Shown here piece after piece: positions 1 to 64,000 of a stretch of DNA of 64,000 nt. Origin of the DNA: Corynebacterium gallinarum (GTDB lineage Bacteria; Actinomycetota; Actinomycetes; Mycobacteriales; Mycobacteriaceae); the NCBI RefSeq assembly GCF_014837045.1, contig NZ_JACSPR010000002.1, forward strand, positions 310,001-374,000. Direction: 5' to 3'. Below the pieces are notes generated by a model, which did not search any database, was not told the DNA's origin, and saw only the letters and a program-made list of their open reading frames with translations. A program made the position numbers and the translations under genes. Position 1 is the stretch's first letter. Every line of letters begins with the position of its first letter.

Positions 1-3
1 AGA

Positions 4-282
4 CTACTTGGCCTTCTCGATGATCTCGATGAGACGGTAGTTCTTGTCCTTGGACAGCGGACGGGTCTCCTCGATGCGGACCAGGTCGCCGATACCGGCG
101 GTGTTCTCCTCATCGTGAGCCTTGACCTTCTTGTTGGTGCGAAGGATCTTGCTGTACAGAGCGTGCTGCTTACGATCCTCGAGCTCGACCACGATGGTCT
201 TCTGCATCTTGTCAGAAACCACGTAGCCGGTGCGGACCTTGCGGACGCCCTTTTCCTGGTTGTTCACGTTTGCCTCACTCAT
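4..282 (-). CDS. rpsQ: 30S ribosomal protein S17
   Basis: Small-subunit protein S17, a primary 16S rRNA binder of the OB-fold class. The 92-residue product carries the family core ([15 protein letters not shown] near residue 18) and the C-terminal signature around [14 protein letters not shown] (about residues 65-78). It is slightly longer than usual because of a charged N-terminal stretch. It is the last S10-operon gene visible here, and the operon continues past the left edge. It starts 2 bp after the rpmC stop, so the two are co-translated. Identification is secure. Confidence 0.97.
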
Positions 283-284
283 AA

Positions 285-515
285 TTAAGCCTCAGCTCCC
301 GGAACGACGGACAGGCCCAGTTCACGCTCGCGGATAACGGTGTAGATGCGGGCGATGTCGCGCTTGACCGTGCGAAGGCGGCGGTTGTTGGTCAGCTGGC
401 CGGTGGCGAGCTGGAAGCGAAGGTTGAACAGTTCTTCCTTAGCCTCGTTGAGGCGGTTGACCAGTTCTTCCTCATTGAGTTCACGGAACTCGTGTGCTGG
501 GGTACCGATAGCCAT
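285..515 (-). CDS. rpmC: 50S ribosomal protein L29
   Basis: L29, a two-helix large-subunit protein near the peptide exit tunnel. I start it at the ATG at 513-515 ([10 protein letters not shown]), giving 76 residues. A longer reading frame would extend into the upstream gene. Family features are [24 protein letters not shown] followed by the helix with [19 protein letters not shown]. The ATG overlaps the rplP stop by one base (TAATG), a sign of translational coupling in the S10 operon. Confidence 0.97.
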
Positions 516-931
516 TAGAGCTGATCCTCCCTCTTGACGATACGGACCTTGCAAGGAAGCTTCTGGCCTGCACGACGCAGAGCCTCGAGAGCCATAGCCT
601 CATCCGGGTAGGACATCTCGAAGAGAATGCGGCCCGGCTTGACGTTGGCGACCCACTTCTCCACAGGACCCTTACCGGAACCCATACGAACGCCGAGTGG
701 CTTCTGGGTCAGGGGGCGGTCCGGGAAGATGTTGATCCAAACCTTGCCACCACGCTTGACGTGGCGGTTGATGGCAATACGTGCAGATTCGATCTGACGG
801 TTGGTGATGTAGGCAGGCTCGAGAGCCTGGATGCCGTACTCACCGAAGGTGACGCGGTTGCCGCCCTTGGAGATACCGCTACGGGTGGGGCGGTGCTGGC
901 GACGGTACTTAACGCGCTTAGGGATAAGCAT
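515..931 (-). CDS. rplP: 50S ribosomal protein L16
   Basis: L16, a large-subunit protein needed for late assembly of the peptidyl-transferase region and A-site tRNA positioning. The 138 residues are the normal bacterial length. Signatures seen are the N-terminal [28 protein letters not shown], and [14 protein letters not shown] near residue 80. It lies between rpsC (2 bp gap) and rpmC (1 bp overlap) in the usual order. Confidence 0.98.
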
Positions 932-933
932 GT

Positions 934-1683
934 TTAGCCCTCCTGCTTCTGCTCAGCACGCTGACGGCGCTGGCCACCGCGACGCGGGCGTGCCGCATTG
1001 CGGTCGCCGCGGCCACGGCGCTCGGCCGGTGCGTTGATCTCGGACTCGCGACGGCCACCGACGACGTCACCCTTGTAGATCCACACCTTGACGCCGATGC
1101 GTCCGAAGGTGGTGTGGGCCTCGTAGGTGCCGTAGTCGATCTCGGCGCGCAGGGTGTGCAGTGGAACGCGACCCTCGTGGTAGCGCTCGGTGCGGGACAT
1201 CTCGGCACCGCCGAGACGACCGGAGCACACAACCTTGATGCCCTTGACCTGTGGCTGGCGCATTGCGGACTGGATAGCCTTACGCATTGCACGACGGAAA
1301 GCCACGCGGTTGGACAGCTGCTCGGCGATGGACTGAGCCACCAGCTGAGCGTTGGCATCGATGTTCTTGACCTCGAGGATGTTGAGGGCAACCTGCTTCT
1401 TGGTGAGCTTCTCCAGCTCACGACGGATGCGGTCAGCCTCAGCACCACGACGGCCGATGACGATGCCGGGGCGTGCGGTGTGGATGTCAACGCGAACACG
1501 GTCGCGGGTGCGCTCGATGACGACGTCGGCGATGCCGGCGCGGTCGAGGCCCTTGGACAGGAAATCGCGGATCTTGATGTCCTCGGCGACGTAGTCAGCG
1601 TAGGACTGGTCGGCGTACCAATGGGACTTCCAGTCGGAAGTGATGCCCAATCGGAGGCCGTGTGGATGAATCTTCTGGCCCAC
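934..1683 (-). CDS. rpsC: 30S ribosomal protein S3
   Basis: S3, a small-subunit protein at the mRNA entry channel with helicase-like function. The 249 residues start [13 protein letters not shown]. The KH domain with the GxxG loop ([18 protein letters not shown]) is near residue 73-90, and the C-terminal S3 domain includes [17 protein letters not shown]. The last 35 residues are a basic, low-complexity tail rich in Arg and Gly, common in actinobacteria. Its first base overlaps the rplV stop by one base. Confidence 0.98.
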
Positions 1684-2045
1684 TAGTTGGCTCCTTCCTT
1701 CTGGCTTTCAACGACCACGGTGATGTGGCTGCTGCGCTTACGGATCTGGAATGCACGACCCTGAGCACGAGGCTGGAAACGCTTCATGGTTGGGCCCTCG
1801 TCGGCGTAAGCCTCGGAGATGACCAGGGTGCGGGGATCCAGACCGAAGTTGTTCTCAGCGTTGGCGGCTGCAGATGCAACAACCTTCGCAACAGGCTCGG
1901 AAGCGGCCTGCGGAGCGTACTTCAGGATGGACAGCGCCTCGACAACGGTCTTGCCGCGGACGAGATCGATGACACGACGTGCCTTCATCGGGCTCACCCG
2001 GACGAAACGAGCGGTCGCGCGGGCGGAGGTGATGTTGTCACTCAT
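1683..2045 (-). CDS. rplV: 50S ribosomal protein L22
   Basis: L22 contacts all 23S rRNA domains, and its hairpin lines the exit tunnel. The 120 residues show [20 protein letters not shown] at the N-terminus and the C-terminal [13 protein letters not shown], both typical. Spacing to rpsS is 3 bp and to rpsC a one-base overlap, so it is translated within the S10 polycistron. Confidence 0.98.
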
Positions 2046-2048
2046 CGC

Positions 2049-2327
2049 TTATCGACGTCCCTTCTTGTCGTCCTTGATGTGACCCTTGAAGGTCTTGGTC
2101 GGGGCGAATTCGCCCAGCTTGTGGCCGACCATTGCATCGTCGATGAACACCGGCACGTGCTTGCGTCCATCGTGGACAGCAAAGGTGTGACCGATGAAAT
2201 CGGGGAGAATGGTGGAACGGCGGGACCAGGTCTTGATGACCTGCTTGGTGCCCTTTTCGTTCTGAGCATCGACCTTGTTGAGGAGGTGCTCATCGACGAA
2301 CGGGCCCTTCTTAAGGCTGCGTGGCAT
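2049..2327 (-). CDS. rpsS: 30S ribosomal protein S19
   Basis: S19, a small-subunit head protein that contacts the A-site finger and S13. The 92 residues begin [16 protein letters not shown], the characteristic N-terminus. [16 protein letters not shown] and [12 protein letters not shown] are the conserved central and C-terminal signatures. It lies 16 bp downstream of rplB, with a purine-rich site (GAGGTAACGA in the mRNA sense) before the ATG. Confidence 0.98.
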
Positions 2328-2343
2328 TCTTCGTTACCTCCTC

Positions 2344-3186
2344 TTAGCGCTTCTTGTTCTTGTTGGCGCGACGGCGACGGACAATCATGTCATCGCTGTA
2401 ACGCTTCGGGCTGCGGGTGCGGCCTTCCTTCTGTCCCCATGGGGACACAGGGTGACGACCACCGGAGGTCTTACCCTCACCACCACCGTGCGGGTGATCG
2501 ACCGGGTTCATGACGACACCACGGACGGATGGGCGCCAGCCCTTCCAACGCATACGACCGGCCTTGCCCCAACGGATGTTGATCTGGTCGGCGTTGCCGA
2601 CCTCACCGATGGTGGCGCGGCAGCGGATGTCGACGCGACGGATCTCAGTGGACGGCATACGCAGGATCGCGTAGGAGCCTTCTTTACCGAGCAGCTGAAC
2701 GGAGGAACCGGCGGAACGAGCCAGCTTTGCACCAGCGCCCGGCTTCAGCTCCACGTTGTGGAGAGTGGTACCGGTCGGGATGTTGCGCAGCGGCAGGTTG
2801 TTACCCACCTTGATGTCGGCGTTGGCGCCGGACTCAATAACGGTGCCCTGGGTCAGACCCTTCGGAGCGAGGATGTAACGCTTCTCGCCATCGAAGTAGT
2901 GCAGCAGAGCAATGTTGGCGGTACGGTTCGGGTCGTACTCGATGTGAGCGACCTTGGCCAGCACGCCGTCCTTGTCATTACGACGGAAGTCGATGACGCG
3001 GTAACGGCGCTTGTGTCCACCACCGCGGTGACGGGTGGTGATGTGACCGTGAGAGTTGCGGCCGCCGGTCTTGGACAGCGGGCGCAGGAGAGACTTCTCA
3101 GGGGTCGAACGGGTGATCTCCGAGAACATGGAAACGGAGCTTGCGCGGCGACCCGGGGTTGTCGGCTTGTACTTACGAATAGCCAT
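2344..3186 (-). CDS. rplB: 50S ribosomal protein L2
   Basis: L2, a primary 23S rRNA binder essential for subunit association and peptidyl transfer. The 280 residues begin [14 protein letters not shown]. The conserved functional loop [18 protein letters not shown] lies near residue 225-242, including the histidine implicated in peptidyl transferase activity. The C-terminal tail is rich in Arg and Lys. Position between rplW and rpsS is canonical. Confidence 0.99.
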
Positions 3187-3210
3187 AATGTGTCCTTTTC
3201 TATCGACGTC

Positions 3211-3516
3211 TTAAGCGACGGAGCCGTTGAAGATGTCGATGGAGTCGCTGCCCTCACGAAGAGTGACGTAGGCGCGCTTGGTGGCCTTGCGGACACCGAA
3301 GCCGGAGCGGGAGCGCTTGCGCTTGCCCTCACGGTTGACGGTGTTCACGGAAGCAACCTTGACGCCGAAGACCTCTTCGACAGCAATCTTGATCTGGGTC
3401 TTGTTGGCGTCACGGGCAACGAAGAACGTGTAGACGTTCTGCTCCATGAGGCCGTAAGACTTCTCAGAGACGACCGGTGCGAGGATGATGTCGCGTGGGT
3501 TGGCGATGGTAGCCAT
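3211..3516 (-). CDS. rplW: 50S ribosomal protein L23
   Basis: L23 lies at the tunnel exit and is the docking site for trigger factor and SRP. The 101 residues include [20 protein letters not shown] and the central [22 protein letters not shown], both family signatures. The start codon overlaps the last base of rplD. There are 24 bp between it and rplB, containing an A/G-rich site. Confidence 0.98.
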
Positions 3517-4172
3517 TAGTTCTGCTCCTCCTGTGCCGCGCCGGTGGCACGGTTGATGAAGGTGTGGAGAGCCTCAACGGAGAACACGATGTCATCAGAG
3601 TTGAGGACGTCGTAGGTGTTCAGCTGATCAGCGGCCAGGATGTGGACGCCGGGCAGGTTGTTGGCACTCTTCTGTGCGTTGATGTCCTCACGGCCGATAA
3701 CCAGCAGGACGGACTTACGCTCGGTCAGACGCTCGATGAAAGCCCTTGCAGACTTGGTCGAGGGAGCCTGGCCTGGCACCAGTTCGGAGATGACGTGGAT
3801 GCGCTCGTTGCGAGCACGATCGGACAGGGCGCCGTAGAGGGCGGCCTTGATCATCTTCTTGGGGGTGCGCTGCGAGTAGTCGCGTGGCTTCGGGCCGTGG
3901 GAGATGCCACCACCGGTGAAGTGAGGAGCACGGATCGAGCCCTGACGGGCGCGGCCGGTTCCCTTCTGGCGGAATGGCTTACGGCCACCGCCACGCACCT
4001 CAGCGCGGGTCTTGGTGGAGTGGGTGCCCTGTCGAGCTGCTGCAAGCTGTGCGTTGACAACCTGGTGCAGCAGAGCGACGGAGACCTCACGGTCGAAAAT
4101 CTCAGCAGGGAGGTCGACAGTGCCGTTGGTGGTACCTTCAGCAGTCTGGACGTCCAGCGTCAGATTGGTCAT
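3516..4172 (-). CDS. rplD: 50S ribosomal protein L4
   Basis: L4 is a large-subunit assembly protein whose extended loop reaches the tunnel; in some bacteria it also autoregulates the S10 operon. The 218 residues contain the loop [19 protein letters not shown] (about residues 61-79). The start codon overlaps the rplC stop by 4 bp, a coupling typical of this operon. Confidence 0.98.
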
Positions 4173-4825
4173 GCGTGTGCACCGCCCTTCACTGCGGTCT
4201 TAACGGTAACGATGCCGCCACGGTTGCCCGGGATCGCACCCTTGATCAGGATGAGGTTGGCATCGGCGTCAATCTTCTGAACCTTGAGGTTCTGGGTGGT
4301 GACGCGGTCATTACCCATGCGGCCAGCCATACGCTTGCCCTTGAAGATGCGGCCCGGGGTCGCAGCTGCACCGATACCACCGACGCGGCGGTGTGCAGCC
4401 TGGTTACCGTGGCCGGCACCCTGTCCGGAGAAGCCGTGACGCTTCATGGCGCCAGCGTAGCCCTTACCCTTGGAGGTACCGGTGACATCAACGAACTTAA
4501 CGTCGTTGAAGATCTCCACGGTGACATCCTGTCCAACCTCGTAACCGGAGACATCGTCCATACGAATCTCGGTGACGTGGCGGCGGGGGGTAACGCCAGC
4601 CTTCTTGAAGTGACCAGACAGTGGCTGGTTCACCTTACGTGGGTCGATTTCGCCGAAGGCGATCTGGATGGCGTTGTAGCCATCGGTCTCAACGGTGCGA
4701 ATCTGGGAAACAACGCATGGTCCAGCTTCAACGACGGTGACCGGGATAACACGGTTTTCCTCGTCGAAGATCTGAGTCATGCCGAGCTTGGTGCCCAGAA
4801 TGCCCTTGATCTCGTTTTCACTCAT
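4169..4825 (-). CDS. rplC: 50S ribosomal protein L3
   Basis: L3 is an early assembly protein close to the peptidyl-transferase centre. The 218 residues start [20 protein letters not shown]. The L3 signature [16 protein letters not shown] lies near residue 160-175, and [19 protein letters not shown] is the conserved central loop. It lies 31 bp after rpsJ and overlaps rplD by 4 bp. Confidence 0.98.
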
Positions 4826-4856
4826 TATTTATTCTCCGCTACCAAAGTTCCGTCGA

Positions 4857-5162
4857 TCACTGAATGTTCACATCGACGCTGGCCGGAAGGTCGATACGCA
4901 TGAGAGCGTCAACCGTCTTCGGCGTCGGGTCGAGGATGTCAATCAGGCGCTTGTGCGTGCGCATCTCGAAGTGCTCGCGAGAGTCCTTGTACTTATGGGG
5001 AGAACGAATAACGGCGTATACGTTCTTTTCAGTGGGCAAAGGCACCGGTCCTACGACTCGGGCACCCGTACGGGTGACCGTCTCGACGATCTTGCGCGCA
5101 GACGCATCAATCGCCTCGTGGTCATAGGCCTTGAGCCTAATGCGGATTTTTTGTCCCGCCAC
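4857..5162 (-). CDS. rpsJ: 30S ribosomal protein S10 (GTG start)
   Basis: S10 is a small-subunit protein that also pairs with NusB in antitermination. I place the start at GTG 5160-5162 ([14 protein letters not shown]), giving 101 residues, the family's usual length. A longer frame exists upstream but has no homology. A purine-rich site (GAGGAAGAGG) lies 6-7 bp before this GTG. Family signatures are [15 protein letters not shown] and [12 protein letters not shown]. It is the promoter-proximal gene of the S10 operon. Confidence 0.97.
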
Positions 5163-5800
5163 GCTAATCCTCTTCCTCGCTCGTCCCACATCTTCCATTT
5201 TTGGAGAGCGGTGGGAATTCGCTTCATTCTTTTCTCTATAACGTTGTCCGGGCTTGGGGCTCGGGCGCAACGCCAGTGTTTAACCTGACTGTCAATGTGT
5301 CTGACATGGATCACGGGCGCTGTACAAACAAACGCGCCACGGATCACCTGCACGTACCAATAATGGCGTGGTCAGGAAATCGGAAGGGACCGTGAAATAT
5401 ATCGCGTGGCCCTAACGTAACTGCCGCTGTTTATTTGCCATGCCCCTTCTCCGGTTCCGCCGTCACCGGTGCAAACCCGGCTTCAGGGGACCCTCTGGAG
5501 TTGAATCCCATCCGGACGAACCGAATGCTCCTCGACCCCGATGAAGGTGTCATGTTTGCCGAACCAGCGTCACGCTCATACTCACGGACATCCATCTGTG
5601 CAGGTGGATGCGCATGGCGATACGTGCCCTGTTAAGGCAACTCGACTAGTTAACCACATTGTCACCTGGAATACAAGCCCGAAATATGAGCTTTATCTGC
5701 GGAAAGTCCTGATGTGCCACTGATGCCCCCGCGGTGTTGCGGGCATCACCCACACCAGCCCCCGAATGACAAATCTGTCATTCGCACCTGCCCGGAAAAC
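5163..5800 (-). promoter_or_regulatory. S10 operon upstream region / leader
   Basis: About 640 bases with no convincing gene. Small frames here lack ribosome sites and family resemblance. On the minus strand a -10-like TATATT occurs at 5396-5401, which would give an rpsJ leader of about 225 nt. A consensus -35-like TTGACA (minus strand, 5290-5295) has no good partner at the right spacing. A short palindrome TGACA-N4-TGTCA lies at 5767-5780. The long leader suggests regulation of ribosomal protein synthesis, but I cannot define a fold. Confidence 0.35.
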
Positions 5801-5843
5801 GACCCCCCGCCCCCGGCGCAGTGGCCGGGGACGGGGGGCGGTC
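5801..5843 (-). terminator. Hairpin terminator after the CoA-transferase
   Basis: A very GC-rich inverted repeat (GACCCCCCGCCCCCGGC pairing with GCCGGGGACGGGGGGCGGTC, one bulge). It lies 24 bp downstream of the CoA-transferase stop in that gene's direction. No long T-run follows, so termination may depend on the hairpin strength. Confidence 0.7.
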
Positions 5844-5866
5844 GGGCGTCGACAAGCGTTGTGGGC

Positions 5867-7375
5867 TTATGCGTTGCCCTTCATCGAACCGGTCTCATCC
5901 AGGTTGATGTGGAAGCTGAGCGCATCACGCAGGTTGTGCGGGGTGTGCTGGTGCTTGTTCTGCTGGGCGCGCTCGAAGTACTCCTCCAGCAGCGGACGGT
6001 AATCCGGGTGCGCGACGGAGATCATCTTCGGTGCACGCTCGCGTGGGCTCAGGCCACGCAGGTCGGCGTAACCGTATTCGGTGATGACCACCATGGCGTC
6101 GTGCTCGGTGTGGTCGATGTGGGAGGCGAACGGCACGATCGCGGAGATCGCATCGCCCTTGGCCACCGACGGGGAGATGAAGGAGGACACGAAGGCGTTT
6201 CGGGTGAAGTCACCGGAACCACCGATGCCGTTCATGATGCGGGTGCCGGCCACGTGGGTGGAGTTGACGTTGCCGTAGATGTCGGCTTCGATCATGCCGT
6301 TGGAGGCGATCAGACCCATGCGGCGGATGACCTCCGGGCTGTTGGAGATCTGCAGTGGGCGCAGCACCAGGCTCTTGCGGTAGGTGCTGGCCTCGCGGTT
6401 CATCTTCTCCGCGTACTCCGGGGACAGCGCGAAGGAGGTGGCGGAGGCCTGGGTCATCTTGCCGGCGTCGATGAGATCGAGCATGCCGTCCTGGACCACC
6501 TCGGTGTAGGCCTTGATGTTCTCGAACTTCGAGTCGAGCAGACCGGCCATCACCGCGTTGGGGACGTTACCCACACCGGACTGCATGATGTAGCCGTCGT
6601 AGGTGAGGCGGCCCGCGCGGACCTCGCCCTCCAGGAAGTCGAGGAAGTTGCCGGCGATCTGCTTGGAGGTCTCGTCGAACGGCTTGAAGGGGCTGTTGCG
6701 GTCGGGGGAATCGGTCTCCACGACGGCGACGACCTTGTTGGTGTCGATGCGGATGAAGGTCTCACCGATGCGGTCGTTGACGTTGTTGATCGGGATGGGG
6801 GTGCGGTTCGGCAGGTGGGGGACGCGGTAGATATCGGCCATGCCCTCGAGCTCCAGGGACTGCCAGGAGTTGACCTCGATGATGATCTTGTGGGCGGACT
6901 CCAGGTACTCCACGTTGTTGCCCACGCCGGAGGACGGCACGAGGTGACCCTCCTCGGTGATGCGGCAGACCTCGACGATGGCGACATCCAACTCACCGAA
7001 GAAACCCTGCTCCACCTGCAGACCCGAGTGGGACAGGTGGATGTCCTGGTACTTCATGGAACCGGCGTTGATCTTGCCGCGCATCTCGGGATCGGACTGG
7101 TACGGCATGCGGTAGTTGATCGCATCCGCCTCTGCCAGGACACCATCACAATCCGGGGCGGTGGAGGCGCCGGTGAGCAGGTTGATGGCGTACTCATCGC
7201 CCTTGGAGTGGGCCTCCTTGGCGCGGTTGGCAATGGCGGTCGGCAGCGCCTTGGGGTAGGCCGCACCGGTGAATCCGGACATGCCCACGGTGTCACCGTT
7301 GTTGACGAACTGGGCGGCTTCCTCGGCGGACATTACCTTCGAACGGATTTCTGCGCTCGCGATTCTCTCAGACAT
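5867..7375 (-). CDS. Acetyl-CoA hydrolase / succinyl-CoA:acetate CoA-transferase family protein
   Basis: Class I CoA-transferase of the acetyl-CoA hydrolase/transferase family, predicted to exchange CoA between acyl-CoA (such as succinyl- or butyryl-CoA) and acetate in the cytoplasm. The 502 residues match the family length. Visible features are the N-terminal NGDTVGMSGFTGAAYPKALP (about residues 27-46), the AYTEVVQDG segment near residue 290 that should hold the catalytic glutamate, and the Gly-rich NGIGGSGDFTRNAF near residue 385. It is divergent from a GlxA-type regulator (130 bp apart), which may control it. The exact acyl-CoA partner cannot be read from sequence. Confidence 0.88.
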   Translation of the reverse strand: MSERIASAEIRSKVMSAEEAAQFVNNGDTVGMSGFTGAAYPKALPTAIANRAKEAHSKGDEYAINLLTGASTAPDCDGVLAEADAINYRMPYQSDPEMRGKINAGSMKYQDIHLSHSGLQVEQGFFGELDVAIVEVCRITEEGHLVPSSGVGNNVEYLESAHKIIIEVNSWQSLELEGMADIYRVPHLPNRTPIPINNVNDRIGETFIRIDTNKVVAVVETDSPDRNSPFKPFDETSKQIAGNFLDFLEGEVRAGRLTYDGYIMQSGVGNVPNAVMAGLLDSKFENIKAYTEVVQDGMLDLIDAGKMTQASATSFALSPEYAEKMNREASTYRKSLVLRPLQISNSPEVIRRMGLIASNGMIEADIYGNVNSTHVAGTRIMNGIGGSGDFTRNAFVSSFISPSVAKGDAISAIVPFASHIDHTEHDAMVVITEYGYADLRGLSPRERAPKMISVAHPDYRPLLEEYFERAQQNKHQHTPHNLRDALSFHINLDETGSMKGNA

Positions 7376-7455
7376 GCTTACTCCTCATGGGTTTGCGCGT
7401 CAGCCTGTCGGTGTTGCTGACATCACACACCAGTCTGCCGAGTGAGCTAGGCTAT

Positions 7456-7500
7456 TGCCATGTCCTATCGGCCATAAAACATGAAGAATCGGACATCCGC
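7456..7500. promoter_or_regulatory. Divergent intergenic region with imperfect inverted repeat
   Basis: The 130 bp between the CoA-transferase and the GlxA-like regulator contain ATGTCC-N3-CGG (about 7459-7470) mirrored by AATCGGACAT (7490-7499), roughly 25 bp apart. A -10-like TAGGCTAT lies at 7449-7456. This could be an operator for the adjacent regulator, but no binding data are implied. Confidence 0.3.
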
Positions 7501-7505
7501 TACAT

Positions 7506-8504
7506 GTGACCAGGATTTTCCGTCCCACGACCCACCCTATGGACCAGCCCATGAAGAAGATTGCCCTGCTGATCTACGACGGCGTGACCATGCTCGATGT
7601 CTCCGGCCCCGCCGAAACCCTGAGCCGCGCCGACGGTTACGAACTGACGCTGCTATCCCCCACCGGCGGTTCCGTCACCACCGCCGCGGGCATCACCCTG
7701 AGCGAAACCCGGCCCGCCGCAGAGGTCAACCCCCGCGACTTCAACACCGTCATCATCGCCGGCGCCGACGAGCTGCCCATGTCCCCCATTCCCACATCGC
7801 TTCTCGACGCCACACGTCACCTCGCCGACGGCCCCCAGCGTGTGGCCAGCGTGTGCACGGGGGCGTTCATCCTCGCCGAGCTCGGCTTCCTCAACGGCAG
7901 ACGCGCCACTACCCACTGGAAGAACGCCCAGGATCTCGCCCGACGCTTCCCCCTCGTACGGGTCCAGCCCGACACCCTCCACGTCCACGACGGCAAGTAC
8001 ATCACCTCCGCCGGCATCACCGCCGGCATCGACCTCTCCCTCTCCCTCATCGAGGAGGACCAGGGGGCTGAGGTCGCCCGCAGCATCGCACGCGACATGG
8101 TGATGTTCATGCACCGCCCCGGCGGCCAATCCCAGTTCGCCGCCGCCACCCACTCCCCCTCGGTGAGCAACCCCATCCTGCAGACCGTCCTGGACACCAT
8201 CCGCAGCCAGCCCGGGAAGCAGCACACCATCGCCAGCCTCGCCGAGGACGCGGCCGTCAGCCCCAGGCACCTCGGCAGACTGTTCCGCGAGGAGCTCGGC
8301 ACCACCCCCACCTCCTGGCTGGAACAGTTCAGGCTGAGTATCGCCCAGCAGCTGATCCTGGATGGCAACACCGTCACCGCCGCCGCCCGCAAATCCGGAT
8401 TCCCCAGCGACGACAGCATGCGCCGCGCCTTCGAACGCCGCCTGCGCAGCACCCCCTCCGAATACCGCGCGAGGTTCAGCTCCACCTTCCGGTCAACGGC
8501 CTAG
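7506..8504 (+). CDS. GlxA-family transcriptional regulator (DJ-1/PfpI domain + AraC HTH)
   Basis: Two-domain regulator. The N-terminal DJ-1/PfpI-like domain (about residues 16-190) has IALLIYDGVTMLDVSGP and the nucleophile-elbow-like VASVCTGAF (Cys117) followed by ATTHW. The C-terminal AraC-type domain has two HTH units (IASLAEDAAVSPRHLGRLFRE, then TAAARKSGFPSDDSMRRAF). The 332 residues fit the family. The GTG at 7506 is the longest start. An in-frame ATG at 7551 (MKKIALLIYDG) matches the domain start better, but neither has a clear ribosome site. It is probably a regulator of the divergent CoA-transferase, but the ligand is unknown. Confidence 0.85.
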   Translation: MTRIFRPTTHPMDQPMKKIALLIYDGVTMLDVSGPAETLSRADGYELTLLSPTGGSVTTAAGITLSETRPAAEVNPRDFNTVIIAGADELPMSPIPTSLLDATRHLADGPQRVASVCTGAFILAELGFLNGRRATTHWKNAQDLARRFPLVRVQPDTLHVHDGKYITSAGITAGIDLSLSLIEEDQGAEVARSIARDMVMFMHRPGGQSQFAAATHSPSVSNPILQTVLDTIRSQPGKQHTIASLAEDAAVSPRHLGRLFREELGTTPTSWLEQFRLSIAQQLILDGNTVTAAARKSGFPSDDSMRRAFERRLRSTPSEYRARFSSTFRSTA

Positions 8505-9196
8505 CCCTCCAGGAAGAAACACTCGGTGACGGGCCCCAGCTCCAGTAGGCCGGTGGGCTGCTCGATCACCAGGGGCTCCCCCGGGGTGACGGTGATCAGT
8601 CGGGTCCACGGATGTCGGGCATGGTCAACGGCCCGGCGGGTTGGCGTGAACACGCTGAGGCTGCGGGACACCACCACAGAGGTTCCGTCCTCCACGCGGA
8701 TGAGGAGCACGCGGTCGTCGAGAAGCTCCCGGGTCAACCCACCCAGGGAGGTCTCCTGCCGCAGCGGATGATCACTGACCCGTTCGATCCCGGTGACCAC
8801 CCCCAGGCGGTGACGTACCTCCTCCCGGTCATCGATGAGCAGCGGACTGCCCACCTCACACCGGATGATCCCGCTGTACTCCCACACCCCCGGCTGGGAA
8901 AAGGCCCCCGAGGGGCCCGGGCGGCGGACCACCACGCGGTGGGGATCAATCATCACCCGACAATCCGGACCGGTGGTGTCCACGATGAACCGTCCGGTGG
9001 CCCCGTTTTCCACCCGCGGTGGTCTGCGGTGGCGCAGTTCACGGAGGGCCTCGACGAGGGTGTCATCATCTGTCCCCCATCCGATCCCCCGGTTCTGCAG
9101 GATGCCGAAGAGGGTGGCCAGTTCCAGATCCGGCTGGCCCTCCCAGGTAGCTCGGAGTTCCTCCAGGATGCGGGGGATGCGTGTGGGATCCTTCAT
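8501..9196 (-). CDS. Conserved hypothetical protein, 231 aa
   Basis: I do not recognise a family. The product is soluble (no signal peptide or membrane segment) with a leucine-rich N-terminal helical part (residues 1-55, LEELRATWEGQPDLELATLFGIL) and a mostly beta C-terminal part. Its stop overlaps the end of the regulator gene by 4 bp, tail to tail. Codon use is like its neighbours, so it is probably a resident gene. Upstream lies a palindromic-repeat locus. Role unknown. Confidence 0.7.
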   Translation of the reverse strand: MKDPTRIPRILEELRATWEGQPDLELATLFGILQNRGIGWGTDDDTLVEALRELRHRRPPRVENGATGRFIVDTTGPDCRVMIDPHRVVVRRPGPSGAFSQPGVWEYSGIIRCEVGSPLLIDDREEVRHRLGVVTGIERVSDHPLRQETSLGGLTRELLDDRVLLIRVEDGTSVVVSRSLSVFTPTRRAVDHARHPWTRLITVTPGEPLVIEQPTGLLELGPVTECFFLEG

Positions 9197-9266
9197 CCGG
9201 TCGATGTTAGTCCACCGTTGTAGGCGAGCTGGCCATGGTGTGGTCTGTGCCTACTGCGGGGGTTGG

Positions 9267-9442
9267 CAAAAACTGTTGGTTTGTGATGGAAAGGGGGTGA
9301 TATCGGGGTCCTGTGAGCACAAAACAACAGAATTTGTCATTCCCGGGTGCTGGTGGGACCTCCGCATGAACGAAATCGTTGGTTTGTGGTGGAAACGGAC
9401 TGATGTCGGGGTCCTGCGGGTGCAAACCCACGTTTTCGTTCA
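9267..9442. repeat. Dispersed palindromic repeat locus 1 (A + B hairpins)
   Basis: Two adjacent long hairpins in the gap between tuf and the 231-aa gene. Element A is arm CAAAAACTGTTGGTTTGTG (9267-9285) with arm 9318-9336 (16/19 paired). Element B is arm TGAACGAAATCGTTGGTTTG (9367-9386) with arm 9423-9442 (18/20 paired). Both loops contain GGGGTCCTG. The same A and B arms recur at three other intergenic loci in this window (about 30.3, 34.4 and 44.0 kb). There is no coding potential. Confidence 0.85.
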
Positions 9443-9475
9443 CGCCCCGGGAGGAGAAACAACAAGAAACAACAA

Positions 9476-9511
9476 GAAAGGCCCAGAGGAACAAGTCCTC
9501 TGGGCCTTTCT
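9476..9511 (-). terminator. tuf intrinsic terminator
   Basis: Near-perfect 14-bp stem (GAAAGGCCCAGAGG with CCTCTGGGCCTTTC) about 50 bp downstream of the tuf stop. In the tuf direction the hairpin is flanked by a C/T-rich stretch (CTTGTTGTTTC). A strong candidate for ending tuf transcription. Confidence 0.85.
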
Positions 9512-9561
9512 CAAGGGTTCAGATCGTCACGGTCATACAACCGCGGGATCTGAGGAGATCA

Positions 9562-10752
9562 TTACTTGATGATCTTGGTGACGCGGCCGGCGCCAACGGT
9601 GCGGGAGCCTTCGCGGATAGCGAAACGCAGGCCCTCGTCCATTGCGACAGGCTGGATCAGGGTGACGGACATGTCGACGTTGTCGCCGGGCATGACCATC
9701 TCGGTGCCCTCAGGCAGCTTCACAACACCGGTAACGTCGGTGGTGCGGAAGTAGAACTGCGGACGGTAGTTGTCGAAGAACGGGGTGTGGCGGCCACCCT
9801 CATCCTTGGACAGGACGTAGACAGAGCCCTCGAACTCGGTGTGAGGGGTGTATGCGCCTGGCTTGATGATGACCTGGCCACGCTCGATGTCTTCGCGCTT
9901 GATGCCGCGGAGCAGCAGACCACAGTTGTCGCCAGCCTCAGCGGAGTCAAGCAGCTTGCGGAACATCTCGATACCGGTGACGGTGGACTGAACAGACTTT
10001 TCCTTGATGCCGATGATCTCGACGTCATCGTTGACCTTCAGGCTACCGCGCTCAACACGACCGGTGACAACGGTGCCACGGCCGGTGATGGTGAAGATAT
10101 CCTCAACTGGCATCAGGAATGGCTTGTCGGTCTCGCGGACTGGGTCCGGAACGGACTCGTCGACAGCATTCATGAGCTCGATGATGGCGTTGGTCCACTT
10201 CTCTTCGCCGTTCAGGGCGCCGAGGGCGGAGATGTGAACGATCGGAGCGTCCTCGTCGTAGTCCTGCTCAGCAAGAAGCTCACGAACTTCCATCTCGACG
10301 AGCTCGATGATTTCCTCATCATCAACCATGTCGCACTTGTTCAGGGCAACGAGGATGTAAGGAACGCCAACCTGGCGGGCAAGAAGAACGTGCTCACGGG
10401 TCTGTGGCATTGGGCCGTCGGTAGCGGCAACCACGAGGATTGCGCCGTCCATCTGAGCGGCGCCGGTGATCATGTTCTTGATGTAGTCGGCGTGGCCCGG
10501 TGCGTCAACGTGTGCGTAGTGGCGCTTCTCGGTCTGGTACTCAACGTGGGAGATGTTGATGGTAATACCGCGCTCCTTTTCCTCAGGAGCCTTGTCAATC
10601 GCGTCGTAGGCGAAGGACTCGTTGAGGTCAGGGTAAGCGTCTGCCAGAACCTTGGTGATAGCCGCGGTGGTGGTGGTCTTACCATGGTCGACGTGACCGA
10701 TGGTGCCGATGTTTACGTGGGGCTTGGTACGCTCGAACTTCGCCTTTGCCAC
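9562..10752 (-). CDS. tuf: Elongation factor Tu
   Basis: GTPase that delivers aminoacyl-tRNA to the ribosomal A site. The 396 residues have all G motifs: GHVDHGKTT (residues 19-27), DAPGHADY (about 83-90), NKCDMVD (about 138-144) and SALGAL. Domains 2 and 3 are intact to the C-terminal [10 protein letters not shown]. An AGGAGG ribosome site precedes the ATG in the mRNA. It is separated from fusA by 343 bp, so it probably has its own promoter. Confidence 0.99.
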
Positions 10753-11095
10753 TGTATGTCCTCCTGGACTTCGTGGTGGCTACGACTTTCGCAGCCACGA
10801 ATTGGTTTTGCCTTCACTGTGAGGACCAGCCACAAGGACTGTGGAACACAGATCTAGCGCATTACAAAATGTGCCAGTTACATGATCCTAGGGGCACCGG
10901 CGGTCAAATTCAAACTACCAGTTACCCTGTGGACATTCGCAGGGTAACGGCCAGCAGGGTCCATCCTCACTGCCTGTATAAACGACAGTTGGATGCAGCC
11001 TGCAGGCCGCTACCCCACACCACCCTACGCGTGCGCTGGCACAGCCCTACACGTGGGGTGGGTGGGAGGCGTACCTCCCGTTATCCGCTCAGGAT
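10753..11095 (-). promoter_or_regulatory. tuf promoter/leader region with hairpins
   Basis: A gene-free gap of 343 bases. It contains a perfect 9-bp inverted repeat GTTACCCTG...CAGGGTAAC (10921-10929 with 10940-10948) about 170 bp before the tuf ATG. It also has a GGGAGG-N4-CCTCCC hairpin (11064-11079) just after the fusA stop that may help end fusA transcription. I could not settle on one promoter. TTGACC near 10900-10905 (minus strand) is a -35 candidate. Confidence 0.4.
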
Positions 11096-13222
<2,127 letters not shown>

Positions 13223-13585
13223 AGTGGTACCCCAACTTGTTGGTTGTGGCGCTTTCCGTCTCACCGGGGCACCGGGTGATGAACCCATCAGGTCCATCTC
13301 CCGGTGCCCAGATAATCAGGTCAGACACCTACGGATAATTCTCTCGTTACATTTTGCCACTAAGTGGTGGTGCTGGCATAGTGCCAGCCGCAACCACGTG
13401 TAAGTTCCTGTGTAACACACTGCCCATGCAGCTGCGACCGGAGAGGTCGCGGGGTTTTGATCTCCACTAATGAGACCAAAAGCCCAGTCACCATTTCCCC
13501 ACCATCACTGTGCGACGCGACCGTGGTACGGACGCAGTTGAACAGCCGGTGGAGAGAAGTGATTGGGCGGTCATGGCATTTCTTA
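13223..13585 (-). promoter_or_regulatory. fusA leader / rpsG-fusA intergenic region
   Basis: A 363-base gap without a gene. A strong nested hairpin lies 45-90 bp before the fusA GTG: GGGCACCGGG (13267-13276) pairs with CCCGGTGCCC (13300-13309), enclosing TGATG...CATCA (13278-13290). A weaker hairpin pairs GGTTTTGATCTC with GAGACCAAAAGCC (13454-13483). No T-run follows either, so they look more like leader structures than terminators. An AT-rich AATTAT (minus strand, about 13335-13345) could be a -10. Confidence 0.4.
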
Positions 13586-14053
13586 CTACCAGCGGTAGTG
13601 AGCGAAGGCGCGGTTGGCCTCTGCCATCTTGTGGGTGTCCTCGCGACGCTTCACGGAAGCGCCAAGGCCGTTGGCTGCATCCATGATCTCGTTGGCGAGA
13701 CGCTCCACCATGGTGTTCTCACGACGCTGACGGGTGAAGGTCACCAGCCAACGCAGAGCCAGGGTGGTGGAACGTGCCGGGCGAACCTCGACAGGAACCT
13801 GGTAGGTTGCGCCACCGACACGGCGGGAGCGGACCTCGAGGTCTGGGCGGACGTTGCCCAGAGCCTTCTCGAGGGTGCCGACCGGCTCGAGACCGGTCTT
13901 CTCACGGCAGATTTCGAGAGCGCCGTAAACGATGCGTTCTGCGGTGGACTTCTTGCCGCCGATGAGGATCTTGTTCACGAGCTGGGTGACGAGCTCGGAA
14001 TCGTATACTGGGTCCTTGACTACTGGACGCTTGGGAGCTGCTGATTTACGCAT
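13586..14053 (-). CDS. rpsG: 30S ribosomal protein S7
   Basis: S7 is a primary 16S 3'-domain binder, located at the E site and tRNA exit. The 155 residues show [19 protein letters not shown] at the N-terminus and the S7 signature [26 protein letters not shown]. The C-terminal [11 protein letters not shown] is typical. It starts 6 bp after rpsL. Confidence 0.98.
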
Positions 14054-14059
14054 TTTTAA

Positions 14060-14428
14060 TTATCCCCTCTTCGCGCCGTAGCGGGAACGAGCCTGCTTGC
14101 GGTCCTTGACGCCCTGGGTATCCAGTGCACCACGGATGATCTTGTAACGGACACCCGGAAGGTCCTTCACACGACCACCACGGACGAGCACCATGGAGTG
14201 CTCCTGGAGGTTGTGACCCTCACCCGGGATGTAGGCGGAAACCTCGATGCCGGAGGTGAGGCGCACACGGGCGACCTTACGCAGAGCGGAGTTCGGCTTC
14301 TTGGGGGTGGTGGTGTACACACGGGTGCATACGCCACGACGCTGAGGGGAGCCCTTCAGTGCCGCGGTGGCCACCTTGTTGGTCTTATCATGGCGGCCCT
14401 TACGGACCAGCTGCTGAATAGTTGGCAT
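14060..14428 (-). CDS. rpsL: 30S ribosomal protein S12
   Basis: S12 sits at the decoding centre. I start at the ATG 14426-14428 ([12 protein letters not shown]), which has an AAGGATGG site upstream, giving 122 residues. A longer frame would add 22 unrelated residues. Visible are [19 protein letters not shown] with the lysine of TPKKPNS that is a common streptomycin-resistance position (wild-type Lys here), and [16 protein letters not shown]. Confidence 0.98.
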
Positions 14429-14789
14429 GAACCATCCTTGTTTCGGAGTTCTTTGTAAAGCGGACGTGTCACCTGATGAAAGGCGAACACGCAATGAGTT
14501 CTTGAAGGCGCATGGGATAGATAAAGTGCCCGAACACGCAAAAATAGGGGCTCTTTTCCGGGGCCCGACCGCGTGTCACGAGCAACCTACCGAAGCTCAC
14601 ATGCGCCTACACCCTCCGGTTTCCCGGTGGCGGATCAGCGCGTGAAGCGAGGTGCCGTCAATTCCCAACTACTGGAGTGGGACTCATCGGATCACCCTAC
14701 CACCCACACTCCGGGATCACCAAACAGCACGTCCCGACCCCTTCGAAACAACACGGGTCTCCCCCGCCTGTGGGCCTTATACTCAAGGC
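14429..14789. promoter_or_regulatory. Divergent promoter region rpsL / DUF1707 gene
   Basis: A gene-free divergent gap of 361 bases. For rpsL (minus strand) a TTGCGT...TATCTA/TATCCC arrangement around 14512-14540 is a possible promoter with a leader of about 80 nt. For the plus-strand gene, TATACT at 14778-14783 lies 6 bp before its ATG. No other structure was recognised. Confidence 0.35.
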
Positions 14790-15458
14790 ATGACCGAGCC
14801 CATCCGCAAACGTGCCACCGATGACCACCGCACCGCCGCCGTCGATGAGCTCTCTGCCGCCGTCGCCCGGGGCCAGCTCACCCTCGAAGAGTTCGAGGAG
14901 CGCTCCGCGAAGGCCTGGTCCGCCCGTTTCGTCGATGATCTCCTGTCCCTGCTGGAGGATGTGATCGATGTGCCACCACACCTGCCCGCCCCGACGGGCT
15001 CCGCAGCAACCCTCGTGCCATCCGCCCCACAACATCAGCATCCCGCCTCCCAGGCCGTGGCACGCGTGCGCAGCCAGATCACCGGCCAGCCGAACGGTTC
15101 GACGTTGTCACTGTCACTCATGGGCGGGTCCGAGCGGCGGGGCAACTGGATCTGCCCCACCGCCCACACCACGATCGCCGTGATGGGTGGCAACGTCGTG
15201 GATCTGCGCGACGCACTGCTGGAGAGCGACCACATCACCATCACCGCCGTCACCCTGATGGGTGGGATTGAGATCATCGTGCCCGAGGGGGTCCGGGTGA
15301 TCTGCGACGGCATGGGGCTCCTGGGTGGCTTCGGTTCAGAGACCCACAAGTCCGTGACCATCCACCCGTCCGACCTGCCCGGGGACGCACCCGTGGTGCG
15401 GGTCCGGGGGCTGGCCGTCATGGGCGGGGTGTCCGTGGTGACCCGGGCCCGTGGGTGA
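14790..15458 (+). CDS. DUF1707 / LiaF-C-like protein
   Basis: 222-residue protein with an N-terminal DUF1707 motif (KRATDDHRTAAVDELSAAV then ARGQLTLEEFEERSAKAWSA, residues about 7-45). A linker precedes a C-terminal region with repeated MGG motifs (LSLMGGSERRG, AVMGGNVVDLRD, TLMGGIEIIVPEG, AVMGGVSVV), the beta-repeat seen in LiaF-type cell-wall-active antibiotic response proteins. No membrane segment is visible. Start is the ATG at 14790. A -10-like TATACT ends 6 bp upstream, implying a leaderless mRNA. It may be a cell-envelope stress protein, but the substrate is unknown. Confidence 0.8.
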   Translation: MTEPIRKRATDDHRTAAVDELSAAVARGQLTLEEFEERSAKAWSARFVDDLLSLLEDVIDVPPHLPAPTGSAATLVPSAPQHQHPASQAVARVRSQITGQPNGSTLSLSLMGGSERRGNWICPTAHTTIAVMGGNVVDLRDALLESDHITITAVTLMGGIEIIVPEGVRVICDGMGLLGGFGSETHKSVTIHPSDLPGDAPVVRVRGLAVMGGVSVVTRARG

Positions 15459-15515
15459 CAGGCATGCTTGTCGACGCACAACCCCTCCCCCATCACCCCA
15501 GCTCAGGAGCCTAAC

Positions 15516-15553
15516 GTTCCATTTATGGAACGTGGGTGTTCCATGGATGGAAC
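15516..15553. promoter_or_regulatory. Two tandem 16-bp palindromes GTTCCATNNATGGAAC
   Basis: Two palindromes of one design, GTTCCATTTATGGAAC (15516-15531) and GTTCCATGGATGGAAC (15538-15553). Their centres are 22 bp apart, about two helical turns. They lie between convergent genes just before the rpoC terminator. The spacing looks like a dimeric-protein binding site, although the position between gene tails is unusual. Confidence 0.5.
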
Positions 15554-15560
15554 ACAAAAA

Positions 15561-15596
15561 GAACACCCCGCCCGGATGATCCGTGCGGGGTGTTCT
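15561..15596. terminator. rpoC bidirectional terminator
   Basis: GAACACCCCGC pairs with GCGGGGTGTTC. An A-run lies on the left (AACACAAAAA), which becomes a T-run after the hairpin in the rpoC direction. It lies about 50 bp downstream of the rpoC stop and about 100 bp after the DUF1707 gene, so it could serve both. Confidence 0.85.
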
Positions 15597-15643
15597 TCTC
15601 AGCGACCAGTTATTACTCTGTGCCGGAGGGGGTCTTCCTTGCT

Positions 15644-18600
15644 CTAGAAGGCCTCATCCAGTGGGACGGAGGCACCGGTGAATTCACCGAAACCATCGTC
15701 ACCATAAATCGACTCACCGTAGGTCGGGATCGAGTAGGCGGCGTTGCGGGCTGCCTCGGTCGGCTTGATGGAGATGTTGCGGTAACGGGAGATACCGGTA
15801 CCGGCCGGGATCAGCTTACCGATGATCACGTTCTCCTTCAGACCGATCAGCTTGTCCGAGCGCTTGTTGATGGCGGCATCGGTCAGCACGCGGGTGGTCT
15901 CCTGGAAGGAGGCCGCGGACAGCCAGGACTCGGTTGCGAGCGAGGCCTTGGTGATACCCATGATCTCGGAACGCAGCTCTGCCGGCTGACCACCGTTGGC
16001 GATCGCCTCGGAGTTGGCCAGCTTCGCCTCGGACAGGTCCACGAGAGAACCGGGGAGGAACTCGGTGGAACCGGACTCGATGACGGTACCGCGACGCAGC
16101 ATCTGACGGATGATGATCTCGATGTGCTTGTCGTGGATGGCCACACCCTGTGCACGGTAGACAGCCTGCACCTCATCGATGAGGTGCTGCTCCACACCAC
16201 GACGACCCAGAACCTCCAGGACGTCATGCGGAGCGGCGGCACCGCGCAGCAGACGGGTACCGGTGGTGACGTGGTCACCCTCGGCCAGGGTGCGCTCGAT
16301 GAACGCAGCCGGGTTGTGTTCCATCGGAACACGGATCGAGGCCAGGCCCTGACGCTTCGACAGCTTGTCGTAGATGACATTGTCGGAGCCATCATCCGGA
16401 ACGAGGGTCAGGGTGTAGAAGTTACCCTCATCCTCGAGGTGGATGACACCGTCCGCAGAGGCGATCGGGGCGAGGTTCTTCGGAACACGCGCCTCGAACA
16501 GCTCCTGGACACGGGGCAGACCGCCGGTGATGTCGCCACCGACACCACCCTGGTGGAAGGTACGCATGGTCAGCTGGGTACCGGGCTCACCAATGGACTG
16601 TGCGGCGACGATGCCGACAGCCTCTCCGATGTCGACCTGCTTGCCGGATGCCATGGACTTGCCGTAGCACTTGGCGCAGACACCGGTCGGGGTCTGACAG
16701 GTCAGCACGGAGCGGACCTTAATCTGCTGGATACCGGCCTCGACGAGGAGGTCGATGTTCAGCTCGGTCAGATCGGAACCGGCGGTGAGGACGACCTCAC
16801 CATCGGCGTTGGTGGCATCTCCTGCCAGGACACGACCGGACACGGAGGTCTCGATCAGGTCATGGCGGGTGTAACCGGACACCGCACCGGTGGCGTCCAG
16901 GACCTCGGCTGCGACGGGGACGCGGATACCCTGGCGGGTACCACAATCCTCGACGCGGACGATGACGTCCTGGGCCACGTCGACCAGACGACGGGTCAGG
17001 TAACCGGAGTCGGCGGTACGCAGGGCGGTATCGGCCAGACCCTTACGGGAACCGTGCGAGTTGTTGAAGTACTCGAGAACGGTCAGGCCCTCACGGAAGG
17101 AGGTCTTGATCGGTCGGGTGATGTAGTCACCCTTCGAGTTCACCACCATGCCCTTCATGCCGGCCAGGGTCCAGATCTGACGCATGTTACCGGCGGCGCC
17201 GGACTTCACGATCATCGGGATCGGGTTGTCGTCGGGGTAGATATCCTCGACGGCCTGACCGACCTCGTCGGTGGCGTCCTTCCACAGTTCGACCAGACGG
17301 TCGTAACGCTCACGGCCGGTGAGCTTACCGCGGCTGTACTTGGTTTCGATCTGTCGCGCTGCAGCTTCGTAGCGGTCGAGGATCTCATCCTTGTTCGGGA
17401 GAACCAGAACGTCGGACATGGCGATGGTGACACCCGAGCGGGTGGACCAGTAGAAACCGGCGTCCTTCATCTTGTCCATGGTCTGCGCCACGGTGATCAT
17501 CGGGTACCTGGCGGCGAGGTCATTGACCACGTCACCGAGCATGATCTTGTCGGCTCCGCCACCCTTACGGACCATGACGCCCTCGAGGTACGGGTAGTTC
17601 CACGGCAGGATCTCGTTGAACATGACGCGTCCCAGGGTGGTTTCGGCGAGCCAGGTGTCACCCTGGTTCCAACCCTCCGGGAACAGTTCATCTTCACGAT
17701 CCACCGGTGGACGCAGGTGGTCCAGGCGGATCTTGATCGGTGCCTGCAGGCCGAGCACACCACGGTCGTAGGCCATGATGGCCTCGGCGTAGGAGGAGTA
17801 CACACCCTTCTCGGGTCCGTTCTCATCGGCTGGCTGGTAGGCACCCTGGCCACCGAATTCCTCGGGGGCCTTATCCAGGGTCAGGTAGTACAGACCGGTC
17901 ACCATGTCCAGACGTGGCATGGCCAGTGGCTTACCGGACGCCGGGGACAGGATGTTGTTGGAGGCCAGCATCAGGATGCGTGCCTCAGCCTGTGCCTCGG
18001 CGGACAGTGGCAGGTGGACTGCCATCTGGTCACCGTCGAAGTCGGCGTTGAACGCCTCACAGGCCAGTGGGTGCAGCTGGATGGCCTTACCCTCAACAAG
18101 AACCGGCTCGAAGGCCTGGATACCCAGGCGGTGCAGGGTGGGTGCACGGTTGAGCATCACCGGGTGCTCGGAGATGGCCTCCTCGAGGACATCCCACACC
18201 TCCGGACGCTGACGCTCCACCATGCGCTTGGCTGACTTGATGTTCTGGGCGTACTCGTTTTCCACCAGACGCTTCATCACGAACGGCTTGAACAGCTCCA
18301 GAGCCATCAGCTTCGGCAGACCACACTCGTGCAGACGCAGCTGGGGGCCGACGATGATCACGGAACGACCCGAGTAGTCAACACGCTTACCCAGGAGGTT
18401 CTGACGGAATCGACCCTGCTTGCCCTTGAGCAGGTCAGACAGGGACTTCAGCGGACGGTTGCCCGGTCCGGTGACCGGACGGCCACGACGACCGTTGTCG
18501 AACAACGCGTCGACGGATTCCTGCAGCATGCGCTTCTCGTTGTTCACGATGATCTCGGGGGCACCGAGTTCGATCATGCGCTTGAGGCGGTTGTTGCGGT

Positions 18601-19645
18601 TGATCACGCGACGGTACAGATCGTTCAGGTCGGAGGTGGCGAAACGGCCACCGTCGAGCTGAACCATCGGACGCAGCTCCGGCGGGATCACCGGGATGGC
18701 GTTGAGCACCATGCCGGCAGGATCGTTACCGGAACGCTGGAAGGCAGCGACGACCTTGAGGCGCTTGAGGGCACGCATCTTCTTCTGGCCCTTGCCCTCG
18801 GCGATGATGGTGCGCAGTTCCTCGGCCTCGGCGTCGAGGTCGAAGCCACGGATGAGGGTCTGGATGGACTCTGCACCCATGCCGCCGGTGAAGTAATCCT
18901 CGTAGCGGTCGACAAGCTCGTCGTAGAGCTTCTCGTCGCGGATCATCTGCTTCGGGGCGAGCTTGATGAAGGTCTGCCAGATCTCCTCGAGACGGTCGAT
19001 CTCACGCTCCGCGCGTTCGCGGATGTGCTGCATCTCCTTCTCGGCGGCGTTCTGCACCTTGCGGCGCGCGTCGGCCTTGGCTCCGGCGGCCTCGAGTTCA
19101 GCGAGGTCCTCCTCGAGCTTCTCGGCACGATCGGCGATCTCGGACTCGGCGTCCGCCTCAACGTCCTTCTTCTCCAGAAGCATCTCTGCCTCCAGGGTCG
19201 ACTGGTCGCTGTGACGGGCCTCCTCATCCACACTGGTGATGATGTTGGCACCGAAGTAGATGATGAGGTCAAGGTCCTTCGGAGCGAGGTCCAGAAGGTA
19301 ACCCAGGCGTGAGGGAACACCCTTGAAGTACCAGATGTGGGTCACCGGTGCGGCGAGCTCAATGTGGCCCATGCGCTCACGGCGAACCTTGGACTTGGTC
19401 ACCTCAACGCCGCAGCGCTCACAGATGATGCCCTTGTAACGGACGCGCTTGTACTTACCGCAGGCGCACTCCCAGTCACGGGTGGGGCCGAAAATGCGTT
19501 CGCAGAACAGACCGTCCTTCTCAGGCTTGAGGGTTCGGTAGTTGATGGTCTCCGGCTTCTTGACCTCACCCTTGGACCAGCGGCGGATGTCGTCGGCGGT
19601 GGCCAGGCCGATGCGGAGCTCATCGAAGACGTTTACGTCGAGCAC
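15644..19645 (-). CDS. rpoC: DNA-directed RNA polymerase beta' subunit
   Basis: Catalytic largest subunit of RNA polymerase. The 1333 residues match the actinobacterial length. The N-terminal zinc site is [13 protein letters not shown]...CERCG (about residues 60-78). The Mg-binding [12 protein letters not shown] lies near residue 535. The second zinc site is C-G-T near residue 891 with [13 protein letters not shown] near 968-980. The start [15 protein letters not shown] is standard. It lies 80 bp downstream of rpoB. Confidence 0.99.
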
Positions 19646-19725
19646 GTAAAACTCCCTTTCCCCCCGGTACCTTCTTCATGGTTCCCGGGGGATGTTGGCT
19701 TGATTTCTAGCGGTTGGTTGATCTG

Positions 19726-23223
<3,498 letters not shown>

Positions 23224-23677
23224 CTCACGCGGGTGAATCACATCGGGCTGGTCAAGGCCCGTATGCTCATCACAACCGCTGGTATTTTTGAGCAATTGGT
23301 CTGCTGAGGAAACCGAGTCCCATATGGCCTCAGATAACACTGAATGACCTTGTCAAATCGGTTTTTCCAACCATTTTGATCAAGGTCTCGGGCATCATCC
23401 AGACGAAAAAGAGAGACGGATTCCAACGCAACGACTCAGCTTATACCACAGTCATACGAAAGTAAAGAGGGACATTTTTCCTCCGGTGCCTCCCGTGCTA
23501 TCGGCGAGCATACCCGGCGGACGTTTTTCACGCCTGCGCCTGACGGTCAGCTACCGGTGATTTACAGCACTCTGGCGTTTCCCGGAGATCCCAACATCTC
23601 TTTCACTTAGGCACCCTAACAAACATTCGGGGGTTTTTCGCAATTCGGGCACTGAAATACCAGGGACATAACAGGTA
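23224..23677 (-). promoter_or_regulatory. rpoBC promoter and leader
   Basis: A 454-base gap. On the minus strand an extended -10 TGGTATAAG lies at 23440-23448 (TATAAG 23440-23445). It predicts a start near 23432 and an rpoB leader of about 210 nt. The same GTGGTATAA core occurs in the rplJ promoter (26112-26120), suggesting a shared promoter design for these operons. The -35 is weak (TCTTTA at 17 bp). Confidence 0.55.
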
Positions 23678-24685
23678 TCAGACCTGCGGAGAAACCCGGT
23701 CCGTGCCCCGTGACCGGCGTCGACGCGCGCGATCGAAGAGCCCGAAACTGCCCGCCAATCCGATGAGCGCGAGGACGCCTCCGACGATGATGCCGATGGT
23801 GTTGGCGGTCCGCGCCGACTCCCCCACCGGGATGTCGGCGGCCTGCGTGATGAGGTCACTGACCTGCCCATCGGAGATCGCCCCGTCGAACAGCAGGACC
23901 TGATCGTACTTCTCCCCCGTGCGGTCCCCGTAGAAGTCGTCGATGCGCTCGTTCATGTCCACGATCAGGCCGGTGCGCTGATCCACCCAGAAGTCTCGTA
24001 CCACATCATGGTAGAGGTATCCGGTGGTGGTGCCGCCGTCCTCACGGGTCAGGGTGGTGGTGTTGGAGGGATCCGCGAAGGACTCCGCCACATTCGCCTT
24101 CTCGATCACCTGCCGGTAGTGCATGATGGTGCGCCCGTCGACCTCGGTGGATTCGACGAAGTCAGCCGGGCGGGCCTGCCGGAGGGTGGTGTCCAGCACC
24201 GGGTAGGAGGTGGCCTCGGCGTCCGTGGGGAACTTCAACCAGATCCCCTCCACCTCGTAGTTGAGGGTGGGGCTGGCGAGCTGACTGGTCACGGCCATCT
24301 CGGAGAGGATCTCACCGGTGAAACGGTCCACCCGGAAGTTGTACACGGAGGCCGACAGCAACCGCTCCTGATCATTGCCGTCAACACCCTCCACGCCGTG
24401 CAGGAGGGTGTCGCCGACGCGCAGGGTCGCCCGGTCCGCATCGGCGGGGTCCATCACCTGGAAGTGCAGCTGCCGGGTGATCGGGGTGGTGACCAGCCCG
24501 GCCTCGGGATCCGAGTTCAGCAGGGTCTGACCATCATCGTCGGTCAGCGTGTAGGTGGTGGCCTCGAGGTCCAGAGGCAGTCGACCATCAGCGTGCACAA
24601 AGCGGGGGGCCACAAGCCCCCACACGATCAGTGCCACACCAATTCCGAGCAGGAGCGCGGAGAAGATCCTGGTTTTAGGCAGCAT
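23678..24685 (-). CDS. DUF3068 (PorA-family) membrane-anchored protein
   Basis: 335-residue protein with an N-terminal membrane segment (residues about 7-27, IFSALLLGIGVALIVWGLVAP), a large extracytoplasmic beta-rich domain, a second membrane segment near residue 295-315 (IGIIVGGVLALIGLAGSFGLF) and a short Arg-rich cytoplasmic tail. This layout and motifs such as DFWVDQRTGLIVDMNER match the DUF3068 family found in mycolate-bearing actinobacteria. Function is undefined. It has its own unit between rplL and rpoB. Confidence 0.82.
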   Translation of the reverse strand: MLPKTRIFSALLLGIGVALIVWGLVAPRFVHADGRLPLDLEATTYTLTDDDGQTLLNSDPEAGLVTTPITRQLHFQVMDPADADRATLRVGDTLLHGVEGVDGNDQERLLSASVYNFRVDRFTGEILSEMAVTSQLASPTLNYEVEGIWLKFPTDAEATSYPVLDTTLRQARPADFVESTEVDGRTIMHYRQVIEKANVAESFADPSNTTTLTREDGGTTTGYLYHDVVRDFWVDQRTGLIVDMNERIDDFYGDRTGEKYDQVLLFDGAISDGQVSDLITQAADIPVGESARTANTIGIIVGGVLALIGLAGSFGLFDRARRRRSRGTDRVSPQV

Positions 24686-24786
24686 GCGGTCGATGTTACC
24701 TCAGGCCTGCGGCGTTCCTTAACGGGACGGAGCTTTACGACGCCGGTCTCCACCGCCCGTAGCCAACCCCGCCGGTGGGATAACGG

Positions 24787-24830
24787 GAAAACCCCGTTGC
24801 CACGATAGAAATCGCGGAAACGGGGTTCCA
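24787..24830 (-). terminator. Hairpin after rplL
   Basis: Perfect 9-bp arms AACCCCGTT (24790-24798) and AACGGGGTT (24819-24827) with a 20-nt loop. It lies about 35 bp downstream of the rplL stop in that gene's direction and is followed by TTTTCCC in the transcript sense. A good terminator for rplJL. Confidence 0.75.
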
Positions 24831-24861
24831 GGCATCGTAGAAGATGCGTGTAAGAAGGTTC

Positions 24862-25245
24862 TTACTTGAGGGTGACCTTTGCGCCAGCCTCTTCGAGCTT
24901 AGCCTTGGCAGCCTCAGCGTCTTCCTTGTTTGCAGCCTCGATGATAGCCTTCGGTGCGCCCTCGACGAGCTCCTTAGCTTCCTTCAGGCCCAGGCCGGAG
25001 ACGAGCTCGCGGACAACCTTGATCACGCCGATCTTCTTGGCGCCAGCGTCTTCGAGAACGACGTCGAACTCGTCCTTCTCTTCGACAGCAGCCTCAGCGC
25101 CAGCGGCACCTGCAGCAGCAACGGCGACCGGAGCAGCAGCGGTGACCTCGAAGACCTCTTCGAATTCCTTGACGAACTCAGAGAGCTCGATGAGGGTCAT
25201 TTCCTTGAAAGCCTCAATGAGCTCGTCCTTGGTGAGCTTAGCCAT
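24862..25245 (-). CDS. rplL: 50S ribosomal protein L7/L12
   Basis: L7/L12 is the stalk protein that recruits translational GTPases. The 127 residues have an N-terminal dimerisation helix ([21 protein letters not shown]), an alanine-rich hinge ([18 protein letters not shown], about residues 40-57) and the C-terminal globular domain with [21 protein letters not shown]. It lies 76 bp downstream of rplJ. Confidence 0.98.
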
Positions 25246-25321
25246 GATGGCGTCCTTTCTGTTGGGGCGTCTTCACGCCCGTAAAAGTGTGGGGTAAAAC
25301 TGTTGCGCCTGGTGGGGCGAC

Positions 25322-25837
25322 TTAAGCGTCCTTCTTCTCCTGGAGCGCAGCTGCGAGGCGTGCGACCTGGGAAGCGGGGGCGTTGAACAGGCCTGCGGCC
25401 TTTGCCAAGTTGCCCTTCATGGCGCCGGCAAGCTTCGCAAGAGTGGTCTCGCGGTTGTCCAGCTCAGCAATTGCCTTGACCTGATCTGCGGTCAGGGCAT
25501 TGCCGTCCATGTAGCCACCCTTGACTACGAATGCCTTGTTGTCGTCGCCGAACTTCTTCAGCACCTTTGCGGTATCGACAGCCTCACCCTTGATGAAGGC
25601 AACAGCGGTCGGACCGGTCAGGAGATCATCAAGGCCCTCGACGCCAGCTTCTTGAGCGGCGATCTTAACAAGGGTGTTCTTGGCGACGGAGTACTGGACA
25701 TCGTCACCCAGTGCGCGACGCAGCTCGGTGGTCTGAGCCACGGTCAGGCCACGGTACTCGGTGAGAACGATGGAATCGGTCTCAGCGAACTGTGCCTTGA
25801 GCTCTGCCAGAGCTACTTCGTTCTTTGGATTTGCCAT
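25322..25837 (-). CDS. rplJ: 50S ribosomal protein L10
   Basis: L10 is the base of the stalk that binds L7/L12 dimers. The 171 residues begin [24 protein letters not shown]. They carry [15 protein letters not shown] and the [12 protein letters not shown] segment typical of the family. The alanine-rich C-terminal helix ([15 protein letters not shown]) is the L7/L12 binding site. Expression is probably set by the upstream leader attenuator. Confidence 0.98.
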
Positions 25838-26106
25838 TACTTCGCCTCCTTCCTCTTATGTGTGTCTACTGATCCGCGGGACCTCCACCATGAGTAGGTC
25901 CCGGCAGGGATCAACTCATGAAAAAAGCCCCGTGCAAGAGCACAGGGCGCATCATATTCCACGTAAGGGAACCTAAGGCGTCAAAGTGTCTCCTGCGTGG
26001 GCCGTTCCAACAGATATGGAAACCTTCGATCCGCGTGAGCGGATGACCAACGGTCTTCGGTGAACCTTGAATACAACCGGATTAAAGGTTGTTCAAACTT
26101 CGGACT
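25838..26106 (-). ncRNA. L10 leader with attenuator
   Basis: Untranslated leader of about 265 nt before rplJ that resembles the L10-leader autoregulatory element. In the mRNA sense it has CCGAAGACCGTTGG and, further on, CCCACGCAGGAGAC, motifs I associate with L10(L12)4 binding. It ends in an intrinsic terminator: GCCCTGTGC (pairing with GCACGGGGC, 25927-25948) followed by six Ts (25921-25926). A further hairpin GGGACCT...AGGTCCC lies at 25878-25902. Inference: excess L10 favours early termination. Confidence 0.75.
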
Positions 26107-26111
26107 CTGAC

Positions 26112-26139
26112 TTTATACCACACGATCTCTCATACCAAA
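26112..26139 (-). promoter_or_regulatory. rplJL promoter
   Basis: On the minus strand, -35 TTTGGT (26134-26139), 16-bp spacer, and -10 TATAAA (26112-26117) extended by TGG. This predicts transcription starting near 26105, at the top of the L10 leader. Confidence 0.65.
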
Positions 26140-26152
26140 TCGTCGACAGGGG

Positions 26153-27574
26153 TCAGGAGAAATCGCGCAGAATCCGTTTGAACACCCAGTCAGCGGACAT
26201 GCCGTGCACACCGCCACCGGGACTGGTGGAGGAGGATGCCATGTACAGTCCCGGCCCCAGCTTGTAGGGCACGCGACGCAGGGCCTGGATGCCAGCGGTG
26301 GCGCCACCGCCGACATCGCCGCCGATCAGGTTGGGGTTCCACTGTTCCAGATCCACCGCGCTGTTCTCCACCACCTTGAGAATACGGTCCCGGAAACCGG
26401 GGGCGAAACGTTCGATCTGCCGGAGGATCCGTGTGGTGGCCTGCTTGTCCTCAAATCCCTGTGGCACATGGGCATAGGCCCAGACCACCGTGGCGTCCCT
26501 CGGGCCGCGGGAGGGGTCGGCCACCTGCTGCTGACAGACCAGCACGAAGGGTTTCTCCGGCAGCCGGCCCGCCGCGGCCTCGGATTCGGCGAGCTGGATC
26601 TCGTCCAGTCCACCGCACACGTGCACGGTCGTGGCATCCGCCACCTCGGGATTCGACCACGGGATGGGGCCATCGAGGAGGATGTCGAGTTTGTAGGACC
26701 CGGGTCCGTACTTCCACTTCTTCATGATCCGGGACGCACGGTGGGACAGTTCCACACCCTTGAGCCGGGATACCTGGGCCGGGGTGAGGTTGAGCACGAC
26801 CGCGTCGGCATCGGAGAACTCGCGCAGATCCTCCACCGGGTGATCCGTGTGGATGGTGCCGCCGAAACTCTCCAGGACGCGAACCAGTGCATCCACCACG
26901 CTCTGCGTGCCGCCGACCGCGACCGGCCAGCCGTGCACCATCCCCAGGGAACCGAAGAGCAGACCGAAGGAGGCGGTCAGGGGCTGCGCCGGCGGGGTGA
27001 TGGCATGGACCGCGGACCCGGAGAACAACACCCGGGCCTCCTCCGTCTCGAAGGCGGCGCGGGCCAGGGTGCGTGCGGGCAGCAGGGCGAGCGCACCGAA
27101 GGTGGCCATCTTCACCGGGTGCGGCGGGAAGCGGAGCACCGGCCCCAGGACGTTTTCCAGGTGCTTGTCCAACCCCCGGGTGACCAGGCCGTGGACCTGT
27201 CGCCACCGGGAGGCGTCCTCACCCAGCTGGGTGGCGGTGGTGTCAAGACCACGGCTGAGAAACGCCGCGCGACCGTCGTCGAGGGGGTGCGCCATGGCGT
27301 AGCGTGAATGCGCCCACTCCAGGCCGTGTGCCTGCAGATCGAGGTCTTTGAATACCGGCGAGGCGATGCCGAACGGGTGGGCGGCGGCACCCATATCCAC
27401 GATGGTCCCCTCCCCCAGCACGGGGGCGGATCGGGCCGCACCGCCCGGACGGCTGCCCTGTTCATACACGTCGACCTGCCAGCCCTCACGGGCGAGGAGA
27501 CATGCTGTTGTCAATCCATTCGGACCCGACCCCACGACCACTGCACGGCGTTTTCTCTCAGGATGCTTCGTCAC
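26153..27574 (-). CDS. NAD(P)/FAD-dependent oxidoreductase, phytoene-desaturase-like
   Basis: 473-residue flavoprotein with an N-terminal Rossmann fingerprint (VVVGSGPNGLTTACLLAREG, about residues 12-31, then YEQGSRPGGAARS). The C-terminal FAD-binding motif is GPGLYMASSSTSPGGGVHGMSADW (about residues 440-463). This architecture is that of CrtI-like desaturases and related amine oxidase-fold enzymes. The substrate cannot be read, and no carotenoid genes lie nearby. The stop is just beyond the rplJ promoter. The TetR gene upstream (27 bp gap) may be co-transcribed. Confidence 0.8.
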   Translation of the reverse strand: MTKHPERKRRAVVVGSGPNGLTTACLLAREGWQVDVYEQGSRPGGAARSAPVLGEGTIVDMGAAAHPFGIASPVFKDLDLQAHGLEWAHSRYAMAHPLDDGRAAFLSRGLDTTATQLGEDASRWRQVHGLVTRGLDKHLENVLGPVLRFPPHPVKMATFGALALLPARTLARAAFETEEARVLFSGSAVHAITPPAQPLTASFGLLFGSLGMVHGWPVAVGGTQSVVDALVRVLESFGGTIHTDHPVEDLREFSDADAVVLNLTPAQVSRLKGVELSHRASRIMKKWKYGPGSYKLDILLDGPIPWSNPEVADATTVHVCGGLDEIQLAESEAAAGRLPEKPFVLVCQQQVADPSRGPRDATVVWAYAHVPQGFEDKQATTRILRQIERFAPGFRDRILKVVENSAVDLEQWNPNLIGGDVGGGATAGIQALRRVPYKLGPGLYMASSSTSPGGGVHGMSADWVFKRILRDFS

Positions 27575-27601
27575 CCCACCTACGCTACCTTTCCCCCGCG
27601 A

Positions 27602-28189
27602 TCAGGGTCGGGCACCCCAGGGTGGGTTCACCGCGGCGCGGGCCATCCGCTGGAGGATGTCGGCGATCTGATCGAACTCCGCCTGGGACTGGTTGATCAA
27701 CTCCGCACCGCGGTGGATCATGGCGTCGATCAGGGGGCGGACCGTCTCCACCTCATCGCCCAGGAGTTCCCGCAGTGCCGGATCCAGGCCGTTGTGTGAT
27801 TCCTGGACCCGTTCATCGGTGAAGGTCTCAGGCAGGGTGCTGGCCGCGGACATCAGTGGGCCGTGGGACCCCTCCACGAACAGTTTCAGGGTGACCCGGA
27901 CATACGCCGCCAGGCGCTCCGCCGGGTCGGACCCCACGCGGTCGAGTTCCGCGGTGAGGCTGTCCAACCAGGCCGGGATGGCCTGCAGGAGCAACTGGAT
28001 GATGAGATCCTTACCGGAGGCCACATAGAGGTAGACGCTGGAACGTGCCAACCCGACCTCGGCGGCCACCTCGGCGATGGTGGGGACCTTCCCATCACTG
28101 TCGACGATCAACCGCTCCGCCGCATCAAGCACGGCCCGGTGCTGGGCGGCCCGGTGCTCCGGGACTGATGGCTGGTTTATCCTAGGCAT
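27602..28189 (-). CDS. TetR-family transcriptional regulator
   Basis: 195 residues with an N-terminal TetR HTH (IAEVAAEVGLARSSVYLYVASGKDLI, about residues 38-63) and a helical C-terminal ligand/dimer domain. It starts 9 bp after the ABC ATPase gene, on the same strand, so it probably forms one unit with the transporter and autoregulates it. Candidate operator repeats lie upstream of the permease (30073-30112). The ligand is unknown. Confidence 0.85.
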   Translation of the reverse strand: MPRINQPSVPEHRAAQHRAVLDAAERLIVDSDGKVPTIAEVAAEVGLARSSVYLYVASGKDLIIQLLLQAIPAWLDSLTAELDRVGSDPAERLAAYVRVTLKLFVEGSHGPLMSAASTLPETFTDERVQESHNGLDPALRELLGDEVETVRPLIDAMIHRGAELINQSQAEFDQIADILQRMARAAVNPPWGARP

Positions 28190-28198
28190 GCCATGAGC

Positions 28199-28876
28199 TT
28201 AATCCCTGGGTGTGAGCCGGCCATCGACCATGTCGTAGACGCGGTCGCAGTGCTCGATCACTTCGAGGTCGTGGGTGACCATGACGCCAGCGACACCGAG
28301 TTCGTGGCATTCGTGGGCCAGCAGCCGCACGATCTCATGGGCTCGGTTGCGGTCGAGGGCGGCGGTCGGTTCGTCGACAAGCAGCAGGTCCGGCCCGCCC
28401 ACCAGGGCGCGGGCGATGCCGATGCGCTGACGCTCACCACCGGACAGGGTCGCCGGACGGTGATCCGCGCGGTGGGACATCCCGACGGCGTCGAGCAGCT
28501 CATCGTTGCTGCGGCGACCGCGACGACCCAGGATCCGGGCCGCCAGCTCCAGCTGATCGCGCGCCTTGAGGGCGGACGGCAGATTGCCGGAGGACTGGAA
28601 GACGAACCCGATGTGCTCACGGCGCACGCGCGCGAGCTCCTTGTCGGACAGGCCCGTGATGGACTCCCCCGCCACCTGCACATCGCCGGAGTTCGGGGTG
28701 GTCAGTGCGCCGGCCACAGCCAGGAGGGTGGATTTACCGGACCCCGAGGGGCCCACGATGGCGACGAATGCACCACGGTTGACCTGCAGGGAGACCCCGT
28801 CGAGGGCATGGACCTGCGAGTCGCCGTCGCCATAACTGACGCGGACATTGTCAAGAATGAGTGCGGGCGTGGTCAT
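28199..28876 (-). CDS. ABC transporter ATP-binding protein (LolD/MacB type)
   Basis: 225-residue ATPase. The start at ATG 28874-28876 (MTTPALILDNVRVSYG) overlaps the permease stop (ATGA). Walker A is GPSGSGKST (about 41-49), the signature is LSGGERQRIG, Walker B is LLLVDEP and the H-loop is THD. A subfamily close to LolD/MacB/FtsE, which pairs with FtsX-like permeases. It acts at the membrane with the following permease, and its start is fixed by that overlap. Confidence 0.9.
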   Translation of the reverse strand: MTTPALILDNVRVSYGDGDSQVHALDGVSLQVNRGAFVAIVGPSGSGKSTLLAVAGALTTPNSGDVQVAGESITGLSDKELARVRREHIGFVFQSSGNLPSALKARDQLELAARILGRRGRRSNDELLDAVGMSHRADHRPATLSGGERQRIGIARALVGGPDLLLVDEPTAALDRNRAHEIVRLLAHECHELGVAGVMVTHDLEVIEHCDRVYDMVDGRLTPRD

Positions 28877-30018
28877 CGGTTCTCTCCCAGGGCAGAAAGC
28901 GGATCGGTTCGGGTGACTCGGTAAACGGCGATGAACGCGCCGATGAGTCCGGAGACAAAGAGCATGGCGGCACCGCCCAGGACGGAACCCCATTCCGTGG
29001 AGAACGGCATCGGGGTGGTCTCCAGCCACAGACCCAGCCCCACCGCGAGCGACACACCCACGAGGATGGACAGCGCGAGGATGACCACGGCCTGACCGAG
29101 GCTGTCGCGCAGGAGGAACCCGCGGGTGGCGCCGATCGCGCGCATCACGGCGATATCGGCGGAACGTTGGATGGTCCAGACCAGGAAGAAGGCGCCGGTG
29201 ACCAGCGCGGTGATGATGTAGAGGAACCACTCGATCATGGACAGGGTCATGGTCTCCGCGGTGTAACCCGGTGAGGAACCGAAGCTCTCCTCCAGGGTGC
29301 GCACGTCAAGGCCGGTGTCAGCCGAGAGCGCGTCGGTGTCCGTGCCGGAAGCCTTGGCGACGATCACCGATGCCTGCCCGTAGGCGTAGTCGGCGGGTGC
29401 CTCACCTGCGCGGGCACCGGCATGGACCTCCTGCCAGGTATCCAGCGGGACATAGGCAAGATCGACGTGACCGAAGGTGCGCTGATCATCGGTGAAACCG
29501 GTGACGACGAACTCGGTCTCCAGACGGTCGACGGTGATGGTGTCACCAATGGAGATGCCGGCATCCTCGAGGGTGCCGGAGACGATGGTCTCACGCGTGG
29601 TTATGGTCGGCTGCCCCGGGACGCGATCAGCGTTGATGGCGGGCAGGCCCTCCGGGGCAATGAAGGAATCAGGTTCCACGCCCACGAGGGTGAGATCGAT
29701 CGGGGCGCCCTCCTGATTGCGGGCATTGATGAGGGACAACCCCATCGGGGTGGCCTCCTCCACGCCGTCAACCGCGGCCAGGGTGTCGGTGTCATCCAGG
29801 TTCACCACCGAACGGGTGAAGGCGGAATCGGTCTGGGTGCCGTCCTCGAAGGCGATGACATCCGCATCAAGGGCCTTGAGACCGGAGACTCCGTCATTGA
29901 CCAGACCGGCGGTCAGGCCGGAGATGATGACGATGAGGATGGACATCAGGCCCAGGACAAGGCCCATGAGCAGGAATCGGGTGCGCGCGAAGAGCATGTC
30001 GCGCCAGGCTAGAAACAT
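28873..30018 (-). CDS. FtsX/MacB-like ABC transporter permease
   Basis: 381-residue permease. Start ATG 30016-30018 (MFLAWRDMLFARTRF) has GGAG upstream. One membrane segment near residues 15-38 is followed by a large extracytoplasmic domain (about 45-270) and three C-terminal segments (about 275-300, 320-345, 350-372), the FtsX/MacB layout. It ends with TRTDPLSALGENR. These transporters usually move lipids, peptides or drugs or perform mechanotransmission; the cargo here is unknown. Regulated by the TetR downstream, by inference. Confidence 0.87.
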   Translation of the reverse strand: MFLAWRDMLFARTRFLLMGLVLGLMSILIVIISGLTAGLVNDGVSGLKALDADVIAFEDGTQTDSAFTRSVVNLDDTDTLAAVDGVEEATPMGLSLINARNQEGAPIDLTLVGVEPDSFIAPEGLPAINADRVPGQPTITTRETIVSGTLEDAGISIGDTITVDRLETEFVVTGFTDDQRTFGHVDLAYVPLDTWQEVHAGARAGEAPADYAYGQASVIVAKASGTDTDALSADTGLDVRTLEESFGSSPGYTAETMTLSMIEWFLYIITALVTGAFFLVWTIQRSADIAVMRAIGATRGFLLRDSLGQAVVILALSILVGVSLAVGLGLWLETTPMPFSTEWGSVLGGAAMLFVSGLIGAFIAVYRVTRTDPLSALGENR

Positions 30019-30072
30019 GGAAATGTACTCCAGGTGGTATCGGGGGTGTGAACGCCGACCCGAAATAAACTT

Positions 30073-30112
30073 ATCGACGCTGTGTCGATATCTTAACAAC
30101 GCTGTGTCGGTA
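30073..30112. promoter_or_regulatory. Candidate TetR operator at the ABC unit
   Basis: ATCGAC-N5-GTCGAT is a perfect inverted repeat at 30073-30089. ACGCTGTGTCGRTA occurs twice as a direct repeat, at 30077-30090 and 30099-30112, 22 bp apart. A possible -10 (TAAGAT, minus strand) lies between the repeats. The site is 55-95 bp before the permease ATG, where a repressor would block transcription. Confidence 0.55.
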
Positions 30113-30255
30113 ACTCTATTCGCGTTGTGGCCTGGGCGCTGGTTTTCCCGGGGTGCCACTGGGTTTGCGCAGGTTGCGGTGAGCGAGGTGAGGGGGACAT
30201 CACAACTTGCACGCGGGAGGCCGAGGGGCGAGGGTGCCTGGAATGGGCTCCATGG

Positions 30256-30432
30256 CAAAAACTGTTGGTTTGTGGGTGCGGCGCTGGCAAAACCCCAGGA
30301 TGGGTTTTGCAAAACAACAGTTTTTGCCAGTCACCCCCTCCACCCCGCGCCCCCGTGAACGAAATCGTTGGTTTACCCGCCCCACATCAACAAAACCCCA
30401 GGACACCTCCCACAAACCAACGATGTCGTTCA
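30256..30432. repeat. Dispersed palindromic repeat locus 2 (A + B hairpins)
   Basis: Element A is arm CAAAAACTGTTGGTTTGTG (30256-30274) with arm 30308-30326. Element B is arm TGAACGAAATCGTTGGTTTA (30356-30375) with CAAACCAACGATGTCGTTCA (30413-30432). Both loops contain ACCCCAGGA, the reverse complement of the loop motif in loci 1 and 4, so this locus is inverted relative to those. It lies between the ABC permease and rplA. Confidence 0.85.
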
Positions 30433-30446
30433 ACCCGGGCACGAAA

Positions 30447-30487
30447 AGACGCCCCTCCCTCCCCGCATGGGGAAGAAAGGGCGTCAG
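30447..30487 (-). terminator. rplA terminator
   Basis: GACGCCC (30449-30455) pairs with GGGCGTC (30479-30485), enclosing TCCCCGCATGGGGA. In the rplA direction it is followed by TTTTCGT. It is about 45 bp downstream of the rplA stop. Confidence 0.7.
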
Positions 30488-30531
30488 TCAGAACCGGAGA
30501 ACCGGTACAGAACCGATCCGTCGGGGCAGGT

Positions 30532-31242
30532 TTATGCCTCGGCGGTGTAGTTCTTGGTGATGTGGGTGTCCACTGCAACACCTGGGCCGGTGGTGGAAGA
30601 CATGGTGATCTTCTTCAGGTAGATGCCCTTGGAGGAGGAAGGCTTGATACGGACGAGCTCATCGATGAGTGCGCCGTAGTTCTCAGCCAGTGCCTTGGCG
30701 TCGAAGGATGCCTTGCCGATGGCGGCGTGCAGGTTGGATGCCTTGTCAACGCGGAAGGAGATCTTGCCGCCCTTGACCTCTTCGATGGCCTTGGCGACAT
30801 CGTTGGTGACGGTGCCGGTCTTCGGGTTCGGCATCAGACCACGGGGGCCCAGGACGCGGGCGATGCGGCCGATCTTGGCCATCTGGTCCGGGGTTGCGAT
30901 GGCGACGTCGAAGTCGGTCCAGCCACCCTGGATGCGCTCGACGAGCTCGTCGGTGCCGACGAAGTCAGCGCCAGCGGCCTCAGCCTCGGTTGCCTTCTCG
31001 CCAGCAGCGAAGACGGCGACGCGGACGGTCTTGCCGGTGCCGTTGGGCAGGGAGACGGTGCCGCGGACCAGCTGGTCAGCCTTACGGGGGTCAACGCCGA
31101 GGCGGATGGCCACGTCGATGGACGGGTCGTAGTTCTTGGAGGAGGTCTCCTTGACCAGTTCTGCAGCCTGCAGTGGGGTGTACTCGCGGCCGGCGTCGAT
31201 CTTGGCGGCGGCTTCGCGGAACGCCTTGGAGTTCTTGCTCAT
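30532..31242 (-). CDS. rplA: 50S ribosomal protein L1
   Basis: L1 forms the mobile stalk at the E site and in many bacteria represses its own operon. The 236 residues carry the family motifs [29 protein letters not shown] and [17 protein letters not shown]. It lies 127 bp after rplK with a hairpin between. Normal length for an actinobacterial L1. Confidence 0.98.
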
Positions 31243-31313
31243 TGTGTAATTCCCTTTCGCGGAATTTGTGGTCTGCGGGCCGGAGCTGGCCCTGCCACAG
31301 GAAAAGTTATGGG

Positions 31314-31347
31314 GTGCACCCCGCCCCGTTTACCGGGTGGGGTGCGG
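31314..31347 (-). other. GC-rich hairpin between rplK and rplA
   Basis: GCACCCCGCCCCG pairs with CGGGTGGGGTGC around TTTAC. It could be a partial terminator or a processing/leader structure before rplA. No clear T-run follows. Confidence 0.5.
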
Positions 31348-31352
31348 GTTGA

Positions 31353-31378
31353 GGAATTAACCCTCGGAATTAACCCTC
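31353..31378 (-). repeat. Perfect tandem 13-bp duplication at the rplK stop
   Basis: GGAATTAACCCTC occurs at 31353-31365 and again at 31366-31378, so the end of rplK with its TAA has been copied once more just past the gene. Probably a recent slippage event, neutral for L11. Confidence 0.85.
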
Positions 31379-31807
31379 GACGGTGATGCCCATGGAGCGG
31401 GCGGTGCCGGCGATGATCTTGGCAGCGGCGTCGATGTCGCGTGCGTTGAGGTCTTCCTTCTTGGTCTCGGCGATCTCACGGACCTGAGCCATGGTGACCT
31501 TGCCGACCTTGTCGGTGTGAGGAACGCCGGAGCCCTTCTGCAGGCCTGCGGCCTTCAGCAGCAGCTTGGCTGCCGGTGGGGTCTTCAGCTTGAAATCGAA
31601 GGAGCGATCCTCGTAGACGGTGATCTCAACTGGGACCACGTTGCCACGCTGGTTCTCGGTGGCGGCGTTGTAGGCCTTGCAGAATTCCATGATGTTGACA
31701 CCATGGGCACCCAGTGCGGGGCCGACCGGAGGAGCCGGGTTGGCCTGTCCTGCCTGGATCTGCAGCTTGATGAGGCCTGTGACCTTCTTCTTCTTCTTGG
31801 GAGCCAT
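31370..31807 (-). CDS. rplK: 50S ribosomal protein L11
   Basis: L11 is part of the GTPase-associated centre and needed for RelA activation. The start is ATG at 31805-31807 ([20 protein letters not shown]), giving 145 residues. Conserved features are [24 protein letters not shown] and the C-terminal rRNA-binding part ending MGITVEG. It is followed by rplA and preceded by nusG with a 334-bp gap. Confidence 0.98.
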
Positions 31808-32141
31808 CGTTGGACCTGCTTCCTTGTTACCGGCTCGCACCTGGGACGATGAAACCCCATGGGCGCTGCCGTCCGGATGCTCGGTGCCGCTACCAACAGG
31901 CCTGCTCTGAGGTCGTCATTGGATCGTCACGTAACCGGGCCACCGGGGATGAACGTATGAATGCATGCCGAAAAACATGCGGTTGTCCACTCTACCCGCA
32001 GCGGACCCACAAACCAAAAGTGCTTTTCGGGTGCTTATCGACGCCGCCACTGTCGCCCGTCGTCAAGCTCGCCGGCGGGCGCACCCCTGCGACGACGACA
32101 CCCCCTGGGAGAGCTCCCAGGGGGTGTGCGGTGAACGGAGG
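31808..32141 (-). promoter_or_regulatory. nusG-rplK intergenic region
   Basis: A 334-base gap with no gene. It contains the strong hairpin at 32098-32127 and should hold the rplKA promoter and leader. I see no unambiguous promoter. GTGCTTATCGACGCC at about 32032-32046 is a near copy of a short motif found after three other genes. Confidence 0.35.
32098..32127 (-). terminator. nusG hairpin terminator
   Basis: Perfect palindromic arms ACACCCCCTGGGAG / CTCCCAGGGGGTGT with a 2-nt centre, 15 bp after the nusG stop. The transcript continues TCGTCGTCG, not a T-run, so it is not a textbook terminator but is very stable. Confidence 0.65.
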
Positions 32142-33068
32142 TTAGCTGATCTTCTCGACCTGATCGAACTTCAGATCAACCGGGGTCTCACGACCGAAGA
32201 TGGACACCAGCGCCTCAAGCTTCTGGTTCTCCACATCGATGGAGGAGATCGTCGCGGACACCGAGGCGAACGCACCGGTGAGGATGGTGACAGCCTCACC
32301 GACATGGAAGTCCACGGTGACCTTCTGCGACGACGAGTCGGTGGGCATGGCCACAACCTGCTCGCCCTCGGCGGTGGTCGGGGCTGCCTCGCCGGCAACA
32401 ACAGCGGATTCCTGCGGCATGAGGAACTTGGCCACATCGCGGTGCTTGACGGCGGTGGCGTTGCCCTCATTACCCACGAAGCTGGTGACACCCGGGGTGT
32501 CACGCACCACTGACCAGACGCGGTCGTTCATCTCCATGCGGACCAGGACATAACCCGGCAGGAGCTTGCGCTTGACCAGCTTGCGCTTGCCGTCGCGGAT
32601 CTCGGTGACCTGCTCGATGGGGACGACAACCTCGTAGATGTCCTCCTCGACCTCGAGGGTCTGGGCACGCATATCGAGGTTGGCCTTCACCTTGTTCTCG
32701 TAACCGGAGTAGCACTGGATGATGTACCAGGAACCCGGCTGCTTCTTCAGATCGCGGGTGAACTGACGCAGACGCGCCTTGTACTCCGCATCGGCGTCCT
32801 GCTCACCGGTGTCACCCAGCGCTGCGGCGGCCTGTGCCACATCATCCGTGGCAACCTCGGCCTCCTCAGCGGGGACCTCGGCGAAAGGCTCAGCCTCCGG
32901 GGTTGCCTCCTCGGAAGTTTCGTCGAAGGTTTCCTCGGGGGTTTCGTCGGGGGTCTCCTCGCCGAACACCTCATCGAAGCCCTCGCCGATCTCGAGGTCG
33001 GCGTCCTGGACGGCCTGCTCCTCCACTGCGAACTCCTCAGCGAACTCGTTGTTGTTGTCTTCGCTCAT
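32142..33068 (-). CDS. nusG: Transcription antitermination/termination protein NusG
   Basis: NusG binds RNA polymerase and couples it to ribosomes and Rho. The 308 residues are longer than the roughly 180 of E. coli because of an acidic N-terminal extension (residues 1-95, rich in Glu, Pro and Thr), which is usual in actinobacteria. The NGN domain spans about residues 110-220 ([18 protein letters not shown] ... [12 protein letters not shown]). The KOW domain is near the end ([18 protein letters not shown]). In operon with secE and trnW. Confidence 0.97.
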
Positions 33069-33233
33069 CTTGCGTGTTCTCCAAACATGTATGTTTCACA
33101 ATTCCCGACCCCACTGCCGAGATACCGTCGGGCAGCGCAGGCGCTGGGTAACGCTCCTGGGGTCCATGCTACTGCCCGGACACCCCGTTGACATTCACCG
33201 ACCCAGCACGGACCGGGGGTTGGGATAAAGAAT

Positions 33234-33268
33234 CATCCCGCCGGTTCCTTGCGGGAACCAGCGGGATG
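33234..33268 (-). terminator. Hairpin between secE and nusG
   Basis: CATCCCGCCGGTTCC pairs with GGGAACCAGCGGGATG, followed in the transcript by ATTCTTTAT. It may attenuate readthrough from secE to nusG or be an internal terminator; the T-run is short. Confidence 0.65.
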
Positions 33269-33293
33269 TTAAAGATTGTGTTGTCTACCTTAC

Positions 33294-33623
33294 CTAGGGA
33301 GTAAGGGCCTTCTCAACTCCGAGGCCTGCGATGAAATCCACACCAGAAACCAGAGCGGTGAGGATGACCAGGAAGACCAGTACCACGATGGTGTAGGTGA
33401 CCATCTGGCGCGCGGTGGGCCAGATGACCTTGCGGACCTCGGTGACCACCTCGGGCAGGAAACTGACAACGCCCCCACCATATTTCGCGTCCTTGGCAGG
33501 AGCCGAGGCCGCGACGGCGGGAGCGCGCTTCGCCTCATACGAGGCGGTGGAGACACCCGACAGCTGACGTTTACCAGTGGGACGTGAAGCTTCACTTGCA
33601 CCGGTGTTCTGATCGTCGCTCAA
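33294..33623 (-). CDS. secE: Preprotein translocase subunit SecE
   Basis: SecE is the essential clamp of the SecYEG channel. The 109 residues have a cytoplasmic N-terminal half, then the conserved VTEVRKVIWPTARQ amphipathic helix (about residues 59-72) and a single membrane segment (MVTYTIVVLVFLVILTALVSG, about 73-93). It directly follows tRNA-Trp, the common actinobacterial order. Confidence 0.96.
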   Translation of the reverse strand: MSDDQNTGASEASRPTGKRQLSGVSTASYEAKRAPAVAASAPAKDAKYGGGVVSFLPEVVTEVRKVIWPTARQMVTYTIVVLVFLVILTALVSGVDFIAGLGVEKALTP

Positions 33624-33649
33624 GGCACTCCTCAGGTTGAAAAATCTTG

Positions 33650-33722
33650 CAGGGGCGACAGGACTTGAACCTGCAACCTACGGTTTTGGAGACCGTTGCT
33701 CTGCCAATTGAGCTACGCCCCT
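33650..33722 (-). tRNA. tRNA-Trp (anticodon CCA)
   Basis: 73 nt. Acceptor AGGGGCG/CGCCCCT, D arm GCTC...GAGC, anticodon stem ACGGT/ACCGT with loop CTCCAAA (anticodon CCA), T arm GCAGG-TTCAAGT-CCTGT, discriminator G. It lies 27 bp before secE and is probably co-transcribed. CCA is not encoded. Confidence 0.97.
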
Positions 33723-33873
33723 ATGCGCCACAGTGTTCTGCAGCACGGATAACACTACCAGAAGTATCCGGTTACGCATGTAACATGACCGGTAAAACTG
33801 AAGATATCCGGGTTTTAGCGAAATAACTCCCACATGGAATTCAGCGAAACCATGCGGGGTTTAATTTTCGCAG

Positions 33874-33945
33874 TAGCGATGGCGAGAATTGAACTCGCGA
33901 CACAGCGATTATGAGTCGCTTGCTCTACCACTGAGCTACACCGCC
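33874..33945 (-). tRNA. tRNA-Met (anticodon CAT)
   Basis: 72 nt. Acceptor GGCGGTG/CATCGCT, D arm GCTC...GAGC, anticodon stem AGCGA/TCGCT with loop CTCATAA (anticodon CAT), T arm GCGAG-TTCAATT-CTCGC, discriminator A. The paired first base and D-arm suggest an elongator Met rather than the initiator. A lysidine-modified Ile isoacceptor cannot be excluded by sequence alone. Confidence 0.92.
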
Positions 33946-34000
33946 ATTATTGTTCATCCCCACGATGAACCGATTGGGTGCAGCTGGAGAAAAACAATTG

Positions 34001-34073
34001 AGCCCCCTAACAGAATCGAACTGTTGACCTTCTCCTTACCATGGAGACACTCTACCGACTGAGCTAAGGGGGC
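34001..34073 (-). tRNA. tRNA-Thr (anticodon GGT)
   Basis: 73 nt. Acceptor GCCCCCT/AGGGGGC, anticodon stem TCTCC/GGAGA with loop ATGGTAA (anticodon GGT), T arm AACAG-TTCGATT-CTGTT. A promoter-like TTGTGT-N18-TACTTA lies on the minus strand at 34128-34157. It leads the Thr-Met-Trp-secE-nusG unit. Confidence 0.97.
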
Positions 34074-34370
34074 ATCGGCTTCTCTAGGATTCGGAGGCTT
34101 TTGCTTTGCCCCGCTCCGTTGAAGCCTTAAGTACATTAACCCGAATCGTTCACACAACACAAATCCGCAGGTTAGAGTGCATTTCTTAGCACCCTAAAAC
34201 TCGCTTAAAACACGCAGTACCGCGCACACCCAGCGATATGGCCCGCAGATCCCTCCGAAGGCCCCATCCTGAGCCCGATGCGCGGGCGCCACGTCGCCCA
34301 CCAGGGCAACAGCTGGTATCTCCGGCAGTCCTACCTATGAAGGGCTGGAGAATGCCCCAGGAACGTGGTC
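34074..34370. promoter_or_regulatory. tRNA-Thr upstream region
   Basis: About 300 gene-free bases. The -35/-10 candidate for the tRNA-Thr unit is TTGTGT (34152-34157) and TACTTA (34128-34133) with an 18-bp spacer. The rest, up to the repeat locus, shows no recognisable feature. Confidence 0.45.
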
Positions 34371-34373
34371 CCG

Positions 34374-34565
34374 TGAACGTTTTCGTTGGTTTGTCGGTGG
34401 TGGCCCCACATAACCCCAGGACGGGTTTCGCAAACCAACGATTTCGATCACCACCGCGCAAGGGCGCCCACGATCCCCCAGCACCCCGTGACAAAAACTG
34501 TTGGTTTGTGGGTCCGGCACGGTCAAAACCCCAGGAAGCCCATCGCAAAACAACGGTTTTTGCCA
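34374..34565. repeat. Dispersed palindromic repeat locus 3 (B + A hairpins)
   Basis: Element B is arm TGAACGTTTTCGTTGGTTTG (34374-34393) with CAAACCAACGATTTCGATCA (34431-34450). Element A is arm CAAAAACTGTTGGTTTGTG (34492-34510) with arm 34544-34562. Loops carry ACCCCAGGA (reverse orientation, as in locus 2). The A-element loop read on the minus strand differs from the locus-4 B loop by only a few bases. It lies between the tRNA-Thr and tRNA-Tyr units. Confidence 0.85.
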
Positions 34566-34595
34566 ACCGTCCCGCCGCCAGCCACCCCGGGGAAT

Positions 34596-34632
34596 GCAAA
34601 AAACACCCACCGAAGTAACTTCGGTGGGTGTT
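34596..34632 (-). terminator. tRNA-Tyr intrinsic terminator
   Basis: AACACCCACCGAAGT pairs perfectly with ACTTCGGTGGGTGTT. In the tRNA direction it is followed by TTTTTTGC. It begins 6 bp after the tRNA 3' end. Textbook Rho-independent terminator. Confidence 0.93.
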
Positions 34633-34637
34633 ATCTG

Positions 34638-34720
34638 TGCCAGATGTAGGATTCGAACCTACGTAGGCGCAAGCCGACGGATTTACAGTCCGCTCCCATT
34701 GGCCGCTCGGGCAATCTGGC
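34638..34720 (-). tRNA. tRNA-Tyr (anticodon GTA)
   Basis: 83 nt class II tRNA with a long variable arm. Acceptor GCCAGAT/ATCTGGC, anticodon stem GCGGA/TCCGT with loop CTGTAAA (anticodon GTA), T arm GTAGG-TTCGAAT-CCTAC, discriminator A. A promoter-like TTGCCT-N16-TAGTAA lies on the minus strand at 34747-34774. Confidence 0.96.
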
Positions 34721-34833
34721 ATGCACTGCTTGGTGCGCTACACACTTTACTATGAACAGTGTGCGTTAAGGCAAATCGGCAGGTCACAGGGGTTAAACCC
34801 GGGTCAATCGCAAGCCGCCTAGACCAGCCGGGT

Positions 34834-35886
34834 CTAGCCGACGCGCTGCACGGTGAAGATCGCGAGGTTGCGCAGGGCGTCCTTGACGGAATTGTCGGGT
34901 AGACGGTCGAGTTCGGCGTTGGCGATGTCCATGTAGCGGTGGACGTCGGCAAGCGCCTCACTGCGGCCACCGGAACGCGCCAGCAGGTCCAGGGCCCGGT
35001 TGACGGTGTCGTCGTCCTCGATGGGCCCGGTGAGGATCTCGCGCAGCTGGGCGCCCACCTCGGTCTGTTCACGCATGGCGTAGAGCACGGGCAGGGTGAA
35101 CACGCCCTCGCGGAGGTCGGTGCCGGGGGTCTTGCCGGATTCGGCGGTCTCGGAGAAGATGTCGATGATGTCGTCGACGATCTGGAAGATCATGCCCACG
35201 GCCGCGCCGAATTTCTTCAGGGCATCCACGTGTTCCGGGGTAGCTTCGGCGTGCATGGAGCCGAGGAACCCGGCGGAGGCGATGAGCACGGCGGTCTTCT
35301 CGCGGATGACCTTCATGTAGTGGTCAACGGGGTCACCACCGCGGGCACCGACCGTCTCACGCATCTGGCCGGTGACCAGTTCACCGAAGGTCTCGGCGAA
35401 GTGGGCGACGGTTTCCATGCCGAGCTGGCTCATCAGCCGGGAGGCGTGGGCCAGGAGGATGTCGCCGGCGAGGATGGCCACGGAGTTGTCCCACCGGGAG
35501 TTGGCGCTGGGAACCCCGCGGCGCATGGTGGCCTCATCCATCACGTCATCGTGATAGAGGGTGGCCAGGTGGGTGATCTCCACGACCACCGCGGCCTTGA
35601 TCACGTTGTCGCTGAGTGGTTTGGCACCGAATTCGGAGGCCAGCAGCGCGAACATGGGGCGGAAGCGTTTGCCGCCGGCCCTGGCGAGGTGGGTGACCTT
35701 GTCCACGAGGAAGTCCTCCCCGATGGACAATTCCCTCAGCAGGCGGTCCTCGACCTGCTGCATTGCCGTGTCGATCCTGGCGGTGAGCGCCGGGTCACCA
35801 AACTCGACCTGAGATGCGTTGTTTCCTGACGCACCTTCTTGTCCGAGCCCGTGGGAACGGGTTGGAACGGTTCGGCCGCTACTCAT
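34834..35886 (-). CDS. Polyprenyl diphosphate synthase (menaquinone side chain)
   Basis: Trans-prenyltransferase that builds the long polyprenyl diphosphate for menaquinone. The 350 residues have the first Asp-rich motif DDVMDEATMRRG (113-124) and the second near residue 240 (QIVDDIIDIFSE), plus GGKRFRPMFALL. The first 28 residues are a non-conserved extension, so a later start is possible. Chain length cannot be read. Its neighbours are menaquinone genes, which supports the role. It is divergent from the flavoprotein at 36039. Confidence 0.9.
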   Translation of the reverse strand: MSSGRTVPTRSHGLGQEGASGNNASQVEFGDPALTARIDTAMQQVEDRLLRELSIGEDFLVDKVTHLARAGGKRFRPMFALLASEFGAKPLSDNVIKAAVVVEITHLATLYHDDVMDEATMRRGVPSANSRWDNSVAILAGDILLAHASRLMSQLGMETVAHFAETFGELVTGQMRETVGARGGDPVDHYMKVIREKTAVLIASAGFLGSMHAEATPEHVDALKKFGAAVGMIFQIVDDIIDIFSETAESGKTPGTDLREGVFTLPVLYAMREQTEVGAQLREILTGPIEDDDTVNRALDLLARSGGRSEALADVHRYMDIANAELDRLPDNSVKDALRNLAIFTVQRVG

Positions 35887-36038
35887 TCATCGCTACCTTT
35901 GGTGATCGTGGGTGGTTCCCGCCGGTAGATAACCCGGGGATACCAGAAAATGGACGTTATAGCTTTCCGTTTAACCGTAGTCGACAGCAGGGACCTAAAG
36001 CACCCTGGGGTGGCTTTCACCCACTGCCCCCTGCGACA

Positions 36039-37334
36039 ATGGAATGCGTGTCTGTATCTTCCGGTGTGTCCTCCTCTGCCTCCCTGTCCGTCGATGTTCT
36101 CGTGGTCGGTGGTGGGCCCTCGGGGTCGGCGGCGGCGGTGTACGCCGCCCGGCGGGGCCTGTCGACGTTGCTTATCGACGCCTCCTCCTTCCCCCGCGAC
36201 AAGACCTGCGGGGATGGTCTCACCCCACGCGCCGTGCACCAGCTGGAGAAACTCGGAGTAGCCGAGCAGGTGACCTCAACCTATTCCAACAGGGGCCTCA
36301 AACTGCACGGTTTCGGCGGATCGGTGGAGGCCCCCTGGCCCGAGTCGGTGTTCGGGACCCGTGGGTCCGCGATGACCCGGGCGAGTTTCGATAATCTCCT
36401 CTTCGAGCTGGCCCGGTCCCATCCCGAGGTCACCACCTGGGAGAACGCCACCGCAGAGACACCGGTGTTCAACGGCGCGCGACTGGACGCGGTGGAGATC
36501 AACCACAACGGCCAGCGGCGCACCGTCAAGGCCAACCATGTGATCGTGGCCGATGGGGTGCGTTCCACCTTCGGTAAGAAACTGGGCCGGATCTGGCACC
36601 GCGGGGAGGTCTACGGCATCGCCGCGCGCTCGTACTGCACCTCGCCTGATTCCACGGAACCGTGGATCCACTCCCACCTGGAGCTGCGCGATGAGCCGGG
36701 CACCGTCCAGCCCGGGTACGGGTGGATCTTCCCCCTGGGTGACGGCACCGTGAACCTGGGGTGTGGTGCCCTGTCCACCGATCAGCGCCCGGCGAAGGTC
36801 AACACGAAGAAACTGCTGGGTTTCTACGCCTCCCAGCAGCGGGAGGAATGGCAGCTGGGCCCGGAGCAGGATGTCGCCTCGGCGATGCTGCCGATGGGTG
36901 GGGCCGTCTCCAATGTGGCTGGCCCGAACTGGATGCTCATCGGTGATTCCGCGGCGTGTGTGAATCCGCTCAACGGTGAGGGCATCGATTACGGGCTGGA
37001 AACCGCTGAGCTTGCCGTGGAGCTCATCCACGCGTACCCCCGGCGCGATATCACCCTGGTGTGGCCCCATGTGTTGAAGACCCACTACGGTGAGGCCTTC
37101 GTGCTGGCGCGTACCGCAGCCAGGCTGCTGACCTACCCGGCGTTCCTGCCCGCGATGGGCCCGCTGGCCTTCCGGGGCCCGTTGAAGAAGGTGGCCATGC
37201 CGGCGGCTGCCCGGCTCATGGGCAACCTCATCACCGAGGAGGATAAGGACATCCTCGCCCGGGGATGGCGCCTGGCGGGCAGCACTGTCAGCGCCGCCCG
37301 CAGGGGAACCCCACTGTGGAATTCAACCCTGTGA
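36039..37334 (+). CDS. Geranylgeranyl-reductase-family flavoprotein (MenJ-like)
   Basis: FAD-dependent oxidoreductase of the geranylgeranyl reductase family. In mycolic-acid bacteria the MenJ member saturates the beta-isoprene unit of menaquinone. The 431 residues show the Rossmann motif VLVVGGGPSGSAAAVYAARRG (about 20-40), FPRDKTCGDGLTPRAV and the second FAD motif LIGDSAACVNPLNGEGIDYG. Start ATG 36039 (or GTG 36048) lacks a strong ribosome site. Context with the prenyl synthase and menG supports a quinone role. Confidence 0.85.
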   Translation: MECVSVSSGVSSSASLSVDVLVVGGGPSGSAAAVYAARRGLSTLLIDASSFPRDKTCGDGLTPRAVHQLEKLGVAEQVTSTYSNRGLKLHGFGGSVEAPWPESVFGTRGSAMTRASFDNLLFELARSHPEVTTWENATAETPVFNGARLDAVEINHNGQRRTVKANHVIVADGVRSTFGKKLGRIWHRGEVYGIAARSYCTSPDSTEPWIHSHLELRDEPGTVQPGYGWIFPLGDGTVNLGCGALSTDQRPAKVNTKKLLGFYASQQREEWQLGPEQDVASAMLPMGGAVSNVAGPNWMLIGDSAACVNPLNGEGIDYGLETAELAVELIHAYPRRDITLVWPHVLKTHYGEAFVLARTAARLLTYPAFLPAMGPLAFRGPLKKVAMPAAARLMGNLITEEDKDILARGWRLAGSTVSAARRGTPLWNSTL

Positions 37335-37347
37335 GCCCTGTGAGTTC

Positions 37348-38046
37348 CTAATCCTCCGGTTTGATGGCCGAGTGCATGGCCACGATGCCGAAGGTGAGGT
37401 TCTGCCAGCCGCATTCGGACCAGCCGTTGGCGTTGATCTCCCGGGCCAGGTCCTCCTGGTCGGGCCAGGCGCGGATGGATTCGGCGAGGTAGATGTAGGC
37501 CTCGGGGTTGGAGGAGACCACGCGTGCCACCTTGGGCAGCAGGCGCATGAGGTATTCCTTGTACAGGGTGCCGAACACGGGGATCACCGGGGTGGAGAAC
37601 TCCGCCACGGTGAGGCGTCCGCCGGGTTTGGTCACGCGTGCCATCTCTCGCAGCCCGGCGCGGAAGTCATGGATGTTGCGCAGACCATACGAGATGGTGA
37701 CAGCATCGAAGCTGTTGTCGGCGAAGGGCAGTGTCATGCCGTCGCCGACCACCATGGGCACATTGCGGTCCTTGCCGGCGGCCAGCATGCCCTGGGAGAA
37801 GTCACAGGCCACACACCAGGCACCTGATTTGGCCAGTTCCACGGTGGACACCGCGGTGCCGGCGGCGAGGTCGAGGACCTTCTCCCCCGGTTTGAGATTC
37901 AGACGTTCCCGGGTGCGTCTGCGCCACACGCGGTCCTGCCCGAAGGACAGCACCGTGTTGGTGAGGTCATATTTGTCTCCGACGTCATCGAACATTGACG
38001 CTACGTCGAACGGGTCCTTGTCTAGAGATGCCTTAGCCACGCTCAA
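37348..38046 (-). CDS. menG: Demethylmenaquinone methyltransferase
   Basis: SAM-dependent methyltransferase of the UbiE/MenG family, performing the last methylation of menaquinone. The 232 residues include the N-terminal [25 protein letters not shown], motif [20 protein letters not shown] (about 60-78) and the post-[25 protein letters not shown] signature. Convergent with the flavoprotein gene (14 bp between stops). Confidence 0.95.
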
Positions 38047-38094
38047 CAGTCTATGCCACCAGCGACGCAGGACAACGCCCGAGGGCCGGGCGGA

Positions 38095-39324
38095 TTACAC
38101 CTCGACCCGGATGGGAACCTCCGCGCGCACGCCGAGCATGCGGGCGACCCACTGTGGCATCCGGGTGACCTCGGCGTTGGGGCCGAAGAAGGTCAGGGGG
38201 ATGCGGCGGGACAGTGCCACCACATCGGTGTAGTGCTGGAACAGCTGCTCGCACAGGGCGTTCCAGCTCTTGTGGCGCACCCCCTCGCGGGCCGCCAGGC
38301 ACATGGTCCGGTGGCGGGTGTCGTCGAGGATCCACTCCGCGGCGGCGGGCAGTTTCTCCTTGAAATCCACCACGTCCAGCAGCAGACCGTTGACGCCGTC
38401 ATCGATGAGGTCGATGGGGCCGCCGGCACGGGGGCCGATGGTGGGCACTCCGGAGGCCTGGGCCTCCTGGATGGCCTGGCAGAAGGTCTCGAATTCACCG
38501 GGGTGGACGAACAGGTCCAGGGAGGCGTAGGTGCGGGCCAGTTCCTCGCCACCGAGCGCACCGGTGAAGATGGCATCCGGCATCATCTCGCGCAGGTACT
38601 TGGCCTCGGGGCCGTCACCGACGATGACCAGCTGGATGTTCTCGCGACCCGACAGGCTGACCAGGCGCTCCACACCCTTTTCCGAGGCGAGCCGACCGAC
38701 GAAACCGACGACCTTCTTCGTCCCGGTGGGATCCCAGCTGCGGCGCAGGTCCTCGCTGCGCTTGGAGGGGTGGAACCGCTCGGAATCCACGCCACGTGCC
38801 CAGTGGAAGATGTCGTTGACGCCGTGCTCACGCAACTCATCGATGCTCATCGACGAGGGTGCGAGCGTGCGCTGGCAGGTGTTGTGGACGGTGCGGATCC
38901 ATTCCCAGCTGGCGGCTGCCAGCGGTGCCAGATGGTAGCGCTGGGAGAACCCGGCGACATCGGTCTGGTAGATCGCGATGGCCGGGATGCGCAGCTGCCG
39001 GGCGGCGAACGCGGCGGCCCCACCGAGGACGAAGGGGGACGCCAGGTGGATGATGTCCGGGTTGTACTCACGCAGCACGGTGGTCACCGAGGGCAGCGGC
39101 ACACCGATGGGGAGGGAATCAATGAGGGGGACCCGGACGGTGGGGACACGGACGATCTCAAAGCCGAGGTATTCACCGATCTCCTCCTCGAACTCCCGGG
39201 CACCCGGCGCGATGACAAGCGCCTCGTGGCCGTTGGCAGCCAGGTACTCCAATACGCGGAGGACCGAGTTGGTGACTCCGTTGACGTTCGGGAGGAATGA
39301 CTCTGCAACGATTGCTACACGCAT
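38095..39324 (-). CDS. mgtA: GDP-mannose-dependent alpha-mannosyltransferase (MgtA-like)
   Basis: GT4-type GT-B glycosyltransferase of the kind that adds mannose to a glucuronosyl- or inositol-linked lipid anchor for lipomannan. The start at ATG 39322-39324 (MRVAIVAESFLPNVNGV) is preferred over an upstream ATG at 39342, giving 409 residues. The N-terminal Gly-rich loop VNGVTNSVLR, GFVGRLASEKGVERL and the EFETFCQAIQEAQASGVP (EX7E) motif are present. It sits beside menG and menD. The donor is inferred by resemblance to corynebacterial MgtA. Confidence 0.82.
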   Translation of the reverse strand: MRVAIVAESFLPNVNGVTNSVLRVLEYLAANGHEALVIAPGAREFEEEIGEYLGFEIVRVPTVRVPLIDSLPIGVPLPSVTTVLREYNPDIIHLASPFVLGGAAAFAARQLRIPAIAIYQTDVAGFSQRYHLAPLAAASWEWIRTVHNTCQRTLAPSSMSIDELREHGVNDIFHWARGVDSERFHPSKRSEDLRRSWDPTGTKKVVGFVGRLASEKGVERLVSLSGRENIQLVIVGDGPEAKYLREMMPDAIFTGALGGEELARTYASLDLFVHPGEFETFCQAIQEAQASGVPTIGPRAGGPIDLIDDGVNGLLLDVVDFKEKLPAAAEWILDDTRHRTMCLAAREGVRHKSWNALCEQLFQHYTDVVALSRRIPLTFFGPNAEVTRMPQWVARMLGVRAEVPIRVEV

Positions 39325-39440
39325 GCGTCTGATTATCTCCATGTCTTACCACCGGGGCGGTGAACCCTGGATGGCTTTATCGAGAACTTTGTTTAATTCT
39401 TGGATCAAGGAGGGTGAATTCCCCCTTAACCGGCCCGCTG

Positions 39441-39878
39441 TCACAGGCTGGCCGGATCCCTGGAGTGTCGTCCGAGGAGCCCGGCTGCCACCCATAATAA
39501 CCCTGCGATCAGTGTTGCCACACCTGCAACGCTGAGCGCCGGGATGATTGACAGTGTCCATTCGCGGCCCTCCACCTTGACCAGGGTGGGGTCGGTGGTG
39601 GCGTAGGTGACCCAGACGCGCTGCCCCTCCCCCAGTCCCGTGGGGTAGAGCAGACCGGTGGCCGGGGAGTGGAAGATGCCGTGTTCATCCTGGAAATCCA
39701 CCGTGGTGCGCAAGGCTCCCACATCGGTGACCTCCGCCAGCGCACGTCCGGGGTCGGCGGCGATGGTGCGGTCGTTGAGGAACGGGCCGATCACCAGGGC
39801 GCCACAGCCCAGGATGGCGGCGATGTAGAGGGCGATCACCGCCTGGCGTGCCCGACGCCGGATTCTCCCCCACTCCAC
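39441..39878 (-). CDS. DUF3592 small membrane protein
   Basis: 145-residue membrane protein with segments near residues 13-33 (VIALYIAAILGCGALVIGPF) and 110-133 (LSIIPALSVAGVATLIAGLLWVAAG) flanking an extracytoplasmic beta domain with VTYATTDPTLVKVEG, the DUF3592 pattern. It follows menD (its start overlaps the menD stop region), so it is probably co-transcribed. Function unknown. Confidence 0.75.
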   Translation of the reverse strand: MEWGRIRRRARQAVIALYIAAILGCGALVIGPFLNDRTIAADPGRALAEVTDVGALRTTVDFQDEHGIFHSPATGLLYPTGLGEGQRVWVTYATTDPTLVKVEGREWTLSIIPALSVAGVATLIAGLLWVAAGLLGRHSRDPASL

Positions 39879-41510
39879 CTAGCGGACCTTCGCGGTGAGC
39901 TCGCGCTGCAGGGCGCGGCGGGTGTCGCGGACGGTGAGCGCCTCGATGACGGTGAACCCGGGGATCTCGATGGTGTCCTCCAGTTCCATCAGCAGTTCCT
40001 GGAGGGTGTTGGCGCGTCGGTAGTCAACGCCGTAGGCATCACAGAGGTCGGAGATGTTGACGTCGTGCGGGGTGCCGAAGGCCCGCTCGAAGCGGGAGCG
40101 CAGGCCGGGGGCGCCGGTTTCCAGGAGTTCGAAGATGCCGCCGCCGTTGTCGTTGGCCACCACGATGGTGAGGTTCTCAGGCCGTGGTTCATCAGGGCCG
40201 ATGAGCAGACCACCGACATCATGGACGAACGCGAGATCCCCGAGCAGCGCCACGGTGCGCGGGGCCCGGATCTCATCGGGGTGGCGGGACTGGATGGCCA
40301 GTGCGGTGCCGATGGCCTGGGAGACGGAACCGTCGATGCCGGCGGTGCCGCGCGGGGAGTGCACATCCACACCGGCGAACGGCAGGCCGACGATGCTCAG
40401 ATCGCGGATCGGGTTGGAGGCGGCGCAGAACACCGTGTCCCCGGTGCCCAGTCCATCGGCGATCGCCGCGGCGACATGCAGACCGGTGAAGCCGTGGTCC
40501 TCCTTCGCCAGCACCTCGCGCACGCCCTCGGCGGCCAGGTCGGAGGCGGCGTCGCAGATCTTCAGCCACTGTTTCTGCTGCTCACCGGTAACTTTCACGC
40601 GGGACCCCACCCGGTCGGCGCAGCGGCCGGGATCGGTGATGACATCGGTGCGCGACAGCACGGTCAGTTCGATGCTGGGATCCGTCATCAGTTTGATCAC
40701 ACCGCGGTGCAGGGTGGGGTGCCCCACCACGATGACATGATCGGGACGGGGGTTGACCACATACCCCTCGGCTGAGACCTGTTCCTTGAGCAGGAACTCC
40801 GCGGCCAGCGGGTGCACCGGGTGGTAGGCGACCGGGGCGGTGGGTTCGGCGATGGTGGGCACCTCGGCGAGCTCCTCGATCTCCCAGGCCTCGTCACCGG
40901 CGATGACCAGTGTGTTGCGGGAGAGATCCACATCGACCACCCCGTGATCCACCCAGCGCTGCTCCCAGTCCACCGGGCCCGGCTCCCCATGCGGCTCGGG
41001 CAGGTCCGGTGCCACCAGCGGCATGTCGAGTGCGACGTTGATGTGTCGTGGGCTTTGCGACGCCCCGTTCCCCAACGCCTGGCCGATCCGTCCGACGTGC
41101 TCGGGGGCGGCCACCGTGACGGTCGGTGCCAGGGCACCGAAGATGGCGGTCTGGTCGATGGTCTGGCTGGACCCGGTGCCGATGAGGTGTGCGGGGCGGT
41201 CCGCGGAGACCACCAGCAGCGGGATGTGGGCGTGGGCGGCCTCGGTGACCGCCGGCAGGCAGTTGGACACCGCGGTGCCGGAGGTCATGATCACCGGCAC
41301 CGGACGGCGCTGGACGCGCGCCATCCCCAGGGCGAGGAACGCGGCGGAGCGCTCGTCGATACGCACATGCACGCGCAGGTCCTCCCGGGAGAGCACCTCG
41401 AGCGACAACGGTGAGTTACGCGAACCCGGGCATAACACCACGTCAGTGATGTGGGGGCTGAGGGCTTCGATGACTTCGCGGGCAAGTTCCTGTGCAGACG
41501 TGACGGACAT
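39879..41510 (-). CDS. menD: 2-succinyl-5-enolpyruvyl-6-hydroxy-3-cyclohexene-1-carboxylate synthase
   Basis: MenD, a ThDP enzyme that adds 2-oxoglutarate to isochorismate, the first committed menaquinone step. Start ATG 41508-41510 ([17 protein letters not shown]), 543 residues. Features: [20 protein letters not shown] (about 18-38), the central [21 protein letters not shown]-type region (here [18 protein letters not shown]), and the ThDP-binding [16 protein letters not shown]...[11 protein letters not shown] near 405-455. It follows menC with 10 bp between. Confidence 0.95.
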
Positions 41511-41520
41511 GGAAACCAGT

Positions 41521-42537
41521 CTAGATCCCGGCCAGGACAGAATAGGATTCCCGCACGCGCTCAAACCACCAGTCGCGCCGGTCCGGGGTCGCGGCCAGGC
41601 CTGCCAGACGGTCCGGCTCCGGGGTGATCACGCGGGTCTCCATGAACCCATCGGTGATGGTGTGCGGGGCGGCGACATCCTCGATGAAGAACTGCGAGGT
41701 GGCGAGGCCTGCGGCGGCTGGGGGGACGTCGATCAGGTCGTCGTCGTCAAGCTTGGGCAGCGCCGCCACCGCGGCGAGACCCGCGTTCATGCCCACCACC
41801 GTGTCCAGGGCGCTGGCCACCGTGATGTCCATGGTGCGCGCCCGCAGATGCGCGGCGACCTCCAGCACGCGGCGCACCCCGCCCAGGGGCGCGACCTTGA
41901 CCACCGCGACATCCGCGGCCCGCAGCTCGGCGACGCGGTAGGGGTCATCGGAGCGACGGATCGACTCATCCGCCGCCACCCGCGCGAAGATCCCGCGACG
42001 TTGCAGGGAGGCCCGCACCTGCGCCAGCTCCTCCACCGTGGCGCACGGCTGCTCGAGATAATCCAACGGCCCGAGGCTCTGCGCGGCTTCCAGTGCCTGC
42101 TCGACCGTCCAACCGGTGTTGGCGTCCACCCGGATCACCGCGCCGGGGCGGGCCTCACGTACCGCCTGCACGCGCGCGATGTCATCGGCGAGGGTCTGGC
42201 CTGGCTCTGCGACCTTCACCTTCACCGTGCGGCAGCCGGGGAACTTCTCCAGCACGGCCGCGACCTCATGCGCGGGGACGGCCGGCACGGTGGCGTTGAC
42301 CTCGACGTGGGTGCGCAGCGGCTCCGGGAACCCCTGCCAGGCGGCCTCGATGCCCGCGGCCAGCCACGCGCTGGACTCCACGGCGTCATACTCCAGGAAG
42401 GGGGCGAACTCACCCCACCCGGCGGGCCCATCGATGAGCAGGGCCTCACGCGTGGTCACCCCCCGGAATTTCACATTCATGGGCAGGGACACCACGTGGG
42501 CGCGCTCGAGGATCTCAGTCAGGGAAGGAAGCGTCAT
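41521..42537 (-). CDS. menC: o-succinylbenzoate synthase
   Basis: MenC is an enolase-superfamily enzyme that dehydrates SHCHC to o-succinylbenzoate. The 338 residues contain the catalytic KVKVAE (first Lys pair, about residue 127), RVDANTGWT (metal Asp), DYLEQP, and [10 protein letters not shown] (second Lys). The N-terminal capping domain has [15 protein letters not shown]. It lies immediately upstream of menD (11 bp between), same operon. Confidence 0.93.
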
Positions 42538-42581
42538 GAGGCTCTAGCTTAGGCCCTGGCTCAGGCTGTATCAGTGCGGGC

Positions 42582-42899
42582 ATGATGGAGGGCATGACAT
42601 CCACAGACCGTGTGACCCCGCAGCAGATCCGCGACGCCGGACTCGATTGGACCATCAACGACAAGACCATCACCGCCACCTTCTCAACCGGCGACTTCGC
42701 CACCGGCCTGGCCCTGGTCAACCTCATCGGCGAATCCGCCGAAACCCACAACCACCACCCCGACATCGAACTGACCTACCCCACCGTGACCGTCACCCTG
42801 ACCAGCCATGACATCGACGACCTCAGCGAACGCGACCTGCGCCTTGCCCGCCTGATCAACGACCATGCGGAGCAGCTGGGGGTGAAGAAGGCGTCCTGA
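42582..42899 (+). CDS. Pterin-4a-carbinolamine dehydratase-like protein
   Basis: 105 residues. The family signature AETHNHHPDIELTYPTVTVTLTSHD carries the active-site His triad (H-x-H-H at about residues 57-60). It normally dehydrates 4a-hydroxytetrahydropterin or acts as a dimerisation cofactor. There is no phenylalanine hydroxylase in sight, so its role here is unclear. It sits between menC and menB. The start could be 42582 or the ATG at 42594; a GGAGG lies too close to the second ATG, so I keep the first. Confidence 0.85.
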   Translation: MMEGMTSTDRVTPQQIRDAGLDWTINDKTITATFSTGDFATGLALVNLIGESAETHNHHPDIELTYPTVTVTLTSHDIDDLSERDLRLARLINDHAEQLGVKKAS

Positions 42900-42941
42900 T
42901 GCCTTCCGTTCGGGGCGGAGGGGCCCGCCTAAGCTGTATGC

Positions 42942-43901
42942 ATGACCAACTACAGCACCGACAACCCCTTCGACCCGACCCAGTGGGCCACCGTCCCCGG
43001 CTTCGATGACCTCACCGACATCACCTACCACCGCCACGTGGGCACCGACCGCCGGGACGGCATCGTCCGCATCGCCTTCGACCGCCCCGAGGTCCGCAAC
43101 GCCTTCCGCCCCCACACCGTCGACGAGCTCTACCGCGCCCTCGACCACGCCCGCCGCACCTCCGATGTGGGCACCATCCTCCTCACCGGCAACGGCCCCA
43201 GCACGAAGGACGGCGGCTGGGCCTTCTGCTCCGGCGGCGACCAGCGCATCCGCGGCCGCTCCGGCTACCAGTACGCAACCTCCCATGACTCCGACGATGC
43301 CGTGGCCGACGAATCCACCGTCGACCGCAACCGGGTGAAGGCCGAGGGCGGACGCCTCCACATCCTTGAGGTCCAGCGACTGATCCGCACCATGCCCAAG
43401 GTGGTCATCGCCGTGGTCAACGGCTGGGCCGCCGGTGGTGGACACTCCCTCCACGTGGTCTGCGACCTGACCATCGCCTCCCGCCAGGAAGCCCGCTTCA
43501 AGCAGACCGACGCCGACGTGGGATCCTTCGACGCCGGTTACGGTTCCGCCTACCTGGCCAAGATGGTCGGCCAGAAATTCGCCCGCGAGATCTTCTTCCT
43601 CGGCCGCACCTACTCCGCCGAGGACATGCACCGCATGGGTGCGGTCAACATCGTCGCCGACCACGGCGCGCTGGAGGCCGAGGCCATCCAGGTTGCGCGT
43701 GAGATCAACGGCAAATCCCCCACCGCGCAGCGCATGCTGAAATTCGCCTTCAACCTCACCGACGACGGCCTGATGGGCCAGCAGGTCTTCGCCGGTGAGG
43801 CCACCCGCCTGGCCTACATGACCGACGAGGCCGTCGAGGGCAAGGACTCCTTCCTGGAAAAGCGCGACCCGGACTGGTCGGAGTTCCCCTACTACTACTA
43901 G
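42942..43901 (+). CDS. menB: 1,4-dihydroxy-2-naphthoyl-CoA synthase
   Basis: MenB is a crotonase-fold enzyme that closes the naphthoquinone ring. The 319 residues include EVRNAFRPHTVDELYRALDHAR, GWAFCSGGDQRIRG, VNGWAAGGGHSLHVVCDLTIAS (oxyanion hole, about residues 166-187) and DADVGSFDAGYGSAYLAK. The 30-residue N-terminal extension and the C-terminal GKDSFLEKRDPDWSEFPYYY are MenB hallmarks. Start ATG at 42942. Confidence 0.96.
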   Translation: MTNYSTDNPFDPTQWATVPGFDDLTDITYHRHVGTDRRDGIVRIAFDRPEVRNAFRPHTVDELYRALDHARRTSDVGTILLTGNGPSTKDGGWAFCSGGDQRIRGRSGYQYATSHDSDDAVADESTVDRNRVKAEGGRLHILEVQRLIRTMPKVVIAVVNGWAAGGGHSLHVVCDLTIASRQEARFKQTDADVGSFDAGYGSAYLAKMVGQKFAREIFFLGRTYSAEDMHRMGAVNIVADHGALEAEAIQVAREINGKSPTAQRMLKFAFNLTDDGLMGQQVFAGEATRLAYMTDEAVEGKDSFLEKRDPDWSEFPYYY

Positions 43902-43929
43902 GGCCTCGGGACATTCCGGGCTGGTGTGG

Positions 43930-44117
43930 CAAAAACTGTTGTTTTGTGATGGGCGTCCTGGGGTTTTTCCAGCGCCTGCCCCACAAACCAACGGTTTTTG
44001 TCGTGGAGCCCAGGGTGTTCATGGGTGCCCTCCCGGGGTGGTGATCGAAATCGTTGTTTTGCGATGGGCGTCCTGGGGTTTTGCGGGGCCGGACACAACA
44101 AACAACGATTTCGTTCA
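43930..44117. repeat. Dispersed palindromic repeat locus 4 (A + B hairpins)
   Basis: Element A is arm CAAAAACTGTTGTTTTGTG (43930-43948) with CACAAACCAACGGTTTTTG (43982-44000). Element B is arm TGATCGAAATCGTTGTTTTG (44042-44061) with 44098-44117. Both loops contain GGGCGTCCTGGGGTTTT. Located between menB and pitA. The A+B order and loop orientation equal those of locus 1. Confidence 0.85.
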
Positions 44118-44436
44118 TGGGGTGCCTGGCGAACCGGCCCCCGGCCCCCCGGCGCCCTCCCACCCACCCCACCCAAAAAGAATTCACTTAAAGTTCATCT
44201 GGTTGGTTCTTTTGTACAATGTCCGTCATGTTCGTGCCACCTGGAACGGATGGCACCCCGGCCCGCCCTCGAAAGGCCATGTCAAAGCTGGGCCGAGGCC
44301 AACAATACTGACCACCCCAGTACGAACCCTTACCCGAATCCGGGGTTGGCAGAGATGGTCGTCGTCACGCAACCCCTGCTCAGGGGCGCTTTCCCGATGC
44401 CCGGATCGCGCCGGTCATGCTGCATACTTCTCAGTT
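44118..44436 (+). promoter_or_regulatory. pitA upstream region
   Basis: About 320 gene-free bases between the repeat locus and the pitA start. CATACT at 44423-44428 lies 8 bp before the GTG, a -10 for a leaderless mRNA. An AT-rich TTGTACAATG at 44212-44221 is another possible promoter element. Frames reading through this region lack family resemblance. Confidence 0.4.
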
Positions 44437-45699
44437 GTGACCGAGTTGATAATTCTTCTGATCGTGATTGTCACGGCGCTTGCCTTCGACTTCACCAATG
44501 GATTCCACGACACCGGCAATGCCATGGCCACCTCCATCGCAACCGGCGCCCTCAAACCCAAGGTGGCTGTAACCCTGTCCGCGGTGCTCAACCTCGTGGG
44601 TGCGTTCCTCTCTGTTGAGGTCGCAGCCACGGTGGCCAAGGGCATTGTGGATCTGGACCAGTTCAACCTCTCCAACCCCGGGGATTCGCACCAGTTGTTG
44701 CTGGTGGTGTTCGCCGGACTGATCGGCGCGATCCTGTGGAACCTGTTGACCTGGTTGCTGGGCATTCCCTCCAGTTCCTCCCATGCACTGTTCGGTGGTC
44801 TCATCGGCGCCGCGATCGCCTCCATCGGTTTCGGTGGCGTGGTGTGGGAGGGTGTGCTGGCCAAGATGATCCTGCCGGCACTGGCCGCGCCGGTGGTCGC
44901 CGGCCTGGTCGCTGCGATCGGCACCTTCGCCGTCTACGCACTGACCAAACCAGTCGCAGACAAGGACAAGAACCGCTATTTCCGGTGGGGTCAGATCGGC
45001 TCCGCCTCCCTGGTCTCCCTCGCGCACGGCACCAATGATGCCCAGAAGACGATGGGTGTCATCTTCCTGGCGCTGGTGGCCACCGGCCACGTGGGCACTG
45101 ACGCGGACATCCCCTTCTGGGTGAAGGCCTCGTGTGCGTTCTTCATCGCATTCGGCACCTACCTGGGTGGTTGGCGTGTCATCCGCACCCTGGGCAAGGG
45201 TCTCGTGGAGATCGACTCACCCCAGGGCATGGCCGCGGAGACCTCCTCGGCTGCCATCATCCTGACCTCCTCCCACTTCGGCATGGCGCTGTCCACCACC
45301 CACGTGGCCACCGGTTCCATCATGGGTACCGGCATCGGACGCACGGGGGCGTCGGTGCGCTGGTCGGTGGCCAGTCGCATGGCCATTGCCTGGCTGATCA
45401 CCCTCCCGGCGTCCGCGCTGGTGGGCATCGTCTGCTGGTGGATCGCCCACGGCATCGGCGCTTTCTCCTCCGATCTTCTCGGTGTGCTCGTGGCCTTCGC
45501 CATCCTGATTGCGCTGTCGGTCTACATGTGGCTGCATTCCCGCAAGGCCCCGGTGGATCCGAACAATGTCAACGAGGACTGGGATGACACCACCAACGGT
45601 GTTGCCCCCGCACAGAAGAATGCGGAGAAGAACCCCCAGAAGAACACCGATACCACCCAGGAACACGCCCCAGCCACGACCTCCGAGGAGCGCAGCTAG
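44437..45699 (+). CDS. pitA: Low-affinity inorganic phosphate transporter (PitA family)
   Basis: PiT-family permease moving phosphate with a cation. Start GTG 44437 (VTELIILLIVIVTALAFDF), giving 420 residues. The two PiT signatures are present: FDFTNGFHDTGNAMATSIATG (about residues 16-36) and SLAHGTNDAQKTMGVIFLAL (about 190-209). About ten membrane segments and a hydrophilic C-terminal tail (NPQKNTDTTQEHAP). Stop and the next start are adjacent (TAGATG), so it pairs with the small membrane protein. Confidence 0.93.
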   Translation: MTELIILLIVIVTALAFDFTNGFHDTGNAMATSIATGALKPKVAVTLSAVLNLVGAFLSVEVAATVAKGIVDLDQFNLSNPGDSHQLLLVVFAGLIGAILWNLLTWLLGIPSSSSHALFGGLIGAAIASIGFGGVVWEGVLAKMILPALAAPVVAGLVAAIGTFAVYALTKPVADKDKNRYFRWGQIGSASLVSLAHGTNDAQKTMGVIFLALVATGHVGTDADIPFWVKASCAFFIAFGTYLGGWRVIRTLGKGLVEIDSPQGMAAETSSAAIILTSSHFGMALSTTHVATGSIMGTGIGRTGASVRWSVASRMAIAWLITLPASALVGIVCWWIAHGIGAFSSDLLGVLVAFAILIALSVYMWLHSRKAPVDPNNVNEDWDDTTNGVAPAQKNAEKNPQKNTDTTQEHAPATTSEERS

Positions 45700-45987
45700 A
45701 TGAATCTCTCCACCCTCTTCGGCAGTCTCGTCGATGTCACCCTGGTGGGCATCCTGCTGGGTGCAGGCCTGCCCGCCCTCTTCGCACTGGGTATCCGCCT
45801 GGCCCACGGGCCTTCGGTGGTGACGGCAGACGGTGCCGTCACCCACCACGCCAGCCCGCTGGGCAAGACCGCCGCGGCACTCTGTTTCGGCATCATCATC
45901 TTTGCGGTCGTGGTGGGCATCCTGTGGGTGACCAAGTCGACGATCCATCAGTACTTCGCCTGGGATGTCTTCGGCACCGAGGCTTAA
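45700..45987 (+). CDS. Small two-helix membrane protein paired with PitA
   Basis: 95 residues with two membrane segments (about 8-32 VDVTLVGILLGAGLPALFALG and 58-79 AALCFGIIIFAVVVGILWV). The start codon directly follows the pitA stop, so the two are translationally coupled. The conservation of this gene with pitA suggests an accessory role in phosphate transport, but I know no assigned function. Confidence 0.75.
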   Translation: MNLSTLFGSLVDVTLVGILLGAGLPALFALGIRLAHGPSVVTADGAVTHHASPLGKTAAALCFGIIIFAVVVGILWVTKSTIHQYFAWDVFGTEA

Positions 45988-46015
45988 GGCCCGGCAGCCA
46001 CCATCAACTCATTCA

Positions 46016-46056
46016 CCCCGCCTCGGTTCACCCCGATGCGGGGTTTCAACATTTTA
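46016..46056 (+). terminator. pitA-unit terminator
   Basis: CACCCCGC...GCGGGG with the inner ACCCC-N5-GGGGT (46030-46044) and a following TTTCAACATTTT. It starts about 30 bp after the small membrane protein stop. Confidence 0.7.
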
Positions 46057-46090
46057 ACCAAGGCTTAAATGACCAGCTCACACCCAATAG

Positions 46091-46134
46091 TTGACACGGT
46101 AATCATTTGCACGCTACCTTAATTGACATGTCAA
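46091..46134 (+). promoter_or_regulatory. doxX promoter with palindrome over the start codon
   Basis: -35 TTGACA (46091-46096), 18-bp spacer, -10 TACCTT (46115-46120). The ATG of the gene begins 7 bp later at 46128, so the mRNA is probably leaderless. A perfect 12-bp palindrome TTGACATGTCAA (46123-46134) covers the start codon and could be a repressor site. Confidence 0.65.
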
Positions 46135-46559
46135 CAATCAAGCCACTTGCGCTTCTCCTGTCCCGCGTCCTCCTCGGTGTCATCCTCATCGCCCACGGCT
46201 GGGACAAGTTCCAGATCACCGGCCTCGAGGGCGTCAGCGGATTCTTCGCCTCCCTGGGCATCCCCGCTGCCGGGGTCGTGGCCCCATTGGTCGGTGCCAT
46301 TGAACTCATCGGTGGCATCATGATCATCCTCGGTGTCTTCACCCGCTACGTCAGCGCCGTCGTCGCCGTGGTCATGCTCGGTGCCGCACTCTCCGCACAC
46401 GTCAGCGCCGGCATCTACGTCACCAACGGTGGCTGGGAGCTGGTCGGTGCCATCGGTGCCGGCATGCTCGCCCTCATCGCCGTCGGCGCCGGCGCCTGGA
46501 GCGTCGACGCTGTCCTGGAGCAGCAGAAGACCACCGAGCGCGAGCTCGTCAACGCCTAG
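46128..46559 (+). CDS. DoxX-family membrane protein
   Basis: 143-residue membrane protein, four segments, with the DoxX pattern (SRVLLGVILIAHGWDKF about residues 10-26, LVGAIELIGGIMIILGVFTRY about 56-76). The family includes terminal-oxidase-associated and thiosulfate/redox-related proteins of uncertain role. Start is the ATG at 46128 with consensus promoter 7 bp upstream. It sits between phosphate transport and menE, each as its own unit. Confidence 0.82.
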   Translation: MSTIKPLALLLSRVLLGVILIAHGWDKFQITGLEGVSGFFASLGIPAAGVVAPLVGAIELIGGIMIILGVFTRYVSAVVAVVMLGAALSAHVSAGIYVTNGGWELVGAIGAGMLALIAVGAGAWSVDAVLEQQKTTERELVNA

Positions 46560-46700
46560 GAAACTGCACCACCCACACCGGCGCCTCCTCCGCGAATCCC
46601 CACGGGTTCACGGATGGGGTGCCGGTATTTTTCTGCCGGTATAGGTCTTGAAGTGTCGCTGTCTCGGTGCCCGACCCGGTTCCCACTAGACTTTCCAACC

Positions 46701-47831
46701 ATGAACACCCGAATTCTCGAACCGTTGCCTATTGACCCCACCAACCCCGTGGCGATCCTCGGCGACCTCGAGGATGCGATCGCCGGCACCCGCACCTTCC
46801 TCCCCATCCCCGCCCGGGACCGGCCACGCGCACAGGCGCTGCGTGATTCCCAGCGCGCCGGGCAGCCCATCGATTCGGGTATCGCCCTGGTGATGGCCAC
46901 CTCCGGTTCCACCGGCACCCCGAAGGGTGCCCAGCTCACCCCGGCCAACCTGGTCAGCTCCGCGGATGCCACGCACCAGTACCTCGGCGGCGAGGGGCAG
47001 TGGCTGCTGGCCATGCCCGCCCACCACATCGCCGGCATGCAGGTGCTCATCCGCGCGCTCATTGCCGGCGTTGAGCCACTGGCCCTGGATCTGAGTGAGG
47101 GCTTCGACATCCCCGATTTCGCCCGCGCCGCCCAGGAACTCAAGGACACCGGCGACCGCACCTACACCTCCCTGACCCCGATGCAGCTGACCAAGGCCAT
47201 GGATTCCCTGGAGGGCATCGAGGCCCTCCGCCTCTTCGACACCATCCTGGTCGGCGGTGCCGCCACCTCGCGCCCCACGCTGGATTCCGCCGCGGAACTC
47301 GGCATCCGGGTGGTCACCACCTACGGGTCCTCGGAAACCGCTGGGGGCTGTGTCTATGACGGGCAAGCGATCCCCGGCGCGAAGATCCGGGTGCGGGATG
47401 CCCGCATCGAGCTGGGCGGGCCGATGATCGCGCGGGGTTATCGCAACGTCGACAAGCACCCCGACTTCGCGGAACCGGGCTGGTTCCGCACCTCGGACAC
47501 CGGGGAGCTTGTCGACGGTCGACTCACCGTCATGGGTCGTCTTGACGCCATCATCGATTCCGGTGGGCTGAAGCTGCATCCGGAGGTCCTGGAGAAGGCC
47601 ATCATGGATCTGGACGGCATCACGGGTGCGTGTGTGCTCGGTGTGCCGGACCAGCGACTGGGGCAGGCCATCGTCGCGGCCTATTCCGGCACCCTCTCCC
47701 CCGCCGAGGTGATCCGCGGGCTGGCGGATCTGCCACGGTGGCAGCTGCCCAAGCAGCTCAAGCATGTGGAGGCGCTGCCCATGATCGGGCCGGGCAAGGT
47801 CGACCGCAGGACGGTCACCGCCCTGTTCTGA
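46701..47831 (+). CDS. menE: o-succinylbenzoate-CoA ligase
   Basis: MenE activates o-succinylbenzoate with CoA and ATP (ANL superfamily). Start ATG 46701 (MNTRILEPLPIDP), 376 residues, short because the N-terminal domain is reduced, as in other actinobacterial MenE. Motifs: ATSGSTGTPKG (66-76), TYGSSETAGGCVYDG (about 214-228), RTSDTGEL, and the C-terminal catalytic Lys in GPGKVDRR. TAGACT 8 bp before the ATG suggests a leaderless start. Confidence 0.92.
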   Translation: MNTRILEPLPIDPTNPVAILGDLEDAIAGTRTFLPIPARDRPRAQALRDSQRAGQPIDSGIALVMATSGSTGTPKGAQLTPANLVSSADATHQYLGGEGQWLLAMPAHHIAGMQVLIRALIAGVEPLALDLSEGFDIPDFARAAQELKDTGDRTYTSLTPMQLTKAMDSLEGIEALRLFDTILVGGAATSRPTLDSAAELGIRVVTTYGSSETAGGCVYDGQAIPGAKIRVRDARIELGGPMIARGYRNVDKHPDFAEPGWFRTSDTGELVDGRLTVMGRLDAIIDSGGLKLHPEVLEKAIMDLDGITGACVLGVPDQRLGQAIVAAYSGTLSPAEVIRGLADLPRWQLPKQLKHVEALPMIGPGKVDRRTVTALF

Positions 47832-47834
47832 CCC

Positions 47835-48701
47835 CTAATCCTCGGCCTGGCTGAATTCCACCAGCCGCGCCACATCCTCATCGGTGTACACCTTGGCGAT
47901 CTGCTCATCATTGCCACCGAGGAAGGTGTTGCCCACCACGAGCGCCCCGGCCTGGGTTGTGGGCACCACCGCGAAATGCCGTGGCTGGGCGTAGACCTGG
48001 CGGACCGGGTGCCCGGAGCGCAGGGCGCAGACGTGCAGCCAGACGTCGTCGGCACGCTTGCAGGTCTCCAGGAACACATCCCCCTGTGCGACCACGTAGT
48101 CGATGAAGCTGGTGGGATAGAGCACCCCGGACACCCCGGTGGCGAAGTGGAGGAAGGAGGCCTCGGAGGTATCCGCCGCGGTCCACTTGACGTAGGGGAG
48201 CATGTGGCCGTCGCGAAGCTCGATCCGGTGCGCCCGGTAGGCGACCACCGCGTCGTTGCGCAGATCGCCGATAAACTGGAGACGCTGCAGGAACCACTCG
48301 GGGTAGATCATGTCATCATCGACGGTGGCCACCCGCACACCGGTGCCGTGGACCTCACGGAACTGGTTCCAGTACTTGGTATGCGGACCGTACATGCCGT
48401 CGCTGCACTTCACCTGCAGACCCCGGCTGACCAGACGCTGGACGGCGACGGGCCACTCCGAGTGGTAATCCGGTTCATCCAGCCACAGCACAATGGGCGC
48501 CTGCTGGTACCCGCGGGCCACGGATTCAATGGTGAAATGCACCTTGTTGATGCGTTTGCCGTGGGTGGTCAGGGAGACAATCACCTCACCGGAAGTGGGA
48601 ATGGTCCGCCGGGAGAATCTGTTGCGCAGCGCCAGGGGTAGCATCCGCAGCAGGGTGAGGAAGATACTCGCCACCTGCCTGATCACATATCCGATCCACA
48701 T
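47835..48701 (-). CDS. Putative glycosyltransferase (GT-A, DDD motif)
   Basis: 288 residues. N-terminal membrane-associated segment (residues about 5-25, [21 protein letters not shown]), then a GT-A-like domain with the metal-binding [15 protein letters not shown] (DxD, about residue 126) and [21 protein letters not shown]. No close family name comes to mind. It lies tail-to-tail with menE and head-to-head with menA. The acceptor is unknown; envelope polysaccharide is a guess. Confidence 0.65.
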
Positions 48702-48849
48702 GTTCTCCGTGCCACCTCCATCGATGATTCCCGCGCGACGTTCAAGACTTACTTACCCAGAACACAATAGCGCCAAGTCAGGTAACCGACTGATTATGAA
48801 CCGCCACCTGCGTTTAGACCCCCACGCCCCGATGGGGAAAGATATGGGC

Positions 48850-49761
48850 ATGTCTTCGACCGCTGCTGATCATTCCCGCCCCACTCCCGCGCAGTGGATG
48901 GCGGGTGCCCGCCCACGCACGTGGGCCAATGCCTTCGCCCCCGTTATCGCGGGTTCCGGTGTGGCTGCTCACCACGATAGTTTCGTGTGGTGGAAGGCCC
49001 TGCTCGCCCTGGTGGTTGCCTGGGCCCTGATCATCGGCGTCAACTACGCCAACGATTATTCCGACGGCATCAAGGGCACGGATGAGGACCGCACCGGCCC
49101 GCTGCGCCTGACCGGTTCCGGGTTGGCCAGACCGGCCCACGTGAAACGGGCGGCGTTCCTCTCCTTCGGGGTGGCCGGGGTGGCCGGACTCGTGCTCAGT
49201 CTCACCAGCGCATGGTGGCTGGTGCTGATCGGGGTGCTCTGTGTCCTCGGTGCCTGGTTCTACACCGGTGGTTCCCGTCCCTATGGCTACATGGGGCTGG
49301 GTGAGGTGGCCGTGTTCATCTTCTTCGGCCTGGTGGCGGTGCTGGGCACCGAATTCACCCAGACCGGGTCGGTCAGCTGGGCCGGCCTGGCAGCCGCGGT
49401 GGGTGTGGGTGCGATCTCCGCTGGTGTGAACCTGGCCAACAACATCCGGGACATCCCCACCGATGCGGACGCCGGCAAGATCACCCTGGCGGTCCGACTG
49501 GGTGATGCGGGGGCACGCAGGCTCTACATGGTCCTGGTGTCCATGCCGTTTCTCATGTCGGTGGGGCTGGCATGGGTGGCCACCCCGTTCGCCCTCGTAG
49601 GGCTGCTGGTGGCCCCGCTGGTGATCACCGGTGCCCGCCCGGTGCTGCGCGGTGCGGTGGGCAGGGAACTCATCCCGGTCATCGGCGCCACCGGCCGGGC
49701 CATGGCGGTGTGGGCGGTGGTCACCGCCGTGGCACTCACCCTGGCGCAGGTCCTGGGCTAG
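48850..49761 (+). CDS. menA: 1,4-dihydroxy-2-naphthoate polyprenyltransferase
   Basis: MenA is a membrane UbiA-family prenyltransferase that attaches the polyprenyl chain to DHNA. Start ATG 48850 ([12 protein letters not shown]) follows GGGGAAAG at good spacing; ATG 48844 is the alternative. 303 residues, eight or nine membrane segments. First Asp-rich motif [17 protein letters not shown] (about 64-80), second [14 protein letters not shown] (about 198-211). Completes the men gene set. Confidence 0.93.
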
Positions 49762-49772
49762 CGGGTGCCGGC

Positions 49773-50093
49773 CTAGCGGTCAGCCAGTTCGCGCTGCACC
49801 CATTCCTTATGGGCCTTTCGCTGGGCATCCCATTCCGCCAGGGCGGCGGAGGCATTCGTCCGCAGCTTGTCGAAGATGAGCATGGACAGCGGGAAGGCCA
49901 CAATCAGTGCCAGCATCGCTGAGATCAACAGGGGTACCGGGGAGCTGATCAGCAGTGCGATGCCGTGGATGATGGCGGTGAGAACGACGACGAGAAGGAC
50001 ACGCGCGGCACCGTAGATGACCACGTTCTTCCGGGCGGTGCGCTGGACCTGCTGGTCGAGCTCGGGGGGCTGGATACTAATGGACTCACTCAC
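49773..50093 (-). CDS. DUF4229 membrane protein
   Basis: 106 residues with two membrane segments (about 27-50 VIYGAARVLLVVVLTAIIHGIALL and 54-76 PLLISAMLALIVAFPLSMLIFDK) and a charged C-terminus (LAEWDAQRKAHKEWVQREL), the DUF4229 pattern. Convergent with menA (11 bp). Function unknown. Confidence 0.75.
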   Translation of the reverse strand: MSESISIQPPELDQQVQRTARKNVVIYGAARVLLVVVLTAIIHGIALLISSPVPLLISAMLALIVAFPLSMLIFDKLRTNASAALAEWDAQRKAHKEWVQRELADR

Positions 50094-50212
50094 ACCTATT
50101 CACCCTACTCAACCCCCGCCGGGACTCACGAATGCGCAGAACGAGACGGTTGTTACTTCGACAGGTGTTTTCCGTATTGTGGATATCAACAACATCAACC
50201 AGGAGGAGAACG

Positions 50213-50548
50213 GTGGGACGGCTTCTGTTAATACTGCTCATCATTGCGGCTGTAGTTCTGTTGTGGATGGCGTTCAAGCCATCCACCTGGAAGCGCAATC
50301 AGCAGGTGGGAGCGGCCCAGGCACCCAAGCAGGTCAAGGGGCCGGATGATGATGAGGAATTCCTCTGGAACATCGAGAAGAACCGGTTCAAGCAACGCCG
50401 GGCCCAGGAGGAGGCGATGCGCGAGGAGGAGGAACGCCTCAAACGCGCCCGCGAGCGGTACCGGCACACCGGGGAGACCTCCGATGCGGAGTCGGAGGAT
50501 GAATCCGACACCCCGGATGGCGCGCCGGACACCAACGACAAGACCTGA
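50213..50548 (+). CDS. Small membrane-anchored hypothetical protein (GTG start)
   Basis: 111 residues. One N-terminal membrane segment (VGRLLLILLIIAAVVLLWMAF), then a charged cytoplasmic region with a predicted coiled coil (NRFKQRRAQEEAMREEEERLKRARERYR, about 64-92) and an acidic tail. Start GTG 50213 is fixed by a perfect AGGAGGAG 5 bp upstream; longer frames are rejected. No family recognised. Confidence 0.75.
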   Translation: MGRLLLILLIIAAVVLLWMAFKPSTWKRNQQVGAAQAPKQVKGPDDDEEFLWNIEKNRFKQRRAQEEAMREEEERLKRARERYRHTGETSDAESEDESDTPDGAPDTNDKT

Positions 50549-50564
50549 CCAGCGGAAATAGAAG

Positions 50565-50583
50565 ATAGTTTAGGCTTACCTGC
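50565..50583 (+). promoter_or_regulatory. Candidate DtxR box before the ArsR regulator
   Basis: ATAGTTTAGGCTTACCTGC matches the DtxR/iron box (TTAGGTTAGGCTAACCTAA) at 14 of 19 positions by eye. It lies 55 bp before the regulator start, in the promoter region. This suggests iron-dependent repression. I recall that the corynebacterial ArsR gene at this position is linked to DtxR, but cannot check it here. Confidence 0.5.
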
Positions 50584-50637
50584 CCAAACCGGTGGGTGGG
50601 GGTTCACACTAAGTCATCCCCCATCTATATTTGATCC

Positions 50638-51012
50638 ATGACCTCCGCTATACCCCTGCCCTCCGTCGGCCGCAACCGGGAGACGACATACCCGGTGTCC
50701 CCACCGGAACACCTGTCCAGCGATATCCTCCACCATGCCGAGAAAACCAGCATGTTCTTCAAATCGCTGGCGGACCCGACCCGCCTGTCGATCCTCTACC
50801 TGATCGCCACCCACCCGGACGGCAGAGTCAGTTCCAACGCCCTCGCACAGGCGCTGGGCATCTCCGCACCGACGGTGACCCACCACATGAAGAAACTCAT
50901 CTCCGCGCACCTGGTCACCCGCGAGCAGGTCGGCAAATGGGCCTACCACTCCCTGCACCCAGCCAACGCCGACACCGTGGCCAAGATCTTCGCTGCCGTG
51001 ACGGCCGCCTGA
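50638..51012 (+). CDS. glyR: ArsR-family transcriptional regulator (GlyR-like)
   Basis: 124 residues with an ArsR winged HTH (FFKSLADPTRLSILYLIATHP, VSSNALAQALGISAPTVTHHMKKLISAHLVTREQVGKWAYHSL, about residues 41-105). No classic metal-binding ELCVCDL motif is visible. By synteny and length it resembles the corynebacterial GlyR (regulator of glyA), an inference from memory. A DtxR-like box and an ATG at 50638 support regulation by iron. Confidence 0.75.
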   Translation: MTSAIPLPSVGRNRETTYPVSPPEHLSSDILHHAEKTSMFFKSLADPTRLSILYLIATHPDGRVSSNALAQALGISAPTVTHHMKKLISAHLVTREQVGKWAYHSLHPANADTVAKIFAAVTAA

Positions 51013-51050
51013 CCGAGACCCCCTCGGGGCGGTACCCGCCGCGGCGGTGG
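51013..51050 (+). terminator. Hairpins after glyR
   Basis: CCGAG-ACCCC-CTCGG (51013-51027) followed by GGCGG-TA-CCCGCC (51028-51041). Neither is followed by a T-run. They probably end transcription from the regulator gene. Confidence 0.45.
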
Positions 51051-51090
51051 GACGTCGCAAAGCGCCGTGCTTGTCGACGCTCTCTTTTAC

Positions 51091-51993
51091 TCAGTTCCCG
51101 AAGGTTGCTCGCCTCACCCGCTCAAGTTTGGCTTTTTGCGATTCACCTATAAGGTGCCCGACCGGCTGAGGATAAAGCACGCGATCCCGTTTCAGAATCG
51201 CGGAATGATTCAGATCCGGCAACTGCCGATTACAGAACCGGAGCTTCGACTCATACGTGAATGCGCCGAATGTTGAACCCAACGAACTGTTTTCGGTTAC
51301 CCACTGATACCGCGAACTCTGAACCAACTGATAATCAATGGCTCTCCCCACTAACGATGCAACCCAATCAGCAAATTGAATATTGGATGAGAGTTCACTA
51401 TCGATATGCATCGGGGGCTCCACTATTTTTCTCATATCTTCGTGAGCTGCAGCCCGGCCAAGGATGTGTTGATACATGACCGGCAATCGTTGTTGACGCG
51501 ATTTCTCGTTGATCTGGTCTGCCATGACAAGGATCTGCTGCTGATTAGAGTGTGCATACCGCGCTAAACGATTCAGGGTTTCCCGCATAGCTGATGCTTC
51601 TCTTTCAATTATTTCCTCTGCCCCGAGGTTGGTCTCCTTCGGGGAGCCGATCGGTTTCTCATCGGCATAATAGAAAAGCTCTCCCCCAAAGTTTCTCAGT
51701 TGACGAATGAGAGATCCCAATACCCTCAGGTTTTGTGGCCTCTCCTCTGCCACCTTGGCATAGAGCAGATTTGCGCCCTTGACTTCCCACCCACCCGGTC
51801 TGCCGGCCCTTTCAAATTCGCTCGCATAAAGTGTGCGCTTTTCTTGCGTGAAACGAGAACCGAATTCTCGGGCAGATTCAGCCGGAATCACAAAACCCGC
51901 ATAACCGAAAGCAGGGCTCTGAGAATATTTCTTATGATCCGGTGAGATATAAGCCCCCGGTTGTCCTATCTCATCAATATAGGCAAGAAGCAT
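51091..51993 (-). CDS. DUF3800 domain protein
   Basis: 300 residues from ATG 51991-51993 (MLLAYIDEIGQPG). A GTG at 52014 would add 7 residues. The DUF3800 signature AYIDEIG lies at the very N-terminus, followed by PAFGYAGFVIPAESAREF; the family's predicted RNase-H-like fold uses this Asp-Glu. Such proteins are frequent in phage and defence-associated regions; function is not established. Codon use and AT content are clearly higher than in neighbours, which suggests transfer. It lies between glyR and the old resC terminator, outside the att-bounded element. Confidence 0.75.
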   Translation of the reverse strand: MLLAYIDEIGQPGAYISPDHKKYSQSPAFGYAGFVIPAESAREFGSRFTQEKRTLYASEFERAGRPGGWEVKGANLLYAKVAEERPQNLRVLGSLIRQLRNFGGELFYYADEKPIGSPKETNLGAEEIIEREASAMRETLNRLARYAHSNQQQILVMADQINEKSRQQRLPVMYQHILGRAAAHEDMRKIVEPPMHIDSELSSNIQFADWVASLVGRAIDYQLVQSSRYQWVTENSSLGSTFGAFTYESKLRFCNRQLPDLNHSAILKRDRVLYPQPVGHLIGESQKAKLERVRRATFGN

Positions 51994-52327
51994 AGTAGCA
52001 GTGTACCTATCCACTGCATCAGATCAGCTATCGTTGGGATACCTGCAGGTAGAAACAGCCATGGATGAACGTTTCCCTAAACGCGAAAACCCACGCAAAT
52101 GCGTGGGCTTCGGAGTTGGTGCCCGGGGCGTTCTTGCCATTACGACTCATCCCTGGCTTCCTTGAAAAGTAACCTTACCTACGCTCCGACAACATGACAA
52201 GACTTCAGACCCCCTACCCCCATGTCAATTCTCCAGCTGCGTCGCAAAGCAAAACGCGTCTGGGTACCTTCCCCAGACACAACAACGGCCCGCAGGATGA
52301 TTCCTGCGGGCCGAAGGTTTCGTGCGG
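51994..52327. other. Gap with stranded terminators left of the element
   Basis: About 330 gene-free bases. It holds CCCACGCAAATGCGTGGG (about 52090-52107) and GGCCCGCAGG...CCTGCGGGCC (52287-52312). The second lies 16 bp before the left copy of the resC 3' end, exactly where the original resC terminator should be. No CDS was seen. Confidence 0.5.
52287..52312 (-). terminator. Former resC terminator, stranded by integration
   Basis: GGCCCGCAGG pairs with CCTGCGGGCC. In the resC direction it would follow the resC stop by about 20 bp if the element were absent. It now follows the left resC-end duplicate instead. It is flanked in that sense by GTTGTTGTGTC. Confidence 0.7.
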
Positions 52328-52383
52328 GTTAGTTCAGTCCGGCGTAGGAGTGCAGACCGGAGACCACCATGTTGATGAAGAAC
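52328..52383. repeat. attL: duplicated 3' end of resC
   Basis: 56 bp matching 57632-57687 with a single mismatch (position 52366, c versus a). The matching bases are the last 18 codons plus stop of resC. This is the signature of integrase-mediated insertion into a gene's 3' end with the gene restored by the incoming copy. Confidence 0.88.
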
Positions 52384-52477
52384 TTGTAGTTCCCCCAGCT
52401 CGGAGCATAACAGCAGGTCACAATACGTTTAATGCGTCCAATACGTCCACGGCATCCACCAGGAATATCCCGGGAAA

Positions 52478-52498
52478 GGGGGAAATCTGGGGGAAATC
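52478..52498 (+). repeat. Integrase arm-type repeat pair, left
   Basis: GGGGGAAATC-T-GGGGGAAATC, 95 bp inside attL. It matches GGGGAAATC-A-GGGGGAAATC at 57563-57582 near attR in the same orientation and spacing. This paired arrangement on both sides of the core looks like P-arm integrase sites. Confidence 0.6.
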
Positions 52499-52500
52499 AT

Positions 52501-52540
52501 GTAGCTCAACCCCACAAGGTTCGAGTCCTTGTGGGGAAGC
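52501..52540 (+). other. tRNA-like fragment (D-arm start and T arm)
   Basis: GTAGCTCA followed by CCCCACAAGG-TTCGAGT-CCTTGTGGGG, a perfect 10-bp stem with a canonical T loop. There is no anticodon arm and the flanks do not form an acceptor, so it is not a working tRNA. It may be a decayed tRNA or the trace of an earlier tRNA att site. Confidence 0.45.
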
Positions 52541-52717
52541 TTTACATCACACTCCCAGCCCAGCAGATTCACACGCTGGCCTGGGGGTTCCTCTTTTCAC
52601 CACGGAGCCTGGGGGAACCTCGGGAAAGGTGAAAGAACCTCGGGTGTCGTGAAAATGTCGTGACTCCTACCCCACTGCGTGGGAACTTATCCCGGTGCGC
52701 CGGGAGTCTAACAGGAC

Positions 52718-52939
52718 ATGATCTTCTTCGACGCTGACTATGAATGGATCCTCGCCCGCAACCGCCGAGAGCTCATCGACGCCCTTCTGTAGCGCATCAA
52801 CCCCGACAATGATGACCACCTCCTCCGGCTTGCCGCGGCATGCCTCGGATGAGAGGAAGAGAAAGTGATATTCATAGATATGGACATGCCGCAGGGCGTG
52901 ATCCATCAAACCTCAAAATCTTGTCTTAATTTTGAGTAA
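52718..52939 (+). pseudogene. Possible decayed small gene (two in-frame stops)
   Basis: A 73-codon frame starting ATG 52718 reads MIFFDADYEWILARNRRELI, then is broken by TAG at codon 25 (52790-52792) and TGA at codon 45 (52850-52852). Between and after them the sequence stays protein-like (INPDNDDHLLRLAACLG; EEKVIFIDMDMPQGV). Single-base changes (CAG to TAG, TGG to TGA) would explain both stops. Family unknown. Confidence 0.35.
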
Positions 52940-52992
52940 AAAATACGATAGCGACGAAAACTTGCCACTTTTATTAGGGAGATTGAAAACAG

Positions 52993-53541
52993 ATGGATTG
53001 GGTAAGCATTCTTATCGGCGCGGCCATCGGTGGTGGTTTATCTTGGTTCATTACTTGGGCCTACTACCGAAAGTCCCTGCAGCAACAGGAACAGCTGAGG
53101 CAGGTGGACGCTGCGGAGCGCGCTGCGCAAAGGGCAGCTGATGCGGAGAGGAGGGCGCGCGATAGCGAACGGGCGGTCCTCTATAAAAATCGTGAGAGCA
53201 GTTACAATGAGCACCAAGCCAAGCCAGATAGAAGATGGGATCTCACGGTGAATTCTAATGGCACTTTGACTCTGGTGAATCGTCGTAAGGCAATTTCAGG
53301 TTTCTTTGAAATCATGTTGCATTCCCCGGATGCGGTTGGCACAAGAGAGCCGGTTGTGAGGCATAGTGCTTTGGGGGAAAGGGGAAGTCTCACTTTCCCC
53401 CTGCCTGGCGGAATTAATGAAGTCGACGGGATTTTCGTCCAGACTTATGAGGGCCTTGGCTACCCAGAGCAAGAAATAGTCCCAATCCATCCGAAATATA
53501 CGATGGCAGATTTCCGTGATCCTAGGATATCTCCACAATAA
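52993..53541 (+). CDS. Membrane-anchored coiled-coil hypothetical protein
   Basis: 182 residues. N-terminal membrane segment (VSILIGAAIGGGLSWFITWAYY, about 4-25), an Ala/Arg/Glu-rich coiled coil (about 30-65), then a beta-type domain (WDLTVNSNGTLTLVNRRKAISGFFEIML). A good AGGGAGA ribosome site precedes the ATG. It shares the layout membrane helix plus coiled coil with the 204-aa protein at 54803 on the opposite strand. Unknown family. Confidence 0.7.
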   Translation: MDWVSILIGAAIGGGLSWFITWAYYRKSLQQQEQLRQVDAAERAAQRAADAERRARDSERAVLYKNRESSYNEHQAKPDRRWDLTVNSNGTLTLVNRRKAISGFFEIMLHSPDAVGTREPVVRHSALGERGSLTFPLPGGINEVDGIFVQTYEGLGYPEQEIVPIHPKYTMADFRDPRISPQ

Positions 53542-53797
53542 GAAAAGCTGTCCTCCTCCGGTAAATCCGCGCCGGGGCGGGTGGTTTTGTGCGGGTGTGG
53601 GTGACGTGGGAGTGGGGGTGGTCCACCGGTGGGGTGGCGAGCTCCCGGTACGCGCGTTGAGTCTGACGTTTTTGGGTGCGGATCAAGGCATCAGTGAGGT
53701 AGCACCAGGCTTTCTCCAGTGCTTCGATGATGGGTTTGAGGCTTTCGCTGATCCGTTCCATTACGGGTTCCATGGATCTAGGGTCACGGGCAGTCAT
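53522..53797 (-). CDS. Small hypothetical protein, 91 aa
   Basis: Start ATG 53795-53797 (MTARDPRSMEPVMERISESL) has GGAG 5 bp upstream. A helical N-terminal half is followed by a basic, proline-rich C-terminal tail (PAPARIYRRRTAFLIVEIS). It overlaps the tail of the 182-aa gene by 20 bp. A similar start context recurs at 54685 as a broken 11-codon copy, so this is a mobile small gene family in the element. Confidence 0.6.
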   Translation of the reverse strand: MTARDPRSMEPVMERISESLKPIIEALEKAWCYLTDALIRTQKRQTQRAYRELATPPVDHPHSHVTHTRTKPPAPARIYRRRTAFLIVEIS

Positions 53798-53817
53798 GAT
53801 TTCTCCGGAATGGGTAA

Positions 53818-53843
53818 AACCCCGCACGTGGTGTGCGGAGCGT
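53818..53843 (-). terminator. Hairpin before the 91-aa gene
   Basis: CCGCACGTG pairs with the following GTGTGCGG. In the minus direction it is followed by GGTTTTA. It may end transcription coming from the right or act as a leader of the 91-aa gene. Confidence 0.5.
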
Positions 53844-53848
53844 AATTA

Positions 53849-54601
53849 ATGACGGTGGACGCGCCAGTTGCGCTAAAAATGAACTTGTTCTTAATTCAAT
53901 TCCTTGTCTATTTGTGCGATGGAGCTGCACTGAATGGTGCAGACTGGAAGACGATTCTTGGGTTAGTTCCGAATGCAGAAAGTTGGATACCGATGGAATG
54001 GCTAAGAATGTCACTCGATTTCTTAAGCACCCTGGCGTGGCCAGTAGTAGTCTTATGGGTCGCGTTTCTGTTTAGGAATCGTCTCGACGGACTGATCGGT
54101 AGAGTTTCGAAAGTTTCTGCTGCTGGGGTTAGTGCGGAATTTGAGCAAGAAATTGCGAACCTGAACAGGTCCGTACACGCCACATCTGATGAAGCTGCCC
54201 GGTCTCACGGCGATGATTCCCCATCTACGGGCGGAGTTTTACAGCATTCGGCGAATGCTACAAACGGGCTCCCGAGATCATTTTTGATAGAGGCTCGGGA
54301 AGTAGCTGATACTTCTCCTACTGCAGCAGCAGTATTAGGGCGTATTGCTCTGGAACTAGCTCTTGATGAACGCGAATTTCCCGGTAGTGATCCGAAGAGG
54401 CCGAAGAGGCCGAAGAGGCCGTCTCAGCATTTAGATGATCTGCGTCCACATATTGGTGACACTGTCTACAGGCAATCAATATCAGCGCTAAACCTCGCCA
54501 ATAAGGCTGCGCATGGTATGGCTGCTGACTTGACTGCGTTTGGAGCCAACCAGCTTCTCGACACAATCGAAGTGCTAATTAAGGAGATTTCTACCACTTG
54601 A
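53849..54601 (+). CDS. Membrane protein with DUF4145-like C-terminus
   Basis: 250 residues if started at ATG 53849; M11 is an alternative and neither has a clear ribosome site. Two hydrophobic segments (about 14-30 and 57-78, LSTLAWPVVVLWVAFLFR), then a cytoplasmic part whose C-terminal helical domain (LELALDEREF...NLANKAAHGMAADLTAFGANQLLDTIEVL) resembles DUF4145, a domain common in anti-phage and restriction-associated proteins. A KRPKRPKRP tract comes from a 9-bp tandem repeat. Low GC. Confidence 0.65.
   Translation: MTVDAPVALKMNLFLIQFLVYLCDGAALNGADWKTILGLVPNAESWIPMEWLRMSLDFLSTLAWPVVVLWVAFLFRNRLDGLIGRVSKVSAAGVSAEFEQEIANLNRSVHATSDEAARSHGDDSPSTGGVLQHSANATNGLPRSFLIEAREVADTSPTAAAVLGRIALELALDEREFPGSDPKRPKRPKRPSQHLDDLRPHIGDTVYRQSISALNLANKAAHGMAADLTAFGANQLLDTIEVLIKEISTT
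54392..54418 (+). repeat. 9-bp tandem repeat (CCGAAGAGG)x3
   Basis: Three perfect copies at 54392-54400, 54401-54409 and 54410-54418, in frame, encoding the basic KRPKRPKRP linker. Copy number could vary between strains without shifting the frame. Confidence 0.85.
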
Positions 54602-54684
54602 CCTCCTGCTGAACTCTTAGGGCACTAGGATCAGTCAACTGATTAGTCGTGAGTGTCAGGTTCTACAATGAATGAAGGTTCTTG

Positions 54685-54700
54685 CGGCCATGATTTCTTC
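54685..54700 (-). pseudogene. Remnant of a 91-aa-type gene start
   Basis: In the minus direction GGAAGAAATCATGGCC matches the ribosome site and start of the 91-aa gene (CCGGAGAAATCATGACT), including an upstream hairpin. It stops after 11 codons (MAARTFIHCRT), so it looks like a truncated paralogue. Confidence 0.35.
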
Positions 54701-54735
54701 CGAGTGAGTGAAGCCCCACCGGTGGGTGGGGCTTC
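54701..54735. terminator. Bidirectional terminator in the element
   Basis: Perfect 14-bp stem AGTGAAGCCCCACC / GGGTGGGGCTTCACT with a 3-nt loop. It lies between the DUF4145-like gene (plus) and the 204-aa gene (minus), so it could serve both. Confidence 0.7.
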
Positions 54736-54802
54736 ACTAGTAGCGAGGAGATAAGAAACCTGGGCTCCGTAGTCTTCGAGGCCTAAAGTCCAAAATTGTT
54801 GA

Positions 54803-55417
54803 TCAGGTATCTTTACTTTCCCGATTAACGACGTTGTTGGGCAGGTGCATTCTCGCGGTGGCTTCCCGGAGGTCACTTAATAGGTCTTCGAATTGCGGTT
54901 CGGGATAATGAGATCCGAGATCAGCTGCTGGAAAAATATCTGTATCTGAATATCTGTTATCTTCACGAAGTGCTTTCCCAATAGTGGCGCTTACCTCCTT
55001 TAGGCTCCCGTCCGTGGCAACAAGCTCGAGCATGTCCCATGCCTGGATCACCTTACGGCGCCCGATGTATGCAACTTCTCCGACAATTTGTTCCTCCTTA
55101 AGCCGTTCTTCAAAAGTTGGATACTCTTCATCCGCCCGGTTTTCTCGAACAGTAAGACGTGTCTCGGCTATTGCAGCTTGCTGTTCTCGCAACATGTGTA
55201 GGAAGCGTTTTACTGCTTCTTCCTGCCGCTCAATATTGGCATAGGCTCGTTCTTGAGAAGTCCTCCTCTCTTCCTGAGCATGCTCATCCTTTTTAAGTTG
55301 ACGCTCATGCTTACGGTCACCATTCCGGTTTATGTATTGAACACCACCGGTAACTAACCCTCCGAAGATTGCTGCCAGCGCTGGCAGTGCTTGGGAAACT
55401 ACTTCAGTCCATTCCAT
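54803..55417 (-). CDS. Membrane-anchored coiled-coil hypothetical protein, operon gene 5
   Basis: 204 residues. N-terminal membrane segment (LPALAAIFGGLVTGGVQYI, about 11-29), then a long charged coiled coil (about 34-95: ERQLKKDEHAQEERRTSQER and onward) and a C-terminal soluble part. It ends the five-gene minus-strand operon. Layout resembles the 182-aa protein at 52993 without clear sequence identity. Function unknown. Confidence 0.65.
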   Translation of the reverse strand: MEWTEVVSQALPALAAIFGGLVTGGVQYINRNGDRKHERQLKKDEHAQEERRTSQERAYANIERQEEAVKRFLHMLREQQAAIAETRLTVRENRADEEYPTFEERLKEEQIVGEVAYIGRRKVIQAWDMLELVATDGSLKEVSATIGKALREDNRYSDTDIFPAADLGSHYPEPQFEDLLSDLREATARMHLPNNVVNRESKDT

Positions 55418-55602
55418 GTACCGAGTCTACTTTTCGCCCAGTCCTTGTGCTCCCTGTAGTCACACCGAGTACATGTCCGCATAGCGGAACCTACTGGCTC
55501 AATCTTGTCGTTGAGGATGTGGCCGTCGAAGAAGCACCACGCCTGGTTGAAGGCCAAGGCCAGCACATGAGTGATGCGTTGCCACAAGTTAGGTGTTCTC
55601 AT
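55399..55602 (-). CDS. Small CxxC protein, operon gene 4
   Basis: 67 residues. Contains a single CTRCDYRE motif (about residues 44-51) and an aromatic helical N-terminal half (LWQRITHVLALAFNQAWCFF). Its ATG overlaps the stop of gene 3 (ATGA) and its end overlaps gene 5, so it is translationally coupled. The CxxC may bind zinc as half of a ribbon, but a second pair is missing. Confidence 0.65.
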   Translation of the reverse strand: MRTPNLWQRITHVLALAFNQAWCFFDGHILNDKIEPVGSAMRTCTRCDYREHKDWAKSRLGTWNGLK

Positions 55603-55865
55603 TGGGTGCTCTCTTTCGGGTTGAGATAGAAGCCGGCTATCGCCTTCGTCAGGTGATGGCGGATATGCGCCTCCACAAGCTGATCGGGTGCCTCGGCTAC
55701 AGGGAGGCTGAGCCGGACTGTTGCCTTGTTGTCATAGAAGAAAACCGTCAAGTAAGCGGTTCTCGTGGAGAGGAAGAACGACTCTTCATATCGCCAGGTG
55801 ATCTTCATGCCAGGACGGAACAGCCCCTTGCAGATCTTCCCCACACGTTCCTTGTAGGTGGTCAC
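55599..55865 (-). CDS. Small hypothetical protein, operon gene 3 (GTG start)
   Basis: 88 residues from GTG 55863-55865, which overlaps the stop of gene 2 (GTGA). The compact, mixed alpha/beta sequence (TAYLTVFFYDNKATVRLSLP) has no recognised motif. The long-frame alternative would start 24 bp earlier without a ribosome site, so I prefer the coupled GTG. Confidence 0.6.
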   Translation of the reverse strand: MTTYKERVGKICKGLFRPGMKITWRYEESFFLSTRTAYLTVFFYDNKATVRLSLPVAEAPDQLVEAHIRHHLTKAIAGFYLNPKESTQ

Positions 55866-56053
55866 GATTGCTTTTCCTTCCAGTCGCACATGGCGATGAT
55901 GGCCTCGGCGTACCTCCGGGCCTGTTTCACGGTTGGGAAGCTGTGGTGGATATCAAAGTCGAGGTGCTTCTTCCCGAATTCTTTGACATCACCGACCCTG
56001 CCGCCGGTGACGTAAGAGGTGCCGAATTCGTCCTGCTGGACTTGCAGGGTCAT
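55862..56053 (-). CDS. Small hypothetical protein, operon gene 2
   Basis: 63 residues from ATG 56051-56053, overlapping the stop of the exonuclease gene (ATGA) and with GGAG 5 bp upstream. The sequence (MTLQVQQDEFG...SFPTVKQARRYAEAIIAM) looks like a small globular protein. A GTG 9 bp earlier is possible. No family recognised. Confidence 0.6.
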   Translation of the reverse strand: MTLQVQQDEFGTSYVTGGRVGDVKEFGKKHLDFDIHHSFPTVKQARRYAEAIIAMCDWKEKQS

Positions 56054-56661
56054 GGTCTCCACGTCCTTCCGAGAGTGGTTGCTGACATCGTCATCCCGGC
56101 TGATGCACAGATGTCGTAGATGGGGCGGTGGGGTTTGCGGTGGTGGGGTTGGGTGCCCAGCTCATCCAAGAGCTGGTCGGTGTAGTGGCCGGCGAACTCG
56201 TCCAGGAGGTGGTGTAGTGCTCCTGGGTCGCTGAACTGTGTCCCGGCGGCCAGCTTCACCGAGGTGGCGTCCAGGGACCGGTGGTGGAACTTCTCCAACA
56301 CCTCCGGCATGCTCCGGGCAAGGAATGACCGGTCGAATGTCACTGATGACCCCAGCATGGGGAGCTTCTTATCCGTCCACCGCTCCATGAACCGACGGGC
56401 CTCCAAGCTGACATTCGAGGGTGGTTTACCCATCCCATCGACCAGATCAGCCCACAACCCCGAATCCTGGTGCATCTTCTGGACCACATCCCCCACCCGG
56501 CGGATAGCGATGTGATCGTCCCGGTGCTGCACCACACTCGACCACGACCCCAACGGGCGAAGGTGCTGATCAAAAGCCACCATCCCGATTTCGAGGATGA
56601 TGTCGAAATGCGCATCCAGGCCCGTGGTCTCCACATCCAACCCAATGAACGCGGCGGTCAT
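56050..56661 (-). CDS. DEDDh 3'-5' exonuclease (DnaQ/oligoribonuclease-like), operon gene 1
   Basis: 203 residues from ATG 56659-56661 (MTAAFIGLDVETTGLD), with GGGAGGGAC upstream. ExoI motif LDVETTGLD (about 8-16), ExoII region FDRSFLARS (about 113-121), and ExoIII H-x4-D in HRPIYD (about 187-192). A single-stranded nucleic acid exonuclease, chromosomal-type cousins being DNA polymerase III epsilon and oligoribonuclease. Found here in an actinophage-like operon, upstream of four coupled small genes. Its promoter must overlap the recombinase gene start region. Confidence 0.82.
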   Translation of the reverse strand: MTAAFIGLDVETTGLDAHFDIILEIGMVAFDQHLRPLGSWSSVVQHRDDHIAIRRVGDVVQKMHQDSGLWADLVDGMGKPPSNVSLEARRFMERWTDKKLPMLGSSVTFDRSFLARSMPEVLEKFHHRSLDATSVKLAAGTQFSDPGALHHLLDEFAGHYTDQLLDELGTQPHHRKPHRPIYDICASAGMTMSATTLGRTWRP

Positions 56662-56682
56662 GTGTCCCTCCCGGCGCGTGGT

Positions 56683-57615
56683 GTGCGTCCGAAGGATCTG
56701 GATGAGTGGGTGGAGTCGATGCTCGAGGGCCGGCCGTGGGCGAAGGGTAGGCCGTTGGCGGCGTCGACGGCGCGGAAGAAGCGGTCCCAACTGTCGGCGT
56801 TGTTTTCTCATGCGGTGCGTGACGGTGTGGTTGCACGTACTCCGTTTACCTCGGAGGTGCGGAAGGTTACGGCGGTGACGGTGGTTGATGATGACGATGA
56901 CGAGTCGGTGGTGGATCGACTGTTGACGTTGGATCAGATCACCACGCTGATTGATTCCGCCGAGCATGGTGCGACGTGGGAGGAGGTGGTCTATGTCGGC
57001 CGGCGGAAGATCTCGATTGAGAAATCCACCCGCAAGTCGTTGGCCACTGCGGTGCTGCTGGAGATCGGGGCGGGCACGGGCCTGCGCGCCGGTGAGGCCG
57101 GGGGGCTTAACGTTGGGGATTGGAACCGGGCAACTGGGATGCTCGAGGTGCGCCGGCAATCAAAGGTGTCAGCCAACGGCACCCGCAAGTTGAAGACCCT
57201 GCGGTCTCGTCGTGAGGTGCCTGTCCCCGACCGCCTGGGCGAGATCCTCACCCGGTACCTTTTCGAGAACCCCGGGCCGTCTGACCGCCCCCTGCTGCTG
57301 ACCACGCGGCAGACGAGGTGGACGGCGCGCGCCATCGGCGGCAGAGTCAGATCGCTGCGCCCCATCATTGATTGCGATTGGGTGCGGTTCCACGACCTCA
57401 GACACTTCTATGCCACGTCCCTGATCTCCGGCGGCCTACCGATCACGGCGGTGGCTGAGCTCCTGGGCCACACCCCTGCCACCTTGCTGAAGATCTATGC
57501 CCACTACCTGCCCGAGGACTCCGACCGCGCCAAGCGGATCATTGATGGAGTCCTCGGGGATAGGGGAAATCAGGGGGAAATCCGCCAACCCAACCTGAAG
57601 CTGGTCCAGGGCTAA
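56683..57615 (+). CDS. Tyrosine recombinase (integrase), N-terminally shortened
   Basis: About 310 residues if started at GTG 56683. Core-binding helices (LDEWVESMLEGRPWAKGRPLAASTARKKRSQLSALF) are followed by a complete catalytic domain: Arg in TGLRAGEAGGL, HxxR in FHDLRHFYATSL, His in LLGHTPATL and Tyr in KIYAHYLP. The arm-binding N-terminal domain and part of the core-binding domain normally present in phage integrases are absent; sequence homology begins right where the divergent exonuclease gene starts. It may be a truncated, possibly inactive integrase or a recombined fusion. It lies 16 bp from attR. Confidence 0.82.
   Translation: MRPKDLDEWVESMLEGRPWAKGRPLAASTARKKRSQLSALFSHAVRDGVVARTPFTSEVRKVTAVTVVDDDDDESVVDRLLTLDQITTLIDSAEHGATWEEVVYVGRRKISIEKSTRKSLATAVLLEIGAGTGLRAGEAGGLNVGDWNRATGMLEVRRQSKVSANGTRKLKTLRSRREVPVPDRLGEILTRYLFENPGPSDRPLLLTTRQTRWTARAIGGRVRSLRPIIDCDWVRFHDLRHFYATSLISGGLPITAVAELLGHTPATLLKIYAHYLPEDSDRAKRIIDGVLGDRGNQGEIRQPNLKLVQG
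57563..57582 (+). repeat. Integrase arm-type repeat pair, right
   Basis: GGGGAAATC-A-GGGGGAAATC, 50 bp inside attR, within the 3' end of the recombinase gene. Same orientation and near-identical to 52478-52498. Confidence 0.6.
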
Positions 57616-57631
57616 AACCCTGTGAACTGGT

Positions 57632-57687
57632 GTTAGTTCAGTCCGGCGTAGGAGTGCAGACCGGAGACAACCATGTTGATGAAGAAC
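57632..57687. repeat. attR: 3' end of resC
   Basis: 56 bp that form the end of the functional resC frame and repeat 52328-52383 with one mismatch. Right boundary of the element. Confidence 0.88.
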
Positions 57688-58715
57688 AGGTTGAAGACCA
57701 TGGTGACCAGGGCGACGACGTTGATCCACGCGGCCCTGGTGTCACGCCAGCCCACCGTGGCGCGGGCGTGAAGGTAACCGGCGTAGAGGATCCAGGTGAT
57801 GAAGGAGACGGTCTCCTTCGGGTCCCAGCCCCAGAAACGACCCCAGGCGGCCTCCGCCCAGATCGCGCCGAGGATGATACCCAGACCGAAGACCGGGACC
57901 GTCCAGATGGCGGTCTTGTAGGCCAGGTTGTCCAGGGTCTTCGCTGACGGCAGTGGCTTGGCCACGGCACCGAAGAAGCCCTTCTCACGACCCTTGGGCT
58001 GCCACATGCGCAGCAGGTACAGCAGGGAGGCGATACCGGAGACGATGCCGATGGATCCACCGATGGAAACGGTGGACACGTGGATCGGGAACCAGAAGGA
58101 CTGCAGCGCCGGGACCACCGGAGCGGAATCGGCGTAGAGTTCGGTGCCGCCGTAGAACAGCAGGGCGATCATCGGGGTGATCACCCAGGGCCACATCACA
58201 CGCAGCTGCGGGCGCTGCAGGAGAAACGCGGCACCGGCCATGGCACCGAAGGTGACCACGAGGACGTACTCGTAGAGGTTGCCGAAGGGGAACCGGTCCG
58301 CGGACAGCCCACGCAACACGATGGAGACCAGGTGCACGATCACGCCCAGCCACACCAGGGTCTGGGTCATGTTCGCGAGCTTGCGGGCGCTGGCCTGACG
58401 GGCCTCCAGTGCCTCATCGGCAACCAGGCCATCATTGATGTCAGCCGCGCCGGGCAGATCGTGGTCGTCGTTGAAGTGGTCCCGATCGAGGGCATCGACG
58501 GCACCGGCCGCGGTGCTGCCACCGGCGGTACCGGCACCGGCACCCGTACCAGTGCCCACCAGTTCCTTCACCCGTGAAGCCTCGCGGCGGGCATCGATGA
58601 CGCCCTGGATCTTCACGTAGTAGACCAGTGAGATGATCAGGGCCAGTGCGTAGATGATGAAGGCGCTGGCGAAAGCGGTATCCGAGAAGGTCGCATAGGT
58701 CTGATTGACCGGCAT
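57633..58715 (-). CDS. resC: Cytochrome c maturation protein ResC/CcsA (System II)
   Basis: Membrane protein that hands haem to apocytochrome c with ResB. Start ATG 58713-58715 (MPVNQTYATFSD), preceded by GGTGGATG; an ATG at 58736 is the alternative. 360 residues. The tryptophan-rich haem-handling motif WGRFWGWDPKET is near residue 300, and about eight membrane segments are visible. A hydrophilic Gly/Ala-rich insertion (about 55-85) is a local feature. The last 18 codons are within attR, so the present 3' end was brought by the element. Confidence 0.92.
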   Translation of the reverse strand: MPVNQTYATFSDTAFASAFIIYALALIISLVYYVKIQGVIDARREASRVKELVGTGTGAGAGTAGGSTAAGAVDALDRDHFNDDHDLPGAADINDGLVADEALEARQASARKLANMTQTLVWLGVIVHLVSIVLRGLSADRFPFGNLYEYVLVVTFGAMAGAAFLLQRPQLRVMWPWVITPMIALLFYGGTELYADSAPVVPALQSFWFPIHVSTVSIGGSIGIVSGIASLLYLLRMWQPKGREKGFFGAVAKPLPSAKTLDNLAYKTAIWTVPVFGLGIILGAIWAEAAWGRFWGWDPKETVSFITWILYAGYLHARATVGWRDTRAAWINVVALVTMVFNLFFINMVVSGLHSYAGLN

Positions 58716-58877
58716 GGATTCATCCACCCTATTCATTGGAAATCATGGGATTTTATTGACACCCTACCCCCTTGCGCTGGCGGAAACTAATGGGAAACTC
58801 ATGCTCCGGCAGGTGGTGGCAGGGTTGGTGATGGGCCTGTTCAGGCCTGTTAACTACGGTCGGGAAGCAACTGTCTG

Positions 58878-60512
58878 CTAGTCCCGGTCGGCGTCATCGA
58901 AGTAGACCTCCTCATCCTCATCCGTGTCCTCTAGGCCGAGCAGTTCGCGGTGGAAGTCCTCGTACTCGGCGCCCCAGCCGGCGCGGTCGGTGCGGGCGAG
59001 GCCGCCGGTCTCCACGCGGGTGGTGCCATCGGGCTGCGGGTACATGCGCACCCAGATGCGGCGACGGCGCACGGTGAGCGAACCAACCAGGGCGGCCAGG
59101 GAGATGACCGTGGTCACCAGCACCCAGTTCTGGGTGGGGTCGCGGCTGATCTGGTAGTTGGCGAACTCGGAGGCACCGTCGAAGGTGATCTCCGTGCCGT
59201 CATCCAGGGTGACGGTGTCCCCCACCTGGAGGTTGACACGTTCGATCTTCTGCAGCTGGCCGCTGTGCATCAGGGAGGGGTCCAGGCTGAACAGCTGCTG
59301 GCCACGGCCGGTGTCCAGACCGTTGTCACCGCGGTAGATGTCGATGGCCACGGCCGGGTCACGCATCGCCGGGTAGGAGGAGGTGAGCAGTTCACCGTTC
59401 TCCCCGGCCCACTCGGCGGTCGGGGCGAACAGGCCCTGGATGGCCAGCTGGTTCTGGCGGCGGTCAAACAGATCCGGGTACAGGCCGGCCGGGGGGTCGA
59501 AACGCATGACACCGGAGGACAGGAAGAAGGTCAGGTCATCCGGGCGCCACTGCACGGTCTGGGTGCGGGTCTCCCCGTTGGGCCAGGTGACCGTGAAGGT
59601 CGGGGCGAAGCCGTGGCCTTGGAGGTAGACGCGGTCGCCCTCGACGCGCAGGGGGTGGTTGACGCGCAGCTCATAGTCGGTCCAGGTGTCCGGATCGTTG
59701 AAGATGTCATCGCCGACGGCGTAGGAGATATTCGAGCGGAACATCTCGGCCTGGCCGCTGGGCAGGTAATCCGCGCTGAAGTCGTGGGCCTCGAAACAGA
59801 AGGTGGTCAGGCCGGTGCCGTCGAAGTTGGCACCGGCACGGAAGGAGTCGAAGTTGGCGGTGGCGGTGTTGCAGAACACGGAGTCCTGGGTGTTCTGTTC
59901 ACCGTCGGTGACCACGATGACCATGCCCTCGTAGTAGAAGAACCGGCCCAGGCCGGCGGTGATGATCATGCCCACGATGCCCAGGTGGAACACCAGGTTG
60001 AAGAACTCACGGATGTACCCCTTCTCCGCGGAGATCGACCGGGCACCGGCGCGGTCCTCCTCGGCGGTGAAGGTGTTGGTCCGCCATCCCTTGAGCAGGC
60101 GCAGGGCGTTGTTCTCCACCTCGTCGACAGGCTGGTTGACCACCCCGGTGCCGTGGTGCTGCAGACGCGCGAGGTTGCGCGGGGCGCGGACCACGGGGGT
60201 TTTCATCGCCTTGTAGTGCTCGATGGACCGGGGCAGGATGCAGCCGACCAGGGAGATCAGCAGCAGGACGTAGATGGCGGTGAACCACGTGGAGGAGAAG
60301 ACGTCGAAAAGCTGCAGGCGGTCATAGACCTCCGCGAGGCGCCCGTTGTTCTCGATGTATTCGACCACGTTGGATTCGTTGAGGGACCGCTGTGGCAGCA
60401 GGGCGCCCGGGATGGCCGCGATGGCCAGCAGGAACAGCAACGCCAGGGCGGTACGCATGCTGGTCAGCCAGTTCCAGGACTTCCGCGCGTAGACCTTCAC
60501 GGTTTTAAGCAT
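58878..60512 (-). CDS. resB: Cytochrome c maturation protein ResB/CcsB
   Basis: Partner of ResC in System II haem export and attachment. 544 residues. Three N-terminal membrane segments (about 18-38, 76-96 and 170-190), a large extracytoplasmic domain (about 200-450) and a fourth segment near 455-475 (WVLVTTVISLAALVGSLTV), then an acidic tail (EDTDEDEEVYFDDADRD). N-terminal SMRTALALLFLLAIAAIPG is typical. Same operon as ccdA and resA-like, upstream of resC. Confidence 0.92.
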   Translation of the reverse strand: MLKTVKVYARKSWNWLTSMRTALALLFLLAIAAIPGALLPQRSLNESNVVEYIENNGRLAEVYDRLQLFDVFSSTWFTAIYVLLLISLVGCILPRSIEHYKAMKTPVVRAPRNLARLQHHGTGVVNQPVDEVENNALRLLKGWRTNTFTAEEDRAGARSISAEKGYIREFFNLVFHLGIVGMIITAGLGRFFYYEGMVIVVTDGEQNTQDSVFCNTATANFDSFRAGANFDGTGLTTFCFEAHDFSADYLPSGQAEMFRSNISYAVGDDIFNDPDTWTDYELRVNHPLRVEGDRVYLQGHGFAPTFTVTWPNGETRTQTVQWRPDDLTFFLSSGVMRFDPPAGLYPDLFDRRQNQLAIQGLFAPTAEWAGENGELLTSSYPAMRDPAVAIDIYRGDNGLDTGRGQQLFSLDPSLMHSGQLQKIERVNLQVGDTVTLDDGTEITFDGASEFANYQISRDPTQNWVLVTTVISLAALVGSLTVRRRRIWVRMYPQPDGTTRVETGGLARTDRAGWGAEYEDFHRELLGLEDTDEDEEVYFDDADRD

Positions 60513-60653
60513 TGTCGTTGCCGGTTCTCTTCCTGTGGTTCAAACGGGGTATGAAAGGTTATTCAGTTATCGAAAAGGGGCTTCCGGGCCGGGTCGCGCG
60601 GGGTGTGCTTTACGACGCCGGTGGCGGGGCCTTCACCCCGCCCAGGGTCATCA

Positions 60654-61460
60654 TCAGATGAGGGTGGCACCGTACTCCACGGTCCACTGACGCACCCAGT
60701 TGATGAAGATGGCCCAGGAACCGGACAGCAGTGCCACACCGACGAGGATGAGCATGACGCCACCGAAGATCTGGATCTGGCGGGAATGTTTACGCAGCCA
60801 GTCCACACCGGTGATCGCACGCGAGGAACCCAGGGCGATGAGCAGGAACGGCAGGCCGAGCCCCATGCAGTAGCCGAGTATGAGGATCACACCGCGCAGG
60901 GCGGTCATGCCCTCGGTACCGGCGGAGACGGAGATGATCGCGGCCAGGGTCGGCCCCAGGCACGGTGTCCACCCCAGGGCGAACACGCCACCGAGCAGCG
61001 GGGCACCCACCCAGGTGGTCCAGCGTTTCGGGGCCATGCGGGTGTCCCGCTGCAGGGCGGGCACCATGCCCATGAACACCAGTCCCATGAGGATGGTGAT
61101 CACACCGCCGATGCGCATGAGGGTCTCGGCGTTGAGGGTGAGCATGCTGATCGCACCGAAGACGGTGACGGTGGCCAGGACGAACACCACGGTGAACCCG
61201 AGGATGAACAACAGGGCGGCGGTGCCCACCTGGAGGCGTTTGGTCTTGACCATCGTGCCACCGGAGGTGTACTCCACATCCCCGCCGACCACGCCGGCGA
61301 GGTAGGAGATGTAGCCGGGTACCAGGGGCACCACACACGGGCTGGCGAAGGAGACGAGGCCGGCGGCCAGGGCAGCGAGGATACCCAGGAACAGGGGGCC
61401 GGAACCGACGATGTCAGCGAACTGCTGGCCGATCCCCTGCGCCAGAATGATCTCGTTCAT
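60654..61460 (-). CDS. ccdA: Cytochrome c biogenesis thiol transporter CcdA
   Basis: DsbD/CcdA-type membrane protein that moves reducing power to the outside thioredoxin. Start ATG 61458-61460 (MNEIILAQGIGQQFAD), 268 residues, six to seven membrane segments. The two redox Cys sit in SFASPCVVPLVPGY (about residue 39) and GWTPCLGPTLAA (about 158). One base separates it from the resA-like stop, so the genes are co-translated. An upstream long frame is spurious. Confidence 0.94.
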   Translation of the reverse strand: MNEIILAQGIGQQFADIVGSGPLFLGILAALAAGLVSFASPCVVPLVPGYISYLAGVVGGDVEYTSGGTMVKTKRLQVGTAALLFILGFTVVFVLATVTVFGAISMLTLNAETLMRIGGVITILMGLVFMGMVPALQRDTRMAPKRWTTWVGAPLLGGVFALGWTPCLGPTLAAIISVSAGTEGMTALRGVILILGYCMGLGLPFLLIALGSSRAITGVDWLRKHSRQIQIFGGVMLILVGVALLSGSWAIFINWVRQWTVEYGATLI

Positions 61461-61461
61461 C

Positions 61462-62085
61462 TCAGGCCTCTTCCACCAGTGGCAGAGCCACGTCGAGGAT
61501 CTCATCGGCGGTGATCTCGCGGAGGAACACCGCGGCGGGGCGGTGCTGTTTGTCCAGGACGATGGTGGTGGGGATGACCGAGGCCGGCACACCACCGAGC
61601 TGGGCGGCGGTCATGAAGGGTGGATCGTAGATGCTCGGGAAGGTCAGGCCGTTGTCCACCGTGAAGTCCTGGGCGATCTCCCGGGAGTAGTCACGGACAT
61701 TGATGCCCAGGACGGTGCCACCCGGGGTGGAACCGTCACCGGCTGTCTGGAGCTGTTCGTGGATCTCCTGCAGGTCATCGGATTCCGAGCGGCACGGCGC
61801 GCACCACTGCCCCCAGGCGTTGAGGACAACCACCTGGTTCTCGTAGTCGGCGAGGTTGATCTCGGTGTTCTCATCCATGAGGGAGTCACCGCTGATCTGG
61901 TCGAGGGGCTGGCGTTCATCCTCCTCGTAGAAGATGTCCATCTGTCCGCCCGGCGAGTGGAACTGGAAGGTGCCGCCGACAGCCACCGCGTCGGTTCCCG
62001 CAGTGTCCTCGGCGCTGCAGGCCACCAGGGTGGTGGACCCGATGATGGCGGCACCGATGGTGGCTGCGATTTTCCTGACACGCAC
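61462..62085 (-). CDS. ResA/TlpA-like thioredoxin lipoprotein
   Basis: 207 residues with a lipoprotein signal peptide ending in the lipobox TLVACSAE (lipidated Cys at about 23), then a thioredoxin-like domain with the active site GQWCAPCRSE (about residue 93). The cis-Pro region is SVIPTTIVLD. It reduces apocytochrome c thiols outside the membrane, fed by CcdA just downstream. It follows the histidine phosphatase gene by 6 bp. Confidence 0.9.
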   Translation of the reverse strand: MRVRKIAATIGAAIIGSTTLVACSAEDTAGTDAVAVGGTFQFHSPGGQMDIFYEEDERQPLDQISGDSLMDENTEINLADYENQVVVLNAWGQWCAPCRSESDDLQEIHEQLQTAGDGSTPGGTVLGINVRDYSREIAQDFTVDNGLTFPSIYDPPFMTAAQLGGVPASVIPTTIVLDKQHRPAAVFLREITADEILDVALPLVEEA

Positions 62086-62091
62086 GGTTGA

Positions 62092-62700
62092 TCAGAGCTC
62101 CTGTGCTGGTTCGGTGTAGTGGACGTCCACGATCTGGTCGTCCTGGAACACCAGTGAGGTGACGGAGGCCAGGTCACACTGGCGCTTGGCCGGGTTGTGC
62201 CACAGCCGCTGGCCCCGGGCGGCACGTTGGATGCAGACGATGGGCAGCTGGTGGCTGACCAGGATCGCCTCGCGGCCCTCGGCGGCCTCACGGGCGCGGT
62301 CGACGGCCTTCATCACGCGCGCGGCGATATCCACGTAGTGCTCACCCCAGCTGGGCTGCAGCGGGTTGTACATCAGCTGCCAGCGCACGGGGTTGAGCAG
62401 CTGGGAACGCCATCCACGGGTGCGCAACCCCTCGAAGCGGTTGCCGGCCTCCAGGAGATCCTCATCGGTGTGGAGGTCCAAACCGGTGACCTCCACGAAG
62501 GGTTCGGCGGTTTCCTGCACGCGCTGGAGCGGGGAGGCCGCGAGGTAGGCCACATCGTGGTCGGCGAAGGCGGCCGCGGTGGTCGCGGCCTGTTTCCGTC
62601 CGCGTTCGGAGAGCGTGTATCCGGGCATGCGGCCGTAGAGGATCTTCTCGGGGTTGTGTACCTCGCCGTGGCGGACGAGGTGGACAATCGTGGAGCTCAT
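62092..62700 (-). CDS. Histidine phosphatase superfamily protein
   Basis: 202 residues with the RHG motif LVRHGEVHN (about 8-16), ASPLQRVQETAEPF (about 55-68) and the second His in ILVSHQLPIV (about 145). A phosphoglycerate-mutase-like phosphatase; the substrate is not defined. Located between hemL and the cytochrome c genes in apparent operon. Confidence 0.87.
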   Translation of the reverse strand: MSSTIVHLVRHGEVHNPEKILYGRMPGYTLSERGRKQAATTAAAFADHDVAYLAASPLQRVQETAEPFVEVTGLDLHTDEDLLEAGNRFEGLRTRGWRSQLLNPVRWQLMYNPLQPSWGEHYVDIAARVMKAVDRAREAAEGREAILVSHQLPIVCIQRAARGQRLWHNPAKRQCDLASVTSLVFQDDQIVDVHYTEPAQEL

Positions 62701-62768
62701 GACACCTTAGGGTTCAGGGTGGGGCCCGGCCTCAGGTGGCACCGGACCCCGGAAGGGGGTTCTGGTTG

Positions 62769-64000
62769 TTATGCGGTGGCAGCCGCAGCCGCACGGGCGG
62801 CGGGAACCAGGGCATTGTCGATCTTCTGGAAATCATCGTCCGTCAGGGCCGAGGACACAAACCAGGTTTCGAACACACTCGGTGGGGCGTAGACACCGTG
62901 ATCGAGCAGCGCGTGGAAGAACGGTGCGAACCGGAAGGTGTCAGCGTTCTTCATGTCGGTGAAGTTGTGCCCCTCCCCCTCGGCGAACCGGATGGAGAGC
63001 ATGTTGGAGGCGCGCTGGATGTGGTGCGCCACTCCCTCGCGGGTGAGTGCGTCGGAGATCAAGCCGTGCAGGCGGTCGGCGTTGGTGTCGATGGTGCGGT
63101 AGACCTCCTCGGTCGCCGCGCTTAACGACGCCCGGCCCGCCGCCACAGCCACCGGGTTACCGGACAGCGTCCCGGCCTGGTAGACGGGGCCCTGCGGGGC
63201 CAGCATGTTCATGATCTCGGCGCGACCACCGAAGGCTGCGGCCGGCAGACCACCGGAGACGACCTTGCCGAAGGTGACCAGGTCCGCACGGACCTTGTCC
63301 ACACCGAACCAACCACGGTAGGAGGTGCGGAAACCGGTCATGACCTCATCGAGGATGAGCAGTGCGCCGTCGGCATGCGCGATGGCCAGCAGATGCTCAT
63401 TGAAGTGGTTCTGCGGTGCCACGGTGCCCATGTTGCCGGCGGCGGCCTCAGTGATGATGCAGGCGATCTGGCCGGGGAACTCGGCGAAGGCGGCACGCAC
63501 GGCCTCGATGTCGTTGTAGGGCACCACGATGGTGTCGCGGGTCTGCGCACCGGTGATACCGGGGGAATCCGGCAGGGCGAAGGTGGCCACACCGGATCCG
63601 GCGGAGGCCAGCAGGGAATCCACGTGGCCGTGGTAGCAGCCGTCGAACTTCAGGATCTTGGGGCGCTGGGTGTAACCGCGGGCCAGACGGACCGCGGACA
63701 TGGTGGCCTCGGTGCCGGAGTTGACCAGGCGGACCTCCTCCACGGAGGTGCGGTTGATGATGTCCTGCGCCAGTTCCACCTCACCGATGGTGGGGGCACC
63801 GAAGGACAGTCCGTCGACGATGGTCTTCTGCACCGCCTCCAGCACGGCCGGGTGGGCGTGTCCCATGAGCATGGGACCCCAGGAGCAGACCAGGTCGACA
63901 TACTCATTGCCGTCGACGTCGATGAGGATGGAGCCATGGGCCCGGTCGATGAACCGGGCCTGGCCACCGACGGAGCCGAAGGCCCTCACGGGCGAGTTCA
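62769..64000 (-). CDS. hemL: Glutamate-1-semialdehyde 2,1-aminomutase (partial, 5' end outside)
   Basis: HemL is a PLP enzyme that makes 5-aminolevulinate for haem. The reading frame runs off the right edge ([16 protein letters not shown] is the last visible N-terminal part), so about 25-30 residues are missing. The PLP Lys lies in [18 protein letters not shown]. The GTG at 63989 is not the true start. It probably heads the haem / cytochrome c operon. Confidence 0.94.

Follow-up and report, generated by a model that had tools for sequence, protein, structure and literature searches.

What are the paired hairpins found at 9,265–9,442 of this DNA, and with what partner, if any, do they belong? 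The window analysed is the whole stretch of 64,000 nucleotides, G000:C22:310001-374000, where G labels denote genomes, C contigs and L fetched loci; G000 is the source genome of the window, of 3.12 Mb and a GC content of 62%. The original prediction had placed paired hairpins at four loci, and eight elements of 74–77 bp, four of type A and four of type B, were indeed located there, among genes that we take from gene order and sequence to be tuf, fusA, rpoB, rpoC and rplA. At locus 1 the A element occupies 9265..9338 and the B element 9367..9442 (strand unassigned), and in both the centre GGGGTCCTG replaces TCCTGGGG. Locus 2 has the A element at 30254..30328, with the core TCCTGGGG on the minus strand at 30293-30300, and the B element at 30356..30432. 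Locus 3 has the B element at 34374..34450 and the A element at 34490..34564; like the B element of locus 2, both carry their core on the minus strand. At locus 4, where the cores are on the plus strand, the A element (43928..44002) lies 26 bp downstream of a stop codon and is accompanied by the B element at 44042..44117.

Each element has inverted arms, each about 20 bp long, on either side of a spacer of 36–40 nt, and paired elements are separated by a gap of about 30 or about 41 bp. The A arm is GRCAAAAACTGTTGGTTTG and the B arm is TGAACGAAATCGTTGGTTTG, with a variable centre; the two are of the same length and have the inner half GTTGGTTTG in common, and their feet read TGRC...GYCA in A and TGAA or TGAT...TTCA or ATCA in B. 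A loop motif common to all loci had been predicted. This holds for six of the eight elements, which carry TCCTGGGG or CCCCAGGA in the spacer, and fails for the two at 9.3 kb, which carry GGGGTCCTG. The G042 counterparts of locus 1 (9265-9442) also have the GGGGTCCTG-type form, with one base different. Folded as DNA, all eight elements were better than dinucleotide shuffles (z -3.0 to -5.0, with 0–2 of 200 shuffles equal). As RNA of the other strand, seven of the eight were clearly better than shuffles (z -3.0 to -5.1), and the fold of 34490-34564 was no better than its shuffles (z -1.6, 18 of 200 equal). At the gathering score, Rfam 15 matched only tRNAs in the window, and relaxed thresholds gave no plausible match at 14 further loci. 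A known structured RNA was rejected on these grounds, and the earlier statement that no known element could be assigned agrees with the lack of any matching Rfam family.

A search for the arms across the whole of genome G000, proposed earlier as a check, gave matches beyond the window loci at numbers well above the reversed control. With up to three mismatches there were 10+10 matches for the A arm, as compared with 3+0 for its reversed control, and 8+8 for the B arm as compared with 1+0; a few of the matches were single and unpaired. The genome contains 18 copies at 10 loci, all 18 of them intergenic according to genes called with a purpose-written small codon-usage caller, which bears out the predicted dispersed palindromic family with two subtypes. 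A covariance model trained on the 18 copies, which recovers those 18 by construction, found no additional match with E < 0.08 in the whole genome. The claim that the subtypes always occur in pairs applies to the four window loci and not genome-wide, where an A with a B makes up five of the 10 loci, two further loci hold B-A-A and A-A, and the remaining three have a lone element (A, B and B). The interpretation first given to the repeats was, in sum, partly supported. At L030 (G000:C28:8321-8339) a right B arm stands without a left partner and is probably a decayed element.

The 3,147,090-base chromosome of G042 has 21 copies, all intergenic. Nine of the ten G000 loci lie within segments aligning to G042 at 91–95% identity; the tenth, on C11, had no match in the single G042 segment compared. 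Two differences between the genomes are informative. Locus 2 is A-B in G000 and A-B-A-B in G042, and the B copy at C22:288875 has a G042 counterpart with an A-type right arm, from which we infer that units multiply in tandem and swap halves.

Several weak covariance-model matches from other Corynebacterium genomes combined the same centre with different arms. The 13-mer ACCTGGGGTTTTG (here TCCTGGGG) was found exactly in 113 of 242 Corynebacterium genomes, at none to 46 copies per genome, against 0–2 per genome for the reversed 13-mer. Tandem arrays have a period of 69–105 bp depending on the species, with no cassettes between units. A longer form of the core, a 17-mer, is present in Coriobacteriia; a scan of named genomes with it gave at least 120 stretches, many from Coriobacteriia and some from Williamsia, Gordonia and Corynebacterium, and the set includes some single matches elsewhere inside genes. 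Among the 17-mer matches listed, 23 of 123 core sites fell inside called genes, many of them from unrelated phyla, and the in-gene matches of unrelated phyla are probably due to chance. An inverted repeat scoring at least 9.5 surrounded the core in 109 of 191 distinct core contexts; with each context shuffled 20 times, 51 reached 9.5 at least once. In most strong cases the core lay near the middle of the inverted repeat, and the arms varied between species; arms change completely from species to species and even between families of a single genome, and in several species a single arm is itself palindromic. Of the 151 core sites in loci fetched from other Corynebacterium genomes, 137 were intergenic, 12 lay at gene edges and 2 fell within a gene. 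Convergent gaps were the commonest site of the 68 clusters (32), the others being tandem in the same sense (15), tandem in the opposite sense (10) or divergent (11). A fixed sense orientation, true for most copies in G000 and G042, was rejected genus-wide (tandem gaps 15 vs 10). Collectively, the elements belong to a wider class with a recurrent centre and species-specific arms.

In Collinsella, Slackia, Olsenella and similar genomes, a core lies about 135 bp from a gene that we presume to be Abi_2/AbiF-like, at 12 loci (L209, L219, L229, L248, L254 and seven more); because most of the 12 have almost the same segment, this link represents few events.

An all-against-all comparison of 1,534 proteins, called from the loci that had been fetched, brought out a nuclease with an AbiEi-like and a Vsr-like part as one of the families present in 7 loci; this neighbour was thus found without prior choice. 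In the source genome its gene lies outside the window, at G000:C30:160117-161100 on the minus strand, with an intact frame of 328 aa, and the product is 92% identical to the G042 nuclease. Two A copies abut the gene in G000; there and in G042 its stop codon is the outer TGA belonging to the first A copy. Of the ten element loci of G000 this is the only one beside the nuclease, and none of those in the window adjoins it, which counts against a link of repeat and enzyme. Besides G042/G000, the nuclease adjoins core arrays in G017, G010, G146/G093 and G062, where the stretch ends inside the gene. Apart from those of G146 and G093, the arms beside these genes show no relation to one another. In G017 and G062 the array begins a few bases from the nuclease stop codon. 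The stop of the G010 gene is followed, about 40 bp on, by a core element, with arm copies upstream of the gene too, and in G146 and G093 the array is 5' of the gene. Domain searches of 31 proteins (E <= 0.1) found MTES_1575 in 24, DUF559 in 19 and one AbiEi model in 21, and the catalytic-type residues D234, E245 and D247 were invariant in 31 of 31. The nuclease domain matched 3hrl, an endonuclease-like protein, by sequence (E 1.9e-5); its match to 3r3p, a mobile intron protein, was not significant (E 0.49). MTES_1575 domains also occur inside open frames of 1,519–1,737 residues at L308, L309 and L310 (G190, G111 and G017), unlike the partner proteins, which have about 310 residues.

Adjacency was assessed with profile A2, which was built from six nuclease proteins, the seed genes being palindrome-flanked, and which matched in 172 of the 242 genomes. 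Among the matches listed, in genomes with listed cores, 8 of 51 nuclease genes had a core within 1 kb, as compared with 0.35 expected (P 4e-9), and 4 of 47 still did so when the four seed genes were removed (P 3e-4). At the best 30 loci, an inverted repeat of 60–130 bp scoring at least 20 was present within 250 bp 3' of the stop in 12 cases, and 15 scored at least 13; on the 5' side of the same 30 loci no inverted repeat reached 20. The corresponding numbers were 14 and 66 among 622 other genes (Fisher P 5e-11), a control that includes regions fetched around cores, and 5 and 11 among 80 other genes of the same loci (Fisher P 6e-5). The best 30 loci are interdependent, in that L389 and L390 are identical, the arms of L376, L380, L389 and L390 are alike, and so are those of L385 and L391; because some loci have common arms, the 12 flanked loci amount to about 8 families. 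Many nuclease-adjacent palindromes have no CCTGGGG core. A second set of 16 genes, absent from the first, came from a Pfam search of repeat-rich genomes (30 loci, of which 4 very long frames were excluded, 4 repeated the first set and 6 had no profile match). Thirteen of these genes had a repeat scoring at least 13 on one side, that is, 13 of 32 flanks vs 82 of 1,227 (P 1e-7); seven repeats were at the 3' side and six at the 5' side, each at a different gene.

In seven non-Corynebacterium genomes, 21 nuclease matches corresponded to 20 called genes, two of which scored at least 20 and one 18, most being without a strong flanking palindrome. The sole nuclease match of Enterorhabdus sp. P55, which belongs to another class, has a 174-bp element 59 bp after its stop, with the core CGCGACCTGGAGTTTTGCG and the same arms as the dispersed copies of that genome. 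One Adlercreutzia nuclease gene has an element on its 5' side, with the core CACCTGGGCTTTTAC, and one Gordonia nuclease gene lies between two copies of one palindrome. Three Collinsella genes and one Williamsia gene score 14–15.5, in a setting without control; none of six Williamsia nuclease genes exceeded 15, and the Slackia genome gave no nuclease profile match. Taken together, palindromic repeats flank this nuclease family far above chance.

The arm beside the nuclease is also dispersed in its own genome in G000, G042, G017, G062 and Enterorhabdus. The arm GGTAATCAGCCGAGTA forms a single element beside the nuclease in G134, G135, G160 and G161 and is not dispersed, and the 3 kb locus of G158 contains an element of this arm type without such a nuclease gene. 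At L421 (G145:C1:1176274-1178980), 2.7 kb with IstA- and IstB-like genes, presumably of IS21 type, lies between the arms of a GGTAATCAGCCGAGTA element, as if the palindrome loop had been an insertion target. The single-copy GGTAATCAGCCGAGTA arm, G158 and G145 together indicate that dispersal depends on lineage.

The relation between nuclease and element was further followed in 24 genes with a 3' element. In the nine pairs with nucleases at least 70% identical the elements were alike, with scores of 56–220. The 267 more distant pairs had a median element score of 9 and a maximum of 37, with two at 25 or above. L381 and L382 have 91% identity in their downstream DNA, nucleases 57% alike and elements scoring below 20; L374 and L378 have kept their flanks, with nucleases about half identical and elements partly alike (37). 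Common descent explains part of this coupling, and even by itself it would let nuclease and element follow one another. We give an even chance to the reading that the dispersed palindromes have a cognate enzyme, namely the chromosomal AbiEi-like plus Vsr-like MTES_1575/DUF559 endonuclease.

The elements could instead act at the RNA level, as hairpins in 3' untranslated RNA that serve as a stabiliser, a terminator companion or a non-coding RNA partner of the nuclease; we regard this as unlikely. In its favour, the standard-motif copies run in the sense of the upstream gene in 11 of 14 cases in G000 and 12 of 14 in G042, copies often stand next to terminators (judged by eye), and palindromes often begin at the nuclease stop codon. 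However, one G000 pair is antisense to both flanking genes, the orientation in the 68 clusters of other Corynebacterium is variable, one element of the eight folds as RNA no better than its shuffles do, and Rfam gave no match. Pairing itself speaks on both sides. In the 18 copies, standard pairs fill 87.7% of the pair cells as compared with 79.0% in shuffles, but columns 8, 9 and 16 are unpaired in 8, 6 and 10 of the 18 copies, and two-sided changes occur mostly where A and B differ, so that few pairing events can be counted. Together with the arms that are palindromic in themselves, this may point to sites read in duplex form by a protein dimer, more than to a stem conserved for its fold.

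Another possibility is a MITE of an unseen transposase, that is, a palindrome mobile now or formerly for which the nuclease gene was a frequent landing place. Such an origin appears distinctly unlikely. The inverted arms with their TG...CA ends and the dispersal in intergenic clusters are as expected for a MITE. So is the comparison with the more distant relative G046, where the gene order is the same as in the window region and the A and B arms were not found in 80 kb with up to three mismatches allowed. At the site of window locus 3, G046 has a different palindrome with the arms ACATAACGTCACAAGATTT; the G046 palindromes at G046:C1:433235-433297 and 416320-416382 (L342, L343) are 17 kb apart and their arms differ slightly. 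Against mobility of this kind, and likewise against spread by the nuclease, no target-site duplication was seen by eye at the elements, whose flanks are diverged, and in G046 too diverged for clean junctions to be read at empty sites. Moreover, a kept centre with variable arms is the opposite of what a shared transposase would be expected to leave, and the same gene family neighbours unrelated arms in several lineages. One A-B pair each occurs in G046 (L273, C1) and G205 (L274, C80), at a locus common with G000, inside blocks that are closer to G000 (97.7% beside 85.5%, and 93% beside 88% and about 80%). From these identities, the shared blocks look like block (long-tract) recombination between species, not transposition.

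That a host protein binds the elements between transcription units, as sites that structure the chromosome or insulate, is very improbable: the surplus of convergent gaps (32 of the 68 clusters), the arms that are themselves palindromic and the pair spacing near 30 or 41 bp would suit such sites, but the arms are wholly different between species and even between families of one genome, and a range from none to 46 copies among 242 genomes is unexpected for a conserved host function.

If, as we favour, the AbiEi-like plus Vsr-like nuclease is the cognate enzyme of the palindromes, its AbiEi-like part would bind the arms as duplex DNA and its Vsr-like domain would nick or cut at or near the element. 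Repair would then copy the element to other intergenic sites or multiply it in tandem, and the dispersed copies would be passive partners of the nuclease. The arms would change together with the nuclease, like REPs with RAYTs, and types A and B would represent variant forms of a single site, comparable to the two REP forms listed for some RAYTs. Whether the nuclease recognises the arms we judge to be about evenly balanced, and that the enzyme spreads the elements we hold to be somewhat short of even. E. coli Vsr acts at CT(A/T)GG, and the core contains CCTGG, a resemblance to the Vsr site that is offered as an idea only. More broadly, and tentatively, the data may reflect a selfish or regulatory system of Actinomycetota, in which an AbiEi-type DNA-binding part fused to a Vsr-like nuclease reads the palindrome next to the gene that encodes it, in many lineages one with a CCTGGGG centre, cutting and repair seed non-autonomous intergenic copies, and palindrome and enzyme co-evolve. 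Such a system would be an unrecorded, convergent counterpart of REP/RAYT, ranging from Mycobacteriales to Coriobacteriia.

DUF559/MTES_1575 proteins are widespread and little is known of their role. The link proposed here would give a testable role both to them and to the palindromic repeats, since candidate sites for the nuclease can be read from the genome that encodes it, harmless industrial species included, and it bears on the origin of short palindromic repeats outside REP/RAYT. If it is true, repeats have entered into partnership with unrelated enzymes on more than one occasion, and new site-specific nucleases could be found through the palindrome beside their gene. A Vsr-like DUF559/MTES_1575 member has been studied in Caulobacter (PMC12907096). 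In titles and abstract openings, a source in which subscription journals are mostly uncovered, no link between DUF559/MTES_1575 genes and palindromic repeats was found.

How, then, does this arrangement compare with known systems? The nuclease domain is presumably akin to the Vsr-like and EDxHD homing nucleases, a likeness to 3hrl and 3r3p that is by sequence match alone; unlike homing nucleases, the gene is free-standing, has an AbiEi-like N-terminal part and is accompanied by a palindrome. AbiEi, the regulator of the AbiE type IV toxin-antitoxin system, binds inverted repeats. The N-terminal part is similar to AbiEi models, but here a C-terminal nuclease domain is fused to it and many palindromes lie 3' of the gene. 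An attC/integron array was rejected: attC sites have a variable centre, conserved R/L core sites and cassettes between sites, whereas here the centre is conserved, the arms are variable and the tandem units of 69–105 bp follow one another without cassettes. A CRISPR-like array was rejected as well, the tandem units repeating arm and core alike without unique spacers. The families Cod-1 to Cod-5 of C. diphtheriae are described as stem-loops of 32–170 bp, and Cod-1 and Cod-5 are marked I in its table, which we read as intergenic (PMC2267715). Compared by this description only, the Cod families may be members of the present class.

The closest parallel is with REP/BIME sequences, which two papers describe as short extragenic palindromes that are species-specific, sometimes of two forms per genome, clustered, and flanking a RAYT gene (PMC2817692, PMC3733652). 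The elements studied here are likewise short, extragenic, clustered and species-variable palindromes, occur in two forms and are linked to an enzyme gene. Unlike REPs of 20–40 bp, they measure 74–77 bp and have a long spacer with a recurrent central motif, and the 18 copies carry no GTAG/CGTC tag at the foot, by which REPs are defined. Their palindrome is usually on one side of the nuclease gene only, and the neighbouring enzyme is a Vsr-like PD-(D/E)XK nuclease in place of the tyrosine transposase RAYT. By analogy, the system would work like REP/RAYT, and would differ from it in the size and tag of the palindrome and in the family of the enzyme.
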